Assembly (NCBI RefSeq): GCF_003112695.1 | Contig: NZ_BFBP01000002.1 | Coordinates: 299,691 to 363,690 of the forward strand | Reading direction: 5' to 3' | Length of the DNA stretch: 64,000 nt | Source: Azospira sp. I13 | Lineage (GTDB): Bacteria > Pseudomonadota > Gammaproteobacteria > Burkholderiales > Rhodocyclaceae | Shown: in pieces, positions 1 through 64,000 of the stretch | Position numbering within the stretch: the stretch's first letter is position 1 | How the letters are laid out: each line of letters opens with the position of its first letter | Notes under the pieces: model-generated | What the model saw: only the letters and a program-made list of their open reading frames with translations | Told to the model about the DNA's origin: nothing | Database searches by the model: none | Program-made: the position numbers and the translations under genes

Positions 1-213
1 CACCGGCAACTACCCTCAACAACTGCAACGGGATGCGGATTCTAGCAACGAATGAAGGGCTTGGGAATAGGACATCTCAGGCCCAACGCGCTCCTGCTTC
101 ACTGTACCCAACGGACTACCTTTGGCAATGGGAGAAACACCGTTCATCAGGCAATACTTGTATTACCCTGCTCTTTCCTCAATCCTTGAAACTGACAAAG
201 GAGAAGTAGTGCC
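1..213. other. Leading non-coding or unassigned stretch upstream of pilE
   Basis: No recognisable gene. One forward frame (2-55) ends in a TGA and could be the last 17 codons of a gene cut by the window edge, but the residues match nothing I know. Another forward frame stays open from 3 to 212 without a start codon or a familiar motif. No convincing sigma-70 or sigma-54 promoter was found. The pilE ribosome binding site (AAGGAG) lies at about 198-203. Confidence 0.3.
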
Positions 214-648
214 ATGACCATTCGCCAAACCTCATTCGCCGGAATTAAGCAAAAGGGCTTCAGCCTGATGGAATTGATGATAGTAGTGGCAATCATCGGC
301 ATCCTGACTGCCATTGCGTTGCCTTCCTACAAGGACTACACCCGGCGAGCCAGAGCAGCTGAAGCCACCTCGCAGCTGGCAAGTTGGTCCTCCCGAATGG
401 AACACTACTACTTGGACAATCGCAATTACGGCCCCGGCGCATGTGGAATTGCAGCTCCTGCATCCACCTACTACGCATTTAATTGTGCCACGACCTCAGC
501 AGGACAAGGCTTTACGCTGACCGCAACAGCTCAGATCGAGAGTGAAGGTACTTATACCGCCAGTGAAGGTGGGCAAAAGCAAACAACCTTATTCAAGGGC
601 AGTAGCGTCAGCAAGAGCTGCTGGCTGATCAAGGGTAACGAATGCTAA
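214..648 (+). CDS. pilE: Type IV pilin-like protein (PilE class)
   Basis: Pilin-type subunit of the type IV pilus assembly, 144 residues. The class III leader is 15 residues long and ends in Gly15. The mature protein begins with Phe16 and has the conserved Glu at mature position 5 (Glu20), followed by a hydrophobic helix (residues about 16-40). PilD is expected to cut after Gly15 and methylate Phe16. Cysteines in the C-terminal half, including the last residue, are consistent with the disulfide-closed D-region of pilins. An AAGGAG Shine-Dalgarno lies about 10 bases before the ATG. It is the first gene of a tightly packed run ending in pilY1, and its stop overlaps the fimT start. In several relatives pilE sits at the other end of this cluster, so the exact orthology (PilE versus another minor pilin) is less certain than the pilin assignment. 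Confidence 0.87.
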
Positions 649-1304
649 ACACTAAGCACAAGCTGAGGGGCATCAGTCTTATTGAGGCCATGATAACCAT
701 AGTTATCCTGGCAATTCTGACCACCCTTGCTCTCCCTAGTTTTACTGCCTATCTCCAAAGTCTCGCTGTCCGCAATACGGCAGAGAGTCTCTTGGTTGCG
801 GCTCAAACCTCGAGGGGAGAGGCCATCCGGAGCAACAATACTGTTGTCTTTCAGGTTGTGGACTCACTCGATAATGCCTGTACCACGACATCGACAGGAC
901 GCTACTGGGTTGTTAGCCATTGTTCTGCAGCCAGTCACTGCGGCGATCCGGTAAGCAAGCAAACGGCCTTCCCCAGCAATGGCTGTGCAGGCGCCAATCC
1001 CATCATCCTGGCAAAAGGCACTTTTGACACGGATGAGCGCGTTCAGATTGACCTGAACAACAGCACGCTTTGCTATTCGAGTTTAGGTCGCATCAACCCA
1101 ATCGCCGCCAATTGCCCTCAGGGCTCCCTGACACCCGCCGCTTTGGCCGGTGGCACATTGTCAATCAACGTCACCCATCAGGAAAACAATTGCCTCGCTG
1201 ACGGCGGCGACGTTCGTTGTCTACGCCTGAATATCGGCATGGGGGGGGAACCCCGGCTTTGCGACCCCGCTGTCTACACCACCGGCGATCCTCGGAAATG
1301 CTGA
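642..1304 (+). CDS. fimT: Minor pilin of the FimT/GspH family
   Basis: Minor pseudopilin of 220 residues. The prepilin leader ends in Gly10, the mature N-terminus is Ile11, and Glu15 is the conserved +5 glutamate, followed by a hydrophobic helix to about residue 33. The remainder matches the FimT/GspH layout: a long C-terminal domain with several cysteines. In the family, FimT-like minor pilins prime pilus assembly, and some bind DNA at the pilus tip during natural transformation. Whether this one does cannot be read from the sequence. The start codon overlaps the pilE stop by seven bases, implying translational coupling. Confidence 0.85.
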
Positions 1305-1305
1305 A

Positions 1306-1728
1306 ATGATCAACAAAACATACCACCAGCCAGACAGTCAGCGTGGCATCGCGCTACTAGAAGCGCTGATTGCCATTCTGTTGTTTTCCCTGGGAGTTCT
1401 TGGCATGGCCGGATTCCAGGCGGCATCCATCAAAGCACAGGATGAGGCTAAAAAGCGGGCAGATGCGGCCTTCGTTGCTAACCAGATCGTCGGTGACATG
1501 TGGAGTGTTCCCAAGGAACAGCTAGCCACCTGTGCAGGCACCTTTAGCAAGGGCTCATCAGGTTGTGGTAATGCCCCTTGGGGGGAGCGTATAGAGCAAA
1601 CATTGCCAGGTGGTCAGGCAGCAGTTGTCATCAACAACACCCAGGTTACCGTTACCCTCACCTGGAGGACTCCGGGGATCGACGAGGAACACCGCTATGT
1701 ACACATGGCCAATGTATCGCGCAATTAA
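1306..1728 (+). CDS. pilV: Minor pilin PilV
   Basis: Minor pilin of 140 residues. The leader ends in Gly14, followed by Ile15 and the +5 Glu (Glu19), then a long hydrophobic helix with the PilV-like signature of small residues (FSLGVLGMAGFQ). It is located one base after the fimT stop. In the family PilV works with PilW, PilX and PilY1 in the priming complex at the pilus tip. Assignment rests on the N-terminal signature plus position between fimT and pilW. Confidence 0.85.
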   Translation: MINKTYHQPDSQRGIALLEALIAILLFSLGVLGMAGFQAASIKAQDEAKKRADAAFVANQIVGDMWSVPKEQLATCAGTFSKGSSGCGNAPWGERIEQTLPGGQAAVVINNTQVTVTLTWRTPGIDEEHRYVHMANVSRN

Positions 1729-2905
1729 GACACCTGGCGCACGCCATTCTCAAAACGGCCTGTCTTTAGTTGAACTGATGGTAGCGGTAGTCATCGGCCT
1801 GCTGACAGTGCTTGCGATATCCCAAAGCATGAGCTTCTTTGATCGTCAGAGAAGGGGTACGACCACCGGCGCCGATGCTCAGACAAACAGCGCACTGGCG
1901 ACCTACCTGTTGGAACGGGATTTGCGAATTTCCGGCTATGGCGTCTACGTCAACAATACTAATTTCATTCAGTTTTGCTCTCAGGGCACCGTGCGTACAT
2001 TCAATGCACAAAGAGATCCCCAAGAGTTCCAGTTTTCTCCTAACAACGTTCCTTTTGTACCGGTATCAATCAATCCACCTGGCATCCCCGCAGGCGACCC
2101 CAATACAGACGTCATTGGTGCCGCTTATGGCACCAGCGGTATCGGAATTACAGGGAAGGGTGTTGCCATTGGTGCTGATAGCGGGACCGGGTACACGGTC
2201 CAGAACACGGCCGGATTTGTTGCTGGCGATATGATGTTGGCAGTACCAAAGGCTGCTGGCAGTGATTGCAGCGTCTATGAGCTTACCGACGGCCCCGGAA
2301 CAGTGAACTGCTCCGGGACAGGCGCCCTGACTGAGCTGCAATACGGATATGCCAGCTATGCCAATCGCTATCATGGCTGCGCTCAGGTCATGCCCACACG
2401 TAACAAGCCCGGAGGCCTTGGGGTTCCGGTGGCTGCGTATAAGGATGGCAGGCTCTTCAATCTAGGCGGGCGGGATGGCCTAGTACATGCATTCTATGCA
2501 GTTCGTGGAGGCCGCCTCACCCGTTGCGACTACCAACAATCCGACTGCACAGCACAAGGAAAAGCTTCCGATACACAGGTATGGGTCCCAGTTGCCAGCG
2601 AAATTGTTGCCCTTCGGGCAGAGTTCGGCATTGCATCCGGTGGTGGCGCCGTAGATACCTGGCGCACAACAGTTTGTGCTGCAAGCGGCTGCAACCCGAC
2701 TGCCGCTGACTGGCAGAATCTGCGCGTCATGCGTATCGCAGTCGTCGCCCGATCCTTAAAGCCGACAGGTTCTGGAGACACCGTCCCCCCTCAATGGAGC
2801 GGCCAAGGGGAGTTGACGCTTAACGGTGATTGGCAGAAATACCGCTACAGCACAACAGAAGTGGTTGTACCTCTGCGCAATATCATTTGGGGGGCCACAT
2901 CATGA
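1697..2905 (+). CDS. pilW: Minor pilin PilW
   Basis: Large minor pilin, 402 residues from the chosen start. The leader ends in Gly21, then Leu22 and the +5 Glu (Glu26), with a hydrophobic helix rich in Val and Ile. An in-frame open stretch reaches back to 1610, but the ATG at 1697 has a good GAGGAA Shine-Dalgarno at 1684-1689. A second ATG at 1712 is possible. The gene therefore overlaps the 3' end of pilV by about 32 bases. Length and position between pilV and pilX agree with PilW, a core-complex minor pilin that links the other minor pilins to PilY1. Confidence 0.85.
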   Translation: MYTWPMYRAIKTPGARHSQNGLSLVELMVAVVIGLLTVLAISQSMSFFDRQRRGTTTGADAQTNSALATYLLERDLRISGYGVYVNNTNFIQFCSQGTVRTFNAQRDPQEFQFSPNNVPFVPVSINPPGIPAGDPNTDVIGAAYGTSGIGITGKGVAIGADSGTGYTVQNTAGFVAGDMMLAVPKAAGSDCSVYELTDGPGTVNCSGTGALTELQYGYASYANRYHGCAQVMPTRNKPGGLGVPVAAYKDGRLFNLGGRDGLVHAFYAVRGGRLTRCDYQQSDCTAQGKASDTQVWVPVASEIVALRAEFGIASGGGAVDTWRTTVCAASGCNPTAADWQNLRVMRIAVVARSLKPTGSGDTVPPQWSGQGELTLNGDWQKYRYSTTEVVVPLRNIIWGATS

Positions 2906-3456
2906 AAAATCATCCCCTACACCGTAACCAGCAGGGCGCTGTGCTCTTCATTGCCCTAATTGCCTTAGTCGCCATGATGCTGGGCGCTTTGGCACTGCTG
3001 CGCAGCGTGGATTCTGCTACCGGAATCGCCGGAAATATCGGCTTCCGGCAGCAGGGGGTTGCCGTTACCGATACGGCTATTGAAACGGCTACCACATGGC
3101 TATCCACTGCGGCCGACCTCAGCAACGACATAGCTGGCAATGGCTACTATGCCACTCAGAATGTTGGCATTACCAATAATGACATCCTGACCTTTCAGTG
3201 GGATCAAAATGGGCTGAAGGTTGCTGACCAGAATGGCTATCAGCTCTGGTATGTCATTCACCGACTTTGTACCGCTACTGGGAAACCCGAGGCAGGAACA
3301 TGCGCCGATAGTGGTGAAACCAATGTCCAAAAATCCGACACAGGAGAAACTCCTGGCCTCGCGGGCAATAGCAGCATCACTCCTATCTACAGAATTACCG
3401 CTCGGGCACTTGGTCCTCGGCAATCCGAGTCCATCGTCCAAGTCATCACCTACTGA
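2902..3456 (+). CDS. pilX: Minor pilin assembly protein PilX
   Basis: 184 residues from the ATG at 2902, which overlaps the pilW stop as ATGA. The N-terminus has the PilX layout: a short basic leader with an NQQG motif, then Ala-Val-Leu-Phe-Ile-Ala and a hydrophobic helix. The usual +5 glutamate is absent, as is common in PilX/GspK-type proteins at the pilus tip. The rest is a modest soluble domain. In the family PilX joins PilV, PilW and PilY1 in the priming complex. The gene is coupled to pilW and lies 29 bases upstream of pilY1. Confidence 0.83.
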   Translation: MKNHPLHRNQQGAVLFIALIALVAMMLGALALLRSVDSATGIAGNIGFRQQGVAVTDTAIETATTWLSTAADLSNDIAGNGYYATQNVGITNNDILTFQWDQNGLKVADQNGYQLWYVIHRLCTATGKPEAGTCADSGETNVQKSDTGETPGLAGNSSITPIYRITARALGPRQSESIVQVITY

Positions 3457-3485
3457 ACCGTCTCGCTCCGTCCAGGAGAAATGCC

Positions 3486-6400
3486 ATGACTGCTTATCGC
3501 CTATCCCTTGCCCTTGCCCTGCTGGCAGCTGGAGGCATCCCAATCGCCAGCGCCGACATAAAGGTCTCTCAGGTACCGTTAGCCAAGGCTGCATCCCAGC
3601 CTGTTGCACCAAATCTCCTGTTCATCCTGGACGATTCAGGGTCCATGGGCTGGGATTACACCCCCGATTACGTCAATGACAACCTGTGCAAACGTGACGC
3701 ATCCACAACCAACCTGACCGCCTGCCTGATCGGCCATCCGCCCTATATGAGTGCGGGTTTTAACAAGCAGTATTACGATCCGCGAATTCGTTATGCTCCA
3801 GGCATCAAGGCTAACGGTGACAGCTATCCGGAAATGTCCGCCAGTTTCACCACAAACTGGACCTCGGTCATGGACGACGGCTACAAGAGCAGCAGCGCCA
3901 AAAGCAACCTTGCCAGCCAGTACACCAACCGCAAGTGGTGCAAGTACAACTCTTCCGACTGCGTAGCCAATACCACCTACGCCTACCCGAACGGCACCTA
4001 CTATACGAGTGGTGGCAGCAATACCAGCAGCTACACCGAAGATAACGTTCCGCCCTACTACTTCAACCTGCAGCCCATCTACTGCACCACTTCCGATGCC
4101 ACCAACTGCAGCAAGACCAAGACAGGCAGTTACCAGGTGGAAGTACCATTCCGCTGGTGCAAATCCGGATCTTTCACAGACTGCAAGGCAAAGAAGGATT
4201 CGACCTACGCCATCCCCAGCTTTATCGAAAACGAAACGGGTGTAGCTGCCATCCTTAAGCTAACGCTTGGCGGCTGGACCTCCAAGAATGTTCAGCAGTC
4301 GGTTTCATCTATCAAGGTCAACGGCCAGGAGTTGCTCTCGGGAACGGCCAACTACACCAGCACTTCAACCAACAGCACAACGAACTGTACCGGTCTGGCT
4401 GCCCAGATCGTTGCCAAGATCAGTGCATCGGCACAGTTCACGGCGACCAGCAGTAGTTGCGTTGTCACCCTGACCGCAAAAACTGTTGGCACCTGGGGCA
4501 ACTATGCACCCTCAGCAGTTGCCTCGGTCACCACCAGCGGTTCCATCCAGACCAATGGTGTCGACGGATTTGCCTTCTTCAAGCGGGTAGATATTGTCTC
4601 GACCACCCCAAAGTACCAGGTGAATGGCAGCAAACCGGTTGGGCGTAGCGACTGCACTACCTATACCGATGGTTGCTCCTACACGGAGGAAATGACCAAC
4701 TTCGCCAACTGGTACGCCTACTACAGCACCCGGATCAAGTCCATGAAGTCCGCTGCCACGCAAGCGTTCAAGAACATCGACAACAGCTTCCGAGTGGGTT
4801 ATACCCAGATTAACTCCCTCTCCGGCTCATATGTCGCGATCAAGGGCTTTGATACCAGCCAACGTTCCACCTGGTACACCAAGCTGCTCGCTGCCAATGC
4901 TTCAGGCAACACGCCCCTCCGGGAAGCGCTCTCCTTCGCTGGTCGCGTATTCGCTGGCAAGAAGCCAAATGGGATTACTGATGACCCCATGCAGTATTCC
5001 TGCCAGCAGAACTTTGCCCTGCTGACCACGGACGGCTACTGGAACGGCCCTAACGGCGACACCTCGGGAACGGGGGTCGTGGATTTGGCAGGTTCGAAGA
5101 TCGGCAACCTGGATGGTGGAACGACCTCCCGTCCTTACTACGAAGGGCCGACAACGTCCTCTACCTCCCTGGCGGACACCGCCATGTATTTCTACAACAA
5201 CGACCTGCGCACCCCCACCCTGGGGAACTGCACCTCCCCCAGTACCGGTGCCGACGTCTGCGAAAACAACGTGCCCATCTCTTCGGATGACCCGAACGAG
5301 AAGCAGCACATGAGTACCTTCACGCTCGGCCTGGGCATCGACGGCCAACTCACCTACCGCAAGGACTACAAGACCGCGCTCACCGGTGACTTTGCCCAGA
5401 TCAAGAACAACACCCTCAACTGGCCGCAACCCAAGGCCGACAGCGACTCGGCCGTGGATGACCTCTGGCATGCTGCCGTTAATGGTCGTGGCCAGTATTT
5501 CTCTGCCCAGGACCCCTCGGTGCTGGTGTCCAGCCTGAAGGAAGCCCTGGCCAACATTTCAGCCCAGTATGGCGCGGGTGCTGCTGCAGCCACTAGTACC
5601 ATGGAACCGGTCAACGGTGACAACTACGCCTACGTCGCCACCTACACGACCGGCAAGTGGGTCGGCAATCTGGAATCACGACTCATCGACCTAGCCAGTG
5701 GCAACGTCAATCTTCAAGCCCAGTGGTGCGCCGAAAATATCCCGGCGGATCCGGTCAAGAACCTGACGGCTTGCACCGGCACGCTCGCCAGCAAGGTTGC
5801 GGCGGACAGCGATACGCGCAAGATTTATTTCAATGCAGCAGGAACCTTGACCGACTTCACCAAAGGCAATTTAGGTAGTCGTATTTCCAATTTCGACGTC
5901 ACCAAGCTCGTGCAATACCCAACCTGGACGACGGAATACAAAGCGGAGGCCAATGCCGAAAAGCTGGTGAAGTATCTGCGCGGCCAGTGGGGCTACGACA
6001 ACCGGGACAGCAATGCATTCCGCCTCTTCCGTCAGCGTGACAGTGTTTTGGGTGACTTTGTGGATTCCGCACCGAAGTACGTCTGCAAGGCCAGCGCCTA
6101 TTATGAAGACCCTGGTTACCCGGGTTTCTCCGCCGGTCTCGGCAGCGGGGCTAGCTGTGCTCGTACTCCGGCCATTTATATCGGTGGCAACGACGGCATG
6201 CTGCACGCTTTCAATGGCTCCACCGGCGAGGAAATGTGGGCCTTTATCCCCACTCCGGCCCTGACTGAAATGTGGCGCCTGGCAGATAGCACTTACGGCA
6301 ACAACCACCGCTTCTTCGTGGATGGGACGGTGACCGTGGGCGATGTCTGCATCTCGGGGTGCGGCGGTGAAGGGGCTGTGTGGAAGACCATCCTGGTAGC

Positions 6401-7499
6401 AGGCCTTGGCCCTGGCGTCGTACAAGGTTCAGACCCGACCAATGGCGCGCCCCTGTCCGGCTACTTTGCGATGGATGTAACTGAACCCACCGCACCCAAG
6501 CTGCTTTGGGAGCTGACCAGTGCAACTCCCGGCCTCGGTAGTCAGATTGGTTTTTCCTTCGGCAAACCCTGGCTAGCCAAGGTCAGTGATGGCGGTGGTA
6601 GCCCGCGCTGGGTTGCCATGATGTCTTCCGGCGTCAAGCCAGCCAGCCAGGGAGCCGCCCTGATTGTCGTGGATGCCTATTCTGGCAGCTTGGTACGCAG
6701 TATCGATATCAACGGCGGTGTTGGCTTCTCCCGCTTCTCACCGAAATTCGCCAAGCCCGGTATCGATCAAACAGCGTCCCTGGTGTATGGCGGCGATCTG
6801 GATGGCAACGTCTGGCGGATTGACCCCAACAGTGGCGATGTCGCCAAGGTCATGTCCGGCACTGGACAGCCCTTCACTACGGCACCTGAACTGACCACCT
6901 GCAACGGCAAGACCTCGGTCTATATCGGCAGCGGCAAGTTTATTGAAGCTGGAGACCTCACTGACAAAACACCTCAGACCTTCTACGGTTTCGTGGACGA
7001 TTACGATAATCAAGGCACGCTGACCTCACCCCGTGGTTCACTTCAAGCACTATCAGCCGGTGGCGCTACAGTTTCCGCTACCAGCGACAGCGGCAGCACC
7101 CGTGGCTGGTATCTGGACCTGCCGGATAGCCCGGCCAACGGTGGTGCCGAACGGGTGGTGATGGTGGATCCGAAACTGGAAGGCAACCTGCTCACCTTCC
7201 CCACCAACATCCCGGAAAGTGGCGTGTGCCTCGCCAGCGGCCGTTCCAAGCTGTACCAGCTGCCCCTGGGTTCCTGCTCCGTCAGCGCACCCTTCCCGCC
7301 GATCCTGAACGGTTCGGTGCGCAATCTGGGCAACAAGCTGATCGTCGGCATGACCTCCATCAAGCTGCCTGATGGCAAGATCAAGCTGATCGTCACCGGC
7401 TCCGACGGGCAGATTTCCTCCACCAGCAGCGGCGAGCAATTCAGCCCCACGCCGTTCTTCGGGCGCCGCGTTACCTGGCGGGAAATTCTGCGCGACTAA
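3486..7499 (+). CDS. pilY1: PilY1 tip adhesin / pilus biogenesis factor
   Basis: 1337 residues with a Sec signal peptide (about residues 1-23). A von Willebrand A-like MIDAS motif, Asp49-x-Ser51-x-Ser53, follows directly. A large Ser/Thr/Asn- and Cys-rich middle comes next. The C-terminal half (about residues 790-1300) is the PilY1/PilC beta-propeller, marked by YIGGNDGMLHAF and GGDLDGNVWRID repeats. In the family the protein sits at the pilus tip, binds metal ions, mediates surface attachment and mechanosensing, and opposes PilT-driven retraction. The AGGAGA Shine-Dalgarno is well spaced. It ends the minor pilin operon and is followed by two hairpins. I could not identify the EF-hand-like calcium site of Pseudomonas PilY1 with certainty. 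Confidence 0.93.
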   Translation: MTAYRLSLALALLAAGGIPIASADIKVSQVPLAKAASQPVAPNLLFILDDSGSMGWDYTPDYVNDNLCKRDASTTNLTACLIGHPPYMSAGFNKQYYDPRIRYAPGIKANGDSYPEMSASFTTNWTSVMDDGYKSSSAKSNLASQYTNRKWCKYNSSDCVANTTYAYPNGTYYTSGGSNTSSYTEDNVPPYYFNLQPIYCTTSDATNCSKTKTGSYQVEVPFRWCKSGSFTDCKAKKDSTYAIPSFIENETGVAAILKLTLGGWTSKNVQQSVSSIKVNGQELLSGTANYTSTSTNSTTNCTGLAAQIVAKISASAQFTATSSSCVVTLTAKTVGTWGNYAPSAVASVTTSGSIQTNGVDGFAFFKRVDIVSTTPKYQVNGSKPVGRSDCTTYTDGCSYTEEMTNFANWYAYYSTRIKSMKSAATQAFKNIDNSFRVGYTQINSLSGSYVAIKGFDTSQRSTWYTKLLAANASGNTPLREALSFAGRVFAGKKPNGITDDPMQYSCQQNFALLTTDGYWNGPNGDTSGTGVVDLAGSKIGNLDGGTTSRPYYEGPTTSSTSLADTAMYFYNNDLRTPTLGNCTSPSTGADVCENNVPISSDDPNEKQHMSTFTLGLGIDGQLTYRKDYKTALTGDFAQIKNNTLNWPQPKADSDSAVDDLWHAAVNGRGQYFSAQDPSVLVSSLKEALANISAQYGAGAAAATSTMEPVNGDNYAYVATYTTGKWVGNLESRLIDLASGNVNLQAQWCAENIPADPVKNLTACTGTLASKVAADSDTRKIYFNAAGTLTDFTKGNLGSRISNFDVTKLVQYPTWTTEYKAEANAEKLVKYLRGQWGYDNRDSNAFRLFRQRDSVLGDFVDSAPKYVCKASAYYEDPGYPGFSAGLGSGASCARTPAIYIGGNDGMLHAFNGSTGEEMWAFIPTPALTEMWRLADSTYGNNHRFFVDGTVTVGDVCISGCGGEGAVWKTILVAGLGPGVVQGSDPTNGAPLSGYFAMDVTEPTAPKLLWELTSATPGLGSQIGFSFGKPWLAKVSDGGGSPRWVAMMSSGVKPASQGAALIVVDAYSGSLVRSIDINGGVGFSRFSPKFAKPGIDQTASLVYGGDLDGNVWRIDPNSGDVAKVMSGTGQPFTTAPELTTCNGKTSVYIGSGKFIEAGDLTDKTPQTFYGFVDDYDNQGTLTSPRGSLQALSAGGATVSATSDSGSTRGWYLDLPDSPANGGAERVVMVDPKLEGNLLTFPTNIPESGVCLASGRSKLYQLPLGSCSVSAPFPPILNGSVRNLGNKLIVGMTSIKLPDGKIKLIVTGSDGQISSTSSGEQFSPTPFFGRRVTWREILRD

Positions 7500-7511
7500 G
7501 CCATGACCACC

Positions 7512-7543
7512 CCGGCCACGGATACACTGTCATCCGTGGCCGG
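7512..7543 (+). terminator. Perfect 12-bp hairpin after pilY1
   Basis: CCGGCCACGGAT (7512-7523) pairs perfectly with ATCCGTGGCCGG (7532-7543) around an 8-base loop, 13 bases after the pilY1 stop. There is no T-run, so it is not a classical intrinsic terminator. It may protect the 3' end of the mRNA or pause polymerase ahead of the true terminator at 7581. Confidence 0.5.
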
Positions 7544-7580
7544 CCCCCGCCCTCGCCTTCCGGCAGTGGCGGACACCTGA

Positions 7581-7611
7581 GGGACTGCAAACCGGCAGTC
7601 CCTTTTATTTT
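7581..7611 (+). terminator. Rho-independent terminator of the pil operon
   Basis: GGGACTGC (7581-7588) pairs with GCAGTCCC (7595-7602) over a 6-base loop and is followed by TTTTATTTT. It ends only 12 bases before the start codon of the next gene. Confidence 0.85.
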
Positions 7612-7623
7612 CAGCAACCTTCG

Positions 7624-8226
7624 ATGCAGCGAGACTCCGACATCCCTCGACGCAGATTCCTGATATGCCTGGCCCTCTCGGCGGCCGCGCATGGCGGATT
7701 GCTGCTGCCGGCGGCAGGCTATCGCTGGATACCACGTCCCCTGTCATCGCCGCTGCCACTGACGGTGACGTTGCCCACGCCTGTGGAAAAGCAGGCATTC
7801 CTGCCGGCAACAGAGTCGATGGAAGCCCTGGCGCCAGAGGCTGCTGCATCGGCAACAACAGCCACGCTTAGCCCGGCCCCAACCTCACCGTTACCTTTAT
7901 TGCCGGTGGACGAACGCACACCGGTACCCGCCGAATGGCTGACCCGTCACCCGGAGCTAAGGAACAGTGAAGTCCTGAATGAAGATGCCCCCCCCTTCCC
8001 TTTCTCTGACGAACCCGTCCTGCTTGAATTGGTCATCGACGAACAGGGCTGGGTGCGTGAAGCGCGGCGACTGAAACCCTGGCGGGGGAAGTCAAATGCC
8101 TTTGCCGACTGGCTGATTTCGCGCCTGCTGGAGCACGCCCGCTTTACGGCAGGGGAGATGGAAGGGAAAAAGGTGGTGAGCCGGATTCAGATGGAATTCC
8201 GGCAGAAGCTGCCAGCCGTCAAATAG
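7624..8226 (+). CDS. TonB-like energy transducer (small)
   Basis: 200 residues. The N-terminus is basic (RRR) followed by one membrane helix (about residues 12-33) that carries Ser19-x3-His23. That matches the SxxxH pair which TonB proteins need to work with ExbB/ExbD. A Pro-rich linker (about 40-105) leads to a C-terminal domain of about 90 residues (about 108-200) with the TonB pattern: hydrophobic strand, DEQGWV turn, long helix and final beta strand. Expected role: carry proton-motive energy to an outer-membrane receptor. No exbB, exbD or receptor gene is nearby. The start lies 12 bases after a strong terminator, with no obvious Shine-Dalgarno. In-frame starts further downstream would remove the membrane helix. 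Confidence 0.65.
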   Translation: MQRDSDIPRRRFLICLALSAAAHGGLLLPAAGYRWIPRPLSSPLPLTVTLPTPVEKQAFLPATESMEALAPEAAASATTATLSPAPTSPLPLLPVDERTPVPAEWLTRHPELRNSEVLNEDAPPFPFSDEPVLLELVIDEQGWVREARRLKPWRGKSNAFADWLISRLLEHARFTAGEMEGKKVVSRIQMEFRQKLPAVK

Positions 8227-8280
8227 ATGAAGTGTCGGCAGTCGACATTTCGTCCCGCAGACGCACGGCCACAACTGGCC

Positions 8281-9210
8281 TCAGGAAGAAGCCAGCTCCC
8301 GCGGCAGGGGGAAAACCGTAGTTTCCTCTTCGCCCGCGGCAATGGAGACGGTAGCCGCCGGGTCAATCCGCTTCAGGGCCTCGATGACCCCTTCCACCAG
8401 CACTTCCGGCGTGGAGGCGCCGGAGGTTATCCCCACCCGCCGGACACCAGCGAACCAAGTAGCATCGACCGACTCGGCCCGTTCCACAAGGTAGGCCGGC
8501 ACCCCGGCCCGGGCGGCCACTTCCCGCAGGCGATTGGTGTTGGAGCTCTTCGGCGAGCCCACCACCAGCACCATATCCACCTCCTGCACCAGTTGCTTGA
8601 TGGCATCCTGGCGGTTCTGGGTGGCGTAGCAGATATCGTCCTTCTTCGGACCTACCACATCGGTAAAGCGCTCGCGCAGGGCATCCACCACCGTGGCTGC
8701 ATCATCCACGGACAGCGTCGTCTGGGTCACATAGGAAAGCTGCTGGGGCGTATTGACCGCCAAGCGGGCCACATCTTCCACCGTTTCCACCAGATACATG
8801 CCGGAATCGCTCTGGCCCATGGTGCCCTGGACTTCCGGATGCCCCCGATGGCCGATCATCACCACTTCCCGGCCCTGCTGCTGCATCTTGCCCACTTCCA
8901 CATGCACCTTGGTCACCAGGGGGCAGGTGGCATCGAAGACCTTCAGGCCGCGGCGCTCCGCTTCGGTCCGCACCGCCTTCGATACGCCATGGGCACTGAA
9001 AATCACCGTAGCCCCCACCGGCACCTCGTCCAGTTCCTCGACGAACACGGCACCCTTGGCCCGCAGGCCATCCACCACGAACTTGTTATGCACAACTTCA
9101 TGACGCACATAGATGGGGGCACCAAAGCGTTCCAGGGCCCGCTCGACAATGGCGATGGCCCGTTCGACGCCGGCGCAGAAGCCGCGGGGATTGGCGAGGA
9201 TGACTTCCAT
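8281..9210 (-). CDS. ispH: 4-hydroxy-3-methylbut-2-enyl diphosphate reductase (IspH/LytB)
   Basis: Last enzyme of the MEP isoprenoid pathway: reduces HMBPP to IPP and DMAPP using a 4Fe-4S cluster. 309 residues from the ATG at 9210. The three cluster cysteines are visible: Cys12 (GFCAG), Cys96 (DATCPLV) and Cys194 ([11 protein letters not shown]). Further open frame upstream is ignored because IspH proteins begin at [14 protein letters not shown]. It is the last gene of the ribF-ileS-lspA-Mo protein-fkpB-ispH run. The position after fkpB is the usual one in proteobacteria. Confidence 0.96.
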
Positions 9211-9292
9211 TGGGGACACTCTCAGGAGATGAGAGCGGACATCGGCCCGCTCCCGAAGTTGAATGCAGAAGGGGGCCTGGGCCCCAGTGGCA

Positions 9293-9733
9293 TCAAAGGA
9301 TGCCGATGATTTCCACCTCGAAGCGCACGGACTTGCCCGCCAGCGGGTGGTTGAAGTCGAACAGGGCATGGGTCTCCGTCAGCTCGCGCAGAAAGCCAGC
9401 GAACTCGGCACCCTCCCCGTCGTTGAATTCCACCACGGCATTTTCCTTCAGCTCCATACCGGCCGGCAGGGCTTCCCGGGCGATGCGTTCCACCAGCCGG
9501 GGATTGTGCTCGCCAAAGGCCTGGGCCGGCTCCAGCAGAAACACCAGGCGCTCGCCGGCCGGCTGGCCGAGGAGACACTTTTCCAGGTTTTCCGCCAACT
9601 GGCCACTGCCCATTTGCAGGGTGGCCGGCTTCATGTCGAAAGTATTGAGAATCTCGCTGCCGTCACTGGTCGTCACCCGGTAGTGCAGGGTGAGAAAGCT
9701 GTCGGGCGCGACGGTGATCTGGGTTTCGCTCAT
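9293..9733 (-). CDS. fkpB: FKBP-type peptidyl-prolyl isomerase (SlpA/FkpB)
   Basis: 146 residues, close to the 149 of E. coli SlpA. The N-terminal FKBP core has [11 protein letters not shown] and a long insert-in-flap chaperone domain in the middle (about residues 65-125), ending with the FKBP strand [11 protein letters not shown]. Cytoplasmic folding helper and prolyl isomerase. Its start codon shares one base with the stop of the upstream Mo-protein gene, so the two are probably translated together. lspA-fkpB-ispH is a conserved neighbourhood, and here an extra gene sits between lspA and fkpB. Confidence 0.92.
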
Positions 9734-10293
9734 CAGGAGTACCGCTCTTCTTTCCAGGGATCTGCTTCGTTATGGTAGCCGCGCACCTCCCAGTAACCCG
9801 GGCGGTCTTCGGCATGGAATTCAATGGCCGAGAGCCATTTGGCGCTCTTCCAGGCGTAACGTTTGGGCAGCACCAGGCGTACCGGGCCACCGTGTTCGAT
9901 GGCCAGAGGGGCATCATCCACCGAATGGGCCACCAGCACATCGTCGTCCAGCAGGGCAGACAGAGACACGTTGGTGGTGTAGCCGTCGTAGCTGTGCAAC
10001 GTCACATGCCGGGCCTCGGGCAAGGGGCCAGCCAGGGCCACCACCTCGCGAGCCAGCACGCCCTCCCAAGGCACATCCAGACGGCTCCAGGTGGTGACGC
10101 AATGAAAGTCGTTGATCAACCGCACCTGGGGCAGGGAGAGCAGGTGATCCCAGTCCAGTACCAGCTCCTGGCTCACCAGGCCAAACAAACGCAGTTGCCA
10201 GTTTTCGTGGTGGATATCGGGCTGGATACCCAGATCCAGCACCGGGAAGTCGGTCACCAGGCGTTGGCCTGGTGGAATGCGCGGCTTGTTCAT
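9733..10293 (-). CDS. Sulfite oxidase-like molybdopterin-dependent oxidoreductase
   Basis: 186 residues consisting almost entirely of the sulfite-oxidase-type molybdopterin domain. The likely Mo ligand is Cys65 in NDFHCVTTWSR. The downstream motif VPWEGVL and the HGGPVRLVLPKRYAWKSAKW segment are typical of the family. There is no signal peptide, heme domain or dimerisation domain, unlike periplasmic MsrP (YedY) or eukaryotic sulfite oxidase. It resembles the small YuiH-like family. The substrate and electron partner are unknown. It is inserted between lspA (12 bases upstream) and fkpB (one-base overlap), so it is co-transcribed with housekeeping genes. Confidence 0.8.
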   Translation of the reverse strand: MNKPRIPPGQRLVTDFPVLDLGIQPDIHHENWQLRLFGLVSQELVLDWDHLLSLPQVRLINDFHCVTTWSRLDVPWEGVLAREVVALAGPLPEARHVTLHSYDGYTTNVSLSALLDDDVLVAHSVDDAPLAIEHGGPVRLVLPKRYAWKSAKWLSAIEFHAEDRPGYWEVRGYHNEADPWKEERYS

Positions 10294-10305
10294 AATGGCC
10301 CTGTC

Positions 10306-10806
10306 TCAGGAAACGGAGGAATCCGGATTTCCTTGGACAGGCTTGCGGCGAATTTGATCCCAGGCCAGCAACACGGCCCCCACCGAGATGGCCGAATCCG
10401 CCACGTTGAAGGCGGGGAAATACCAGCCGGCCGCATGCACCTGGACGAAATCCACCACGGCGCCAAAGCGCAGGCGGTCAATCGCGTTGCCCAAGGCGCC
10501 GCCCATGATCAGGGTCAGGGAGAAGCAGAGCAGGCGCTCGGCCAGGTGTTGCCGCAACATCCAGCCAATCCAGCCGGATACGCCGAGGGCCAGCAGCGTA
10601 AAGAACCAGCGCTGCCACCCCGGCTGATCTGCCAGAAAACTAAAGGCCGCGCCCCGATTGAAGACAAAGACCCAGTTGAAAAACGACGTCACGGTCACCG
10701 CATCGCCGTAGTTCAGGGTTGTCAGCACCACCCATTTGGAGAGCTGGTCGAGGACGATGACCAGGGCCGCCAGCCCGTACCAGCGGCCCAGGGAGGACTT
10801 AGGCAT
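10306..10806 (-). CDS. lspA: Lipoprotein signal peptidase (signal peptidase II)
   Basis: Inner-membrane aspartyl protease that removes lipoprotein signal peptides. 166 residues from the ATG at 10806, with four membrane helices. The family motifs include [19 protein letters not shown] (with the first catalytic Asp) and [11 protein letters not shown] (with the second). The start overlaps the ileS stop by eight bases (ATGCCTAA), so translation is coupled. The ileS-lspA order is universal among proteobacteria. Confidence 0.96.
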
Positions 10807-13591
10807 GGGTCCGGGCCTCGCCGTCGCCGTGCAGGTTGCTGTCGCAACGGCCGCACAGTTCGGGGTGTTCCGGGTTGCTGCCCACATCGTCCCGGTAGTG
10901 CCAGCAACGCTCGCACTTCTTCTGGGTGGAGGCCTCGGCGGTGATGGTATCGGCGCCCTGGGCCAGGCTCACCTTGGAGCAAATGAGGACGAAACGCAGG
11001 TCATCGCCCAGGCTGGCCAGGGCAGCATACTTATCGCCATCAGCCTGAATACGCACTTCGGCCTGGAGGGAGGCACCGATCTTGCCGGCTTCCCGTAGTT
11101 CTTCCAGCACCTTGCTCACATCGCCCCGTACCTCGCGCACCAGGCCCCACTTGGCCAGCAGGGCCGCTTCGTCGCCCTGAGCCGGCAGGTCATGCCAGGT
11201 GTGGAACATGATGGACTGGTCCGCATCGCCGGAGAGGATCTGCCACACTTCCTCGGCGGTGAAGGAGAGGATCGGCGCCATCAGGCGGATGAAGCTCTGG
11301 GTGACGTGCCACAGGGCGCTCTGGGCCGAGCGGCGGGCCTTGGAACCGGGGGCGGTGGTGTACAGGCGGTCCTTCAGGATATCCAGCCAGAAGCCGCCCA
11401 GGTCCTCGGAACAGAAGGTCTGCAGGGCCTGCACCACGCGATGGAACTCGTAGCGGTCGTAGTCGGCCTGGGCCTGGGTCTGCAGCTGGCGGGTCAGGGC
11501 CAGGGTGTAACGGTCGATCTCGAACCACTCGGCTACCGGCAGCATATCCTTGGCGGCGTCGAAGTCAGCCACGTTGGCCAGCAGGAAGCGCAGGGTGTTG
11601 CGGATGCGGCGGTAGGCTTCCACCACCCGGGCCAGGATTTCCTTGGACATGGCCAATTCGCCGGAGTAGTCCGTAGCCGCCACCCACAGGCGCAGGATGT
11701 CGGCGCCCATCTTGTCGGAGACTTCCTGGGGCAGGATGGTGTTGCCCAGGGACTTGCTCATCTTGCGCCCCTGCTGGTCCACCGTGAAGCCGTGGGTGAG
11801 CAGGGCCTTGTAGGGCGGGTGGCCGTCGATGGCGGCGCCGGTGAGCAGGGAGGAATGGAACCAGCCCCGGTGCTGGTCCGAGCCTTCCAGGTAGAGGTCG
11901 GCGCGAGGGCCGGTGGCGTGGCCGTCGTTATGGGAGCCGCGCAGCACGTGCCAGTGGGTGGTGCCGGAGTCGAACCAGACGTCCAGGGTGTCGCTGATCT
12001 TTTCGTACTGGGCGGCTTCGGCCCCCAGCAGTTCGGCCGCATCCAGCTTGAACCAGGCTTCGATGCCTTCCTGCTCCACGCGCTGGGCCACTTCCTCCAT
12101 CAACTCCACGGTGCGCGGATGCAGTTCGCCCGTTTCCTTGTGCAGGAAGAAGGGAATCGGCACGCCCCAGTTGCGCTGGCGGGAGATGCACCAGTCGGGC
12201 CGGTTGGCGATCATGGATTGCAGGCGGGGCTTGCCCCAGGCCGGATAGAAGGCGGTGGCCTCGACCCCGGCCAGGGCCTTTTCGCGCAAGGACTTGCCGT
12301 CGGTGGGCAGGCGGTCCATGCCGACGAACCACTGGGCGGTGGCCCGGTAGATCACCGGCGTCTTGTGGCGCCAGCAGTGCATGTAGCTGTGGCTGACATT
12401 GCCGTGGGAAAGCAGGCAGCCCACTTCGGTCAGCTTGTCGCAGATGGCCTGGTTGGCCTTCCAGATGGAGAGGCCGCCGAAGAAGGGCAGCTCGTCCACA
12501 TAGACGCCATCACCCTTGACGATGGAAATGATCTCGTCGTTGCCGCGGCCGTAATGGCGCCAAGCGTTGAAGTCGTCCACGCCGTGGGCGGGGGCGCAAT
12601 GGACGATGCCGGTGCCCGCATCCAGGCCCACATAGTCGGCCAGGTAGACGACGGAAACGCGGTCGTAGAAGGGGTGGCGGAATTCCAGGCGCTCCAGGGC
12701 CTTGCCCTTGACGGTCGCCAGCACCGTGCCTTCGCAACCGTAGCGTTTCAGGCAGTCGGCCACCAGCTCCTTGGCCAGCACCAGCAGACGGTCCCCCGTG
12801 TCCACCAGGGCGTATTCATGTTCGGGGTGGATATTGAGGGCCTGGTTGGCGGGAATGGTCCACGGGGTGGTGGTCCAGATCACGGCATAGGCAGGCTTGG
12901 GCAGGGCGTTGAGGCCAAAGGCCGCAGCCAGCTTGGGGGCATCGGCTTCACTGATGGGGAAGGCCACGTCGATGGTGGGGGACTTCTTGTCCGCGTATTC
13001 CACCTCGGCCTCGGCCAGGGCGGAGCCGCAGTCGAAGCACCAATTGACGGGCTTCAGGCCCTTGAAGACGTAGCCCTGCTTGACCATCTCGGCCAGGGCG
13101 CGGATCTCGCCGGCCTCGTTGGCGAAGTTCATGGTCAGGTAGGGGTTGTCCCAGTCGCCCAGCACGCCGAGACGGATGAATTCCTTCTTCTGCACTTCCA
13201 CCTGCTCGGCGGCGTAGCTGCGACACAGTTCCCGCACCTTGTCGGCGGGCAGGTTCTTGCCGTGGGTGACTTCGATCTTGTGCTCGATGGGCAGGCCGTG
13301 GCAGTCCCAGCCCGGCACGTAGGGCGCATCAAAGCCAGCCAGGGTCTTGGAGCGGACGATGATGTCCTTGAGAATCTTGTTCAGGGCGTGGCCCAGGTGC
13401 AGGTTGCCGTTGGCGTAGGGAGGGCCGTCGTGCAGGATGAACTTGGGCCGGCCGGCGCAGATCTCGCGAATCTTCTGGTACAGCTTCTTTTCCTGCCATT
13501 GCTGCACCCACTGGGGCTCCCGTTTGGGCAGGTCGCCGCGCATGGGGAAGGGAGTGTCGGGAAGATTCAGGGAGTTCTTGTAGTCAGCCAT
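10799..13591 (-). CDS. ileS: Isoleucyl-tRNA synthetase
   Basis: 930 residues, the usual bacterial length. The class I HIGH motif appears as HLGH at residues 65-68 and the KMSKS motif at 610-614. A C-terminal zinc finger with two CxxC pairs (CERC...CGRC) lies at about 893-913. Attaches isoleucine to tRNA-Ile and edits mischarged valine through the CP1 domain. It lies 26 bases downstream of ribF and overlaps lspA. Confidence 0.98.
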
Positions 13592-13617
13592 AACAGCCTC
13601 AAATGCCTAAGGTTTTC

Positions 13618-14541
13618 TTAACGCTGGAAAAATGCGCGGGCGGCTTCCGCGTCCTGGCCAATCTGGGCCACGAGCGCGTTGAAGTCGGGGAATTTCATCT
13701 CGTCCCGCAGCTTGTGCAGGAAGGAAACGGAAAGGTGGGCGCCGTAGATGTCGCCGTCGAAATCAAAGAGGTGCACTTCCAGCAGGGGGCGCATCTCGCC
13801 GCCCACGGTGGGGCGCACCCCCAGGTTGGCCACCCCGTTGAGGGGCTGGCCGCCGGCGCCGGTGACGCGCACAGCGAAGACCCCGGTGAGCGGCAAGGGA
13901 TTGTGCTTGATGCGGATGTTGGCAGTGGCAAAGCCCAGCTGGCGCCCCAGCTTCTGGCCATGCACCACCCGGCCGTCGATGCTGTAGGGCCGGCCCAGCA
14001 GGCGGGCAGCCCGGGCCATGTCGCCAGCCGCCAGGGCCTCGCGCACGCCGGAGCTGGAGGCCCGCTCGCCCCCGGTCAGCACGCTCTCCATGGCCTCCAC
14101 CTGGAAGCCGAAGGAGGCACCGGCTGCCTGCAGCAGGGCGAAATCGCCGGCCCGGCGGGCACCGAAGCGAAAGTCGTCGCCGATGATGAGGTGGCGCACC
14201 TTGAGGCAGCGCACCAGCACCTGTTCGATGAATTCGTCCGCTGTCAGGGCAGCGAAGACGGTGTTGAAGGGGCTGACGCAGGCCAGGTCGGCGCCGTAAT
14301 TCTGCAGCAGCTCCAATTTTTCGCGCAGGGTGGTGAGCCGGGCCGGGGCCGAGGCCGGATCGAAGAATTCCCGGGGATGGGGCTCGAAGGTCAGCACCGC
14401 CGCCGGCAACCCGCAAGCCGAAGCCGCCTGCCGCACCCGGGCGAGCAGGGCCTGGTGGCCAAGATGTGCGCCATCGAAATTGCCGATGGTCAGCACCGTG
14501 GCACTGGGGGCCGGGGTTTTAACGCCGCGCAGGACGAGCAT
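13618..14541 (-). CDS. ribF: Bifunctional riboflavin kinase / FAD synthetase
   Basis: 307 residues. The N-terminal nucleotidyltransferase domain has TIGNFDGAHLGH (about residues 18-30). The C-terminal riboflavin kinase domain (about 185-305) includes the family segment RVVHGQKLGRQLGFATANI. Converts riboflavin to FMN and then FAD. First gene of the ribF-ileS-lspA run. A consensus -10 box (TATAAT) lies about 55 bases upstream. Confidence 0.96.
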   Translation of the reverse strand: MLVLRGVKTPAPSATVLTIGNFDGAHLGHQALLARVRQAASACGLPAAVLTFEPHPREFFDPASAPARLTTLREKLELLQNYGADLACVSPFNTVFAALTADEFIEQVLVRCLKVRHLIIGDDFRFGARRAGDFALLQAAGASFGFQVEAMESVLTGGERASSSGVREALAAGDMARAARLLGRPYSIDGRVVHGQKLGRQLGFATANIRIKHNPLPLTGVFAVRVTGAGGQPLNGVANLGVRPTVGGEMRPLLEVHLFDFDGDIYGAHLSVSFLHKLRDEMKFPDFNALVAQIGQDAEAARAFFQR

Positions 14542-14824
14542 GGTGAAAGCCGGAATCCTTCCGTAGCCCCGGGTGGGGCGCGAAAAAAGGCTGAATTATA
14601 ACGGTTTTGCCTCCGCCCTGCGGCCCTGCCCCTTTGCCAAGAGCGGGGCTGGGGAGCAGGCGGGACGGGCCTCCGCCCATGGGTAGGCCGGAGAGGCAGG
14701 AAGGACGCGGCAAGCGGCGATGGCACGAGGGAGAAGGCCGCCCTGCTTGCCTCCCAGGGCATTCCTTATTCCGCATATGGGCCGACAGGCGGGCGGAATG
14801 TCGCCTGCCCGGCGAGCCACCGCC
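14542..14824 (-). promoter_or_regulatory. amiC-ribF intergenic region with a ribF -10 box
   Basis: Both flanking genes are on the minus strand. A perfect TATAAT lies on the minus strand at 14595-14600, but no good -35 is seen 16-18 bases upstream of it. A short GCCCC/GGGGC inverted repeat (about 14567-14580) falls inside the resulting ribF leader. It does not resemble an FMN riboswitch. The rest is GC-rich with nothing recognisable. Confidence 0.45.
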
Positions 14825-16180
14825 TCAATCCAGCCGGGCGAGGCGGGACTTGGCGAGGGGCGGATTACGGGCGAAGTACTGACGGATGCCCTTGAGCATG
14901 GCCTCGGCCATACGGTCCTGGTAGGCATCGTCGTTGAGGCGCTTTTCCTCTTCCGGATTACTGATAAAGGCCGTCTCCACCAGGATGGACGGAATATCCG
15001 GCGCCTTCAGCACGGCAAAGCCGGCCTGTTCGACGCTGGCCTTGTGCAGGGCATTGATGCCCCCCAGTTCCCCCAGCACGGCCTTGCCCAGCTTCAGGCT
15101 GTCATTGATGGTGGCGGTCTGGGAGAGATCCAGCAGGGTGCGGGCGAGGAAGGGGTCCTTGACGCCGATATTCACGCCACCGATGAGGTCGGCCTCGTTT
15201 TCCTTCTGGGCCAGCCAGCGGGCCTGGGAACTGGAAGCGCCACGCTCGGAGAGGACGAACACCGAGGACCCTCGGGCATCGGGGCTGATCCAGGCGTCGG
15301 CGTGGATGGAAACGAAGAGATCGGCCTGCACCCGGCGGGCCTTCTGCACCCGCATGTGCAGGGGCACGAAGAAATCCGAATCCCGGGTCAGCACCGCCCG
15401 CATATTGGGCTCGGCATCGATCTTGGCCTTCAGGCGCTTGGCGATGGAGAGCACCACGTTCTTCTCGTGGCTGCCGCCCTTGCCCACCGCCCCCGGGTCT
15501 TCGCCACCGTGGCCCGGATCCAGGGTGATGGTAACGAGTCGATCCACCACCGGCTTGGTGTTGCGCTTCACCGGCTCGGCAGGCTTGGCTTCTGCCTGGA
15601 GCTTGGGTCTGGCTTCCGGCTCCGGTGCCACCTCCTTGCGGCCAGCCTCGGCGACGGCATCCGGCACGGCCGGCTCCTGCTTTTCCAGCAGCGACAGCAG
15701 CGGATCGGGGGGATTCAGGGGGTACACATCCAGCACCAGGCGGCTGCCGTACTCGCCCACCGGCTTGAGGGAGAAGACCTGGGGCTGCACCTCGGTCTTC
15801 AGCTCCATGACCAGGCGCACCACGCCGGGCTTGAAGCGGCCGGCCCGCAGCAGCTTGATGTAGGGATCGTCGGGCGCCACCTTGTTAGAAAGGCTTTCCA
15901 GCACACCGTTGAATTCAATGCCTTCGATATCCACCACCAGTCGCTCCGGGTTCTTCACGGAGAACTGGGTAAATTTCAGGGGCGCGCCGCCCGGTGCATC
16001 GTGCTCCAGGGTCACCCGGGTGTAGTCGGCAGCAGGCCAGACCCGCACCGAAAGGATGGAGGGCGCCTTGCCGGCAGCGGCCCGGGCCAGGGGGGTGACG
16101 AGCAGGACCAGGGCGGCCCCGCCGGCTTTCAGCAGGGCGCGGCGGCGCTCGGCAGGCGGGACATGAGAGCGTTTACGCAT
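14825..16180 (-). CDS. amiC: N-acetylmuramoyl-L-alanine amidase (AmiC type)
   Basis: Periplasmic zinc amidase that cuts septal peptidoglycan during daughter-cell separation. 451 residues: a basic RRR-containing signal, possibly Tat-type (residues 11-36), an AMIN domain (about 42-155), a Pro/Ala/Glu linker (about 157-212) and an Amidase_3 domain (about 215-440). Zinc ligands His224, Glu239 and His293 are visible, as is the late catalytic glutamate in ILVETAFISN. The gene starts inside the 3' end of tsaE with a 52-base overlap in another frame, a common arrangement for this pair. Confidence 0.94.
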   Translation of the reverse strand: MRKRSHVPPAERRRALLKAGGAALVLLVTPLARAAAGKAPSILSVRVWPAADYTRVTLEHDAPGGAPLKFTQFSVKNPERLVVDIEGIEFNGVLESLSNKVAPDDPYIKLLRAGRFKPGVVRLVMELKTEVQPQVFSLKPVGEYGSRLVLDVYPLNPPDPLLSLLEKQEPAVPDAVAEAGRKEVAPEPEARPKLQAEAKPAEPVKRNTKPVVDRLVTITLDPGHGGEDPGAVGKGGSHEKNVVLSIAKRLKAKIDAEPNMRAVLTRDSDFFVPLHMRVQKARRVQADLFVSIHADAWISPDARGSSVFVLSERGASSSQARWLAQKENEADLIGGVNIGVKDPFLARTLLDLSQTATINDSLKLGKAVLGELGGINALHKASVEQAGFAVLKAPDIPSILVETAFISNPEEEKRLNDDAYQDRMAEAMLKGIRQYFARNPPLAKSRLARLD

Positions 16181-16680
16181 TGCTCACCTCCCGGAGAATG
16201 GGGTTGCAGCAGAACATCACGGCCATCGCAGCTATCGCCTTCGCGAAAACGGTAAGAGAGGACGAGATCCGGCTTCGGCACAAAGCCAGCGGCTTTGTCC
16301 GGCCATTCCACAAGGCACAGGGCCCCTTGGCGGAAATAATCGTCCAATCCAGCATCGACAAACTCTTCCGGCGACTCGAAACGATAAAAATCAAAGTGAT
16401 ACAAGTATAAGCTCGAAAGTTTGTAAACTTCAACCAGGGTATAGGTCGGGCTCTTCACCGGCCCGGTGTGCCCCAGGGCGCGCAACAGGGCGCGCACCAG
16501 GGTGGTCTTGCCTGCCCCCAGATCCCCTTCCAGATAAATCACCAGACCGGCCCCCGCCACCTGGGCCAGGGCTGCCCCAAGGGCCTGGGTCGCCGCCTCA
16601 TCGGGCAAAAACAGGCAGGGGGCGGGCAAACTTTGGCCTGGATTAAGGGCCAAATCGGGAGATTGGTTAAGATCGGGCAT
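16129..16680 (-). CDS. tsaE: tRNA threonylcarbamoyladenosine biosynthesis ATPase TsaE
   Basis: P-loop ATPase that supports TsaB/TsaD in making t6A37 on tRNAs. 183 residues. Walker A GDLGAGKTT is at residues 52-60, and the family segments SPTYTLVEVY and YHFDFYRF follow. The first 25 residues are an extra tail. The start codon is directly next to the queG start on the other strand (no spacer), so one of the two genes must be transcribed from a promoter inside the other. Confidence 0.94.
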   Translation of the reverse strand: MPDLNQSPDLALNPGQSLPAPCLFLPDEAATQALGAALAQVAGAGLVIYLEGDLGAGKTTLVRALLRALGHTGPVKSPTYTLVEVYKLSSLYLYHFDFYRFESPEEFVDAGLDDYFRQGALCLVEWPDKAAGFVPKPDLVLSYRFREGDSCDGRDVLLQPHSPGGEQCVNALMSRLPSAAAPC

Positions 16681-17838
16681 ATGGAAAAACCGGAAACAAC
16701 GACAAAAAGCGCCAGGGTGGCGGACGCAATGACCCAGACCGGGGCGGATGCCGCAAACTCAACAGTGCCGGCAGCGCGGGACTGGGCCGGCTTGATCGCC
16801 CGCCTCAGGGGCTGGGCCCGGGAACTGGGTTTCGCCAACCTGACCATCAGCCGGGCCGAGGTGGGCAGTGCCGGCCAGGGCCTGTTGCAATGGCTGGAGC
16901 AGGGCTACCACGGGACCATGGATTATATGGCCAAACACGCCCCCCTGCGGCTCGATCCGGACCTGCTGGTGAGCGGTGTGCAGACGGTGCTTTCGGTGCG
17001 CCTGCCCTACCTGCCCGAAGGCCGGTCCCCCGGGGAAGTGCTGGCGGACGCCGAACTGGGCTACGTCTCCCGCTACGCCCTGGGCCGGGACTATCACAAG
17101 GTGGTGCGCAACCGCCTGCAGAAGCTCGCCGACCGCCTGCAGGCGGAAGTCGGCCCCTTCGGCTATCGGGTCTTTTCCGACTCGGCGCCGGTGATGGAGG
17201 TGGAATTCGGCCGCAAATCCGGCCTGGGCTGGCGTGGCAAACACACCCTGCTGCTGACCCGGGAGGGCTCCTGGCATTTCCTCGGCGAGATCTACACCGA
17301 CCTGCCCCTGCCGCCGGATGCACCAGTGAGCGACCATTGCGGCGCCTGCACCCGCTGTATCGAGGTTTGCCCCACCCGGGCCATCGTCGCCCCCTACGAG
17401 GTCGATGCCCGACGCTGCATTTCCTACCTGACCATCGAGCAGGACGGCCCCATTCCCGAGGACCTGCGCCCCCTGCTGGGCAACCGCATCTACGGCTGTG
17501 ACGACTGCCAGCTTTTTTGCCCCTGGAACCGCTTCGGCCAGCTGGGGGACCCGGACTTCACCCCCCGCCAGGGGCTGGATTCGGCGCGCCTCTCCACCCT
17601 GATGGTCTGGAGCGAGGCGGATTTCCTCGAGCGCCTGGCCGGCAGCCCCATCCGCCGCATCGGCATTGCCTCCTGGCGGCGCAACATCGCCGTGGCCCTG
17701 GGCAACGGCCCGGCCACCGCAGAAGCCAAGGCCGCCCTGGCCGCCCGCCGCAACGACGATTCGCCGCTGGTGCGGGAACACGTGGCCTGGGCGCAGCGAC
17801 AGCTGGAAAGCAAAACGCCGCCCGAAGGCGGCGTCTAG
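16681..17838 (+). CDS. queG: Epoxyqueuosine reductase
   Basis: Cobalamin- and Fe-S-dependent enzyme that performs the last step of queuosine synthesis on tRNA. 385 residues from the first ATG, slightly longer than usual. Two 4Fe-4S clusters are supported by CGACTRCIEVCPT and CDDCQLFCPWN, and the C-terminal region looks like HEAT repeats (RRNIAVALGN). The ATG at 16681 touches the tsaE start and has no Shine-Dalgarno. The in-frame ATG at 16729 has a weak AGGGTGG upstream and would give a more typical N-terminus, so it may be the true start. Confidence 0.93.
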   Translation: MEKPETTTKSARVADAMTQTGADAANSTVPAARDWAGLIARLRGWARELGFANLTISRAEVGSAGQGLLQWLEQGYHGTMDYMAKHAPLRLDPDLLVSGVQTVLSVRLPYLPEGRSPGEVLADAELGYVSRYALGRDYHKVVRNRLQKLADRLQAEVGPFGYRVFSDSAPVMEVEFGRKSGLGWRGKHTLLLTREGSWHFLGEIYTDLPLPPDAPVSDHCGACTRCIEVCPTRAIVAPYEVDARRCISYLTIEQDGPIPEDLRPLLGNRIYGCDDCQLFCPWNRFGQLGDPDFTPRQGLDSARLSTLMVWSEADFLERLAGSPIRRIGIASWRRNIAVALGNGPATAEAKAALAARRNDDSPLVREHVAWAQRQLESKTPPEGGV

Positions 17839-17858
17839 CCACGGCACGGCGCGGGCAT

Positions 17859-18254
17859 TCAGTCGGGGCGGCCCGCCACAGGCGTGGGTGCACCGGCAAA
17901 GCGCTCCTTGAGGAGCGTCCAGTCGCGGTCTTCCAGGGAAAGATTGACGGCAGCGCCGCGGGCCAGGCTCAACTGGCTCATCAATAAGGTGAGGCGCTGC
18001 CAGGCCGGGCCGCGCTCGCGCTCATCCAGAAGTTCAAGCTGGGCGCGCAGCTCCGCAATTTCCCGCCGCAGCCCCACTTCCGGCGGGGTATAGCCGGCGT
18101 TCTTGAGAATGCGCTGGGCCAGGCGTTGATCTTCCGGCACCAGCAGGTCGTCCTCCAGGTCCAGGGGCTGGCCGCTGCCAGGCAGGCCGGATAGCTCACC
18201 CTTTGCCAGGGCCTCGTTGATGCGCTGTTCCGCCAGCAACTCGAACGCCAGCAC
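17859..18254 (-). CDS. DUF1992 (DnaJ homologue subfamily C member 28-like) protein
   Basis: 131 residues, probably from a GTG start 12 bases after the sulfurtransferase stop. The N-terminal part carries the DUF1992 pattern: AEQRINEAL, GELSGLPGSGQPLDLEDD, then QRLAQRILKNAGYTPPE. The rest is charged helix. Members occur widely in bacteria and in eukaryotic DNAJC28, but the molecular role is unknown. Convergent with queG. Confidence 0.85.
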   Translation of the reverse strand: MLAFELLAEQRINEALAKGELSGLPGSGQPLDLEDDLLVPEDQRLAQRILKNAGYTPPEVGLRREIAELRAQLELLDERERGPAWQRLTLLMSQLSLARGAAVNLSLEDRDWTLLKERFAGAPTPVAGRPD

Positions 18255-18266
18255 CGCCCTAACCTC

Positions 18267-19115
18267 TCAACGCGCCACCGGCCGCGCCGGATCGGCGCAC
18301 CATTCGCTCCAGGAACCGGCATAGAGCCGGGAGCCGGGCAGGCCGGCAATCTCCATGGCCAGCAGGTTGTGGCAGGCAGAAACGCCGGAGCCACACTGGT
18401 GCACCACCGCTTCCGGCGCAAAGCCGGCCAGGGTCTCTGCCCACTCCTGGCGCAGCTGTTCTGCCGGCTTGAAGCGGCCATCGCTCCCCAGGTTGTCGCG
18501 GAAGAAGCGGTTGCGGGCACCGGGGATATGGCCGCCCACCGGGTCGACGGTTTCGTTTTCGCCGCGGAAGCGGTCCGGCGCCCGGGCATCGACGATGATG
18601 CGGCCGGGCTGGCCCAGACCATCGAGAACCTCGACAGCAGACAGCACCCAGCCCCGGGGCGCGGGGGTAAAGGTTCGGACGGCGGGGGCCGGCAGCTCAG
18701 CCGTCAGGGCACCGCCGGCCGCGGTCCACGCCGGCAGGCCGCCATCCAGCAGGGCCACGGCCTCGTGGCCGAGCCAGCGCAGCAGCCACCACAAGCGGCC
18801 GGCCATCATGCCGCCGCAGTCGTCGTAGGCCACCACCTGGATGCCAGGGCCGAGGCCAACCCGTCCCAGGGTCGCCGCCAGGGCAGCCACCTCGGGCAGG
18901 GGATGGCGCCCGTTACGGCCGCTCTTGGGGCCGGATAGATCCCGATCCAGATGCAGAAAGACGGCCCCGGGGATGTGCCCCTGGGCATAAGCCGTCTCGC
19001 CAGTGGCCGGATTGGCCAGATCGTGGCGGCAATCCACCACCACCCAGGCAGGGTCGCCGAGGTGGGAGGCCAGAGTGGCCGCCTCCACCAGGGTGGTGTG
19101 GATAGCCACGGACAT
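18267..19115 (-). CDS. sseA: Thiosulfate/3-mercaptopyruvate sulfurtransferase
   Basis: Two rhodanese domains in 282 residues. The N-terminal domain (about 8-140) is inactive, and the C-terminal domain carries the active-site loop CGSGVSA with catalytic Cys241. The CGSGVxA loop points to mercaptopyruvate- or thiosulfate-type transferases, and substrate choice cannot be fixed by eye. Transfers sulfane sulfur to thiols or cyanide. The start shares one base with the stop of the upstream STAS-like gene, so they form one transcript with the DUF1992 gene. Confidence 0.9.
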   Translation of the reverse strand: MSVAIHTTLVEAATLASHLGDPAWVVVDCRHDLANPATGETAYAQGHIPGAVFLHLDRDLSGPKSGRNGRHPLPEVAALAATLGRVGLGPGIQVVAYDDCGGMMAGRLWWLLRWLGHEAVALLDGGLPAWTAAGGALTAELPAPAVRTFTPAPRGWVLSAVEVLDGLGQPGRIIVDARAPDRFRGENETVDPVGGHIPGARNRFFRDNLGSDGRFKPAEQLRQEWAETLAGFAPEAVVHQCGSGVSACHNLLAMEIAGLPGSRLYAGSWSEWCADPARPVAR

Positions 19116-19471
19116 CAGATGACGTCCTGTTCGCTCAGCCAGGCGCGGGCTTCGTCTTCATCGGAGAAGACGCGGATGCTGGCATCGACGAAGGCGCGGG
19201 AAAGCCAGGCGCTCCAGGCCACCCACTGACTGTCGGTGAGCACGGCGATGCGCTCGAAATCGTTGGCATGGGCGCGGGAGAAGCGGATTTCTTCCAGGGC
19301 CGTATCCAGGGTCACGTCGGCCATCTGGCGCAGGTCGAAAAACAGGCTCACCGGCCCTTGGAACTTGACCTTGAAATTGACCAGTTCCTCGAATTCCTTG
19401 TAGTCCGCCAGGGTGAATTCGCCGAAAACGGCAACGGTCACGAGGTCCTGCTGGTGGTCGGTAACGATCAT
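19115..19471 (-). CDS. SpoIIAA-like / STAS-fold protein
   Basis: 118 residues from the ATG at 19471, which has a GGAG Shine-Dalgarno six bases upstream. Pattern: TVAVFGEFTLADYKEFEE, VSLFFDLRQMADVTLDTALEEIRF, RIAVLTDSQWVAW and RVFSDEDEARAWL. This matches the SpoIIAA-like (lipid-binding SEC14/STAS-like) family of small cytoplasmic proteins with unknown function. Located at the head of the sulfurtransferase-DUF1992 run. Confidence 0.78.
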   Translation of the reverse strand: MIVTDHQQDLVTVAVFGEFTLADYKEFEELVNFKVKFQGPVSLFFDLRQMADVTLDTALEEIRFSRAHANDFERIAVLTDSQWVAWSAWLSRAFVDASIRVFSDEDEARAWLSEQDVI

Positions 19472-19568
19472 GATCTGCTCCGTGTTGTCTTGTTGTGCTG
19501 CCAGTGTAGCGTGAAACCCGGCGCCACTGGCGGCCTGGCGGCCCGATCCCGGCACCGGGCCCGATGCC

Positions 19569-20426
19569 TCAATCCTGCTCCGCCGGATTGGCGCGGGAGA
19601 AGCGGGTGGCAGCCATGCCGGACAGGACGATCAGGCCGATGGCGGCCCAGGCCGAGAGGCTCAGCACCTCGCCCCAGAAGAACATGCCGAAGAGACTGGC
19701 GAAGACCACGGCGGTGTAGGCCAGGCTGGCCGCCACCAGGGTGCGGCCCCGGGCATAGGCCCGGGTCATGGCCAGCTGGGCCAGGGTGGCAAAGATGCCC
19801 ACACCCAGGAGCAGCAGGCCGCCCCGAAGGGTGATCGGGTGGAAGCGGAAGAAGAGCATCCACAAACCGCCGCCGACGGTGGAAATGAGGGAAAAGTAGA
19901 ACACCGTGCGCCACTCCGGCTCCCCCTTCTGCCCCAGCTCCCGCACGTTGTAATAGGCCAGGCCGGCCAGCACGCCGGAAGCCAGGCCCATCAGGCCACC
20001 CACCAGCTGTTCAGCGTGGAAGCTGGGCTTGAGCAGCAGCACCACGCCGGCAAAACCCGCCACCAACGCCCCCAGCAAAGGCCGAGGCAGCCGAGCGCCG
20101 GAAAGGCCGGCGAGAAACAGGGCGAGGAAAAGGGGCGAGGTGTAGTTGAGCGTCACCGCCGTAGCCAGAGGCAGCCAGGCGATGGCGTAGAAGTACAGCA
20201 TGAGGGAGATGAAGCCGGAAACGCCACGATAGAGCTGGAACTTCCACAGCGGCGTGCGCGGGTCGAGACGGCCCCAGAGCAGGCTGGTGGTCATCAGCAC
20301 CAGGGCAATGGCGTTGCGGTAAAAGACGATTTCCGCCGGAGAATAACCGGCCTCCGCCGCCAGCTTGACGCACACCCCCATACAGGAAAAGAGAAAGGCG
20401 GCGGCGACCATCCACAGGGATTGCAT
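19569..20426 (-). CDS. EamA/DMT-family transporter
   Basis: 285 residues from the ATG at 20426 (a TTG further upstream is unlikely). About ten membrane helices in two EamA repeats (about residues 5-135 and 147-280), typical of the drug/metabolite transporter superfamily. Substrate unknown. A terminator T-run ends 19 bases before this ATG. A GAGAG Shine-Dalgarno fits in between. Confidence 0.88.
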   Translation of the reverse strand: MQSLWMVAAAFLFSCMGVCVKLAAEAGYSPAEIVFYRNAIALVLMTTSLLWGRLDPRTPLWKFQLYRGVSGFISLMLYFYAIAWLPLATAVTLNYTSPLFLALFLAGLSGARLPRPLLGALVAGFAGVVLLLKPSFHAEQLVGGLMGLASGVLAGLAYYNVRELGQKGEPEWRTVFYFSLISTVGGGLWMLFFRFHPITLRGGLLLLGVGIFATLAQLAMTRAYARGRTLVAASLAYTAVVFASLFGMFFWGEVLSLSAWAAIGLIVLSGMAATRFSRANPAEQD

Positions 20427-20445
20427 GGGCAAAGCTCTCGACAGC

Positions 20446-20474
20446 AAAAAGAAAAGGGCGCCCCTGGGGCGCCC
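20446..20474 (-). terminator. Rho-independent terminator after the Rieske oxygenase gene
   Basis: Read on the minus strand: GGGCGCCC, a 3-base loop, GGGCGCCC (plus positions 20467-20474 and 20456-20463), then TTTTCTTTTT. It separates the Rieske gene from the EamA gene just downstream. Confidence 0.85.
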
Positions 20475-20512
20475 CGACGATCGGGCCAGTCCAGCCGGCC
20501 GATCAGAAAATT

Positions 20513-21622
20513 CTACTTCAGGTGGGGCGCGACGATGCCGCGGTAGAACTCGTGGAAGTGCTGCATGCCATCCTCGGTGGGAGACTGGTAGGGGCCCACT
20601 TCGTTGCGGCCTTCCTTGAGCAACTGCAGGCGGCCCCGATCCATGCGCTCGCCGATATCGTCGTCCTCAATGGCGGTTTCCATGTAGGCGGCCTGTTCGG
20701 CCTCGATGAATTCCCGCTCGAACTCGACGATTTCTTCCGGGTAGTAGAACTCCACCACGTTCATGGTCTTGTTCACATCCTGGGGAATCAGGGTGGACAC
20801 CACCAGCACGTGGGGATACCACTCCACCATCACATTGGGGTAGTAGGTCAGCCACACCGCACCCTGCTTGGGCTTTTCGCCCCGGGCACCGTAGAAATCC
20901 TTCACCGCCTTCTGCCAGCGGCCGTAGGGGGCGGAGCCTACCTTGTCCAGATTGGTGATACCCACCTTCTGCACGGAATACCACTCGCCGAACTGCCAAG
21001 TCAGGTCGTCGCAGGTGACGAAATTGCCCAGACCGGGGTGGAAGGGCACCACGTGGTAGTCCTCCAGGTACACCTCGATGAAGGTCTTCCAGTTGTAGTT
21101 GCACTCGTGCATCTCGACCCGGTCCAGCTTGTAGCCGGAGAAGTCGAATTCGCCCGCCACGTTCATGCCAGCCAGGTCAGCCTGGGCATTACGCGGCCCC
21201 TTGAAGAGCAGGCCGTTCCAGGAATCCAGCTTGCGCTTGTGCAGGTTGAGGCAGGGATTGGCGGGGAAGTGAGGCGCGCCCTTGAGGCTGCCTTCGCTGT
21301 CGTAGGTCCAGCGGTGGATCGGGCAGACGATGTGCTCGGCATTGCCGCTGCCCTGCAACATGATGGCCTGGCGGTGGCGACAGATGTTGGACATGTCGTA
21401 GATGCCGTCCGGCTGCCGCACCAACATGCGGCCGTGGTCGCGCCATTCCATGGTGCGGTAGTCATGCACATTGGGCACCATCAGCTCGTGGCCGACGTAG
21501 CCCGGCCCCTGCTCGAAGAAGAGTTTCATCTCCAATTCGAACATTTTTTCGTCGAAATACCATTCGACGGGGAATTGGCTAACGGCGGGAGCCAGTTTGG
21601 TGCTGGATGCGATGTCGGACAT
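20513..21622 (-). CDS. Rieske 2Fe-2S aromatic ring-hydroxylating dioxygenase, alpha-type
   Basis: 369 residues from the ATG at 21622, preceded by a perfect GGAGGT Shine-Dalgarno. The Rieske centre CRH...CPIH is at about residues 80-105. The mononuclear iron site is marked by EVYLEDYHVVPFHPG (Asp-x2-His-x4-His). The protein belongs to the large alpha-subunit family acting on aromatic acids, quaternary amines or similar substrates. Substrate unknown. No beta subunit, ferredoxin or reductase gene is adjacent, so electrons must come from elsewhere. Monocistronic, with its own terminator and a palindrome in the promoter region, suggesting dedicated regulation. Confidence 0.9.
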   Translation of the reverse strand: MSDIASSTKLAPAVSQFPVEWYFDEKMFELEMKLFFEQGPGYVGHELMVPNVHDYRTMEWRDHGRMLVRQPDGIYDMSNICRHRQAIMLQGSGNAEHIVCPIHRWTYDSEGSLKGAPHFPANPCLNLHKRKLDSWNGLLFKGPRNAQADLAGMNVAGEFDFSGYKLDRVEMHECNYNWKTFIEVYLEDYHVVPFHPGLGNFVTCDDLTWQFGEWYSVQKVGITNLDKVGSAPYGRWQKAVKDFYGARGEKPKQGAVWLTYYPNVMVEWYPHVLVVSTLIPQDVNKTMNVVEFYYPEEIVEFEREFIEAEQAAYMETAIEDDDIGERMDRGRLQLLKEGRNEVGPYQSPTEDGMQHFHEFYRGIVAPHLK

Positions 21623-21692
21623 GTCCACACCTCCGGTAAAAGGCAATGGGTGAAAAATGAAGCAAAATCAACGAAGGCGGCATTCTACCCCG

Positions 21693-21706
21693 GGTCAAAT
21701 TTGACC
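21693..21706. promoter_or_regulatory. Perfect palindrome between the Rieske gene and xseB
   Basis: GGTCAAATTTGACC is a perfect 14-base inverted repeat in the divergent intergenic region. On the minus strand it falls in the spacer just upstream of a TAGAAT-type -10 for the Rieske gene. On the plus strand its right half supplies a TTGACC -35, 18 bases before TATTTT, for xseB. This geometry fits a repressor operator. No regulator gene is adjacent. Confidence 0.5.
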
Positions 21707-21754
21707 AAAAGCCCCGTGATACGGTATTTTTTGGCGTTTCCACCGGTTATTGAT

Positions 21755-22048
21755 ATGGATCAACCGCCCATGCCAGCCTCGACCGGAACCCCTGCATCCG
21801 CCGAGATTCCCGCCTCTTCCCCGCCTCTCGCCAGCCTCGCCTTCGAAGACGCCCTGGCCGAACTGGAGCGCATCGCCCAGGCCATGGAGGCCGGCAACCT
21901 GCCCCTGGAAGAATCCCTCACCGCCTACAAGCGGGGCGTTGAGCTGCTCCAGCACTGCCAGCAACAGTTGAGCGACGCCGAACAGAAAGTGCAGATTCTG
22001 GAAAACGGCACCCTGAAGGAACTGGGCGGCGACCCGTCCGGCGCCTAG
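21755..22048 (+). CDS. xseB: Exodeoxyribonuclease VII small subunit
   Basis: 97 residues. The conserved core FEDALAELERIAQAMEAGNLPLEESL is followed by KRGVELLQHCQQQLSDAEQKVQIL. The Pro/Ala/Ser-rich first 30 residues are an extension, and the ATG at 21770 is an alternative start. Works with XseA to degrade single-stranded DNA. Immediately upstream of ispA and dxs, the standard order in proteobacteria. Confidence 0.93.
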   Translation: MDQPPMPASTGTPASAEIPASSPPLASLAFEDALAELERIAQAMEAGNLPLEESLTAYKRGVELLQHCQQQLSDAEQKVQILENGTLKELGGDPSGA

Positions 22049-22119
22049 CCCGGACGCCCCTCTGCGCCGGCCCTGCACACCCGTCCCTCCCTGCCCCGCT
22101 TTCACTTTTCCCCAAGTCC

Positions 22120-23034
22120 ATGGCCCCCACCTCCAACGCCGGCGCAACGCCCCCCTTCACCGACTGGATGGCCCAGGTCCAGACCCGTACCGAGGCCGCC
22201 CTGGGCCGCTATCTGCCGGGTGCCGAGACCATTCTCCATCGCCTGCATGACGCCATGCGCTACAGCGCCCTGGGCGGCGGCAAGCGGGTACGCCCCCTGC
22301 TGGCCTTCGCTGCCGGCCAGCTCTCCGGCGCCAGCGAGGAGGCCCTGGACTGCGTCGCCTGTGCAGTGGAAATGATCCACGTCTATTCCCTGGTGCATGA
22401 CGACATGCCCTGCATGGACGACGACGTGCTGCGCCGCGGCCGCCCCACTTGCCATGTGGAATACGACGAACCCACCGCCCTGCTGGTGGGGGATGCCCTG
22501 CAGTCCCGGGCTTTCGAAATTCTCGCTGCCCACCCCTGGCCCAACGGCACCCAGGGCCTGGAACTGGTACGCCTGCTGGCCCACGGCAGCGGCTCCTGCG
22601 GCATGGCCGGCGGCCAGGCCATCGACCTGGCCTCGGTGGGCAAGCCGCTCTCCCAGCCGGAACTGGAACTGATGCACGCTCTGAAGACCGGCGCTCTGAT
22701 CCGCGCTGCCGTGCTCATGGGGGCCCAGAGCGGCGCGCCCCTGGCCGCCGCCGACCTGCAGCGCCTGGACGCTTTCGCCAAGCGGGCCGGCCTGCTCTTC
22801 CAGGTGGTGGATGACATCCTGGACTGCACGGCCAGCACCGCCACCCTGGGCAAGACGGCCGGCAAGGATGCCGCCGCCGAAAAGCCCACCTACGTCAGTC
22901 TGCTGGGCCTGGATACGGCCCGCCAGCTGGCTGAAGACCTACGCCGCGATGCCCTTGGCGCCCTGGCGGAATTCGGCCCCCGGGCCCGGCGCCTTACCGA
23001 ACTGGCCGATTTCATCACCAACCGCCAGTTCTGA
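22120..23034 (+). CDS. ispA: (2E,6E)-farnesyl diphosphate synthase
   Basis: 304 residues. First aspartate-rich motif DDMPCMDDD at residues 94-102, second DDxxD at 231-235 (DDILD), and the [10 protein letters not shown] segment near residue 52. Condenses IPP with DMAPP and GPP to make FPP for quinones and undecaprenyl phosphate. Between xseB and dxs, forming an isoprenoid unit. The Shine-Dalgarno is weak. Confidence 0.95.
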
Positions 23035-23099
23035 GCCCCCAGCCTTTCTGCCGCCCTTTCACCCCAGGCCCGCCACCGCCCCCACTCGAGCGCCGCACC

Positions 23100-24953
23100 A
23101 TGACCGCCACGCCCCTTCTCGACAGCATCGACAGCCCGGCCCAGCTGCGGCGCCTGGACAAGCGTCAGCTGCCCCAGCTCGCGGAGGAACTGCGGACCTT
23201 CATCCTCGAATCCGTCTCCAAGACCGGCGGCCACCTTTCCTCCAACCTGGGCACGGTGGAACTGACCATCGCCCTGCACTACGTTTTCGACACCCCGGAT
23301 GACCGGCTGGTGTGGGACGTGGGCCACCAGACCTACCCCCACAAGGTACTGACCGGGCGCCGCGCCGGCATGGATCGCCTGCGCATGCACGGCGGCCTTT
23401 CCGGCTTTCCCAAGCGCTGCGAATCCGACTATGACACCTTCGGTGTCGGCCACTCCTCCACCTCCATCTCCGCCGCCCTGGGCATGGCCCTGGCGGCCAA
23501 GCAGAAGGGGGAAAACCGCAAATCCGTGGCTATCATCGGCGACGGGGCAATGACCGCCGGTATGGCCTTTGAGGCCCTCAACAACGCCGGCGTCGCCGAC
23601 GCCAACATGCTCGTCATCCTCAACGACAACGACATGTCCATCTCACCACCGGTGGGCGCCCTCAACAAATATCTGGCCCGCCTGCTCTCCGGTGGGCTCT
23701 ACTCTGCCGCCCGCCGCGCCGGCGAAAAGGTGCTGGGCGTCGCCCCGCCCCTGCTGGAACTGGCCAAGCGAGCCGAGGAGCACGTCAAGGGCATGCTCAC
23801 CCCGGGCACCCTGTTCGAGGAGCTGGGCTTCAACTACATCGGCCCCATCGACGGCCACGACCTGGACGCCCTGGTGCCCACCCTGCAGAACCTGAAGGGT
23901 CTCAAGGGACCCCAGTTCCTCCACGTCATCACCAAGAAGGGCCAGGGCTACAAGCTGGCCGAGGCGGACCCGGTGCTGTATCACGGCGTCTCCAAGTTCC
24001 AGCCCGAAGTTGGCATCCAGAGCGGCAAGGGCGGCGGCAAACTGACCTACACCCAGGTCTTCTCCGACTGGCTGTGCGACATGGCGGCCGCCGAGCCGCG
24101 CCTGGTGGGCATCACCCCGGCCATGGGCGAGGGCTCCGGCCTGGTGCGCTTTGCCGAGCTGTACCCGGAACGCTATTTCGATGTCGGCATCGCCGAACAG
24201 CACGCCGTCACCTTCGCCGCCGGCCTGGCCTGCGAAGGCCTGAAGCCGGTGGTGGCGATCTACTCCACCTTCCTGCAACGGGGCTACGACCAGCTGGTGC
24301 ACGACGTGGCTTTGCAGAACCTGCCGGTGGTCTTCGCCATCGACCGGGGCGGCCTGGTGGGCGCCGACGGAGCCACCCACCACGGCGCCTTCGACCTCTC
24401 CTTCATGACCTGCATCCCCAACCTGGTGGTGATGGCGCCGGCGGACGAGGACGAGTGCCGCAAGATGCTGACCACCGCCATGGGCATCGACGGCCCCAGC
24501 GCAGTGCGCTATCCCCGCGGCGGCGGCAGCGGCGTGACGCCGGAAGCGGCGCTGACCCCGCTGCCGGTGGGCAAGGGCGAACTGCGCCGCCAAGGCAAGG
24601 AGGTGGCCCTGCTGGCCTTCGGCAGCATGGTGACGCCGGCCCTGGAGGCGGGCGAGGCCCTGGATGCCACGGTGGCCAACATGCGCTTCATCAAGCCTCT
24701 GGATCGGGAACTGCTGGCCGAACTGGCGCGGAACCATCGCCTGCTGGTGAGTATCGAAGAGAATGCCCTGATCGGTGGCGCCGGCAGCGAAGTTTCCCGG
24801 GCCCTGGAGGAAATGGGCCTGAACGTTCCCCTGCTGCGCCTGGGCCTGCCTGACCGCTTCATCGACCACGGCGACCAGCACCGGCTGCTGGCCGAGCTGG
24901 GCTTGGACACCGCCGGCATCATTGCCCGCATCCAGGCCCGCCTCGCCGCCTGA
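23100..24953 (+). CDS. dxs: 1-deoxy-D-xylulose-5-phosphate synthase
   Basis: First enzyme of the MEP pathway: joins pyruvate and glyceraldehyde 3-phosphate using thiamine diphosphate. 617 residues. Thiamine-binding [16 protein letters not shown] is at about 145-160, GHSSTS is in the N-terminal domain, and the catalytic glutamate lies in [15 protein letters not shown]. The C-terminal transketolase domain is intact. Transcribed with xseB and ispA. Confidence 0.97.
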
Positions 24954-25051
24954 GCGGCTCCGACCACCCACGCACCCCGCCACACCCGCCTCCGCCGCCC
25001 GCCTGCCGTTGCGCCCGGGGTCCCGGCGGAGCGCCACCAGGAATGCACACC

Positions 25052-25849
25052 ATGTCCACCGCGCCCATCCCCGACATCCAGAACAGCGAAGACACGCGCC
25101 GCATCCCCATCGACAAGGTGGGCATCAAGGACATCCGCCATCCGGTAAAAATCCGCGACAAGAGCGGCGACGTGCGCCATACGGTGGCCAACTTCAACAT
25201 GACCGTCGGCCTGCCCCACAACTTCAAGGGCACCCACATGTCGCGCTTCGTCGAGATTCTCAACAGCCACGAGCGGGAAATCTCGGTGGAATCTTTCCCT
25301 GCCATGCTCGAGGCCATGGTGGCCCGGCTGGAGGCGAAGACCGGCCAGATCGAGATGCGCTTCCCCTACTTCATCAGCAAAACGGCGCCGGTTTCCGGCG
25401 TGCCCAGCTTGATGGACTACGACGTCACCTTTATCGGCGACATCGACGGTGGCCGCATCCGCTCCACCGTGCGGGTCCTGGTACCGGTCACTAGCCTCTG
25501 CCCCTGCTCCAAGGAAATCAGCGCCTACGGCGCCCACAACCAGCGTTCCCACGTCACTGTCACCGCCCAGCTCAACGCCTTCGTCTGGATCGAGGACCTC
25601 ATCCAGATGGTGGAGGCCCAGGCCTCCTGCGAGCTTTACGGCCTGCTCAAGCGGCCGGACGAGAAGTACGTCACCGAACGGGCCTACGACAACCCCAAGT
25701 TCGTCGAAGACATGGTGCGGGATGTGGCCGCCCGCCTCGATGCCGATGCCCGCATCGACCACTACGTGGTGGAATCGGAAAATTTCGAATCCATCCACAA
25801 CCACTCCGCCTACGCCCTGATCGAAAAGGACAAGCGAGCTGACGTGTAA
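25052..25849 (+). CDS. folE2: GTP cyclohydrolase FolE2 (type IB)
   Basis: 265 residues from the ATG at 25052. An AGGA lies nine bases upstream, whereas the ATG at 25043 would leave no spacer. The family core includes the catalytic cysteine region [10 protein letters not shown] and the HNQRSHVTV segment. Makes 7,8-dihydroneopterin triphosphate for folate and queuosine precursors and works with metals other than zinc. Follows dxs after a 98-base gap. Confidence 0.95.
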
Positions 25850-25937
25850 ATTGCCGCATTGTTGAGAACCATTCCTGAATTCTCTCCACCAATCGGAAAG
25901 CCCGTCCTCTTCGCCGGGCCATCCACAAGGAGAGTTC

Positions 25938-26012
25938 ATGGCTGGCAAATGCTGCAAGAAAGGGTGCAAGAAATGCCCTTGGAGCAAGAAGCGCAAACAG
26001 GCCGGTACGTAG
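25938..26012 (+). CDS. 24-residue Cys/Lys-rich micro-ORF
   Basis: ATG at 25938 with a strong AAGGAG Shine-Dalgarno at 25927-25932, five bases upstream, and a TAG at 26010-26012. The peptide starts MAGKCCKKGCKKCPW, with four cysteines, then continues with a basic tail. Nearly every third residue is Lys or Arg. It lies in the otherwise empty gap between folE2 and the rplS terminator. I do not recognise a family. The cysteine spacing could bind a metal or the basic peptide could bind RNA, but both are guesses. Reality rests on the ribosome binding site and the striking composition. Confidence 0.5.
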   Translation: MAGKCCKKGCKKCPWSKKRKQAGT

Positions 26013-26138
26013 ACGGTAGCGAATGCGGGCCGCCACGCCGGGGAAGGCATCAGCAGGACGTTAGACGGGACGCCCAGATGCCCCAACAGTCGTTCTGGCG
26101 CACCAACCACCCTCTCCCTACCCTCGCCTCCCGGGCAC

Positions 26139-26167
26139 AAAAAAAGGGCGCCTTGCGGCGCCCTTTT
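26139..26167. terminator. Bidirectional terminator between the micro-ORF and rplS
   Basis: GGGCGCC (26146-26152), loop TTGC, GGCGCCC (26157-26163), with an A-run before and a T-run after, so it can stop transcription from both sides. On the minus strand it ends the rpsP-rimM-trmD-rplS operon. The bases between 26013 and 26138 show nothing else. Confidence 0.88.
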
Positions 26168-26187
26168 CATTGCAGCAGCTAAAGCGA

Positions 26188-26559
26188 TTAGCCGCGCTTG
26201 AGTTCCAGCTTTTCCTTGATGCGAGCGGACTTGCCGGAGCGCTGACGCAGGTAGTACAGCTTGGCACGACGCACGTCACCACGACGCTTCACTTCGATGG
26301 AAGCGATCAGGGGGGAGTAGAGCTGGAAAGTACGCTCCACACCTTCGCCGGAGGAAATCTTGCGCACGGTGAAGGCAGAGTTCAGGCCACGGTTACGCTT
26401 GGCGATAACCACGCCTTCGTAAGCCTGGACCCGCTTGCGGGTACCTTCAACGACATTCACACCCACCACCACGGTATCGCCGGGGGCGAAGGTGGGGATG
26501 GTCTTGCCAGCGGTCAGGCGGGCGATTTCTTCTTGTTCCAGTTGTGCAATCAGGTTCAT
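26188..26559 (-). CDS. rplS: 50S ribosomal protein L19
   Basis: 123 residues with the L19 pattern: [30 protein letters not shown], then [13 protein letters not shown] and KLYYLR. Sits at the 30S-50S interface. Last gene of the rpsP-rimM-trmD-rplS operon, 11 bases after trmD. Confidence 0.97.
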
Positions 26560-26570
26560 GTGAGGACTTC

Positions 26571-27386
26571 CTAAAGTTGAGTGCTGCTTTTCATCTCACC
26601 GCATTGCTCCGCTTGCGCTTCTTTTTCAAGTTCGCCGAGGAGTTGCGTAATTTCCTTGGGCAGCTTCTTGCCACCTTCGGTCTGTTGCGTCAGCCATTTG
26701 GCGTACAACTCCGGGCGACGCTCCCGGGTTCGTGCCAGCGACTGCTTGAGCCGCCAGCGGCGAATATTGTTGTGGTGGCCGGAAAACAGCACCGGCGGCA
26801 CCGGCATTCCTTCATAAACTTCGGGCCGGGTGTAATGGGGGCAGTCCAGCAGGCCATCGACGAAGGAGTCCTGCTCGGCCGAGGCGGCATCGTTAAGCAC
26901 GCCAGGCAACTGCCGCACCACGGCATCCATCAGGGCCATGGCCGGGATTTCGCCTCCGGAGAGCACGAAGTCCCCGATCGAGATTTCTTCATCGACGCAG
27001 CGTTCGATCAGACGCTCATCCACACCTTCGTAGCGGCCGCAGAGCAGGATCAACCCCGCTTCCTGGGACAGTTCCATGACCCGTTGATGGGTCAGGGCCT
27101 TACCCTGGGGCGACAGGTAGATCACCCGCGGCTGAGCCACGCCGGCCTGCTGCTGTGATTCCCGGGCGGCCGTGATGGCCTTTTCCAGGGGTTCCGGCAG
27201 CATCACCATGCCGGGACCGCCGCCATAGGGGCGATCGTCCACGGTACGGTAGTTGTTCTCGGTGAAATCCCGGGGATTCCAGGTTCCCAGGTGCCAGCGG
27301 CCATCCTCCAGCGCCCGGCGACTGATGCCGAAGCGGGTGAGGGCAGCAAGCATTTCCGGAAACAGGGTAATGACGTCAAACCGCAT
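26571..27386 (-). CDS. trmD: tRNA (guanine-N1-)-methyltransferase
   Basis: 271 residues from the ATG at 27386, where the family begins ([12 protein letters not shown]). SPOUT methyltransferase forming m1G37. The trefoil-knot motifs LSPQGKAL and [12 protein letters not shown] and the segment DFVLSGGE are all visible. The C-terminus has an extended tail of about 20 charged residues. Co-transcribed with rimM and rplS. Confidence 0.97.
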
Positions 27387-27411
27387 CGTCACGCCCTTCC
27401 TGGCCGAAGCA

Positions 27412-27960
27412 TCACCAGTCTTTTTCCCAATCGACGCGGATACGGTGCGCATCCTTTTCCACTGCCAGCACCACTGCGGCGACGAAGGGCAACAAGCGCT
27501 CCTCTCCGTCCTCGCTGGCGACGCGCAGCACGTCGTTGGCCCCGGTTTCGATCAGCCCAGCCACCTGGCCCAGCTTTTCGTCACGGGTATTGACCACATC
27601 CAGGCCGACCAGATCGACCCAGTAAAACTCATCATCTGCCGTTGCCGGCAGGGCTTCCCGCGGGGCGCCCACCAGAAACCCTTGCAGGGCTTCGGCGGCA
27701 TTCCGGTCGGGGACGCCGTCAAGCTGCGCCACCAGCCCGTCTCCGTGCCAGCGGCATTGCTTTACCTTGCAGGGACGCCACTGCGCCAAAGGCGCATCAG
27801 CTGCCCCATCCCCCTTCTCCGCTGCCACCCACCACTGGGGCATCTTGGCCCAGGCGAGGGGATCGTCGGCGAAGGGGTGAATCCTGACCCAGCCCTGGAT
27901 ACCGTAGGGGACGGTGATCTTCCCCAGGACGATGAGCGGGTTGGTGTCAGCAGCCGTCAC
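27412..27960 (-). CDS. rimM: Ribosome maturation factor RimM
   Basis: 182 residues from a GTG start six bases after rpsP. The N-terminal beta-barrel has [18 protein letters not shown], and the PRC-barrel has [12 protein letters not shown]...[16 protein letters not shown]. Helps 16S processing and assembly of the 30S head. An internal stretch (about 40-60) differs from the E. coli protein but the fold signatures are intact. Confidence 0.95.
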
Positions 27961-27966
27961 GCTGAA

Positions 27967-28218
27967 TTAAGCGGCCTTGGCAGCGAACTGCTTGACCAGA
28001 CGGGCGACGGTGGGGGACAGCTGGGCGCCGTTGTCGGTCCAGTAGGTCAGGCGGTCCATCTTGACCACCAGGCTATCGGCATTGCCGGAAGCCACGGGGT
28101 TGTAGAAACCCACGCGCTCGACAAAACGGCCGTCGCGACGGTTACGGGAATCGGTAACCACCATGTTGTAGAAGGGGCGCTTCTTGGCGCCGCCACGGGC
28201 AAGGCGAATGACAACCAT
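27967..28218 (-). CDS. rpsP: 30S ribosomal protein S16
   Basis: 83 residues, the normal length. Starts [17 protein letters not shown] and contains [14 protein letters not shown]. First gene of the operon. An extended -10 box (TGTTATAAT) lies about 35 bases upstream on the minus strand. Confidence 0.97.
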
Positions 28219-28502
28219 CGTTGTTCTCTTCCGAAATCAGAAAAAGGGCAAGATTATAACAATAAATCGCGACAAAACAAGCACTAAAACAAGCTCCTGC
28301 TTTCGTAGCTGGCGCGCTCGGCGCCACTTCACCGCTGCCACTCCGCCATACGCCCCGCTGCCCGCCCCTCCCCTGCCGGCTCCTGGGGCAGTAACTGACC
28401 TGACCGGGTAATGGAAAGCCCCTCTGGGCCGACAGGCGGCAAGGACCTCGGCAGAGCCCTCAGGCTATAATCCGCCAACCTTTCCGCCCGCCTGCCCGCG
28501 CC
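28219..28502 (-). promoter_or_regulatory. Divergent region between rpsP and the PilZ-like gene
   Basis: On the minus strand an extended -10 (TG then TATAAT, hexamer at 28253-28258) serves rpsP, with a weak TTGTTT-like -35 16 bases upstream. On the plus strand a TATAAT at 28466-28471 precedes the next gene, with no clear -35. No ORF with a credible start or family was found in between. Confidence 0.5.
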
Positions 28503-30032
28503 ATGAGCGACACGCCGCCGACCTCTGCCGACAGCTCCACCTCGCCCATTGGCGTCAGCGCCATCATCGAGTGGCTGGCCCTGCCCGCCTCCGAAGACCT
28601 GCAGCAGGAATTGAACACCCTGAAGGGCCATCTGCTGGCCCTGGAGGATCTGGCCGCCAGCGGCCAGCAACGGCACAAGGCCCTGGACCTGATCCACGAG
28701 CGCACCCTGCTGGCGGTGAATGAGCTGGTGCCCCGCCTGAGCGAAGCCGGCCTGCCACTACCGCGCAAGGTGCGGGCGCTGCTCAAGGCGGCCCAGGACC
28801 TGCTCGAACACCTGGCCCGGGATTTCCTGACCAGCGTGGAAGACCAGGTGGAAGAGCACATGGTCAAGGGCCTGCGCCAGCCGCCGGAAATCGCCCTCTG
28901 GCGAGCCCAGCACCTGCTGCAACGCCACCTCTTCATCAGCGCCCTGGTAGCCGCCCCGGCGGCGGTCGGCATCTGGGAGATGACCCACCGCACCTTCGGC
29001 ATGGCCCGGCAGCGCGGGGTGGAGGAATTCCGCCCCCAGCCCGAGCCCTGCAACAGCATTGTTCTGGAATACGCCGCCGCCCTGCTCCTGGCCTGCGCCC
29101 AGCCGGCCTCCTTCGCCGCCCGGGAACTGCAGTTCATTGCCGACATCGCCGCCCGGCACGGCCGCCGCCTGGAATTCCTCAGCGCCACCGACGAGCGTCA
29201 CCACGGCCTGTTCTGGATCGACCCGACCCGGGACACGCCGGCCATCGCCCTGGCCCGCCGCCTGCCCCCGCCAGAAACCCCCGTGCTGTGGTTCTCCTGC
29301 GACGGCCTGGCCTATTTTCTCGAACGCCGCCTGCAATCCCTGGACAGCGCCAAGGGCACGCCTGAGACCCTGGACCTGCCAGAGTTCGCCGGCACCCTGG
29401 CCGGACGCAGCGTTTTGCGGCGTATCGTGCGCTTCTGGGGCAACCCGGCCCGCCGCCGTTTCCCCCGCCGGCGCCAGAGCTACCGGGTCAATCTCCATGC
29501 CGGCCTGGAGCCCCTGACCCAGCTGCTGCGCGGCCACCTGCTGGAGGAGGACGACGGCTCCTCCTGGATGATCACCAACGAAAGCCCGGATGGTTACGCC
29601 CTAATGCACCTCTCGGGCGCTGCGGACCGGCTGGAAGTGGGTGACATCGTCGCCCTCAAGCCGGAAAGCCACCCGCCCGGCCGCAAGCACTGGCAGACCT
29701 GCATCGTCCGCTGGGCCCTCTCGGAAAATCCTGAACACCTGGAAATCGGCCTGCAAATCCTGGCCCCCCAGGCCCTGCCGGCCACCCTGGCCCTGCCGGG
29801 GGAAAATGCCAGCGCCCACCCCCACGTGGCCATCCTGCCGGCCATTCCGGGCCTGCGCCCCCACGATTCCCTGGTCATCCCGGCCGGCCTCCTGGCCGGT
29901 CACGAAGGGCACCTGGTACTCCTGGTGGAGCGGGACAACCTGGAAATCCGCGAAGTCCGCACCACCGCCCTGGAAGAGCAGACCGGCCGGGTGGAAATCT
30001 TCGCCACCGAGCCGGAAAACAACCCCGGCTAA
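28503..30032 (+). CDS. Large PilZ-like protein of unknown function
   Basis: 509 residues, no signal peptide and no clear membrane helix. The N-terminal two thirds (about 15-300) are helical and unrecognised. The C-terminal third (about 315-420) resembles a PilZ domain: a cluster of arginines (RRRFPRRRQSYRV, giving RxxxR spacings) followed by NESPDGYAL, a variant of the [D/N]xSxxG c-di-GMP-binding motif. The last 80 residues form a further beta-rich part. c-di-GMP binding is inference from these motifs. Its partners are not evident. Its stop overlaps that of the convergent yihY gene by three bases. Confidence 0.72.
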   Translation: MSDTPPTSADSSTSPIGVSAIIEWLALPASEDLQQELNTLKGHLLALEDLAASGQQRHKALDLIHERTLLAVNELVPRLSEAGLPLPRKVRALLKAAQDLLEHLARDFLTSVEDQVEEHMVKGLRQPPEIALWRAQHLLQRHLFISALVAAPAAVGIWEMTHRTFGMARQRGVEEFRPQPEPCNSIVLEYAAALLLACAQPASFAARELQFIADIAARHGRRLEFLSATDERHHGLFWIDPTRDTPAIALARRLPPPETPVLWFSCDGLAYFLERRLQSLDSAKGTPETLDLPEFAGTLAGRSVLRRIVRFWGNPARRRFPRRRQSYRVNLHAGLEPLTQLLRGHLLEEDDGSSWMITNESPDGYALMHLSGAADRLEVGDIVALKPESHPPGRKHWQTCIVRWALSENPEHLEIGLQILAPQALPATLALPGENASAHPHVAILPAIPGLRPHDSLVIPAGLLAGHEGHLVLLVERDNLEIREVRTTALEEQTGRVEIFATEPENNPG

Positions 30033-30871
30033 GCGCCCTGGGCGGGGTTGCGGCGGTGCAGGGTGGCCGCCAGCAGCCCGCCGATCAGCACCACCAGCCA
30101 GGACAGGTACAGCCACATGAGGAAGATCGGCACGGCGGCAAAGGCGCCGTAGATCAGGGTATAGGACGGCACCTTGGCCAGGTAGAACTCAAAGCCGCGC
30201 TGCATCACGGTAATGGCCAGGGCGGCGAAGGCCCCGCCCCACAGGGCATGACCCAGGCGCACCCGGACATTGGGCACCGCGTAGTAGAGGAAGGCGAAGA
30301 ACCCCCCCAGCAGTACGGCTGACAGGATCTTCAACAGGACATTGCGCACCCACTGGGATTCGTTGAACAGCCCCAGGGAGGCAGTCACCACGTAGGACGT
30401 GACGCCAAACACCGCCCCCAGCACCAAGGGGCCCAGCAGGGCGATGACCAGATAGAGCCGCAGGCGGTGGCCCGGGGAACGGGAGACGTCCACCTGCCAG
30501 ACGTGATTGAAAGTGCGCTCGATGGTCAGCATCAGCACCAGGGCCGTACCGGCCAGCACCATGATGCCGATCCAGGTCAGCCGATCCACCTTGTGGGAGA
30601 ACATCAGGGTGTATTTGGCGATCACCACCCCCGCCTTGTCCGGCAGCAGGTTGCTGACGAGGAAGGTATTCACCTGGTCGAGGATGAGGGGAAAGAAAGG
30701 CAGGTCGGACAACACGCCGACGATCAGCCCCACCAGCGGCACCAGGGAAAGCAGGGTGGTGTAGGCGAGGCTGGCGGCGATCTGGGGAAAGCGTTCCTCC
30801 CGGAAGCGCCCCACCATTTCGCTGATCAGGGTGCCCCGGGAATGGTTACGTCGTCTGGCCATAGGCTCCAT
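30029..30871 (-). CDS. YihY/BrkB family membrane protein
   Basis: 280 residues from the ATG at 30871, with six predicted membrane helices. Family features: RFPQIAASLAYTTLLSLVPL near residue 30, then FNHVWQV and the C-terminal WLYLSWLVVLIGGLLAA. Once called ribonuclease BN by mistake. The role is unknown, and transport or lipid handling has been proposed. Starts at 30862 or a TTG at 30880 are also possible. Confidence 0.9.
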   Translation of the reverse strand: MEPMARRRNHSRGTLISEMVGRFREERFPQIAASLAYTTLLSLVPLVGLIVGVLSDLPFFPLILDQVNTFLVSNLLPDKAGVVIAKYTLMFSHKVDRLTWIGIMVLAGTALVLMLTIERTFNHVWQVDVSRSPGHRLRLYLVIALLGPLVLGAVFGVTSYVVTASLGLFNESQWVRNVLLKILSAVLLGGFFAFLYYAVPNVRVRLGHALWGGAFAALAITVMQRGFEFYLAKVPSYTLIYGAFAAVPIFLMWLYLSWLVVLIGGLLAATLHRRNPAQGA

Positions 30872-30955
30872 GGCTGGCAAAGAATGGAAGGGCCGGGCAG
30901 GCAGCCCGGCAGATGATCGCCGCTATAATAGCCGACCCTGTATGAAAGCCCTGCC

Positions 30956-31339
30956 ATGGAAAAACGCCTCGTCCTCGCCGCCAGCACCTGCCTGATCGCC
31001 CTGATCTTCCTCTGCCTGGCCTGGGAACTGTGGCTCGCCCCCCTCAAACCTGGCGGCTCCTGGCTGGCTTTGAAGGCCGTTTTTCTGCTGCCGCCCCTCT
31101 TTGGCATTCTCAGGGGCCGGCGCTACACCTACCAGTGGAGCGCCCTCTTCATCCTCTTCTACCTGGCCGAAGGCAGCGTCCGCGCCACGTCCGACCAGGG
31201 CCTGGCCCAGAGGCTGGCGGTGCTGGAAACCCTCCTCGCCCTGGCCTTCTTCGGCACCGTGGTGGCCTACGCCCGCCTCACCCGCCCCTCCCGCCAGCGG
31301 CAGCTGGCAGAAGCCGAAGGCAGCCCTGAGAAGCAATAG
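30956..31339 (+). CDS. DUF2069 membrane protein
   Basis: 127 residues with three to four hydrophobic helices. Contains the DUF2069 pattern: LALKAVFLLPPLFGILRGRRYTYQW, FYLAEGSVRA and a helix with LETLLALAFF. Inner membrane, function unknown. A TATAAT (30924-30929) lies just upstream. Divergent from yihY. Confidence 0.88.
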   Translation: MEKRLVLAASTCLIALIFLCLAWELWLAPLKPGGSWLALKAVFLLPPLFGILRGRRYTYQWSALFILFYLAEGSVRATSDQGLAQRLAVLETLLALAFFGTVVAYARLTRPSRQRQLAEAEGSPEKQ

Positions 31340-31374
31340 GGACGCCGATCTCCATCGAAGCACCTCGGAGAAGC

Positions 31375-31414
31375 AAGCGGGGCGCGGCATGTCAGACATG
31401 TCCGCGCCCCGCTT
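31375..31414. repeat. Long GC-rich hairpin between DUF2069 and leuA
   Basis: A 13-base arm (31375-31387, AAGCGGGGCGCGG) pairs perfectly with 31402-31414. Inside it CATGT (31388-31392) pairs with ACATG (31396-31400) over a 3-base loop, leaving one bulged T. No T-run follows on either strand. It lies between convergent genes and may act as a transcription barrier. The rest of 31340-31512 holds nothing recognisable. Confidence 0.55.
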
Positions 31415-31512
31415 ACGTTTACAAGGCATAACCACCGTTACGGGCGACGCCCCCTTCAACGCTTAGGCCACCTCCGGCGCGGCAGGCCGCACCGGGATGA
31501 GATCACCGCCCC

Positions 31513-33054
31513 TTAGATATTGCCCTGGGGATTGAGCTTTTCCAGGGAGGAATGGAGCTTGTTGAGGGCGTTGAGATAAGCCTTGGCCGAAGCGATGACG
31601 ATATCCGTATCCGCCCCCTGGCCATTGACGATGCGCCCGCCCTTGGCCAGACGCACGGTGACTTCGCCCTGGGCATCGGTGCCGGTGGTGATGGCGTTGA
31701 CCGAATACAGCAGCAATTCGGCACCGCTACCGGCGATCTGCTCGATGGCCTTGAACGCCGCATCCACCGGGCCACTGCCCTGGGAGGCCGCTTTGCGCTC
31801 GGCACCGCCGACGGCCAGGGTGACGGCGGCGTCGGGGGTTTCCCCGGTTTCGGAGCAGACCTGGGAATACACCAGCTTGTAGTGCTCCTCCTCCGGCGTC
31901 ACGGTCTCGTCGGAGACCAGGGCCTGCAGGTCCTCGTCGAAAATCTCGTGCTTCTTGTCCGCCAGCTCCTTGAAGCGGGCAAAGGCCGCATTCAGGGCCT
32001 CTTCGCTGGCCAGCTCGATACCCAGCTCCGACAGACGGGTCTTGAAGGCGTTGCGGCCGGAGTGCTTGCCCAGCACCAGCTTGTTCTGGGTCCAGCCCAC
32101 GTCTTCGGCCCGCATGATCTCGTAGGTTTCCCGGTGCTTCAGCACGCCATCCTGGTGGATGCCGGATTCGTGGGCAAAGGCGTTGGCGCCGACGATGGCC
32201 TTGTTCGGCTGCACCGGGTAGCCGGTGATCTGGGAGACCAGCTTGGAGGCCGGCACGATCTGGGTCGTGTCGATGCGAGTTTCCACCGGGAAGATGTCGC
32301 CCCGGGTGCGAATGGCCATGACGACCTCTTCCAGGGAGGCATTGCCGGCCCGCTCGCCCAGACCGTTGATGGTGCACTCCACCTGACGCGCCCCTACCTG
32401 CACGGCCGCCAGGGAATTGGCCACGGCCAGGCCCAGGTCGTTGTGGCAATGCACGGACCACACCACCTTGTCGGCGCCGGGCACCCGCTCGATCAGTTGG
32501 CGGATGGTCTCGGCGAACTGGCTGGGCAGGTTATAGCCTACGGTGTCGGGCACGTTGATGGTGGTGGCGCCGGCCTTGATCACTTCTTCGAAGATGCGGC
32601 AGAGGAAATCCAGCTCGGAACGGCCCGCATCCTCGGCGGAGAATTCCACATCGTTGGTGTATTCCCGCGCCCAGCCGATGGCCTTGACGGCCTGGGCCAC
32701 CACCTGGTCCGGGCTCATGCGCAGCTTCTTCTCCATGTGGATCGGGCTGGTGGCAATGAAGGTGTGAATGCGACCCCGGTTGGCCGGTTTGATGGCCTCG
32801 CCGGCACGGCGGATGTCGTTCTCGTTGGCCCGGGCCAGGGAACAGACGGTGGAATCCTTGATGGCCTCGGCAATGCTGTGGATGGCGTCGAAATCGCCGG
32901 GAGAGGCCGCCGCGAAGCCGGCCTCGATCACATCCACCCGCATCCGCTCCAGCTGGCGGGCCACCCGCAGCTTCTCTTCCTTGGTCATGGAAGCGCCGGG
33001 GCTCTGCTCGCCGTCGCGCAGGGTGGTATCAAAAATGATCAGCTGCTGTTTCAT
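31513..33054 (-). CDS. leuA: 2-isopropylmalate synthase
   Basis: First committed step of leucine synthesis: acetyl-CoA plus 2-oxoisovalerate. 513 residues. Starts with the [15 protein letters not shown] signature, has the metal-binding [14 protein letters not shown], and ends in the LeuA allosteric domain (about 390-510) for leucine feedback. A TAGAAT -10 lies about 50 bases upstream. In many betaproteobacteria this gene directly follows pssA. Here the czc module lies between them. Confidence 0.97.
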
Positions 33055-33105
33055 GGTCTCTCTCCGGAATCTGCCGCCACGGGAATGATTTGCGCAGGGG
33101 AAGGA

Positions 33106-33111
33106 ATTCTA
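33106..33111 (-). promoter_or_regulatory. Putative leuA -10 box
   Basis: TAGAAT on the minus strand, about 50 bases before the leuA ATG. The -35 is poor. It supports leuA having its own promoter now that it is cut off from ilv-psd-pssA. Confidence 0.35.
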
Positions 33112-33146
33112 GCGCACCGGGCGGGGGAAACGGCATGGCCGGCACG

Positions 33147-33191
33147 CAAGAAAGAACGCCCTGCCCCACCGGGTTCGGCGGAGCAGGGCGT
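33147..33191 (-). terminator. Terminator of the czcCBA operon
   Basis: On the minus strand, ACGCCCTGC (plus 33183-33191) pairs with GCAGGGCGT (33156-33164), with further imperfect pairing inside the loop, followed by a TTCTTTCTT run. It lies 40 bases after the czcA stop. Confidence 0.75.
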
Positions 33192-33231
33192 CCCGATGGC
33201 TTCCCTGGGGCTTGGCGGTGCCTGCCAGTCG

Positions 33232-36200
33232 TCAGTTCTCCTGGGTCTTGCAGAGGGCGGGGAAGAGGAGCGGCAGGAGGATCAGGGTGAAGATGGTGGC
33301 GGAGACGATGCCGCCGACGATGACCACGGCAAAGGGGCGCTGGGTCTCGGAGCCAATGCTGTGGGAAAGGGCCGCCGGCAGGAGGCCCAGGCCGGCCATC
33401 AGGGCGGTCATGAGGATCGGGCGCAGGCGGCCGACGGCGCCTTCCCGCACCGATTCGGCAACGCTCTGGCCATTGCGCACGCCTTCGAGGAACTGCTCCA
33501 CCATGATCACCCCGTTCTGCACGGAGATGCCGGCCACCGCAATGAAGCCGACGGCGGCAGAGACCGACATGTGCAGCCCGGCGGCGGCCAGGCCGAGGAT
33601 GCCGCCGACCCAGGTGAAGGGCACCATGCCCAGCACCAGCAAGGCGAAGCGCATGGAACGGAAGGCCCAGAAGAGCAGCACGAAAATACCCAGCACCGAG
33701 AGGGGCACGATCACTGCCAGGCGCTTGGTGGCCCGCTGCTGGTTCTCGAACTGGCCGCCCCAGGTCATGCTGTAGCCGCCGGGCAGGTGGACCTTCTCCT
33801 TGACCTTGGCCATGGCTTCCTTGACGAAGCTGCCCTGGTCCCGGCCCAGCAGGTTGGCCTTCACCGCCACATAGCGGCCGCCGGCCTCCCGGGCGATGCG
33901 GGCCGGCCCCTGGCGCACTTCCACATTGGCGATGGCGGCCAGGGGAATGGTGCCGGGGTCGGCCAGGGCCGGGTGGTCGCTCTGGGGCAGGGCGATGGGC
34001 AGTTCGCCCACGTCATCCACCGCGTCCCGATATTCCTTCTCCAGGCGCACCACGATATCGAAACGCCGGTCGCCGTCGTAGAAAACGGAGGCGGCGCTGC
34101 CGGCCAGGGCGGTCTGCACGGTGGCATTCACATCCTGGGCGCTCACGCCGTAGCGGGCCATGCGTTCCCGATCCAGGGTGATGTCCAGCTCGGTCTGGCC
34201 GCTGACCTTGATGGCGGCCACGTCGGCGGCGCCGTGGATGGCGCTGAGCACCCCCACCACCTGTTCCGCCTTGTCTTCCAGGATATCCAGGTCGGGGCCG
34301 AAGATTTTCACGGCGATTTCACCCTTCACGCCGGAAATGGATTCCTGCACGTTGTCCTCGATGACCTGGGAGAAGTTGGTGGGCACGCCGGGAATGCTGC
34401 GAATCTTCTGGCTCATGTCGGCAATCAGGGCCTCCTTGCTGGAGAAGCGCCAATCACCATGGGGCTTGAGATCGGCCAGGATTTCCATGTTGTTGGGCCC
34501 CTTCGGGTCCGTGCCGTCATCGGGCCGGCCGACGTGGGCGATGACCTTGCTCACTTCCGGATAGGACATGAGGATGCGCCGCACCTCCTGCTCGATCTCC
34601 TTGGTCTTGCCCAAGTTGGTGGCGGGCGGCAGGGTGATGGTCAGCCAGATGTTGCCTTCGTCCAGTTTGGGCAGAAATTCGCTGCCGAGCTGGGGCACCA
34701 GGGCCAGGGAGAGTACCAGGGCCGCAGCGGAGCCAGCGACGATCTGGCGCCGCCGGCCGTCAGCCCACTGCATCAGGTCCCGGTAACGCTCCTGCAGGCG
34801 GTGCATCCAGTCCAGATGCTTTTCCGCCAGGTTGTGCTTCTTCAGGTAGAAGGAAGTCAGGGCCGGTGTCAGGGTCAGGGTCAGGAGAATGGCGCCGAAG
34901 ATGGCGAAGGAGAGGGTGTAGGCCATGGGGGAAAAGATTTTTCCCTCCACCCGCTCGAAGGTGAAGATGGGCAGGAAGGCCAGGATGATGATGGCCTTGG
35001 AGAAAATGATCGGGTGCCCCATCTCGATGGCAGTGTGCTTGAGGGTCAACATGCGCCACTGCAGGGTGCCGTGCATGGGGTTGTTGTCCTGGCTGGCCAC
35101 GGCCAGCCGCACCATGAGGGCCTCCACCAGCACCACGGCGCCGTCGATGATGATGCCGAAGTCCACGGCGCCCAGGGAGATGAGATTGGCCGCCACCCCC
35201 TTGGTATGCATCATGACGAAGGCGGTGAGCAGGGAGAGGGGAATGACCACCGCCACCACGGCGGCAGCAAACCAGGAGCGCAGGAAGAGGATGAGGATGC
35301 CCACCACCAGGAAGGCGCCCACCAGCAGGTTCTCGCTGACCGTATGGACGGTGTGTTTGACCAGCTCCACCCGGTCGTAGATGGGCACCAGCTTGACCCC
35401 CGGCGGCAGCTTGGCGGCCAGGCGCTCCACTTCTTCCTTGAGGGCGGCGGAAACCTTGATGGCGTTCTGCCCCTTGCTCATCTGTACGATGCCCTGGACC
35501 ACGTCGTCCCGCTCGTTGAAGGAGACGATGCCGGAACGGGTACGGGGGCCGATTTCCACCCGGGCCACGTCCTGCACCAGGATGGGCTTGCCGTCCCGCA
35601 CCGCCACGGTGACCCGGGCGATGTCTTCCACCTTGCCGAGCAGGCCGATGGAGCGCACCACCAGGGCCTCGTCGCCGCGCCGCAAGGCGCCGCCGCCGGC
35701 ATTGGCGTTATTGCTGGCCAGGGCCTGGGTGAGCTGGTCGATGCTGATCTTGTACTTGCGCAGGCGGGCCGGATCGACCCGCACCTGGTATTCCTTCACC
35801 GCACCGCCGAAGCTGACCACGTCGGCCACCCCGGTGACCCGGCGCAGGGCGGGCCGCACCACCCAGTCCTGCAGCGCCCGCACTTCGTGCATGGGCATGT
35901 CGGCAGGGGCTTCGAAGACGTAGCGGTAGATTTCCCCCACCGCCGTGGTGAGGGGCGCCAGCCCGGGCTGGGCGCCGGGAGGCAAAACGACGTTCTGCAG
36001 CTTCTCCGTCACCTGCTGGCGGGCGAAGTAGTCGTCAGTATTGTCGGCAAAGGTCAGGGTGACGATGGAGAGGCCGGTGATGGAGACGGAGCGCAGCTGG
36101 GTCATGCGCGGCACCCCGTTCATTTCCCGCTCGATGGGCAGGGAAATGCTGCGTTCCACCTCCTCCGGCGCCAGGCCCGGGGCCTGGGTGACGATATTCA

Positions 36201-36339
36201 CCTGCACGTCCTGCACGTCGGGGAAGGCCTCGATGGGCAGGTTCATCACCGCGTAGCCGCCGGCGGCCAGCAGCACCAGCACGCCGACAATGACGAAGAG
36301 GCGCTGGGCCAGGGCAAAGGTAACCAGGCGTTCCAGCAT
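33232..36339 (-). CDS. czcA: CzcA-type heavy-metal RND efflux pump
   Basis: Inner-membrane pump of a three-part proton-driven exporter. 1035 residues, twelve membrane helices expected. The helix-4 motif is Asp393-Phe-Gly, Asp399 and Glu406, the same spacing as the Asp/Asp/Glu triad of CzcA from Cupriavidus. This DFGxxxDGAVVxVE pattern marks the divalent cation (Zn/Co/Cd/Ni) class rather than the Cu/Ag class. Follows czcB with a four-base gap. The start MLERLVTFALAQRL is typical. Confidence 0.93.
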   Translation of the reverse strand: MLERLVTFALAQRLFVIVGVLVLLAAGGYAVMNLPIEAFPDVQDVQVNIVTQAPGLAPEEVERSISLPIEREMNGVPRMTQLRSVSITGLSIVTLTFADNTDDYFARQQVTEKLQNVVLPPGAQPGLAPLTTAVGEIYRYVFEAPADMPMHEVRALQDWVVRPALRRVTGVADVVSFGGAVKEYQVRVDPARLRKYKISIDQLTQALASNNANAGGGALRRGDEALVVRSIGLLGKVEDIARVTVAVRDGKPILVQDVARVEIGPRTRSGIVSFNERDDVVQGIVQMSKGQNAIKVSAALKEEVERLAAKLPPGVKLVPIYDRVELVKHTVHTVSENLLVGAFLVVGILILFLRSWFAAAVVAVVIPLSLLTAFVMMHTKGVAANLISLGAVDFGIIIDGAVVLVEALMVRLAVASQDNNPMHGTLQWRMLTLKHTAIEMGHPIIFSKAIIILAFLPIFTFERVEGKIFSPMAYTLSFAIFGAILLTLTLTPALTSFYLKKHNLAEKHLDWMHRLQERYRDLMQWADGRRRQIVAGSAAALVLSLALVPQLGSEFLPKLDEGNIWLTITLPPATNLGKTKEIEQEVRRILMSYPEVSKVIAHVGRPDDGTDPKGPNNMEILADLKPHGDWRFSSKEALIADMSQKIRSIPGVPTNFSQVIEDNVQESISGVKGEIAVKIFGPDLDILEDKAEQVVGVLSAIHGAADVAAIKVSGQTELDITLDRERMARYGVSAQDVNATVQTALAGSAASVFYDGDRRFDIVVRLEKEYRDAVDDVGELPIALPQSDHPALADPGTIPLAAIANVEVRQGPARIAREAGGRYVAVKANLLGRDQGSFVKEAMAKVKEKVHLPGGYSMTWGGQFENQQRATKRLAVIVPLSVLGIFVLLFWAFRSMRFALLVLGMVPFTWVGGILGLAAAGLHMSVSAAVGFIAVAGISVQNGVIMVEQFLEGVRNGQSVAESVREGAVGRLRPILMTALMAGLGLLPAALSHSIGSETQRPFAVVIVGGIVSATIFTLILLPLLFPALCKTQEN

Positions 36340-36343
36340 GGGC

Positions 36344-37492
36344 TCAGTTCCCGGCCAGTTCGGCGTTGAGCAGCAGGGCGCCGGCGGTGACCACCCGCTC
36401 CCCGGCCTTCAGGCCCGTCTCGATGAAGCTGCTGTCGTGGCCACGGAAGGCCAGGGTGACCTCCCGCCGGGCCACCACGCCGGGCTCACTCTCAACGAAG
36501 AGGTAGGTGTGCAGGCCCTCGGTCACCAAGGCGGTGTTGGGCACCCGGGGCAGACGGCGGTCGGGATTCTCGGGAATGATGCGGGCGAACATTTCCGGCT
36601 TCAGCAGGCGTTCCGGATTGGCCACGGCGCAACGTACTGGCACCCGGCGGGACTGGGCATCCAGCACGTCGCCAATGGCTTCCACGGTGCCGGGGAAACG
36701 CCGGTCCGGATAGGCGTCCACCCCCACAGAAACCACCTGGCCGACCCGCAACTTGCCCAGGTCCTTCTCCGTCAGTTCGGCGATGACCCAGAGCTGGCGG
36801 GGGTCGCTGACGACGAACAGGGGCTGGTCGGCATCGGGCCGCACTTCGCTGCCGGGAGCGGCCTGACGTTCGGTGACGATGCCGGCCAGGGGCGTGCGCA
36901 GGGCAAAGCCGGCATCACCGGGCAGGGGCGACAGATTGCGCAGGCGAGCCCGGACGCGGGCCACCTCGGCCTCCGCCGCCCGGTAGTCGTTCTGGGCCGC
37001 TTCCAGGTCTTTCTTGGCCACCACCTCCAGTTCATAGAGGGCCTTGCTGCGCTCCAGGGCCGAGCGCTTGGTATCCCGGTCCGACGAGGCCTTGCCGAGG
37101 TCGGCGTAGTCAGGCACATCCAGGGCCAGCAGGGGCTGGCCGGCCTTTACCGTATCACCGGCCTGGGCCAGCACTTTCAATACCCGGCCGGCCACTGGGG
37201 CGAAAATACGGGCAGTGCGGTTGTCGTCATAGGCCACCCGGCCGGTGAGGGGCTCCAGCAGGGGCACCGGCAGTTCCGGCGCAGCTTCGATACGCAGGTA
37301 GGCCAGTTGGGGGGCACCGGCGGGGAAGCTGATGCTCTGATTCGAATTGACGGCGGGGCGCACCGGCTCCTGGGGGCCGGCAGCCGGCACCGGCTGGCGC
37401 AGGAAGAGGGCCAGGGCCAGGCCGAAGCCGAGCACACCGATGGCAATGGCCAGGTTTTTCTTGGGCGGAAGGCGCAGGGTTTTCACAAACAT
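36344..37492 (-). CDS. czcB: RND efflux periplasmic adaptor subunit (CzcB-like)
   Basis: Membrane-fusion protein linking the pump to the outer-membrane channel. 382 residues from the ATG at 37492: an N-terminal membrane anchor (about 12-30), a lipoyl-like domain (GRVLKVLAQAGDTVKAGQPLLALD), a coiled-coil hairpin (about 140-195) and a beta-barrel region ending in TGLKAGERVVTAGALLLNAEL. A GAGGAA lies right against the ATG. A GTG two codons later (37486) has better spacing and may be the true start. Confidence 0.92.
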   Translation of the reverse strand: MFVKTLRLPPKKNLAIAIGVLGFGLALALFLRQPVPAAGPQEPVRPAVNSNQSISFPAGAPQLAYLRIEAAPELPVPLLEPLTGRVAYDDNRTARIFAPVAGRVLKVLAQAGDTVKAGQPLLALDVPDYADLGKASSDRDTKRSALERSKALYELEVVAKKDLEAAQNDYRAAEAEVARVRARLRNLSPLPGDAGFALRTPLAGIVTERQAAPGSEVRPDADQPLFVVSDPRQLWVIAELTEKDLGKLRVGQVVSVGVDAYPDRRFPGTVEAIGDVLDAQSRRVPVRCAVANPERLLKPEMFARIIPENPDRRLPRVPNTALVTEGLHTYLFVESEPGVVARREVTLAFRGHDSSFIETGLKAGERVVTAGALLLNAELAGN

Positions 37493-37511
37493 TTCCTCAG
37501 AATTCCGGGGC

Positions 37512-38783
37512 CTAATGCCCCAGGGCGGCCTGCCAGGCGGCCAGGGCCTTGGCATGGTCGGCACGCAGGGCGGCGGCATCGAGACGGACGGCACGCAGGG
37601 TGCGGCGGGCATCCAGCAGCTCCAGCAGGCCCAGGGCGCCCCGTACATAGGCAAATTCGGTGGCGGTGGCGACCCGCTCGGCATCGGCCAGGAGCCCCGA
37701 TTCCAGCTGTCGGCGACGCTCCACGGCGGCCCGCAGCAGGGAGGCGGCCTGGGCGGTTTCGCCCTGGGCCAGGGCCCGTACCTGCTCTTCCTGGATGCGC
37801 GCACCCAGCAGATCGGCTTCGGCCCGGGCGATTTCGCCCTCGTAGGCATGGCGTACGAAAAGGGGCACGCTCAGACTGACGCCATAGGTGTTGTTGGGGG
37901 AATCGTTGCCCGGGGGGTAATGCTCGAACTGCACGCCCACCGCCACGTCCCGGGTACGAGAGGCCCGGGCCAGTTCCCGGGCGGCTTCGGCGGCCTGCAC
38001 CCGGGCCCGGGCAGCCTGCACGTCGGGGCGAACGTCGGTTGGGGCCTGGGCGCCGCTGCTGTCCATGACGGCCCCTTCCAGGGCCGGCCAGGGCTCGCTG
38101 GCCCGCAGGCCGTCGGCTTCCTGTTCCTTGCCGATGAGGTAGGCCAGGTTCACACGGGCACGTTCCAGGTCGGCCTGGGCGCCCCGGGCTTCGTTTTCGG
38201 CTCGGCCGGCCTCGATGCGCAGGCGGGCCACTTCGGTGCCGGCCACGTCGCCCACCTTGAGGCGCTGCTCTGCCGCCCGCACGCTACGACGGAAGAGACC
38301 GGCGCTTTCCTCGGCGATGGCCTGACGTTCCTGGGCCAGGCGCAGTTCCCAGTAGGCCGCCCGCAATTGCAGCAGGCTCTGGCGCTGCACATCGGCCAGG
38401 CCGCGACCGGCGGCTTCGACCATGGCACCGGCCACCTGCTGGCGCAGCTCCCGCTTGTCGCCGCGTTCCACCAGCTGCTCCAGGCGCAGTACGGAATCCA
38501 CCCGCTTCTGGCTCAGGGAGCCGCCACCGATGCCCGTGCGGGGGTTGATGGAGGAAGTGGAAATACTGAACTGGGGGTTGGGGGCCTGGCCGGCCGCCAC
38601 GCTGTCGGCCTCGGCCGCCGCCACACCTTCCCGGGCCAGGCGGACTTCCCGGTTGTGGCGTTGCCAGAGGCTTTCGGCAGTGGCCAGATCGAGATCGGCC
38701 GCAGCAGGAGCGGGAGAGGCCGCCATGGCGGCCCCGGAAAACAGGGCAAGGCAGGCCAGGAGGAACATGTGGGCGCGCAGCAT
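37512..38783 (-). CDS. czcC: Outer-membrane efflux protein (CzcC/TolC-like)
   Basis: 423 residues with a Sec signal (about 1-22). Two TolC-type repeats of long coiled helices follow (about 30-210 and 225-420), with the family segment NPQFSISTSS in the first. Forms the outer-membrane channel of the exporter. First gene of czcCBA, divergent from the response regulator. Confidence 0.9.
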   Translation of the reverse strand: MLRAHMFLLACLALFSGAAMAASPAPAAADLDLATAESLWQRHNREVRLAREGVAAAEADSVAAGQAPNPQFSISTSSINPRTGIGGGSLSQKRVDSVLRLEQLVERGDKRELRQQVAGAMVEAAGRGLADVQRQSLLQLRAAYWELRLAQERQAIAEESAGLFRRSVRAAEQRLKVGDVAGTEVARLRIEAGRAENEARGAQADLERARVNLAYLIGKEQEADGLRASEPWPALEGAVMDSSGAQAPTDVRPDVQAARARVQAAEAARELARASRTRDVAVGVQFEHYPPGNDSPNNTYGVSLSVPLFVRHAYEGEIARAEADLLGARIQEEQVRALAQGETAQAASLLRAAVERRRQLESGLLADAERVATATEFAYVRGALGLLELLDARRTLRAVRLDAAALRADHAKALAAWQAALGH

Positions 38784-38858
38784 CGGCTTGGACCGGGTTT
38801 CTCGTAGCAGGTGAGGCTGGTATCGTATTGACCCTCACTGACCAACTACTGACGCCCC
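38784..38858. promoter_or_regulatory. Divergent czcC / response-regulator control region with TGAC direct repeats
   Basis: Only 75 bases. Three TGACC/TGACG copies start at 38829, 38839 and 38850, about one helical turn apart on the same face. Such tandem repeats are typical for OmpR-family regulators, so the adjacent regulator may control both directions. No clear -35/-10 pair could be fixed. Confidence 0.4.
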
Positions 38859-39569
38859 ATGCGCATTCTCCTGGTGGAAGACGATGAACTCCTGGCCGAC
38901 GGCCTGGTGAAGGCCCTGCGCCAATCCGGCTATGTCACGGACTGGACGCGGGACGGCAAGCAGGCCGATGCCTGGCTGGCCGACCAGAACTACGACTTGG
39001 CGATCCTGGACCTGGGCCTGCCCGGCCTGGAGGGCAGCGAAGTGCTGCAACGCCTGCGGGGGCGGCGGCAGCCGGTGCCGGTACTCATCCTCTCGGCCCG
39101 GGAAGCCCTGGAAGAGCGGGTGCGCCTGCTGGACCTGGGGGCCGACGACTACCTGGTCAAGCCAGTGGCCCTGACGGAGCTGGAGGCCCGGGCCCGGGCC
39201 CTGATCCGCCGCGGCCGCACCCAGCCCGAGCCGGAGCTGCGCCTGGGCAAGCTGCGCCTCGACACGGTAGGCAAGCGGGCCTGGCTGGGGGAGGAGCCCC
39301 TGGACCTGACGGCCCGGGAATGGGCGGCCCTGGAGTTCCTCGCCAGCCGCGCCAACCGCATCGTCAGCAAGGAACAGATCATGCAGTCCCTCTACAGCTG
39401 GGACGAGGACATCACCCCCAATGCCATCGAGAAGTTCATCTCCCGGCTGCGGGTGAAGCTGGAGACGGGGGGTATTTCCATCCGCACCGTGCGGGGCCTC
39501 GGCTACTACCTGGAAAAACCCAAGGAAGACGAGGCCGGCAGCCATGGCGACGAACCCCCGCCGGCCTAG
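38859..39569 (+). CDS. OmpR-family response regulator
   Basis: 236 residues. The receiver domain (1-115) has acidic residues Glu7-Asp8-Asp9, phospho-acceptor Asp51 and Lys at about position 101. The C-terminal winged helix (about 128-222) ends with RVKLETGGISIRTVRGLGYYLE. Probably switches the divergent czcCBA operon. Overlaps the kinase gene by 26 bases. Confidence 0.93.
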   Translation: MRILLVEDDELLADGLVKALRQSGYVTDWTRDGKQADAWLADQNYDLAILDLGLPGLEGSEVLQRLRGRRQPVPVLILSAREALEERVRLLDLGADDYLVKPVALTELEARARALIRRGRTQPEPELRLGKLRLDTVGKRAWLGEEPLDLTAREWAALEFLASRANRIVSKEQIMQSLYSWDEDITPNAIEKFISRLRVKLETGGISIRTVRGLGYYLEKPKEDEAGSHGDEPPPA

Positions 39570-40941
39570 CCTGCGCCGCCTGCTGCTAACCTGGCTGCTG
39601 CCGGCGATGCTAACGCTGGTGGCGGCAGGCGCCCTGACGGCCTATGGCATCGCCCTGCGCTCGGCTACCTGGGCCTACGACCGGGCCCTGCTGGACACGG
39701 CCCTGGCCCTGTCGGGGCAGATTCGCGTCGTCTCCGGCCACCCGGTGCTCAACCTGCCCGCCCAGGCCCAGGAAATCCTGCTCACTGACCGCTACGACAA
39801 CGTCTTCTATGAAGTCATCGGCCCCCAGGGTGAATCCGTCGGCGGCCACCGGGGGCTGCCCCGCCCGCCCCGCCTGTTGCCGGAAGAAGGCCGCCTGTAT
39901 TACGACGGCTGGTTTCAGGGCAAGGAAGTGCGGGTCGCCGCCCTCTTCGTCCTGCACGAAGGCATCCCCATGCTGGTGCTGGCAGCGGAAACCCAGACCA
40001 AGCGGGACAATCTGGTACGGGAAATCCTCACCTCCATGCTGCTGCCGGAGCTGCTGCTGGTGGCCGCCACCCTGGGCCTGGGTTGGCTCGGCATCCGCCA
40101 CGGACTGAAGCCGGTGGAAGACTTGCGGGAACAGCTTTCCCAGCGCTCACCCAAGGATCTGAGCCCCGTTTCATCCGACCGGGTGCCAGAGGAAATCGCA
40201 CCCCTGGTGGAAGAACTGAACCATCTGCTGGGACGTCTCGAAGGCTCCCTTTCGGCCCAGCGCAATTTCGTTTCCGACGCCGCCCACCAGCTGCGCACGC
40301 CCCTGGCCGCCCTGCAGGCCCAGGCGGAACTGGCCCTGCGGGCACTCGACAAGGGCACCGCCAGCAACCAGTCGGCCCTGCGACCGGAGTTGGAGCGCAT
40401 TCTCACTGCCACCCGGCGCCTCACCCACCTGGCCCGCCAGCTGCTGGCCCTGGCCCGGGCAGAGCCGCGCAGCGGCGATACCACCAAGGCGGTGGATTTG
40501 ATGATGGTGGTGCATCAGTGCGCTGAAATCTGGCACCCCCTGGCCCTGGAAAAGGGCATCGACCTGGGCTTCGACCTGGCACCGGCCCCGATGCTGGGTC
40601 ACCCGCTCCTGCTGGAGGAGTTGCTGAGCAACCTGATCGACAACGCCATCCACTACACCCCGGCCCCCGGCAGCATCACCGTGCGCACGTTCTGCCGTGA
40701 CGGTGCCGCAGTGCTGCAGGTGGACGACTCGGGACCCGGCATTCCTGAAGAACACCGGGAAAAGGTCTTCGAGCGTTTCCATCGGGTGAATGGCGAACAC
40801 AACCCGGAAGGTTGCGGCCTGGGGTTGGCCATCGTGCGGGAAATCGCCAAACAACACGGGGCCGACGTCTGGCTGGACGAGGCCCCGGTCTTGGGTGGCA
40901 CCCGGCTGGAAGTCAGCTTCCCGCCGGTGGGCCAGGTTTAG
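39544..40941 (+). CDS. Sensor histidine kinase
   Basis: 465 residues. Two membrane helices (about 13-36 and 165-185) flank a periplasmic sensor of about 130 residues of the 2CSK-N type seen in TctE/QseC-like kinases. The HisKA box SDAAHQLRTPLAAL has His248, and the ATPase domain shows N (SNLIDNAIHY), G1 (DDSGPGIP) and G2 (GCGLGLAI) boxes. Paired with the regulator just upstream. The sensor has no obvious His/Cys-rich metal motif. Confidence 0.93.
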   Translation: MATNPRRPSLRRLLLTWLLPAMLTLVAAGALTAYGIALRSATWAYDRALLDTALALSGQIRVVSGHPVLNLPAQAQEILLTDRYDNVFYEVIGPQGESVGGHRGLPRPPRLLPEEGRLYYDGWFQGKEVRVAALFVLHEGIPMLVLAAETQTKRDNLVREILTSMLLPELLLVAATLGLGWLGIRHGLKPVEDLREQLSQRSPKDLSPVSSDRVPEEIAPLVEELNHLLGRLEGSLSAQRNFVSDAAHQLRTPLAALQAQAELALRALDKGTASNQSALRPELERILTATRRLTHLARQLLALARAEPRSGDTTKAVDLMMVVHQCAEIWHPLALEKGIDLGFDLAPAPMLGHPLLLEELLSNLIDNAIHYTPAPGSITVRTFCRDGAAVLQVDDSGPGIPEEHREKVFERFHRVNGEHNPEGCGLGLAIVREIAKQHGADVWLDEAPVLGGTRLEVSFPPVGQV

Positions 40942-40951
40942 TCAGGCGGAC

Positions 40952-41713
40952 TTACTGGGAGGCGGCGGGCTTGCGCCGCAGCAGGCGGAGGCCCGCCAGC
41001 ACGTAGCCGGAGAGGGCGTAGACCACGAAGAGGCCGAACAGCACGCCGGGGGGATACATGGTCACCAGGGCAAAACCCAGCACGATGGCGCCCACCACGA
41101 TGAAGGGCACGCTCTTGCGCAGGTTGATGTCCTTGAAGCTGGAAAAACGGCAGTTGGTGATCATGGAGATGCCGGCAAAGATAGTCAGCACGCAGGCAAT
41201 CACCCGCACGTCGCTGCCAGCGATGTCGTTATCCAGCATCAGCCAGACGAAACCGGCCACCAGGGCGGCAGCGGCCGGACTGGGCAGCCCCTGGAAGAAG
41301 CGCTTGTCGATCACTTCCAGCGTGGTGTTGAAGCGGGCCAGGCGCAGGGCGGCGGCAGCACAGTAGATGAAGGCGGCGATCCAGCCCAGCTTGCCCATGT
41401 CCCGCAGGGCCCATTCGTAGATGACCAGGGAGGGTGCGGCACCGAAGGACACCATGTCCGACAGGGAATCGTACTCGGCACCAAAAGCGCTCTGGGTGCG
41501 GGTCAGGCGGGCGACCCGGCCATCCAGCCCGTCCAGCACCATGGCCACGAAAATGGCCACAGCGGACTGCTCGTAGAACCCGTTCATGGCCTGGACGATG
41601 GCGAAAAAGCCAGCGAACAGGGCGGCAGTGGTGAACAGGTTGGGGAGGACGTAGATGCCCCGGCGTTTCAGTTCCGGGTTGAAAAGGGCCTTGCGGGGTT
41701 TCAGTTCGGGCAT
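40952..41713 (-). CDS. pssA: CDP-diacylglycerol-serine O-phosphatidyltransferase
   Basis: Makes phosphatidylserine at the inner membrane. 253 residues with about six to eight helices. The CDP-alcohol phosphotransferase motif is complete: Asp61, Asp64-Gly65, Ala68-Arg69, Gly78, Asp82 and Asp86. Twelve bases after psd. Convergent with the sensor kinase, with 10 bases between the stops. Confidence 0.95.
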   Translation of the reverse strand: MPELKPRKALFNPELKRRGIYVLPNLFTTAALFAGFFAIVQAMNGFYEQSAVAIFVAMVLDGLDGRVARLTRTQSAFGAEYDSLSDMVSFGAAPSLVIYEWALRDMGKLGWIAAFIYCAAAALRLARFNTTLEVIDKRFFQGLPSPAAAALVAGFVWLMLDNDIAGSDVRVIACVLTIFAGISMITNCRFSSFKDINLRKSVPFIVVGAIVLGFALVTMYPPGVLFGLFVVYALSGYVLAGLRLLRRKPAASQ

Positions 41714-41725
41714 TTTCTCAGGGGA

Positions 41726-42370
41726 TTACGCCAGTTCGGCGAGAACGGTGGAGGAAGCATACACCTTCTCCCCGATGCTGGCCTTGATGCGGGCATCCAG
41801 GGGCAGGTACACGTCCACTCGGGAACCAAAGCGGATGAAGCCGTAGCGCTGGCCCCGGGCCAGTTGCACGCCACCATCCACGTAGTTGAGGATGCGCCGG
41901 GCCACCAGACCGGCCACCTGCACGGAGGTCACGTCCTGGCCGTCGGCGGTCTTGATCCACAGGGCGCAGCGCTCGTTCTCGACGGAGGCCTTGTCCAGGG
42001 CGGCGTTCACGAAAGCACCGGGGTTGTACCACTTCTGCTGCACGGTACCATCCACCGGGCTACGGTTGGAGTGCACGTTGAAGACGTTCATGAAGACACT
42101 GACCTTCACCGCTTCACGGTTGAGATAGGGATCCAGGGCCTTTTCCACGGCAACGATACGGCCGTCGGCTGGGGCCACGATGGTCTTGGCGCCACCGGCG
42201 ATCTTGCGGGCCGGGTCGCGGAAAAATTGCAGCACGAAGAGGGCGATGATCCACAGGGGCACGGCCACGTAGGCGGGAGCAAACAGGCTGCCGGCCAGGG
42301 CCGCCACCAGAGCGATGGTCAGGAAGGGCCAGCCTTCGCGGGCAATGATGGGGTGGGGATAGTTGTTCAA
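41726..42370 (-). CDS. psd: Phosphatidylserine decarboxylase (small, Psd-like)
   Basis: 214 residues, the short bacterial form. N-terminal membrane helices (about 15-50). Segments [12 protein letters not shown] and [15 protein letters not shown] are typical. Self-cleavage to the pyruvoyl subunit is expected at Gly182-Ser183 ([11 protein letters not shown]). Converts phosphatidylserine to phosphatidylethanolamine. Pairs with pssA. Confidence 0.95.
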
Positions 42371-42440
42371 GGACGCGCTCTCTGGGCTGTTGGCGAACCA
42401 TTGCCGGCCAATGCCGCAATGGAAAAATTCGGAGAATGAA

Positions 42441-42463
42441 ACGAAAAGCGGGGCGCCGCCCCG
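42441..42463 (-). terminator. Probable terminator after ilvC
   Basis: On the minus strand CGGGGC, a 3-base loop, GCCCCG, then CTTTTCGTTT. The short stem makes it moderate. It would separate ilvBNC from psd-pssA at least partly. Confidence 0.5.
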
Positions 42464-42511
42464 GGAATCGGCATGAAGCCGCCCCGGAAGCTGCGCCCCG
42501 TCTTGCCAGTC

Positions 42512-44049
<1,538 letters not shown>

Positions 44050-44066
44050 GGTTCTCTACTCCGGGC

Positions 44067-45767
44067 TCACAGGTCTTCGGACAGGATCATTTCGGACAGG
44101 CCCTTGCCAGCCGCCACCATGGGAAAGACGTTGGCTTCGGGGTCGATGATGAAGTCCATGAATACCAGGCGGTCCTTGTATTCGGTAAAGGCCTTCTTCA
44201 GGGCCGGCTCCACGTCCTCGGGCTTTTCGATGCGCATGCCGACGTGGCCATAGGCCTCGGCCAGCTTGACGAAATCGGGGATGGAGGTGACGTAGGACTG
44301 GGAGTAGCGCTTGGAATAGAACATTTCCTGCCACTGCCGCACCATGCCCAGCATGCCGTTGTTCAGGTTGATGATCTTCACCGGCAGCTCGAACTGCTTG
44401 CAGGTGGAAAGCTCCTGGATGCACATCTGGATGGAGCCTTCACCGGTGATACAGGCCACCTGGGCGCCCGGGTTGGCGAAGAGCACACCCATCGCATAGG
44501 GCAGGCCCACACCCATGGTGCCCAGGCCACCGGAGTTGATCCAGCGGCGGGGCTTGTCGAACTTGTAGTACTGGGCAGCGAACATCTGGTGCTGGCCCAC
44601 ATCGGAGGTGATGAAAGCGTCACCGCCGGTCACTTCGTAGAGTTTTTCCACCACGTACTGGGGCTCGATCAGGCTCTTCTGCTTGTAGCCCAGACAGTTC
44701 TTGCCACGCCAGGCATCGATCTGCTGCCACCAGGCGGACACGTCCGGGGCGGCCTTGCCGCTCTCTTCCAGCAGCTTGAGCAACTCATCCAGCACATCGG
44801 GGACATTGCCGACGATGGGCACATCCACCTTCACCCGTTTGGAGATGGAGGAGGGGTCGATATCGACATGGATGATCTTGCGGGCCACTTCGCCGAAGTG
44901 TTCGGGATTGCCGATCACCCGGTCATCGAAGCGGGCGCCGATAGCCAGCACCACATCGGCGTGCTGCATGGTCATGTTGGCTTCGTAGGTGCCGTGCATA
45001 CCCAGCATGCCGACAAACTGCTTGTCAGTGGCGGGGTAGCCGCCCAGGCCCATGAGGGTGTTGGTCACCGGGAAGTTGAGGCGCTTGGCCAGCTTCACCA
45101 GCTTCTCGGAGGCGTCGGAGAGGACCACGCCGCCGCCGGTGTAGATGATGGGCTGCTTGGCTTCAAGCAGCATCTGCACGGCCTTCTTGATCTGCCCCAG
45201 GTGGCCCTTGACCACCGGGTTGTAGGAGCGCATCTGCACGGAGGCCGGGTAGTCGAACTCACACTTGTTGGCGGTAATGTCCTTGGGGATATCCACCACC
45301 ACGGGGCCGGGACGGCCGGTCTTGGCAATATGGAAGGCCTTCTTCATGGTGGCCGCCAGATCCTTGACGTCCTTCACCAGGAAGTTGTGCTTCACACAGG
45401 GACGGGTGATGCCGACGGTGTCGCATTCCTGAAAGGCATCCTGGCCGATGTAGTAGGTCGGCACCTGGCCGCACAGCACCACCATGGGAATGGAATCCAT
45501 ATAGGCCGTGGCAATGCCAGTCACGGCATTGGTGACGCCGGGACCGGAGGTCACTAGGGCCACGCCGACCCGGTCGGAAGAGCGGGAATAGGCATCGGCG
45601 GCGTGGACGGCAGCCTGTTCATGGCGTACCAGGATATGCTTGATGTCGTCCTGCTTGAACAGCTCGTCGTAAATATGCAGCACCGAGCCACCAGGATAGC
45701 CGAACACATAGTCGACCTTTTCTTCCTGAAGGCACCTGATTACAATCTCCGCACCGGTAAGTGTCAT
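44067..45767 (-). CDS. ilvB: Acetolactate synthase large subunit, biosynthetic
   Basis: Thiamine-diphosphate and FAD enzyme. 566 residues from the ATG at 45767, where the family begins (MTLTGAEIVIRCL). The catalytic Glu lies in LVRHEQAAVHAADAY, and the thiamine motif starts as GEGSIQM and ends in NLNNGMLGMVRQWQ. Also called ilvI. First gene of ilvBNC, with a promoter about 40-65 bases upstream. Confidence 0.97.
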   Translation of the reverse strand: MTLTGAEIVIRCLQEEKVDYVFGYPGGSVLHIYDELFKQDDIKHILVRHEQAAVHAADAYSRSSDRVGVALVTSGPGVTNAVTGIATAYMDSIPMVVLCGQVPTYYIGQDAFQECDTVGITRPCVKHNFLVKDVKDLAATMKKAFHIAKTGRPGPVVVDIPKDITANKCEFDYPASVQMRSYNPVVKGHLGQIKKAVQMLLEAKQPIIYTGGGVVLSDASEKLVKLAKRLNFPVTNTLMGLGGYPATDKQFVGMLGMHGTYEANMTMQHADVVLAIGARFDDRVIGNPEHFGEVARKIIHVDIDPSSISKRVKVDVPIVGNVPDVLDELLKLLEESGKAAPDVSAWWQQIDAWRGKNCLGYKQKSLIEPQYVVEKLYEVTGGDAFITSDVGQHQMFAAQYYKFDKPRRWINSGGLGTMGVGLPYAMGVLFANPGAQVACITGEGSIQMCIQELSTCKQFELPVKIINLNNGMLGMVRQWQEMFYSKRYSQSYVTSIPDFVKLAEAYGHVGMRIEKPEDVEPALKKAFTEYKDRLVFMDFIIDPEANVFPMVAAGKGLSEMILSEDL

Positions 45768-45804
45768 TTTTATGGCCTTACGTAAGTCGCTCGAAAAACC
45801 CGTT

Positions 45805-45833
45805 ACGTTAATGGCTTGCCCTGGATTGGTCAA
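45805..45833 (-). promoter_or_regulatory. Putative ilvB promoter
   Basis: On the minus strand TTGACC (plus 45828-45833), a 17-base spacer, then TAACGT (45805-45810). The -35 is good and the -10 modest. I saw no leader peptide with a run of Ile/Val/Leu codons, so classical attenuation is not supported. Confidence 0.45.
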
Positions 45834-45943
45834 GGAAAACCCGGCTTTTCGGGCCGGCCAATGCAGGGTGCCGGATCAATCGGCCCCGCCGCCCGATATA
45901 CTCCTGGCAAGACTCCCGCCAACGCCAAGGAACGGTCCGGCGC

Positions 45944-45949
45944 TATAAT
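45944..45949 (+). promoter_or_regulatory. -10 box of the sigma factor operon
   Basis: Perfect TATAAT with a weak -35. Transcription would begin near 45956, only about six bases before the TTG at 45962. That favours a start further downstream. Confidence 0.5.
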
Positions 45950-45961
45950 ACAAAGCCTCCA

Positions 45962-46552
45962 TTGAGGGGCGCGCCTCCCCAACTAGGAACACTTCTGGCT
46001 ACACCACGCGAACTGTCGGACTTTCTCGCCAGCACCGAACGCCGCGCCTTCAAGCAGGCGCTATTCGCTGTGCGAGACGAAGATAGCGCCCTGGACCTAG
46101 TTCAGGACGCCATGATGCGCCTGGCCGAAAAGTACGGCGACCGCCCGGCGGAGGAATTGCCGATGCTGTTCCAGCGCATTCTGCAGAACGCCATCCGGGA
46201 TTTTTACCGGCGTAGCAAGGTACGCTCCATGTGGACCACCCTCCTCTCCTCCCTGACGCCCGGAGACGACGAGGACAGCGACCCCCTGGATACGCTGGAA
46301 ACGGAAAACAAGCCGGAAGACACTCCAGAAGGGGCGTTGGAGCAGACTCAGGTCATGGCCGTGATCGAATCCGAGATATCCCGCCTCCCGACACGTCAAC
46401 GGGAGGCCTTCCTCATGCGTTATTGGGAAGATATGGACGTCGCAGAGACGGCGGCGGCAATGGGATGCTCCGAGGGGAGCGTCAAGACCCATTGCTCCCG
46501 GGCCACCCACACGCTGGCCGCGGCACTGAAAGCAAAAGGAATAACCCTATGA
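45962..46552 (+). CDS. ECF-type RNA polymerase sigma factor
   Basis: Sigma-70 family factor of the RpoE/ECF group. 196 residues if read from the TTG at 45962. Region 2 (about 25-85): RAFKQALFAVRDEDSALDLVQDAMMRL. Region 4 (about 130-190): LPTRQREAFLMRYWEDMDVAETAAAMGCSEGSVKTHCSRA. An acidic linker of about 40 residues sits between. The TTG has no Shine-Dalgarno and is too close to the -10 box. A TAGGA six bases before the in-frame CTG at 45995 suggests the real protein starts there (185 residues). Overlaps the next gene as ATGA. Followed by DUF3619, DUF3106 and RDD genes. Confidence 0.9.
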   Translation: MRGAPPQLGTLLATPRELSDFLASTERRAFKQALFAVRDEDSALDLVQDAMMRLAEKYGDRPAEELPMLFQRILQNAIRDFYRRSKVRSMWTTLLSSLTPGDDEDSDPLDTLETENKPEDTPEGALEQTQVMAVIESEISRLPTRQREAFLMRYWEDMDVAETAAAMGCSEGSVKTHCSRATHTLAAALKAKGITL

Positions 46553-46920
46553 ATGAACAGCACTTTGCCTATCAGGTGCGGCGCCACCTGAACCAGGGCA
46601 CCATGGCCCTCAGCCCGAGCGTCATGGACCGCCTGGCGGCAGCACGGACCCAGGCCCTGGCCCACCAGCGCATGCCAAGCCACGTACCAGTCCTGGCCGG
46701 ACTGGGTGTCCACTTTCACATGGACAACCTGCGTCCCCGGCATTTCCTGGCTGCCCTGGCCCTGGCTATCGGCTTGTCCAGCGGTATGTTCTGGCAGGCC
46801 CAGGAGCAGGTAGCCGAACTCGAAGAAGTGGATAGCGCCCTGCTGGCCGATGACCTGCCCCTGGATGCCTATACCGACCAGGGCTTTGCCGCCTGGCTGG
46901 ACGAGAATCCCGACGAATGA
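46549..46920 (+). CDS. DUF3619 membrane protein, possible anti-sigma partner
   Basis: 123 residues from the ATG at 46549, which overlaps the sigma stop. A soluble N-terminal part (1-62) has HFAYQVRRHLNQG, then one membrane helix (about 64-84) and an acidic tail. Matches the DUF3619 pattern. The layout (cytoplasmic part plus one helix directly after a sigma gene) resembles small anti-sigma factors, but that role is inference. Confidence 0.8.
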   Translation: MNEQHFAYQVRRHLNQGTMALSPSVMDRLAAARTQALAHQRMPSHVPVLAGLGVHFHMDNLRPRHFLAALALAIGLSSGMFWQAQEQVAELEEVDSALLADDLPLDAYTDQGFAAWLDENPDE

Positions 46921-47648
46921 AGTTCGCCCCGGGCGCCGCCTGTTCCCTGGTGTTGCTGGCTTTGCTGGCAGGTGCTGTGGCGCCTGCCACCGCCCAGACC
47001 ATCAGCACGACCACGGTGGTGGCCACCCCGCCCCAGCCGGCCTGGCAGGAGTTGAGTGAAAGCCAGCAACAGATTCTCGCCCCCCTGGCCGAGGACTGGG
47101 ACCGCATGGAGAACTATCGACGCAAGAAATGGCTCGGCATTGCCGAACGCTACCCGCGCATGGGCGAACAGGAGCAGGCTCGAGTCCAGCGCCGGATGCG
47201 CGAATGGGCCGACATGACGCCCCAACAGCGTAAGGAAGCACGGGAGAAGTTCCGCAATCTGAAGCGCCTGCCGCCGGAACGCAAGGAAGTGGTCAAGCAA
47301 AAATGGGAGGAATACACCAGCCTCTCGGAAGAGCAACGCCAACAACTCAAGGAAGCCGGAACCGTGCGCCCGAAAAGCATGGCCTTCCTGGGTTTTAGTC
47401 CGTTTACCTCTCTGCCGCCGCGCCGTACCCTGACGCCCCTGGCCTCGCGCCCGATGCATCCCGTCGCAGGTGCGGCAGCCAAACCCATGCCGATTGGCGT
47501 TCCCGACGCCCGCGAACGGCGGCAGGAAGGCAACGGCATTGTCGCTCCTCGCCTGCCCAAGCCGATCCGCATTCTTACAGAAGGCCAACTGCCCTCCCTG
47601 CTTCCACCACTGCCGGTGCGACGCACCCCGGTGGCGAAAAAGCCTTAA
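46917..47648 (+). CDS. DUF3106 exported protein
   Basis: 243 residues. Signal peptide (about 1-27), then a helical domain (about 40-150) rich in Glu/Arg/Gln with repeated W/E motifs (WQELSESQQQILAPLAEDW, RRMREWADMTPQQRKEAREKF), typical of DUF3106. The C-terminal 90 residues are Pro-rich and disordered. Starts inside the DUF3619 stop (ATGA). Probably periplasmic. The general shape recalls helical metal- or stress-sensing proteins such as CpxP/ZraP, without proof. Confidence 0.82.
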   Translation: MKFAPGAACSLVLLALLAGAVAPATAQTISTTTVVATPPQPAWQELSESQQQILAPLAEDWDRMENYRRKKWLGIAERYPRMGEQEQARVQRRMREWADMTPQQRKEAREKFRNLKRLPPERKEVVKQKWEEYTSLSEEQRQQLKEAGTVRPKSMAFLGFSPFTSLPPRRTLTPLASRPMHPVAGAAAKPMPIGVPDARERRQEGNGIVAPRLPKPIRILTEGQLPSLLPPLPVRRTPVAKKP

Positions 47649-47656
47649 CCGTCAGG

Positions 47657-48103
47657 ATGGCACCGATGCCCCACCACGACACACCGCCGAAGGCGGCTAG
47701 TCTGCTGCGCCGACTGGCCGGCATGCTTTACGACACCCTGTTGCTGGCTGGCGTACTAGCCATCACCCTGCTGTTTCCCCATGTTCTGCTGGGCATGTTT
47801 ACCCAGAAAGTGGCTCATCCAGTACTACTGCAAGCCCACTTCTTCCTGACCCTGTTGCTCTATTTCTGCTGGTTCTGGCTCCACGGCGGCCAGACCCTGG
47901 CCATGAAAACCTGGCACATCCGCCTGACCGGCAGCGATGGCAGGGCCGTGCGCCCTCTGCAAGCACTGCTGCGCTACCTGCTGGCCTGGCCCAGCCTGTT
48001 GCTGGGCGGCCTCGGCCTACTCTGGTGCCTGTTCGACAAGGACCGCCAGTTCCTGCACGACCGACTGGCCGGCACCCGGCTCATCGACACCCGCCTGCCC
48101 TAA
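47657..48103 (+). CDS. RDD family membrane protein
   Basis: 148 residues with three to four helices. Begins with RRLAGMLYDTLLLAGVLAI and ends with LWCLFDKDRQFLHDRLAGTRLI, the two marks of the RDD family. Function unknown. Last gene of the sigma cluster, eight bases after the DUF3106 gene. Convergent with lptG. Confidence 0.88.
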   Translation: MAPMPHHDTPPKAASLLRRLAGMLYDTLLLAGVLAITLLFPHVLLGMFTQKVAHPVLLQAHFFLTLLLYFCWFWLHGGQTLAMKTWHIRLTGSDGRAVRPLQALLRYLLAWPSLLLGGLGLLWCLFDKDRQFLHDRLAGTRLIDTRLP

Positions 48104-48167
48104 CCCCTCGTTCCACAGCGCCTTCGACCCCTGCTACGGGATCGGACCGGATGCAGATGTAGTCCGC

Positions 48168-49274
48168 TTATCGCCGCTCCACCCACCACAGCATCCCTAC
48201 CGCCGCCAGGAAGAACATGGCAGACGGCGCCATGGCACTAGAAATGGGCGGCCAACTGTTGATTATGCCGAGGTTGGAAAAGAGGCCGTTGAGCATGTGG
48301 AAGAACACCCCCAGCATGACGCCGGAGAAAATCTTCAGGCTGACACCGCCCACTCGATTATGGGTGTAACCAAAAGGCAGGGCCAGGGCCACCATCACCA
48401 GGGCTGCCAGGGGGTAAACCACCTTTTTCCACAGGGCAATCTCGTAACGCTGGGTCTTCTGGTGGTTGTCCGACAAGTGCTTGATGTAGGACATCAGGTT
48501 CCACACCGACATACGCTCGGGAATGACCAGCAGCACCGACAGGATGTCGGGATTAAGGGCTGACTGCCACATCACTTCCGCCTTGTGGTCGACCCGCCCG
48601 CGCAGTGGCGCTCCCTTGGCGTCGTAATCCAGGATGGTCTGCTCAACCTGGGTCAATTTCCAGATACTGTCCGGCAGATATTCGCCTTCTTTAGCCTCGC
48701 TCACCATCAACAGGCGTTGGCGATCATCGAACTCATAGATGCGAACTCCCTGCAGCTTGGCTTCCGGGGTCACCGTGCGCACGTTGATGAAGCGGAATTC
48801 GTCCTTCACCCACAAGCCGGTACGAAAATCTGCCGACAGGGCCATGCCCTGGGCCTGCAGACGGATACGCTGACCCAATTTTTCCGCTGGCGGCGCCACG
48901 AACTCGCCAATCAGAAAGGTCAGGAGGGCGAACAAGGCCGCCACCCGGAACAGGGTCATCAAGAGTTCCCGGGTAGATAGCCCGGAAGCCCGCAACACCG
49001 TGATTTCGGAATGGCGAGCCAAGGTGGACAAGGCGAATAGGGCACCAATCAGCACCGCTATCGGCATCAGTTCGTAGATGCGCCCGGGCAATGTCAGGGT
49101 CACGAACATCACGGCATGCTGAATGCGGTAGCCCCCCTTGCCGATCTCCCCCAATTCGTTAATCAGGTCAAAAAAGCCGAAGAGCGCCAGAAAGGCTGCC
49201 AACACCAGCAGGGTGGCGGCGAAAACCTCCCGGGAAAGGTAACGCTGATAGGTTTTGCCGAGAAAAGAACTCAT
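48168..49274 (-). CDS. lptG: LPS export ABC transporter permease LptG
   Basis: 368 residues with six membrane helices and a large periplasmic jellyroll domain (about 135-270). With LptF and ATPase LptB it drives lipopolysaccharide from the inner membrane to the Lpt bridge. The start overlaps the lptF stop by four bases. Confidence 0.95.
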   Translation of the reverse strand: MSSFLGKTYQRYLSREVFAATLLVLAAFLALFGFFDLINELGEIGKGGYRIQHAVMFVTLTLPGRIYELMPIAVLIGALFALSTLARHSEITVLRASGLSTRELLMTLFRVAALFALLTFLIGEFVAPPAEKLGQRIRLQAQGMALSADFRTGLWVKDEFRFINVRTVTPEAKLQGVRIYEFDDRQRLLMVSEAKEGEYLPDSIWKLTQVEQTILDYDAKGAPLRGRVDHKAEVMWQSALNPDILSVLLVIPERMSVWNLMSYIKHLSDNHQKTQRYEIALWKKVVYPLAALVMVALALPFGYTHNRVGGVSLKIFSGVMLGVFFHMLNGLFSNLGIINSWPPISSAMAPSAMFFLAAVGMLWWVERR

Positions 49275-50359
49275 CGATTACGCCACCGCAGGAAGGAAAA
49301 CACCGCGATGCGGCGGAAGAACAGGAGCGGCAGCAAGGCTGCCATCACCACATGCACCAGCCACCAGCCCAGGTCGAAGGACAAACGCCCCTGGGTCACC
49401 CAGGCCTGGCTGACGGAGAGCAGGTTGCTGTAAATGGTAAAGGTCAGCAGCGCCAGGATCAGGTTAGCCGAACGGCCGGCCCGGGGATTGACGAAGCTCA
49501 TGGGAATGGCCAGCAGGGCCAGCACCAGAGCGGAAATCGGCACCCCGACGCGCCACAGGACTTCCGCCAGGGCGCCGGCCGAACGATTTTTCAGCAACTC
49601 CCGGGTGGACGTATTGCGAGGGGTCTTCTCGATACCCTGGCTTTCCTTGGTTTCCACACGCAGGGCATAGCGGGCAAATTCCAGGATGCGAAATTCTGGC
49701 TGCCCCGGCGTCACTTCATAGCGACGGCCATTTTCCAGGATCATGAAGCGGTCGCCGTTCTCCATCTGCTCGGAATGCCCGGAGGACGCCATCATCACCC
49801 CCAGCTTCTGATGCTGAAGTGAACTGACGAAAACGTTGCGCACCAGGCTGGAATCGTCAGCCACAGCCTCGACGAACACCACTCGCTCTCCGCTGCCCGA
49901 CTCCTTGAAGGCGCCCGGTGCCACCTGGGCGGTATCGTTGCGGCTCTGGCCGGAGAGTTTCTGCCGGTATTCGGCACTCATTTTCAACGCCCAGGGGGAA
50001 ATCAGCAGAGAAAGCAGGGCAATGGTCACCACCACCGGCAGGGCGAAAGTGAGCACTGGGCGCACCCAAGCCACCAGGGACTGTCCGGAGGCAAACCAGA
50101 CCACCATTTCCGAATCCCGGTAACTGCGGGAAAGGGTTAGCAGAATGGCCATGAAAACGGTCAGGGAGAGCAGTACCGGCAGGGAATTGAGGGCGGCGAA
50201 ACCGAGCAGGGCCACCACGGCTTCGGAAGCCACCTGACCGGACGCAGCCTGGCCCAGCAGACGAATCAGCTGGGTGGTCAGCAAAATGGCAAAGAGGGCA
50301 ACAAACACGCCCACGGCCGCCTGGGTGAATTCGCGCCGCACGGCGCGCTGGAAAATCAT
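49271..50359 (-). CDS. lptF: LPS export ABC transporter permease LptF
   Basis: 362 residues, the same layout as LptG. Begins MIFQRAVRREF and has the jellyroll in the middle. Divergent from pepA, the standard position in proteobacteria, which supports the F/G assignment. Confidence 0.95.
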   Translation of the reverse strand: MIFQRAVRREFTQAAVGVFVALFAILLTTQLIRLLGQAASGQVASEAVVALLGFAALNSLPVLLSLTVFMAILLTLSRSYRDSEMVVWFASGQSLVAWVRPVLTFALPVVVTIALLSLLISPWALKMSAEYRQKLSGQSRNDTAQVAPGAFKESGSGERVVFVEAVADDSSLVRNVFVSSLQHQKLGVMMASSGHSEQMENGDRFMILENGRRYEVTPGQPEFRILEFARYALRVETKESQGIEKTPRNTSTRELLKNRSAGALAEVLWRVGVPISALVLALLAIPMSFVNPRAGRSANLILALLTFTIYSNLLSVSQAWVTQGRLSFDLGWWLVHVVMAALLPLLFFRRIAVFSFLRWRNR

Positions 50360-50362
50360 GCT

Positions 50363-50392
50363 TTGACTTTGCCGGAAGGAAACGGTGATAAT
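50363..50392 (+). promoter_or_regulatory. Putative pepA promoter
   Basis: TTGACT (50363-50368), an 18-base spacer and GATAAT (50387-50392). Gives a leader of about 60 bases to the GTG start at 50461, with TAGGAG upstream of it. Confidence 0.55.
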
Positions 50393-50460
50393 CGACGGGA
50401 AATTTGCGGTTTAGCTACTTTTTTGCCGATTTATCACAAAGTTACGGATAGGAGCGGACG

Positions 50461-51957
50461 GTGGAATTTAGCATAAAAAGCGGTAGTCCGGAAAAGCAGC
50501 GCAGTGCCTGCGTCGTGGTCGGCGTCCACGAACCGCGCAAGCTGACCCTCCCCGCGGAATTGCTCGACAACGCCGCCCGCAGCTATATCTCCGACATCAT
50601 CCGGCGCGGTGACATGGAAGGCAAACTGGGTTCGACCCTGCTGCTGCACAATGTCCCCGGCACGCTATGCGACCGGGTTCTCCTGGTAGGTCTGGGAAAA
50701 GAAAAGGAATTCCGGGAAAAGGAATATTGCCAGGCCGTGCGCACGGCGGTGAAAACCCTCAATGAAACCGGCTCCTTCGACGGCGTCGTCTTTCTCACCG
50801 AAATTCCCGTCAAAAAGCGCACCGTCAGCTGGCGCGTGCGCCAGGCCGCCATCGTCGCCCAGGAAACGGTTTATCGCTTCGACCAGCTGAAAAGCAAAAA
50901 GGATGAAGTCCGCCGCCCCCTGCGTAAGCTCACCTTTGCCGTTGAACGGCGCAACGAACTGACGCCGGCCGAAGAAGCCCTCAACCAGGGCCTGGCCATT
51001 GCCGAGGGCATGGCCCTGGCGAAAAATCTGGGCAACCTGCCGGGCAACTTGTGTACGCCCTCCTATCTGGCCGAGCAGGCCACTGCCATGGCCCAGGAAC
51101 ACGGCCTGGAATGCCAGGTACTGGAAAAGGCCGACATGGAAGCCCTGGGCATGTTCAGCTTGCTTTCCGTCGCCCGCGGCTCCCACCAGCCGCCCAAGTT
51201 CATCGTCCTGCACTACAAGGGCGGCAAGAAGGATGAAAAGCCCCTGGTACTGGTGGGCAAGGGCATCACCTTCGACACCGGCGGCATCTCCCTGAAGCCG
51301 GCCGCCGAAATGGACGAGATGAAGTACGACATGTGCGGCGCCGCCAGCGTCCTCGGCACCATCAAGGCCGCCGCCCTGATGAAGCTGCCGGTGAACCTGA
51401 CGGTGATCGTGCCGGCCACGGAGAACATGCCCGGTGGCGCCGCCACCAAGCCCGGCGACGTGGTCACCTCCCTCTCCGGCCAGACCATCGAAGTCCTCAA
51501 TACCGATGCCGAAGGCCGCCTGGTGCTGTGCGACGCCCTCACCTACGCCGAGCGCTTCGAGCCGGAAACGGTGATCGACGTGGCCACCCTCACCGGCGCC
51601 TGCGTCGTCGCCCTGGGGGCCGTGGCCACCGGCCTCTTCAGCAACAACGACAGCTTGGCTCGGGAACTGGCCCACTGCGGCGACGAGGCCTTCGACCGGG
51701 CCTGGCACATGCCCCTGTGGGAGGACTACCAGGAACTGCTGAAGAGCAACTTCGCCGACATGGCCAATATCGGCGGCCGTTACGCCGGGGCCATCACCGC
51801 CGCCTGCTTCCTCGCTCGCTTCACCAAGAAATTCGAGTGGGCTCACCTGGACATCGCCGGCACCGCCTGGAAATCCGGCGCTGACAAGGGCGCTACCGGC
51901 CGCCCCGTACCCCTGCTCACCCATTACCTGCTGAAGCGGGCCGGCAAGCTGGACTGA
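50461..51957 (+). CDS. pepA: Leucyl aminopeptidase (M17)
   Basis: Cytoplasmic hexameric metallopeptidase; in E. coli it also binds DNA at cer and carAB. 498 residues from a GTG start. The family signature NTDAEGRL and the metal-binding segments GKGITFDTGGISLKP and MKYDMCGAA are intact. First gene of the pepA-holC run. Confidence 0.96.
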   Translation: MEFSIKSGSPEKQRSACVVVGVHEPRKLTLPAELLDNAARSYISDIIRRGDMEGKLGSTLLLHNVPGTLCDRVLLVGLGKEKEFREKEYCQAVRTAVKTLNETGSFDGVVFLTEIPVKKRTVSWRVRQAAIVAQETVYRFDQLKSKKDEVRRPLRKLTFAVERRNELTPAEEALNQGLAIAEGMALAKNLGNLPGNLCTPSYLAEQATAMAQEHGLECQVLEKADMEALGMFSLLSVARGSHQPPKFIVLHYKGGKKDEKPLVLVGKGITFDTGGISLKPAAEMDEMKYDMCGAASVLGTIKAAALMKLPVNLTVIVPATENMPGGAATKPGDVVTSLSGQTIEVLNTDAEGRLVLCDALTYAERFEPETVIDVATLTGACVVALGAVATGLFSNNDSLARELAHCGDEAFDRAWHMPLWEDYQELLKSNFADMANIGGRYAGAITAACFLARFTKKFEWAHLDIAGTAWKSGADKGATGRPVPLLTHYLLKRAGKLD

Positions 51958-51976
51958 GCGAAGGAAGTCGCAGGCC

Positions 51977-52408
51977 ATGACCCGGGTGGATTTTTACCAC
52001 GACGCCCCAAGCCGCCTGGCCGTTGCCGTGCGGCTGGCCCACAAGGCCTTTGCGCAGCGCCTGCCCATGGCCATCTACACCTCCGAGCCCGCCATGGCCG
52101 AGCAGATCGACCGCCTGCTATGGACCCAGCCGGCCCTCGGCTTCCTGCCCCATTGCCGGGCCGAGGCTCCCCTGGCGGCCGAAACACCGGTACTTATCGC
52201 CGGCACCCCGGCGGCCCTGGACGCCCTGAAACAGGATGAACTTCTGCTCAACCTGGATGATGACGTGCCCCCGGGCTTTGCCCGTTTCAAGCGCCTCATC
52301 GAAATCGTTGGCCGGGACGAGGAAGACAAGGCCCCCGGCCGCGCCCGTTTTAAGTTCTACAAGGATCGGGGCTACGAAATCAACCGCCACGACCTCTCCG
52401 CCAAATGA
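51977..52408 (+). CDS. holC: DNA polymerase III chi subunit
   Basis: 143 residues. Starts MTRVDFYHDAP and contains FLPHCRAEAP and RFKRLIEIVGRDEEDKAPGRARFKFYKDRGYEI, typical of HolC. Links the clamp loader to SSB. Between pepA and valS, as in many proteobacteria. Overlaps the next gene as ATGA. Confidence 0.93.
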   Translation: MTRVDFYHDAPSRLAVAVRLAHKAFAQRLPMAIYTSEPAMAEQIDRLLWTQPALGFLPHCRAEAPLAAETPVLIAGTPAALDALKQDELLLNLDDDVPPGFARFKRLIEIVGRDEEDKAPGRARFKFYKDRGYEINRHDLSAK

Positions 52409-52881
52409 GCGACTCCATGAACGGCAACCACGGCACCCCGCCGGAAGGCACCTCCAGCGTCATTCCCTTTCCGCCGCGCCGCCGCAGTTTCCTGGCCGCG
52501 CCGCCGCCCCCACCGGCCCCTGCCGGCCCTCTGGATTTCGACCTTTCCGACCTGACGCCGGAAGCCGACGACGACATCCCGGTACTGACGGAAGTGGTGG
52601 ATCTGGCCACCGTCAGTGCCGATGCCCCCGACGAGCGGGAAGCCGGTATCGATCTGGAAGCCCTACGGGAAACCCTGGCCGACACCCTGGCAGCAGAACT
52701 GGCCCACTCCATCGAGCAGCGGCTGGCCGCAGAACTGCCCAGCCTGGTGGAAGCGACCCTGGCTAACCTGCAGGACGACCTGAAGCAGGGCATCATCGCC
52801 GCCACCGAGGCCGCCCTGCGAGACTTCATTGCCCGTCGCCAGCAACTGCAACTCCCCCTCGAGTCCCCTGCGGCAGACTGA
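52405..52881 (+). CDS. Hypothetical protein between holC and valS
   Basis: 158 residues, start overlapping the holC stop. A Pro-rich N-terminus (about 20-42), an acidic middle (DLSDLTPEADDDIPVLTEVVDL), then a long amphipathic helix (about 75-150). Similar DIPVLTEV proteins sit at this spot in other betaproteobacteria (compare the DUF2486 group). The function is unknown. It may form a coiled coil. Confidence 0.75.
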   Translation: MSDSMNGNHGTPPEGTSSVIPFPPRRRSFLAAPPPPPAPAGPLDFDLSDLTPEADDDIPVLTEVVDLATVSADAPDEREAGIDLEALRETLADTLAAELAHSIEQRLAAELPSLVEATLANLQDDLKQGIIAATEAALRDFIARRQQLQLPLESPAAD

Positions 52882-52888
52882 GCCCCTT

Positions 52889-52909
52889 GGCCCGGCTATC
52901 AGCCGGGCC
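52889..52909 (+). terminator. Hairpin after the holC-linked gene
   Basis: GGCCCGGCT, loop ATC, AGCCGGGCC: a perfect 9-base stem with no T-run. It may end or slow the pepA transcript before valS, which has its own TATAAT at 53011-53016. Confidence 0.4.
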
Positions 52910-53010
52910 ACCGTAACACCCTCGCACCCGATCCGGCCGAATCCCCCGCCCCCCGATCATTTCACCCCATTCTCCAGCGCAAGCAGGCCGGGAGCCGCCG
53001 CCGCTTCCGG

Positions 53011-53016
53011 TATAAT
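53011..53016 (+). promoter_or_regulatory. Putative valS -10 box
   Basis: TATAAT, 37 bases before the valS ATG. The -35 is poor. Confidence 0.4.
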
Positions 53017-53052
53017 TGCGCCCTTTCCTTTAGCCCCAATCCCCTGATTCCT

Positions 53053-55890
53053 ATGGAACTCGCCAAAAGTTTTGAGCCGGCAGCCGTCGAACGCCACTGG
53101 TACCCGCTCTGGGAAGAACGCGGCTACTTCGCCGCCGGCCTGGACACCAGCAAGCCCGCCGACCAGTCCTTCTGCATCCTGCTGCCGCCGCCCAACGTCA
53201 CCGGCACCCTGCACATGGGCCACGGCTTCAACCAGACCATCATGGACGCCCTCACCCGCTACTACCGGATGAAGGGCCACAACACCCTGTGGCAGCCGGG
53301 CACCGACCACGCCGGCATCGCCACCCAGATCGTGGTGGAGCGCCAGCTGGACGCCCAGGGCATTTCCCGCCACGACCTGGGCCGGGAGAAGTTCCTGGAG
53401 AAGGTGTGGGAGTGGAAGGAATACTCCGGCGGCACCATCACCCGCCAGATGCGCCGCATGGGCACCAGCCCGGACTGGAAGCGGGAACGCTTCACCATGG
53501 ATGCCGGCCTCAACAAGATCGTTACCGAATCCTTCGTCCGCCTCTACAAGGAAGGCCTCATCTACCGCGGCAAGCGCCTGGTGAACTGGGACCCGAAGCT
53601 GCACACCGCCGTCTCCGACCTGGAAGTGGTGCAGGAGGAGGAAGACGGTTTCATGTGGCACATCTGCTACCCCCTGGCGGACGGCAGCGCCACCCTGACC
53701 GTGGCCACCACCCGGCCCGAGACCATGCTGGGCGACACCGCCGTCATGGTCCACCCGGAAGATGAGCGCTACAAGCACCTCATCGGCAAGATGGTGAAGC
53801 TGCCCCTGACCGACCGGGAAATCCCGGTCATCGCCGACGCCTATGTGGACATGGAATTCGGCACCGGCGTGGTGAAAGTCACCCCGGCCCACGACTTCAA
53901 CGACTACGCTGTGGGCCAGCGCCACAACCTGCCGATCATCAGCATCCTGACCCTGGATGCCAAGATCAACGAGCACGCCCCCGAGAAGTACCGGGGCCTG
54001 GACCGGTTCGACGCGCGCAAGGCCGTGGTGGCGGACCTGGAGGCCCTGGGCATCCTGGAAAAGACCGACAAGCACAAGCTCAAGGTGCCCCGCGGCGACC
54101 GTACCGGCGTGGTCATCGAGCCCATGCTCACCGACCAGTGGTTCGTCGCCATGAGCAAGCCCGGCGAGGACGGCAAGTCCATCACCGAGAAGGCCCTGGA
54201 CGTGGTGCAATCCGGCGAGATCAAGTTCTATCCGGAAAACTGGGTGAACACCTACAACCAGTGGCTCAACAACATCCAGGACTGGTGCATCTCCCGCCAG
54301 CTGTGGTGGGGCCACCAGATTCCCGCCTGGTACGGCGTTAACGGCGAAGTCTTCGTCGCCCACAACGAGGAAGAAGCCCGGGCCCAGGCCGACGCCGCCG
54401 GTTACGCCGGCCAGCTGACCCGGGATGCGGACGTGCTCGACACCTGGTACTCCTCCGCCCTGTGGCCCTTCTCCACCCTGGACTGGACCCCGGAATACCC
54501 GGCCAAGTCCAACCCGGCCCTGGACCTGTACCTGCCCTCCTCCGTGCTGGTCACCGGCTTCGACATCATCTTCTTCTGGGTGGCGCGCATGGTCATGATG
54601 ACCAAGCACATCACCGGCAAGATCCCCTTCAAGCACGTCTATGTGCACGGCCTGATCCGGGACGGCGAAGGCCAGAAGATGTCCAAGTCCAAGGGCAACG
54701 TGCTGGACCCCATCGACCTCATCGACGGCATCGACATCGACGCCCTGGTGCAGAAGCGCACCACCGGCCTGATGAATCCCAAGCAGGCCGAGAGCATCGC
54801 CAAGAAGACCAAGAAGGAATTCCCCGAAGGCATTCCCGCCTTCGGCACCGACGCCCTGCGCTTCACCTTCGCCAGCCTGGCTTCCCCCGGCCGCGACATC
54901 AAGTTCGACCTGAACCGCTGCGACGGCTACCGCAACTTCTGCAACAAGCTGTGGAACGCCACCCGCTTCGTGCTGATGAACGTGGAAGGCCACGACCTGG
55001 CCCTGCAGCACCAGCAGGCCGAAGGCGGCGCCTGCAGTGCCGACGCCCCCCTGAAGTTCAGCTTCGCCGACCGCTGGATCGTCAGCCACCTGCAGAAGGT
55101 GGAGCAGGAAATGGCCAAGCACTTCGAGGAATACCGCTTCGACCTGCTAGCCCAGACCCTCTACCGCTTCATCTGGGACGAGTTCTGCGACTGGTATCTG
55201 GAAATCGCCAAGGTGCAGATGAACGGTGGCACCCCGGAAGAAGCCAAGGCCACCCGCCGCACCCTGGTGCGGGTGCTGGAAACCATCCTGCGCCTGGCCC
55301 ACCCACTGATCCCCTTCATCACCGAGGAACTGTGGCAGGCCGTGGCCCCCATCGCCGGCCGCAAGGACTTTGATTCCATCATGCTCACCCGCTACCCGGA
55401 AGCCAACCCGGCCAAGCTGGACGAGGCCTCGGAAGCCCAGGTAGCCCTGCTCAAGGAACTGGTGGGTGCCTGCCGCAACCTGCGCGGCGAGATGAACATG
55501 TCCCCCGCCACCAAGGTGCCCCTGCTGGCCGTCGGCGACAAGGACACCCTGGCCCGCTTCGCCCCCTACCTGGCGGCCCTGTCCAAGCTCTCCGAAGTGC
55601 AGATCGTGGATGACATTGCCAGCGACGAACCGGCCCCCGTGGCCGTGGTCGGCGATTTCCGCCTGGTCCTCAAGGTGGAGATCGATGTGGCCGCCGAGAA
55701 GGAGCGCCTGACCAAGGAAATCGCTCGCCTGGAAGGGGAAATTGCTAAAGCCAACGCCAAGCTCGGTAATGAGAGCTTCGTCGCCCGGGCCCCGGAGGCG
55801 GTAGTGGCCCAGGAGAAGGAGCGCCTGGCCAACTTCAGCGCCACCGTAGACAAGCTCAAGCTGCAGCTGGAAAAGCTCAGCAAGGCTTGA
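53053..55890 (+). CDS. valS: Valyl-tRNA synthetase
   Basis: 945 residues. HIGH motif as HMGH at 54-57 and KMSKS at 542-546. The C-terminal coiled-coil arm (about 875-945), rich in Lys/Glu/Leu, is typical of ValS. Charges tRNA-Val and edits threonine. Followed by a strong terminator. Confidence 0.98.
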
Positions 55891-55918
55891 GGCCAGCCCC
55901 CGGTCTGCACCTCAATCA

Positions 55919-55944
55919 ACGCCCTGGTTCGCCAGGGCGTTTTT
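55919..55944 (+). terminator. Rho-independent terminator of valS
   Basis: ACGCCCTGG, loop TTCG, CCAGGGCGT, then TTTT. A UUCG-type tetraloop on a perfect 9-base stem. Confidence 0.92.
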
Positions 55945-56044
55945 ACTGGCGCCGGCCATAGGCTTTATCTAACCCTTGCCGGCCGCGATGCCCCTGTCAC
56001 CCATGGCAACGCCGTCCATGCCCTCTACTCCGAAAGGATGCCCC

Positions 56045-56503
56045 ATGCCCCCCGCCCTGTACCGCCCGATACTGCTGGCCTTGGCCACGCTTTTCCTGAG
56101 CGCCACGGCCGAGGCCCGCAATTCCGCCAAGCCCATCGACTACAGCGGGGTTTATGCCTGCAAGGGGGAAGATGCCCAAGAGGGGCCTTACACCGGCACG
56201 GTAACCCTGCAACGGGTACCGGCGCATAGCCGCTCGTCCTACAGTGCCTACACCTTCACGCTGGAAGTACCGGGCTACGGGGCCTACCCCGGGCACGGCG
56301 TACTCCAGGGCCGGCACATGGCCATCTACTTTGCCAACACCGACCCCACGCCACGGGACTTCGGCACTGGGCTGGCCACCTTCAACCGCAACCGGGCCGG
56401 CCGGGTATCCTTTACCAAGTTCTACTACCAACCCGAATTCAAGGGCGGCAACCACGGGCTGGAAACCTGCGTGCGCCAGCCCGTGGTTGCCACCAGCCCC
56501 TGA
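56045..56503 (+). CDS. Small secreted protein of unknown function
   Basis: 152 residues from the ATG at 56045, with AAAGGA six bases upstream. Signal peptide about 1-24 (LLALATLFLSATAEA). The mature part has the pattern DYSGVYACKGEDAQEGPYTGTVTL, then GHGVLQGRHMAIYF and FNRNRAGRVSFTKFYY. One Cys sits near the start and one near the end of the mature part, possibly a disulfide. I do not recognise the family. Stands alone between valS and the pabBC gene. Confidence 0.75.
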   Translation: MPPALYRPILLALATLFLSATAEARNSAKPIDYSGVYACKGEDAQEGPYTGTVTLQRVPAHSRSSYSAYTFTLEVPGYGAYPGHGVLQGRHMAIYFANTDPTPRDFGTGLATFNRNRAGRVSFTKFYYQPEFKGGNHGLETCVRQPVVATSP

Positions 56504-56561
56504 AGCATCGCCAAACACCCACTCCCAGGCACGCCGGCCCGACAGGCCGGCAATTCTCCGT

Positions 56562-58349
56562 TTAGATGACGAGGTCGACGGGGATCAAGCCCCGCAAGGC
56601 ATTGCCCATGAACAGGGCCTCGGCCCCTTGCAGGTCCTCAAGGCTCAGAAGGCCTTCCACAGCGGCCCCGGAGGCCAACAGGCGTTGCCGCAGAATGCCC
56701 GGCAGCAGGCCACAGGCCAGGGGGGGAGTCACCAACTGACCGCCGATGCGGGCAAAGACATTGCTGCGGGCGCCTTCACAGACCTCGCCCCGTTCGTTAA
56801 GAAACAGGGCATCAAAGCCCCCGGGCAGGGCCATGACCCGCTGCAACTCAACATCGTACAACTGGCGGGCCGTGGTTTTGTGCCGCAACAGGTAGCGCCG
56901 GGAATCCAGCCGGTGGGGAGAAAGATGGACCTGCCAGGGTCCCGGCATCAACTCCAGGGGGACAAGCAACGTTGCCAGATCACCGGCCTTGTTCAGGGTC
57001 AGGCGGGCCCGGAAGTCTCCCTCGGGATGGGCCAGAGCCAGGGCCGTCAGGGTTTCCTGCACCCGGGCCGGGTCGTGGGCGAACCCCAGGGCGGATGCCG
57101 ACTCCGCCAGGCGGCGGCAGTGCAAGGGGCCATCGGGGAAGTGCCCGTTCTCAAGGCGCAGGGTCTCGATGAGGGAGAACCCCGGGTCGAGATCGGTGAG
57201 AAAGCGGGCCTTGAGCAGGCATTCCCGGTACTCGGCCTGGGGTTCGGAATCGATGACGATGCCACTCCCCACCCCAAGCTGGCCGCCGCCTTGTCCATCC
57301 AGTTCGAGGGTGCGGATGGACACGTTGAAGCGAAAGTCGCCATCCGGCGACACTGCACCCAGAGCGCCGGTATACAGCCCGCGGGGGGTAGCCTCCAGTT
57401 CATCGATGATTTCCATGGCCCGCAGTTTGGGCGCCCCGGTGATGGAACCGCAGGGAAACAGCGCCGCCAAGACATCGCCCAGCGTAGCCTGCGGCGCCCG
57501 GGCCGTAACGGTGGACGTCATCTGGAAAACCGTTGGATAGGCTTCGATATCGAACAGGCGCGGCACCTGGACCGAGCCGATGGCGGCCAGGCGCCCCAGA
57601 TCATTACGCAGCAGGTCGACAATCATCAGGTTCTCCGCCCGATCCTTGGCGGAGGCGGCCAGGGCCGCCCGGGCCGCCGCATCAGCCGCCGGATCCCCGC
57701 CCCGGGGAGCCGTGCCCTTCATCGGCCGGGTGGTCAGCAGGCCGTCTCGGCCCTCGACAAACAACTCCGGGGAAAGGGAAAGCACCTGGCGCTGGGGCGT
57801 CAGTAGCAGCCCCCCCAGGGGCGTCGGCTGGCGCTGGCGCAATCGGGCATAGAGGGCGAGAGGATGGCCGTAATGGCGAAATGTCAGGGGAAAGGTGAAA
57901 TTCACCTGATAGCAATCACCGGCGGCAATGTAATCGCGGATACGTTGCACAGCCCGGCCATAGTCTTCGGCCGTGCGGCCCGGCTGTAGTTCGGCGATGC
58001 CAGCAGCGCACTCATCCGCCGGCAAGGCACCAAGTTGCCGATCAAGCCAAGCCTGGGCCGCATCGGCAGGCAGCAAGCATGCTTTCTGGAACAGCCAGAG
58101 ATGCCCCCGGGAGCCCTCTCCGCCAAAGACTGGGGAGGGAGCGCCCTGCCGGGCCTCAACCAGCCAGTGGCCCAGGCCGTAATCCAGGGCCCAGACGGCC
58201 CACAGCCCCTGGGCTGCAGCAGCCTCCGCCTCGGCCAGGGCCTGGGTCAGGTCAGCGGGGGAATGCAGAGGCCGGCAGGAGCGCAACTCCGTGCAAAGCC
58301 GAACACCCGCTTCGCCTTCAAGAAAGGCGAAGGCGGCAGGCAGGGGCAT
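56562..58349 (-). CDS. pabB: Fused aminodeoxychorismate synthase I / 4-amino-4-deoxychorismate lyase
   Basis: 595 residues joining two folate (PABA) enzymes. Residues about 1-375 are PabB: the chorismate-binding core has TTRPMKGTAPRG, KDRAENLMIVDLLRNDLG and GSITGAPKLRAMEII. Residues about 385-595 are a PabC-type PLP lyase with the likely PLP lysine in LLRHKTTARQLYD and the segment NERGEVCEGARSN. PabA (glutaminase) is not in the window. Such pabB-pabC fusions are known in betaproteobacteria. Confidence 0.92.
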   Translation of the reverse strand: MPLPAAFAFLEGEAGVRLCTELRSCRPLHSPADLTQALAEAEAAAAQGLWAVWALDYGLGHWLVEARQGAPSPVFGGEGSRGHLWLFQKACLLPADAAQAWLDRQLGALPADECAAGIAELQPGRTAEDYGRAVQRIRDYIAAGDCYQVNFTFPLTFRHYGHPLALYARLRQRQPTPLGGLLLTPQRQVLSLSPELFVEGRDGLLTTRPMKGTAPRGGDPAADAAARAALAASAKDRAENLMIVDLLRNDLGRLAAIGSVQVPRLFDIEAYPTVFQMTSTVTARAPQATLGDVLAALFPCGSITGAPKLRAMEIIDELEATPRGLYTGALGAVSPDGDFRFNVSIRTLELDGQGGGQLGVGSGIVIDSEPQAEYRECLLKARFLTDLDPGFSLIETLRLENGHFPDGPLHCRRLAESASALGFAHDPARVQETLTALALAHPEGDFRARLTLNKAGDLATLLVPLELMPGPWQVHLSPHRLDSRRYLLRHKTTARQLYDVELQRVMALPGGFDALFLNERGEVCEGARSNVFARIGGQLVTPPLACGLLPGILRQRLLASGAAVEGLLSLEDLQGAEALFMGNALRGLIPVDLVI

Positions 58350-58418
58350 GGAAAGAAGGGGAAAGCGGTGAGGAGAAACAGAACCGCGGCGAAACGCAGC
58401 CGACAGCGGAGGCCCGGC

Positions 58419-58646
58419 CTACTTGCGCTTGAAGAGGAAGGTGAAGACTCGCTCTTCCTCGGCGCTGGCCAGCAGTTCATTACCCGTCTGTTTGGCAAAG
58501 GCCTGGAAATCCTTGACGGCCCCCGGGTCTGTCGCCAGTACCCGCAGCACCTGGCCGGTCTGCATTTCAGCCAAGGCCTTCTTGGTACGCAGGATGGGCA
58601 GGGGACAGTTGAGTCCTTTGACGTCGAGTTCGCGATCGTGGGTCAT
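58419..58646 (-). CDS. tusA: TusA/SirA-family sulfur carrier
   Basis: 75 residues. The CPxP motif is present in LDVKGLNCPLPILRTKKAL (Cys14). Carries persulfide sulfur to tRNA thiolation, Mo-cofactor synthesis or sulfur oxidation. Several TusA paralogues usually exist, so its partner is unclear. Confidence 0.9.
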   Translation of the reverse strand: MTHDRELDVKGLNCPLPILRTKKALAEMQTGQVLRVLATDPGAVKDFQAFAKQTGNELLASAEEERVFTFLFKRK

Positions 58647-58814
58647 GGCTTAGAGGTGCGGCAGGGCCGGAAGGGATAACAGTTGCCGCCAATGGTAGAC
58701 ACACCGGCACAGCTTGCCAACCCGCCCATGAACAAGCCCCACTGGCGACACGGCGCCGGGGTGTGATGCCGGGTTCGAAAAGGGGGTGACGCACAGTGCT
58801 GCGCGGCTACGCAC
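58647..58814. other. Intergenic region upstream of tusA
   Basis: 168 bases between the minus-strand protease gene and tusA. No ORF with a credible start and no terminator hairpin with a T-run were found. Confidence 0.4.
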
Positions 58815-60302
58815 TCAGCGCCGCTGCCGCGCCTCTTCTTCCTGTTGGGCCCGCAACTGGCGCAGGCGGGCATCCACCACAGACAGCTCGTAGAAGTTGC
58901 CGTCGCCGGCCCGCTGGGCCATCTGCAACTGATCAATGGCCGGCAGCAGTTGCCCCTGCAAGGCGTAATGTTCCGCCAGGGCCTGATGCTGCTGCAAACG
59001 GCGCCCCAGGGCCGAAGCCACCTTGGCCTTCAGGCCCCACAGCTTGTAATCGCTAGAGTAGAGCTGCATCTGGGCATCCAGGTAGGCCAGGGCCTCCGCC
59101 GGGCGCCGGTCGGCCAACAGGGCATCGACGTAGCCGTACATCAAGGCCTTGGCGAAGGGGGTGTTCTTCAGAGCGGCCTTGAACACGGCAGCAGCCCCGG
59201 CGCTATCGCCCTGGGCGGTGCGTACTTCCGCAGCCAAGTTCTCCAACATCGGGGAATTGACCTTGAGCCGGCGCAAGGCCTGAATTTCCTGTTCGACCGC
59301 CGGGAAATTGCGGGCTCGCAACTGGGCATGAGCCAGGCCAAAGCGGATGCCTGCCTCGTTCGCAAACTTGCGCTCTTTCAACAGGTGCTCCAGGTCGGCC
59401 ACCGCCTCCTTGGGGGTTCCCAACTGGGCCCGCAGCTTGCCCCGTACCAGATGAAAATCCTGGCTGTCAGGCACCTGCTTGTAGGGGGTTTTCTGGGCCC
59501 GGTTCTGCATGTCGGAAATCCGCTCGATCGTCAGCGGGTGGGTGCGCATGTAGGCGGGAGCGTTATTCTCGTAGAGCCGGGAGGCCTGCTGCAGGCGCTG
59601 GAAGAAGTCCCCCATGCCGCGCACATCGAGGCCGGCCTTTTCCAGGGTCTGGAAGCCGACCCGGTCCGCTTCCCGCTCGAAGTCCCGGGAGAAGGCCAAC
59701 TGGGATTGCACGGAAGCGGCCTGGGAGCCGACGATGGCCGCCGTAGCCACATCGGCATTCTTGCTGGCGGCGAGGAGTGCCAGGGCCATGGCTGCCATGG
59801 AAACCATGGAGTTCTGCTTTTCCTTGGCAATGCCGCGGGCCAGGTGATGCTGGGTAACGTGGGAAATTTCGTGAGCCAGCACCCCGGCCAACTCCGATTC
59901 GCTCTGGGCCGAGGTAATCAGGCCACTATTCACGCCAACATAGCCACCGAAGGTGGCGAAGGCGTTGATGGTGGCGTCCTTCATGACGAAGAAGGTAAAA
60001 CCATAGCCCGGGTCGGCACTGGCGGCCACCAGGCGCTGGCCCAACTGGTCCACGTAAGCGGCCACTTCCGGGTCGTCGAGGTATTGGGGGTCCCGCAGGC
60101 GGATTTCGTTGAGGATGCTCTCCCCCACTTTCTTTTCCAGCTGGGGAGGAATATCACCCTGGGCGGAGTCTCCCAGGTCGGGCAGGCCGTCCGCCAGCAC
60201 CAGCGGCTGGGTGCCCAAGCAGAGCGCGGCAAGACAGGTCAGAAACACGCCACGCCGGACGCGCCGGGGATCGAAAGTCGGGAGTCGCAGGGCCAATTTC
60301 AT
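58815..60302 (-). CDS. bepA: Periplasmic M48 metalloprotease with TPR repeats (BepA-like)
   Basis: 495 residues from the ATG at 60302. Signal peptide (about 1-37). The peptidase M48 domain (about 60-270) has [10 protein letters not shown] as the zinc site and a downstream glutamate in [16 protein letters not shown]-rich C-terminal half (about 300-480) follows. BepA checks assembly of outer-membrane proteins such as LptD. Divergent from moaC. Confidence 0.93.
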
Positions 60303-60344
60303 GGTGCTATGATACCCTGCTTCCCTTGCCCGTTCCCTGACGCC

Positions 60345-60839
60345 GTGTCCGCCGAAACGACCTTTACACAATTTACCCATTTTGACGCAGCCGGCCAGGC
60401 CCACATGGTGGACGTCGGCGACAAGGCCGAAACCCAGCGCCGTGCCATCGCCGCTGGCCGCATCGTCATGGCGCCGGCCACCCTGGCGCTGATCCAGAGC
60501 GGCAGTGCCAAGAAGGGCGATGTGCTGGGCATTGCCCGCATCGCGGCGATCCAGGGCGCCAAGCGCACCGCCGACCTGATTCCCCTCTGCCATCCCATTG
60601 CCCTGACCCGGGTGGCAGTGGAATTCACCCTCGACCCGGACGCCCATGCCATCGACTGTCAGGCCACTACCCAATGCACAGGCCGCACCGGCGTGGAAAT
60701 GGAAGCACTGACGGCAGTCAGTGCCGCCCTGCTGACCATCTACGACATGTGCAAGGCCGCCGATCGGGGCATGCGGATCGAAAATATCCGCCTGCTGGAA
60801 AAGGCCGGCGGAAAATCCGGACTCTGGCAGGCCGATTGA
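60345..60839 (+). CDS. moaC: Cyclic pyranopterin monophosphate synthase MoaC
   Basis: Second step of Mo-cofactor synthesis. 164 residues from a GTG at 60345. Core segments: [34 protein letters not shown] and [28 protein letters not shown]. The upstream ATG at 60309 lies inside a TATGAT -10-like box (60308-60313), so the GTG is preferred. The product could support the sulfite-oxidase-like Mo protein encoded at 9733-10293. Confidence 0.94.
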
Positions 60840-60959
60840 GGCCGACTATCCCCAGACGACCCCAGGTGAGATGTTCGCCGCCAGCCCTTTGCGGCAGGAC
60901 TTCGCTCCGGTCCCCATCCCATTCCCGATTTACTTCCCCATTCTTCGATGAGGCCCCCG

Positions 60960-61430
60960 ATGGATTCCATCCGCCGCCATTTTCTGAAAAGCGCCAGCCA
61001 TTGCGGATTGGCCGCCACCCTGCTTGCTGCCGGCCTGTTGCACCCCAGCCGGGTCCTCGCCGCAGATTGGAATCACGCCGCTTTTTCCGCCACCACCCTG
61101 GGCGATGCCTTCAAGGCTTACGGCCTGCAGCCGCAAGCGGACAGCAAGGAAGTGCAGATCGTCGCTGCCGACGTGGCAGAAAACGGTGGCAACGTTCCGG
61201 TGGAGGTTTTGACCAGCCTGCCCCAGGTCCAAAGCATCGCCCTATTCGCAGAGAAAAACCCTTTCCCCCTGGCGACCAGCTTCGAACTGGCGCCGGGCGT
61301 CGTGCCTTACCTGAAAGTCCCACTCAAGCTGGCCGAATCCACCCGGATTAAGGCGGTCGTCAGGGCCGGGGGCAAGACCTATATTGCCACCCGGGAAATC
61401 GGCATCACCATCGGCGGCTGCGGCGCCTAG
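60960..61430 (+). CDS. soxY: Thiosulfate oxidation carrier protein SoxY
   Basis: 156 residues from the ATG at 60960, with GAGG six bases upstream. A twin-arginine signal (SIRRHFLK, about 1-36) fits SoxY, which is exported folded with SoxZ. The sulfur-binding C-terminus ends in GGCGA, where the Cys carries the substrate. Next to soxZ. No soxA, X, B, C or D in the window. Confidence 0.93.
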   Translation: MDSIRRHFLKSASHCGLAATLLAAGLLHPSRVLAADWNHAAFSATTLGDAFKAYGLQPQADSKEVQIVAADVAENGGNVPVEVLTSLPQVQSIALFAEKNPFPLATSFELAPGVVPYLKVPLKLAESTRIKAVVRAGGKTYIATREIGITIGGCGA

Positions 61431-61440
61431 GAGAACAGCA

Positions 61441-61761
61441 ATGGCTGAAGCGATGAAAATCCGTGCCGTACAACAGGGAGAGGTGACGGAAATCCGCATT
61501 CTCCTGCAACACCCCATGGAAACCGGCCAGCGCCGGGACCCGAAGACCGGCAACAACCTACCCCCTCATTTCATCCAGACATTCTCCCTGGCGGTCAATG
61601 GCAAAACCATGGTGAACGGCCAGATGAATACCTCGGTAGCCAAGAACCCGGTCCTCACCTTCCGTCTCAAGGGCGTCAAGAGCGGCGACAGGATTCAGGC
61701 TCAGTGGCAGGACAACCGGGGCGACAGCCGTACCGACGAGGCCCTGGTCAGCGCTGCCTGA
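61441..61761 (+). CDS. soxZ: Thiosulfate oxidation carrier complex protein SoxZ
   Basis: 106 residues from the ATG at 61441, with AGGAG upstream. Pattern EIRILLQHPMETGQRRD, then PHFIQTF and an Ig-like beta fold. Partner of SoxY, carrying no signal of its own. Ten bases after soxY. Ends at a bidirectional terminator. Confidence 0.94.
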   Translation: MAEAMKIRAVQQGEVTEIRILLQHPMETGQRRDPKTGNNLPPHFIQTFSLAVNGKTMVNGQMNTSVAKNPVLTFRLKGVKSGDRIQAQWQDNRGDSRTDEALVSAA

Positions 61762-61836
61762 AATTGATTGGCACCAGCACTACGCTGGTGAAGCCTCATT
61801 CTGAGCAGTGCAAAAAACGGAATGACAAAAACAAAA

Positions 61837-61865
61837 AAGCCCGCCGTTTCCGGCGGGCTTTTTCT
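61837..61865. terminator. Bidirectional terminator between soxZ and the cold-shock gene
   Basis: AAGCCCGCCG (61837-61846), loop TTTC, CGGCGGGCTT (61851-61860), A-run before and T-run after. Stops transcription from both sides. Confidence 0.92.
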
Positions 61866-61885
61866 TGCTACAAATCCGGTGAGGC

Positions 61886-62089
61886 TTAGGCCTTCTGGAT
61901 GTTGGAAGCTTGCTTGCCCTTGGGGCCTTGGGTGACGTCGAAGCTGACCTTCTCGCCTTCCTTCAGGGTCTTGAAGCCATTCATGTTGATGGCGGAGAAA
62001 TGAGCGAACAGATCTTCGCTGCCATCATCGGGGGTAATGAAACCAAAACCCTTGGCGTCGTTAAACCATTTGACGGTACCAGTTGCCAT
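61886..62089 (-). CDS. cspA: Cold-shock protein (CspA family)
   Basis: 67 residues. Single cold-shock domain with RNP1 KGFGFI and RNP2 LFAHF. Binds single-stranded RNA and DNA. An AAGGAAG Shine-Dalgarno lies upstream, and the promoter puts the 5' leader at about 150 bases, as in cold-inducible members. Confidence 0.96.
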
Positions 62090-62393
62090 ATGTGCTACTT
62101 CCTTCTTGAATAAATCTTTATGTAAAACGGGAACTAATGTGCTTTGACTCCCCGACGGGCATGTTTGGTGTCAAGAATCTGCATGCGCGGCGCCGGACCG
62201 TTTATGAATCCGGCAAGTACTTGAAGCCAAACACAGCCGACTTTGTACGCTAAGTTGTTTGCATACGTCAAGCAATTTCGGGAGCCCTCCTTTACATTTG
62301 CCGCCGAGAGGGCAAAAAGGCCTCACCAAGCCTGTAAACACGAGCCATTGGCGATGTTGTTGCAGAATGTTCAAAGCCGATTAGAATCAGCCC
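62090..62393. promoter_or_regulatory. cspA long leader and divergent clpS promoter region
   Basis: 304 bases without a gene. Minus strand: TTGACG (62266-62271), an 18-base spacer and TACAAA (62242-62247) predict a cspA leader of about 150 bases. GCCGGA/TCCGGC arms (62192-62197, 62209-62214) form a hairpin in it. Plus strand: TTGCAG (62360-62365), a 16-base spacer and TAGAAT (62382-62387) predict transcription starting almost at the clpS ATG. Confidence 0.5.
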
Positions 62394-62711
62394 ATGGCCA
62401 CACAGCACGAAAATCACCAGGGCGACGTCACCCTGGAAAAGCAGCGATCCAAGGTTGCCCCCCCTCCCCTGTATAAGGTGCTGCTTTTGAACGACGATTT
62501 CACTCCGATGGATTTCGTTATTCAGGTATTGCAGAAGTTTTTTGCCAAAGATCGAGAACAAGCGACGCGAATCATGCTCAAAGTCCATAACGAGGGTCGC
62601 GGACTCTGCGGGGTTTACTCCCGGGATATCGCGGCCACGAAAGTGGATCAGGTCGTTGCATTTGCACGCCAGCACCAACACCCCCTGGTGTGCGTCATGG
62701 AGGAAAACTGA
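62394..62711 (+). CDS. clpS: ATP-dependent Clp protease adaptor ClpS
   Basis: 105 residues. Contains [24 protein letters not shown] and [12 protein letters not shown], which form the N-degron pocket. Delivers N-end-rule substrates to ClpAP. No Shine-Dalgarno before the ATG, and a -10 box ends six bases upstream. Followed by clpA in the next base. Confidence 0.96.
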
Positions 62712-64000
62712 ATGATCGCGCAGGAACTTGAAGTCAGCTTGCACATGGCCTTCGTCGAAGCCCGGCAGAAGCGGCATGAATTCATCACCGTCGAGCATCT
62801 GCTGCTGGCGCTGCTCGACAATCCTTCTGCCGCCGAGGCCCTGCGCGCCTGCTCTGCCAATGTCGAATACCTGCGGCGGGATTTGCAGACTTTCATCGAC
62901 GAGCATACGCCCACCGTCGCCGGTGACGACGAGATCGACACCCAGCCGACCCTGGGCTTCCAGCGCGTCATCCAGCGCGCCATCCTGCATGTGCAGTCCT
63001 CCGGCAAGAAAGAAGTGACCGGCGCCAATGTGCTGGTCGCCATCTTCGGCGAGAAGGATTCCCACGCCGTGTTCTTCCTGCAGAAGCAGGGCGTCACCCG
63101 GCTGGATGTGGTCAACTTCATTTCCCACGGCATCAGCAAGAATCCGCAACCTGCCAAGGCCGAGACCGAGCAGGACACCGAGGGCGAGGCCCGCCACGAA
63201 GCCGGCCCCCTGGAAAGCTTTACCATCAACCTCAACGCCCTGGCCCTGCAAGGCAAGATTGACCCGCTCATCGGCCGGGACAAAGAGTTGGAACGGGTCA
63301 TCCAGACCCTCTGCCGCCGCCGCAAGAACAACCCCCTGCTGGTAGGCGAGGCTGGCGTCGGCAAGACGGCCATTGCCGAAGGCCTGGCCCGCCGCGTGGT
63401 TGAAGGCGATGTACCGGAGATCCTCGGCAAGGCCAATGTTTACGCCCTGGACATGGGCGCCCTGCTGGCTGGCACCAAATACCGCGGCGACTTCGAGCAG
63501 CGCCTCAAGGCGGTGCTCAAGGCCCTGCAGGAAAACCCGGATGCCATTCTTTTCATCGATGAAATCCACACCCTGATCGGCGCCGGCGCCGCTTCCGGTG
63601 GCACCCTGGATGCATCCAACCTGCTCAAGCCGGCCCTGTCCGGTGGTCAGCTGAAGTGCATCGGCGCCACCACCTACACCGAGTACCGGGGTATTTTCGA
63701 GAAGGACCATGCCCTCTCCCGCCGCTTCCAGAAAATCGATGTAAGCGAGCCTTCCGTGGCGGAAACGGTGGAAATCCTCAAGGGTCTCAAGACCCGCTTT
63801 GAATCCCACCACGGCATCAAGTACTCCAGCGCCGCCATCAATTCGGCAGTGGAACTGGCGGCCCGCTTCATTACCGACCGCCACCTGCCGGACAAGGCCA
63901 TTGACGTCATCGACGAAGCCGGTGCCGCCCAACGCATCCTGCCCAAGTCACGGCAGAAAAAGGTCATCGGCAAGCCGGAGATCGAGGAAATCGTCGCCAA
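62712..64000 (+). CDS. clpA: ATP-dependent Clp protease ATP-binding subunit ClpA (5' part)
   Basis: Unfoldase of the ClpAP protease. The first 429 codons are in the window and the gene runs off the 3' edge. N-domain (1-145) begins [14 protein letters not shown]. An acidic linker with Glu/Asp follows (about 145-170). The first AAA+ module has Walker A GEAGVGKT (about 216-223) and Walker [10 protein letters not shown]. The protease-loop and second AAA+ module are beyond the window. Starts directly after the clpS stop. Confidence 0.96.

Follow-up and report, generated by a model that had tools for sequence, protein, structure and literature searches.

A Cys-rich micro-ORF between folE2 and rplS in Azospira resembles the C-terminal core of DUF5522 proteins

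The described systems closest to the short ORF analyzed here are the uncharacterised Pfam families DUF5522 (PF17653) and Oxidored-like (PF09791). DUF5522-type proteins, which occur in many phyla among the matches listed in this work, carry a CCxxGCxxCPW (or CPY) core that is often followed by basic residues (for example CCKNGCKHCPW in the Pedobacter protein L128). We aligned 38 of 70 listed proteins, picked for having 24-48 residues before the core; these have a module Y..G..VFT..YH..RG in front of it, and this motif-selected set shows no variation in Cys spacing or in the Gly, Pro, and Trp. Oxidored-like proteins, of which human OXLD1 is a member, share a CCxxGCxxCxW core and have a longer proline-containing N-terminal part and a longer C-terminal part. 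Ribosomal protein bL36 and other tiny zinc proteins are also very small and very basic, with four metal-type ligands. The literature searched did not contain the names DUF5522, PF09791, or Oxidored-like, nor Chaetomium complex I with oxidoreductase-like, and the portions of the OXLD1 and C1orf53 literature covered held nothing on what such proteins do. Searches for unannotated Cys-rich small proteins gave nothing useful, Azospira oryzae with genome and sORF was not found, and Azospira with small protein matched only a paper whose title concerns lake sediments. The AlphaFold model of a DUF5522 protein is of middling quality (mean pLDDT 70.6, pTM 0.43), with block means of 84 and 74 and the Cys region modelled as coil; Foldseek with this model had no hit at E 0.001 (its best was E 2.4), and the PDB search for DUF5522 gave only the Oxidored-like chain 7zm7_o (E 1.2).

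The core with polar x residues, CC-x-x-G-C-x-x-C-P-W, was found in at least 118 stretches of the genome collection and 9 of the viral collection. The upstream DUF5522 part fits in 114 of the 127 matches listed (the expression used also accepts a bare RG or RR before CC), and on this basis we regard the CCxxGCxxCPW core as characteristic of DUF5522. Among the remaining 13, L067, L151, L152, and L235 look DUF5522-like by eye, L076 is ambiguous, and L099 is the A. oryzae copy described below, while L069, L115, L118, L130, L140, L162, and L164 look like chance frames (upstream DNA inspected for all but L115). A stand-alone frame with its own Shine-Dalgarno sequence and start codon beside the core was seen by eye only for the Azospira copy among the matches listed. 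Five viral-contig proteins (L235, L240, L241, L242, and L243) carry a short variant, LTREyLxxRGKCCxxGCxNCPW, that is nearest in sequence to the Azospira core: RGKCCHHGCKNCPWKK of L240, which passes PF17653 at 30.1 bits, is close to AGKCCKKGCKKCPWSKK. Unlike the Azospira peptide, the viral-contig proteins retain an LTRexLxxRG-like segment in front of the core, and their C-terminal parts are longer.

The micro-ORF lies in the stretch of 64,000 nucleotides of Azospira sp. I13 DNA that was analyzed as a whole and is called the window here. It runs from ATG to TAG at 25938-26012 on the + strand and encodes the 24-aa peptide MAGKCCKKGCKKCPWSKKRKQAGT; a Shine-Dalgarno sequence AAGGAG, read directly from the DNA, is located at 25927-25932 (+), five bases before the ATG. 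Cysteines occupy residues 5, 6, 10, and 13, nine residues are Lys or Arg, and the computed pI and charge at pH 7 are approximately 10.1 and +8.5. The stretch 25950-25982 (+) encodes the Cys4 core CCKKGCKKCPW, the part that resembles the DUF5522 C-terminus. Both the start signals and the four cysteines with many Lys/Arg in 24 residues had been pointed out in an earlier sequence-only reading of this DNA and are present as described; that reading thought the composition unlikely by chance. Counting nested starts and both strands, the window holds 444 ORFs of 15-40 aa that begin with ATG, of which 11 have at least four Cys; two of these 11 show some Shine-Dalgarno-like match, and the micro-ORF is the only one with a 6-base match. 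The window contains a single match to the DNA pattern for CCxxGCxxCPW (x polar), and none of 100 shuffles contains any.

The upstream neighbor is folE2 (25043-25849, +; PF02649, 341 bits), coding for a type IB GTP cyclohydrolase, and the convergent neighbor at 26188-26559 (-) encodes ribosomal protein bL19 and is a gene that we take from its sequence to be rplS (a search with it hits 60 of 61 genomes). A hairpin, GGGCGCC TTGC GGCGCCC with A and T runs on either side, is found at 26139-26167 and is kept in A. oryzae; it was found by eye and is absent from the listing of the consensus terminator scan, and we presume that it is a bidirectional terminator common to folE2/micro-ORF and rplS. The consensus scan gave no + strand terminator-like or promoter-like site between folE2 and the micro-ORF, which makes it probable that the micro-ORF is on the folE2 transcript; no sigma-70-like promoter was seen near the micro-ORF in the window or in A. 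oryzae. Rfam gave five matches in 25800-26600, each under its gathering score. Soon after the folE2 stop codon, a block GAACCATTCCTGA (25866-25878, +) in the spacer before the micro-ORF is kept in A. oryzae, where it reads GAACCATTCTTGA and the spacer around it has diverged. We considered a Fur box for this block (GAACCATTCyTGA) and rejected it, with four mismatches to the TGAGAATnATTCTCA palindrome by eye and no entry in a 3-mismatch scan. In another genome of the same family (G021), a 145-bp unit at L190:632-1428 is repeated 5.5 times with 95% matches; the unit includes the folE2 3' end, so that copies of the folE2 end lie in the folE2/rplS gap of that genome.

One close copy was found among the 61 related genomes searched, in A. 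oryzae DSM 21223 of the same genus (NZ_SHKM01000001.1). It encodes MSGKCCKKGCKKCPWRKKK (19 aa, stop TAG) in the same folE2/rplS gap, with GAGGAG likewise five bases before the ATG. The first 19 codons of the two ORFs align without gaps and differ at 11 of 57 coding bases, distributed 3, 1, and 7 over codon positions 1, 2, and 3, with three amino-acid changes (A2S, S16R, and R19K); the two peptides agree in Cys spacing and in the Gly, Pro, and Trp. In a simulation, 11 random substitutions in codons 2-19 gave a mean of 7.6 amino-acid changes, with a probability of three or fewer of approximately 5e-4. Codons 3-15 have five nucleotide differences and no amino-acid change (simulated P approximately 1e-4, for a stretch picked post hoc from the alignment). 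For comparison, rplS shows the same kind of pattern between the two genomes, with 3, 3, and 25 differences at the three codon positions. In the spacer 5' of the ORF 50 of 91 alignment columns match (8 gapped) vs. 46 of 57 inside the ORF, and the stretch from the ORF to the terminator is 126 bases in the window vs. 18 in A. oryzae. Judged from the two sequences, the protein core is kept between the Azospira copies and the tail varies in length. A conserved frame and a synonymous bias, as looked for in a protein-coding gene, were thus both found, in one relative; the selection test is a small one because just two sequences are compared. The loss of the frame by frameshifts in relatives, which would have spoken against the sequence-only reading, is not seen within the genus: A. 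oryzae keeps the frame, with synonymous-biased change against more diverged flanks. The claim of a real coding mini-gene gains from the syntenic copy, the Cys spacing, the Shine-Dalgarno sequence, and the mostly synonymous change, all of them in a single relative, and the micro-ORF is very probably a real, selected gene.

The expectation of conservation across Rhodocyclales stood only at the level of the genus. The micro-ORF is present in two of the three genus genomes examined, the source genome and A. oryzae; the third (G001) gave no match, and its folE2/rplS gap lacks such an ORF and shows, by eye, an additional hairpin and T run shortly 3' of folE2. No other convincing copy turned up in 395 sampled genomes of the family, 399 of the order, or 360 of the class, the best E-values elsewhere being 0.004 (family) and 0.007 (order), with none at 0.005 in the class; in these searches the sequence was inspected for matches with a locus, and the A. 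oryzae genome is absent from the class-sample matches. When 30 rplS loci from the 60 rplS-bearing genomes were inspected, folE2 was on the 3' side of rplS inside the locus in 10, and an ORF of this kind occurred only in the gaps of the source genome and A. oryzae. In the 24 loci inspected, the weak family matches (G023 SGLCTKQGCERCPYRS, G003, and G387, among others) depart from the micro-ORF in spacing or at the CC pair and were judged to be chance, and the frames with CKKCPWRKNAQA in one other genus (L233 and L234) are 19-codon open frames without a start codon. Plasmid and phage records gave no match by tblastn at E up to 1, and none of 125 genome-contig and 16 viral-contig pattern stretches was confirmed at E 1e-3, the query being very short.

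Against PF17653, residues 3-18 of the peptide align to model positions 32-47 of 48 (E 2e-4, 21.7 bits). The peptide has the CCxxGCxxCP[WY] core of the family and scores below its curated cut-off of 25 bits, also in a whole-genome search (19.7 bits; A. oryzae copy 18.6). The N-terminal module differs: aligned DUF5522-type proteins have it and the micro-ORF, with just four residues before CC, does not, and the in-frame sequence upstream of the ORF is without such a module in both species. On these sequence comparisons, we describe the micro-ORF product as similar to DUF5522 and, by the tests run, not a member. A profile comparison with the 38 DUF5522-type proteins gave a probability of 97.8 with 63% identity over 19 columns, and 0 of 20,000 composition-preserving shuffles reached the real peptide (29.4 bits vs. 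21.3 for the best shuffle); both results are partly circular because the 38 proteins were collected with the motif from the micro-ORF peptide. Since that set was gathered by the motif itself, the Pfam match is the independent result. In the whole-genome PF17653 search the micro-ORF has the lowest E-value (0.0042) of the matches listed and the A. oryzae copy the fifth lowest (0.0085), with three unrelated-looking stretches between them; since such stretches intervene and matches at E up to 1 also occur in 152 of 297 family genomes and 5 of 14 control genomes, this search alone is indistinct from chance. DUF5522 over the cut-off was present in 0 of 297 family genomes, and a full DUF5522 in 1 of 399 order genomes; being missing in the family sample and rare in the order, it offers no visible nearby donor.

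The likeness to Oxidored-like is weaker. The peptide contains the CCxxGCxxCxW core, and PF09791 aligns to residues 4-16 with E 0.0088 and 16.2 bits, under the curated cut-off of 24 bits; chain o of PDB 7zm7, NCCMSGCVNCVW, matches at E 1.5. It differs in having Pro, not Val, before the Trp, and in lacking the longer flanking parts of the family, and the two Oxidored-like loci inspected (L040 and L014) have neighbors other than those of the micro-ORF. Searched with PF09791, the source genome yielded nothing up to E 10, the micro-ORF included, and 10 of 14 controls matched; in a further search (E 0.01) Oxidored-like was found in 4 of 21 genomes, in some other genera, and was missing from all three genus genomes. 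NCBIfam has no match to the micro-ORF, PHROGs gave a single weak match (E 0.019) to a protein of unknown function, and the PDB search with the peptide returned one designed-looking coil protein (E 0.081). bL36, with which the product can be set side by side by description in size, basic character, and number of ligands, differs in ligand spacing.

We give a probability of roughly one half to the following reading: the micro-ORF, in some Azospira, would be the last cistron of folE2 and encode a selectively maintained, translated mini-metalloprotein with a one-metal Cys4 core and a basic tail that binds a target. It would be co-transcribed with folE2 and translated into a mini-protein of 19-24 residues, whose four Cys in fixed spacing (CCxxGCxxCPW), together with Gly, Pro, and Trp, may enclose a single metal ion, with Zn2+ as the likeliest and an Fe-S centre or Cu(I) as other possibilities. 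This knuckle would be the stand-alone equivalent of the DUF5522 C-terminal Cys4 core, and the Lys/Arg tail may anchor it to RNA, to the ribosome, or to an acidic protein partner. Metal binding is plausible by analogy with DUF5522 and Oxidored-like, whose conserved end the core resembles. FolE2 is a zinc-independent GTP cyclohydrolase, and a metal link of the micro-ORF is for this reason a tempting conjecture. Several results count against this reading: the presence in just two of three genus genomes, with no such ORF in the syntenic gap of G001, the small size of the selection test, the scores below the curated cut-offs of both families, and the outcomes of the PF17653 and PF09791 genome searches and of the structure comparisons given above.

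A redox or thiol peptide, in which reactive thiols scavenge oxidants or electrophiles or loosely buffer metal and no structural metal knuckle forms, would suit four Cys in a soluble-looking peptide of 24 residues, and Azospira has an oxidant-scavenging methionine-rich peptide; a mere store, however, needs no kept Cys spacing, Gly, Pro, and Trp, as seen in both species and in the 38 motif-selected DUF5522-type proteins, and we consider such a peptide unlikely. That the core matches just the last third of PF17653 and that a full DUF5522 is seen once in the order might point to a now functionless remnant of a full-length DUF5522 or Oxidored-like gene with its 5' part lost. The ORF has its own Shine-Dalgarno sequence and ATG in both species, the in-frame upstream sequence bears no N-terminal trace, the change is of the purifying type, and the family genomes have no DUF5522 over the cut-off, all of which makes a remnant very improbable. 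An equally poor case can be made for a chance ORF without function. It is confined to two genomes of a single genus among those searched, and the window alone has 444 short ORFs, but the frame, start, and Shine-Dalgarno spacing are conserved with a synonymous bias, and there is a Pfam-level resemblance; the remnant and the chance frame are both disfavoured by the bias toward synonymous change and by start signals that the two species share.

The least probable explanation, which we regard as hardly credible, is a Cys-responsive leader peptide (attenuator), with ribosome stalling at the Cys codons regulating a downstream gene. The ORF is short and has four Cys codons, two of them adjacent, and poly-Cys leader ORFs reported from mycobacteria offer a precedent (Canestrari et al., 2020, as cited in PMC10117436). 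This ORF, however, is at the 3' end of the presumed transcript, followed by the terminator-like hairpin and opposite-strand genes, and the Lys, Gly, Pro, and Trp codons keep their meaning as do the Cys codons. A leader is disfavoured because no same-strand gene to be regulated follows closely, the next gene, rplS, being on the opposite strand. A last alternative concerns origin only and is compatible with the mini-metalloprotein: the Cys4 core may have arisen de novo in Azospira, its DUF5522 likeness being convergent. The family sample without DUF5522 over the cut-off, the absence from the G001 gap, and a length of 19-24 residues, which is short enough, are in favor of it; the likeness also covers the G-K before CC, the Gly, the Pro-Trp, and the later basic residues, as in L240, and we hold convergence to be possible but somewhat doubtful. 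With only 19 residues to compare, descent from DUF5522 and convergence are inseparable.

A bolder version of the mini-metalloprotein reading, which we think rather unlikely, is that of a genus-restricted, stand-alone metalloprotein of 19-24 residues, perhaps the smallest natural Cys4 knuckle of the DUF5522/Oxidored-like kind, that would act in trans, with RNA, the ribosome, or an Fe-S or sulfur-transfer enzyme as its target. If true, the knuckle alone would carry a function of these families. A natural 19-residue protein that retains only the Cys4 core would be small enough to synthesize and would offer a minimal system in which to test the metal binding and contacts of the core. The micro-ORF also illustrates that approximately 340 bases between ordinary housekeeping genes are enough to conceal a real gene.

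Several gene arrangements were seen among the family proteins. In L063, L122, and L148 (two of these records are genomes of Rhodothermales and Gemmatimonadetes), the frame of the DUF5522 part continues into a WSGGKDSFLA stretch that by eye is PP-loop ATPase-like, and such fusions are a possible functional hint for DUF5522. The Oxidored-like gene of L014 (CCESGCENCVW) adjoins a gene that by eye resembles the tRNA thiolase TtcA. In L090, L124, L129, L155, and L179, three of which are Verrucomicrobia records, a short Cys-rich stretch precedes the DUF5522 part and a long, possibly exported part follows it in one frame.
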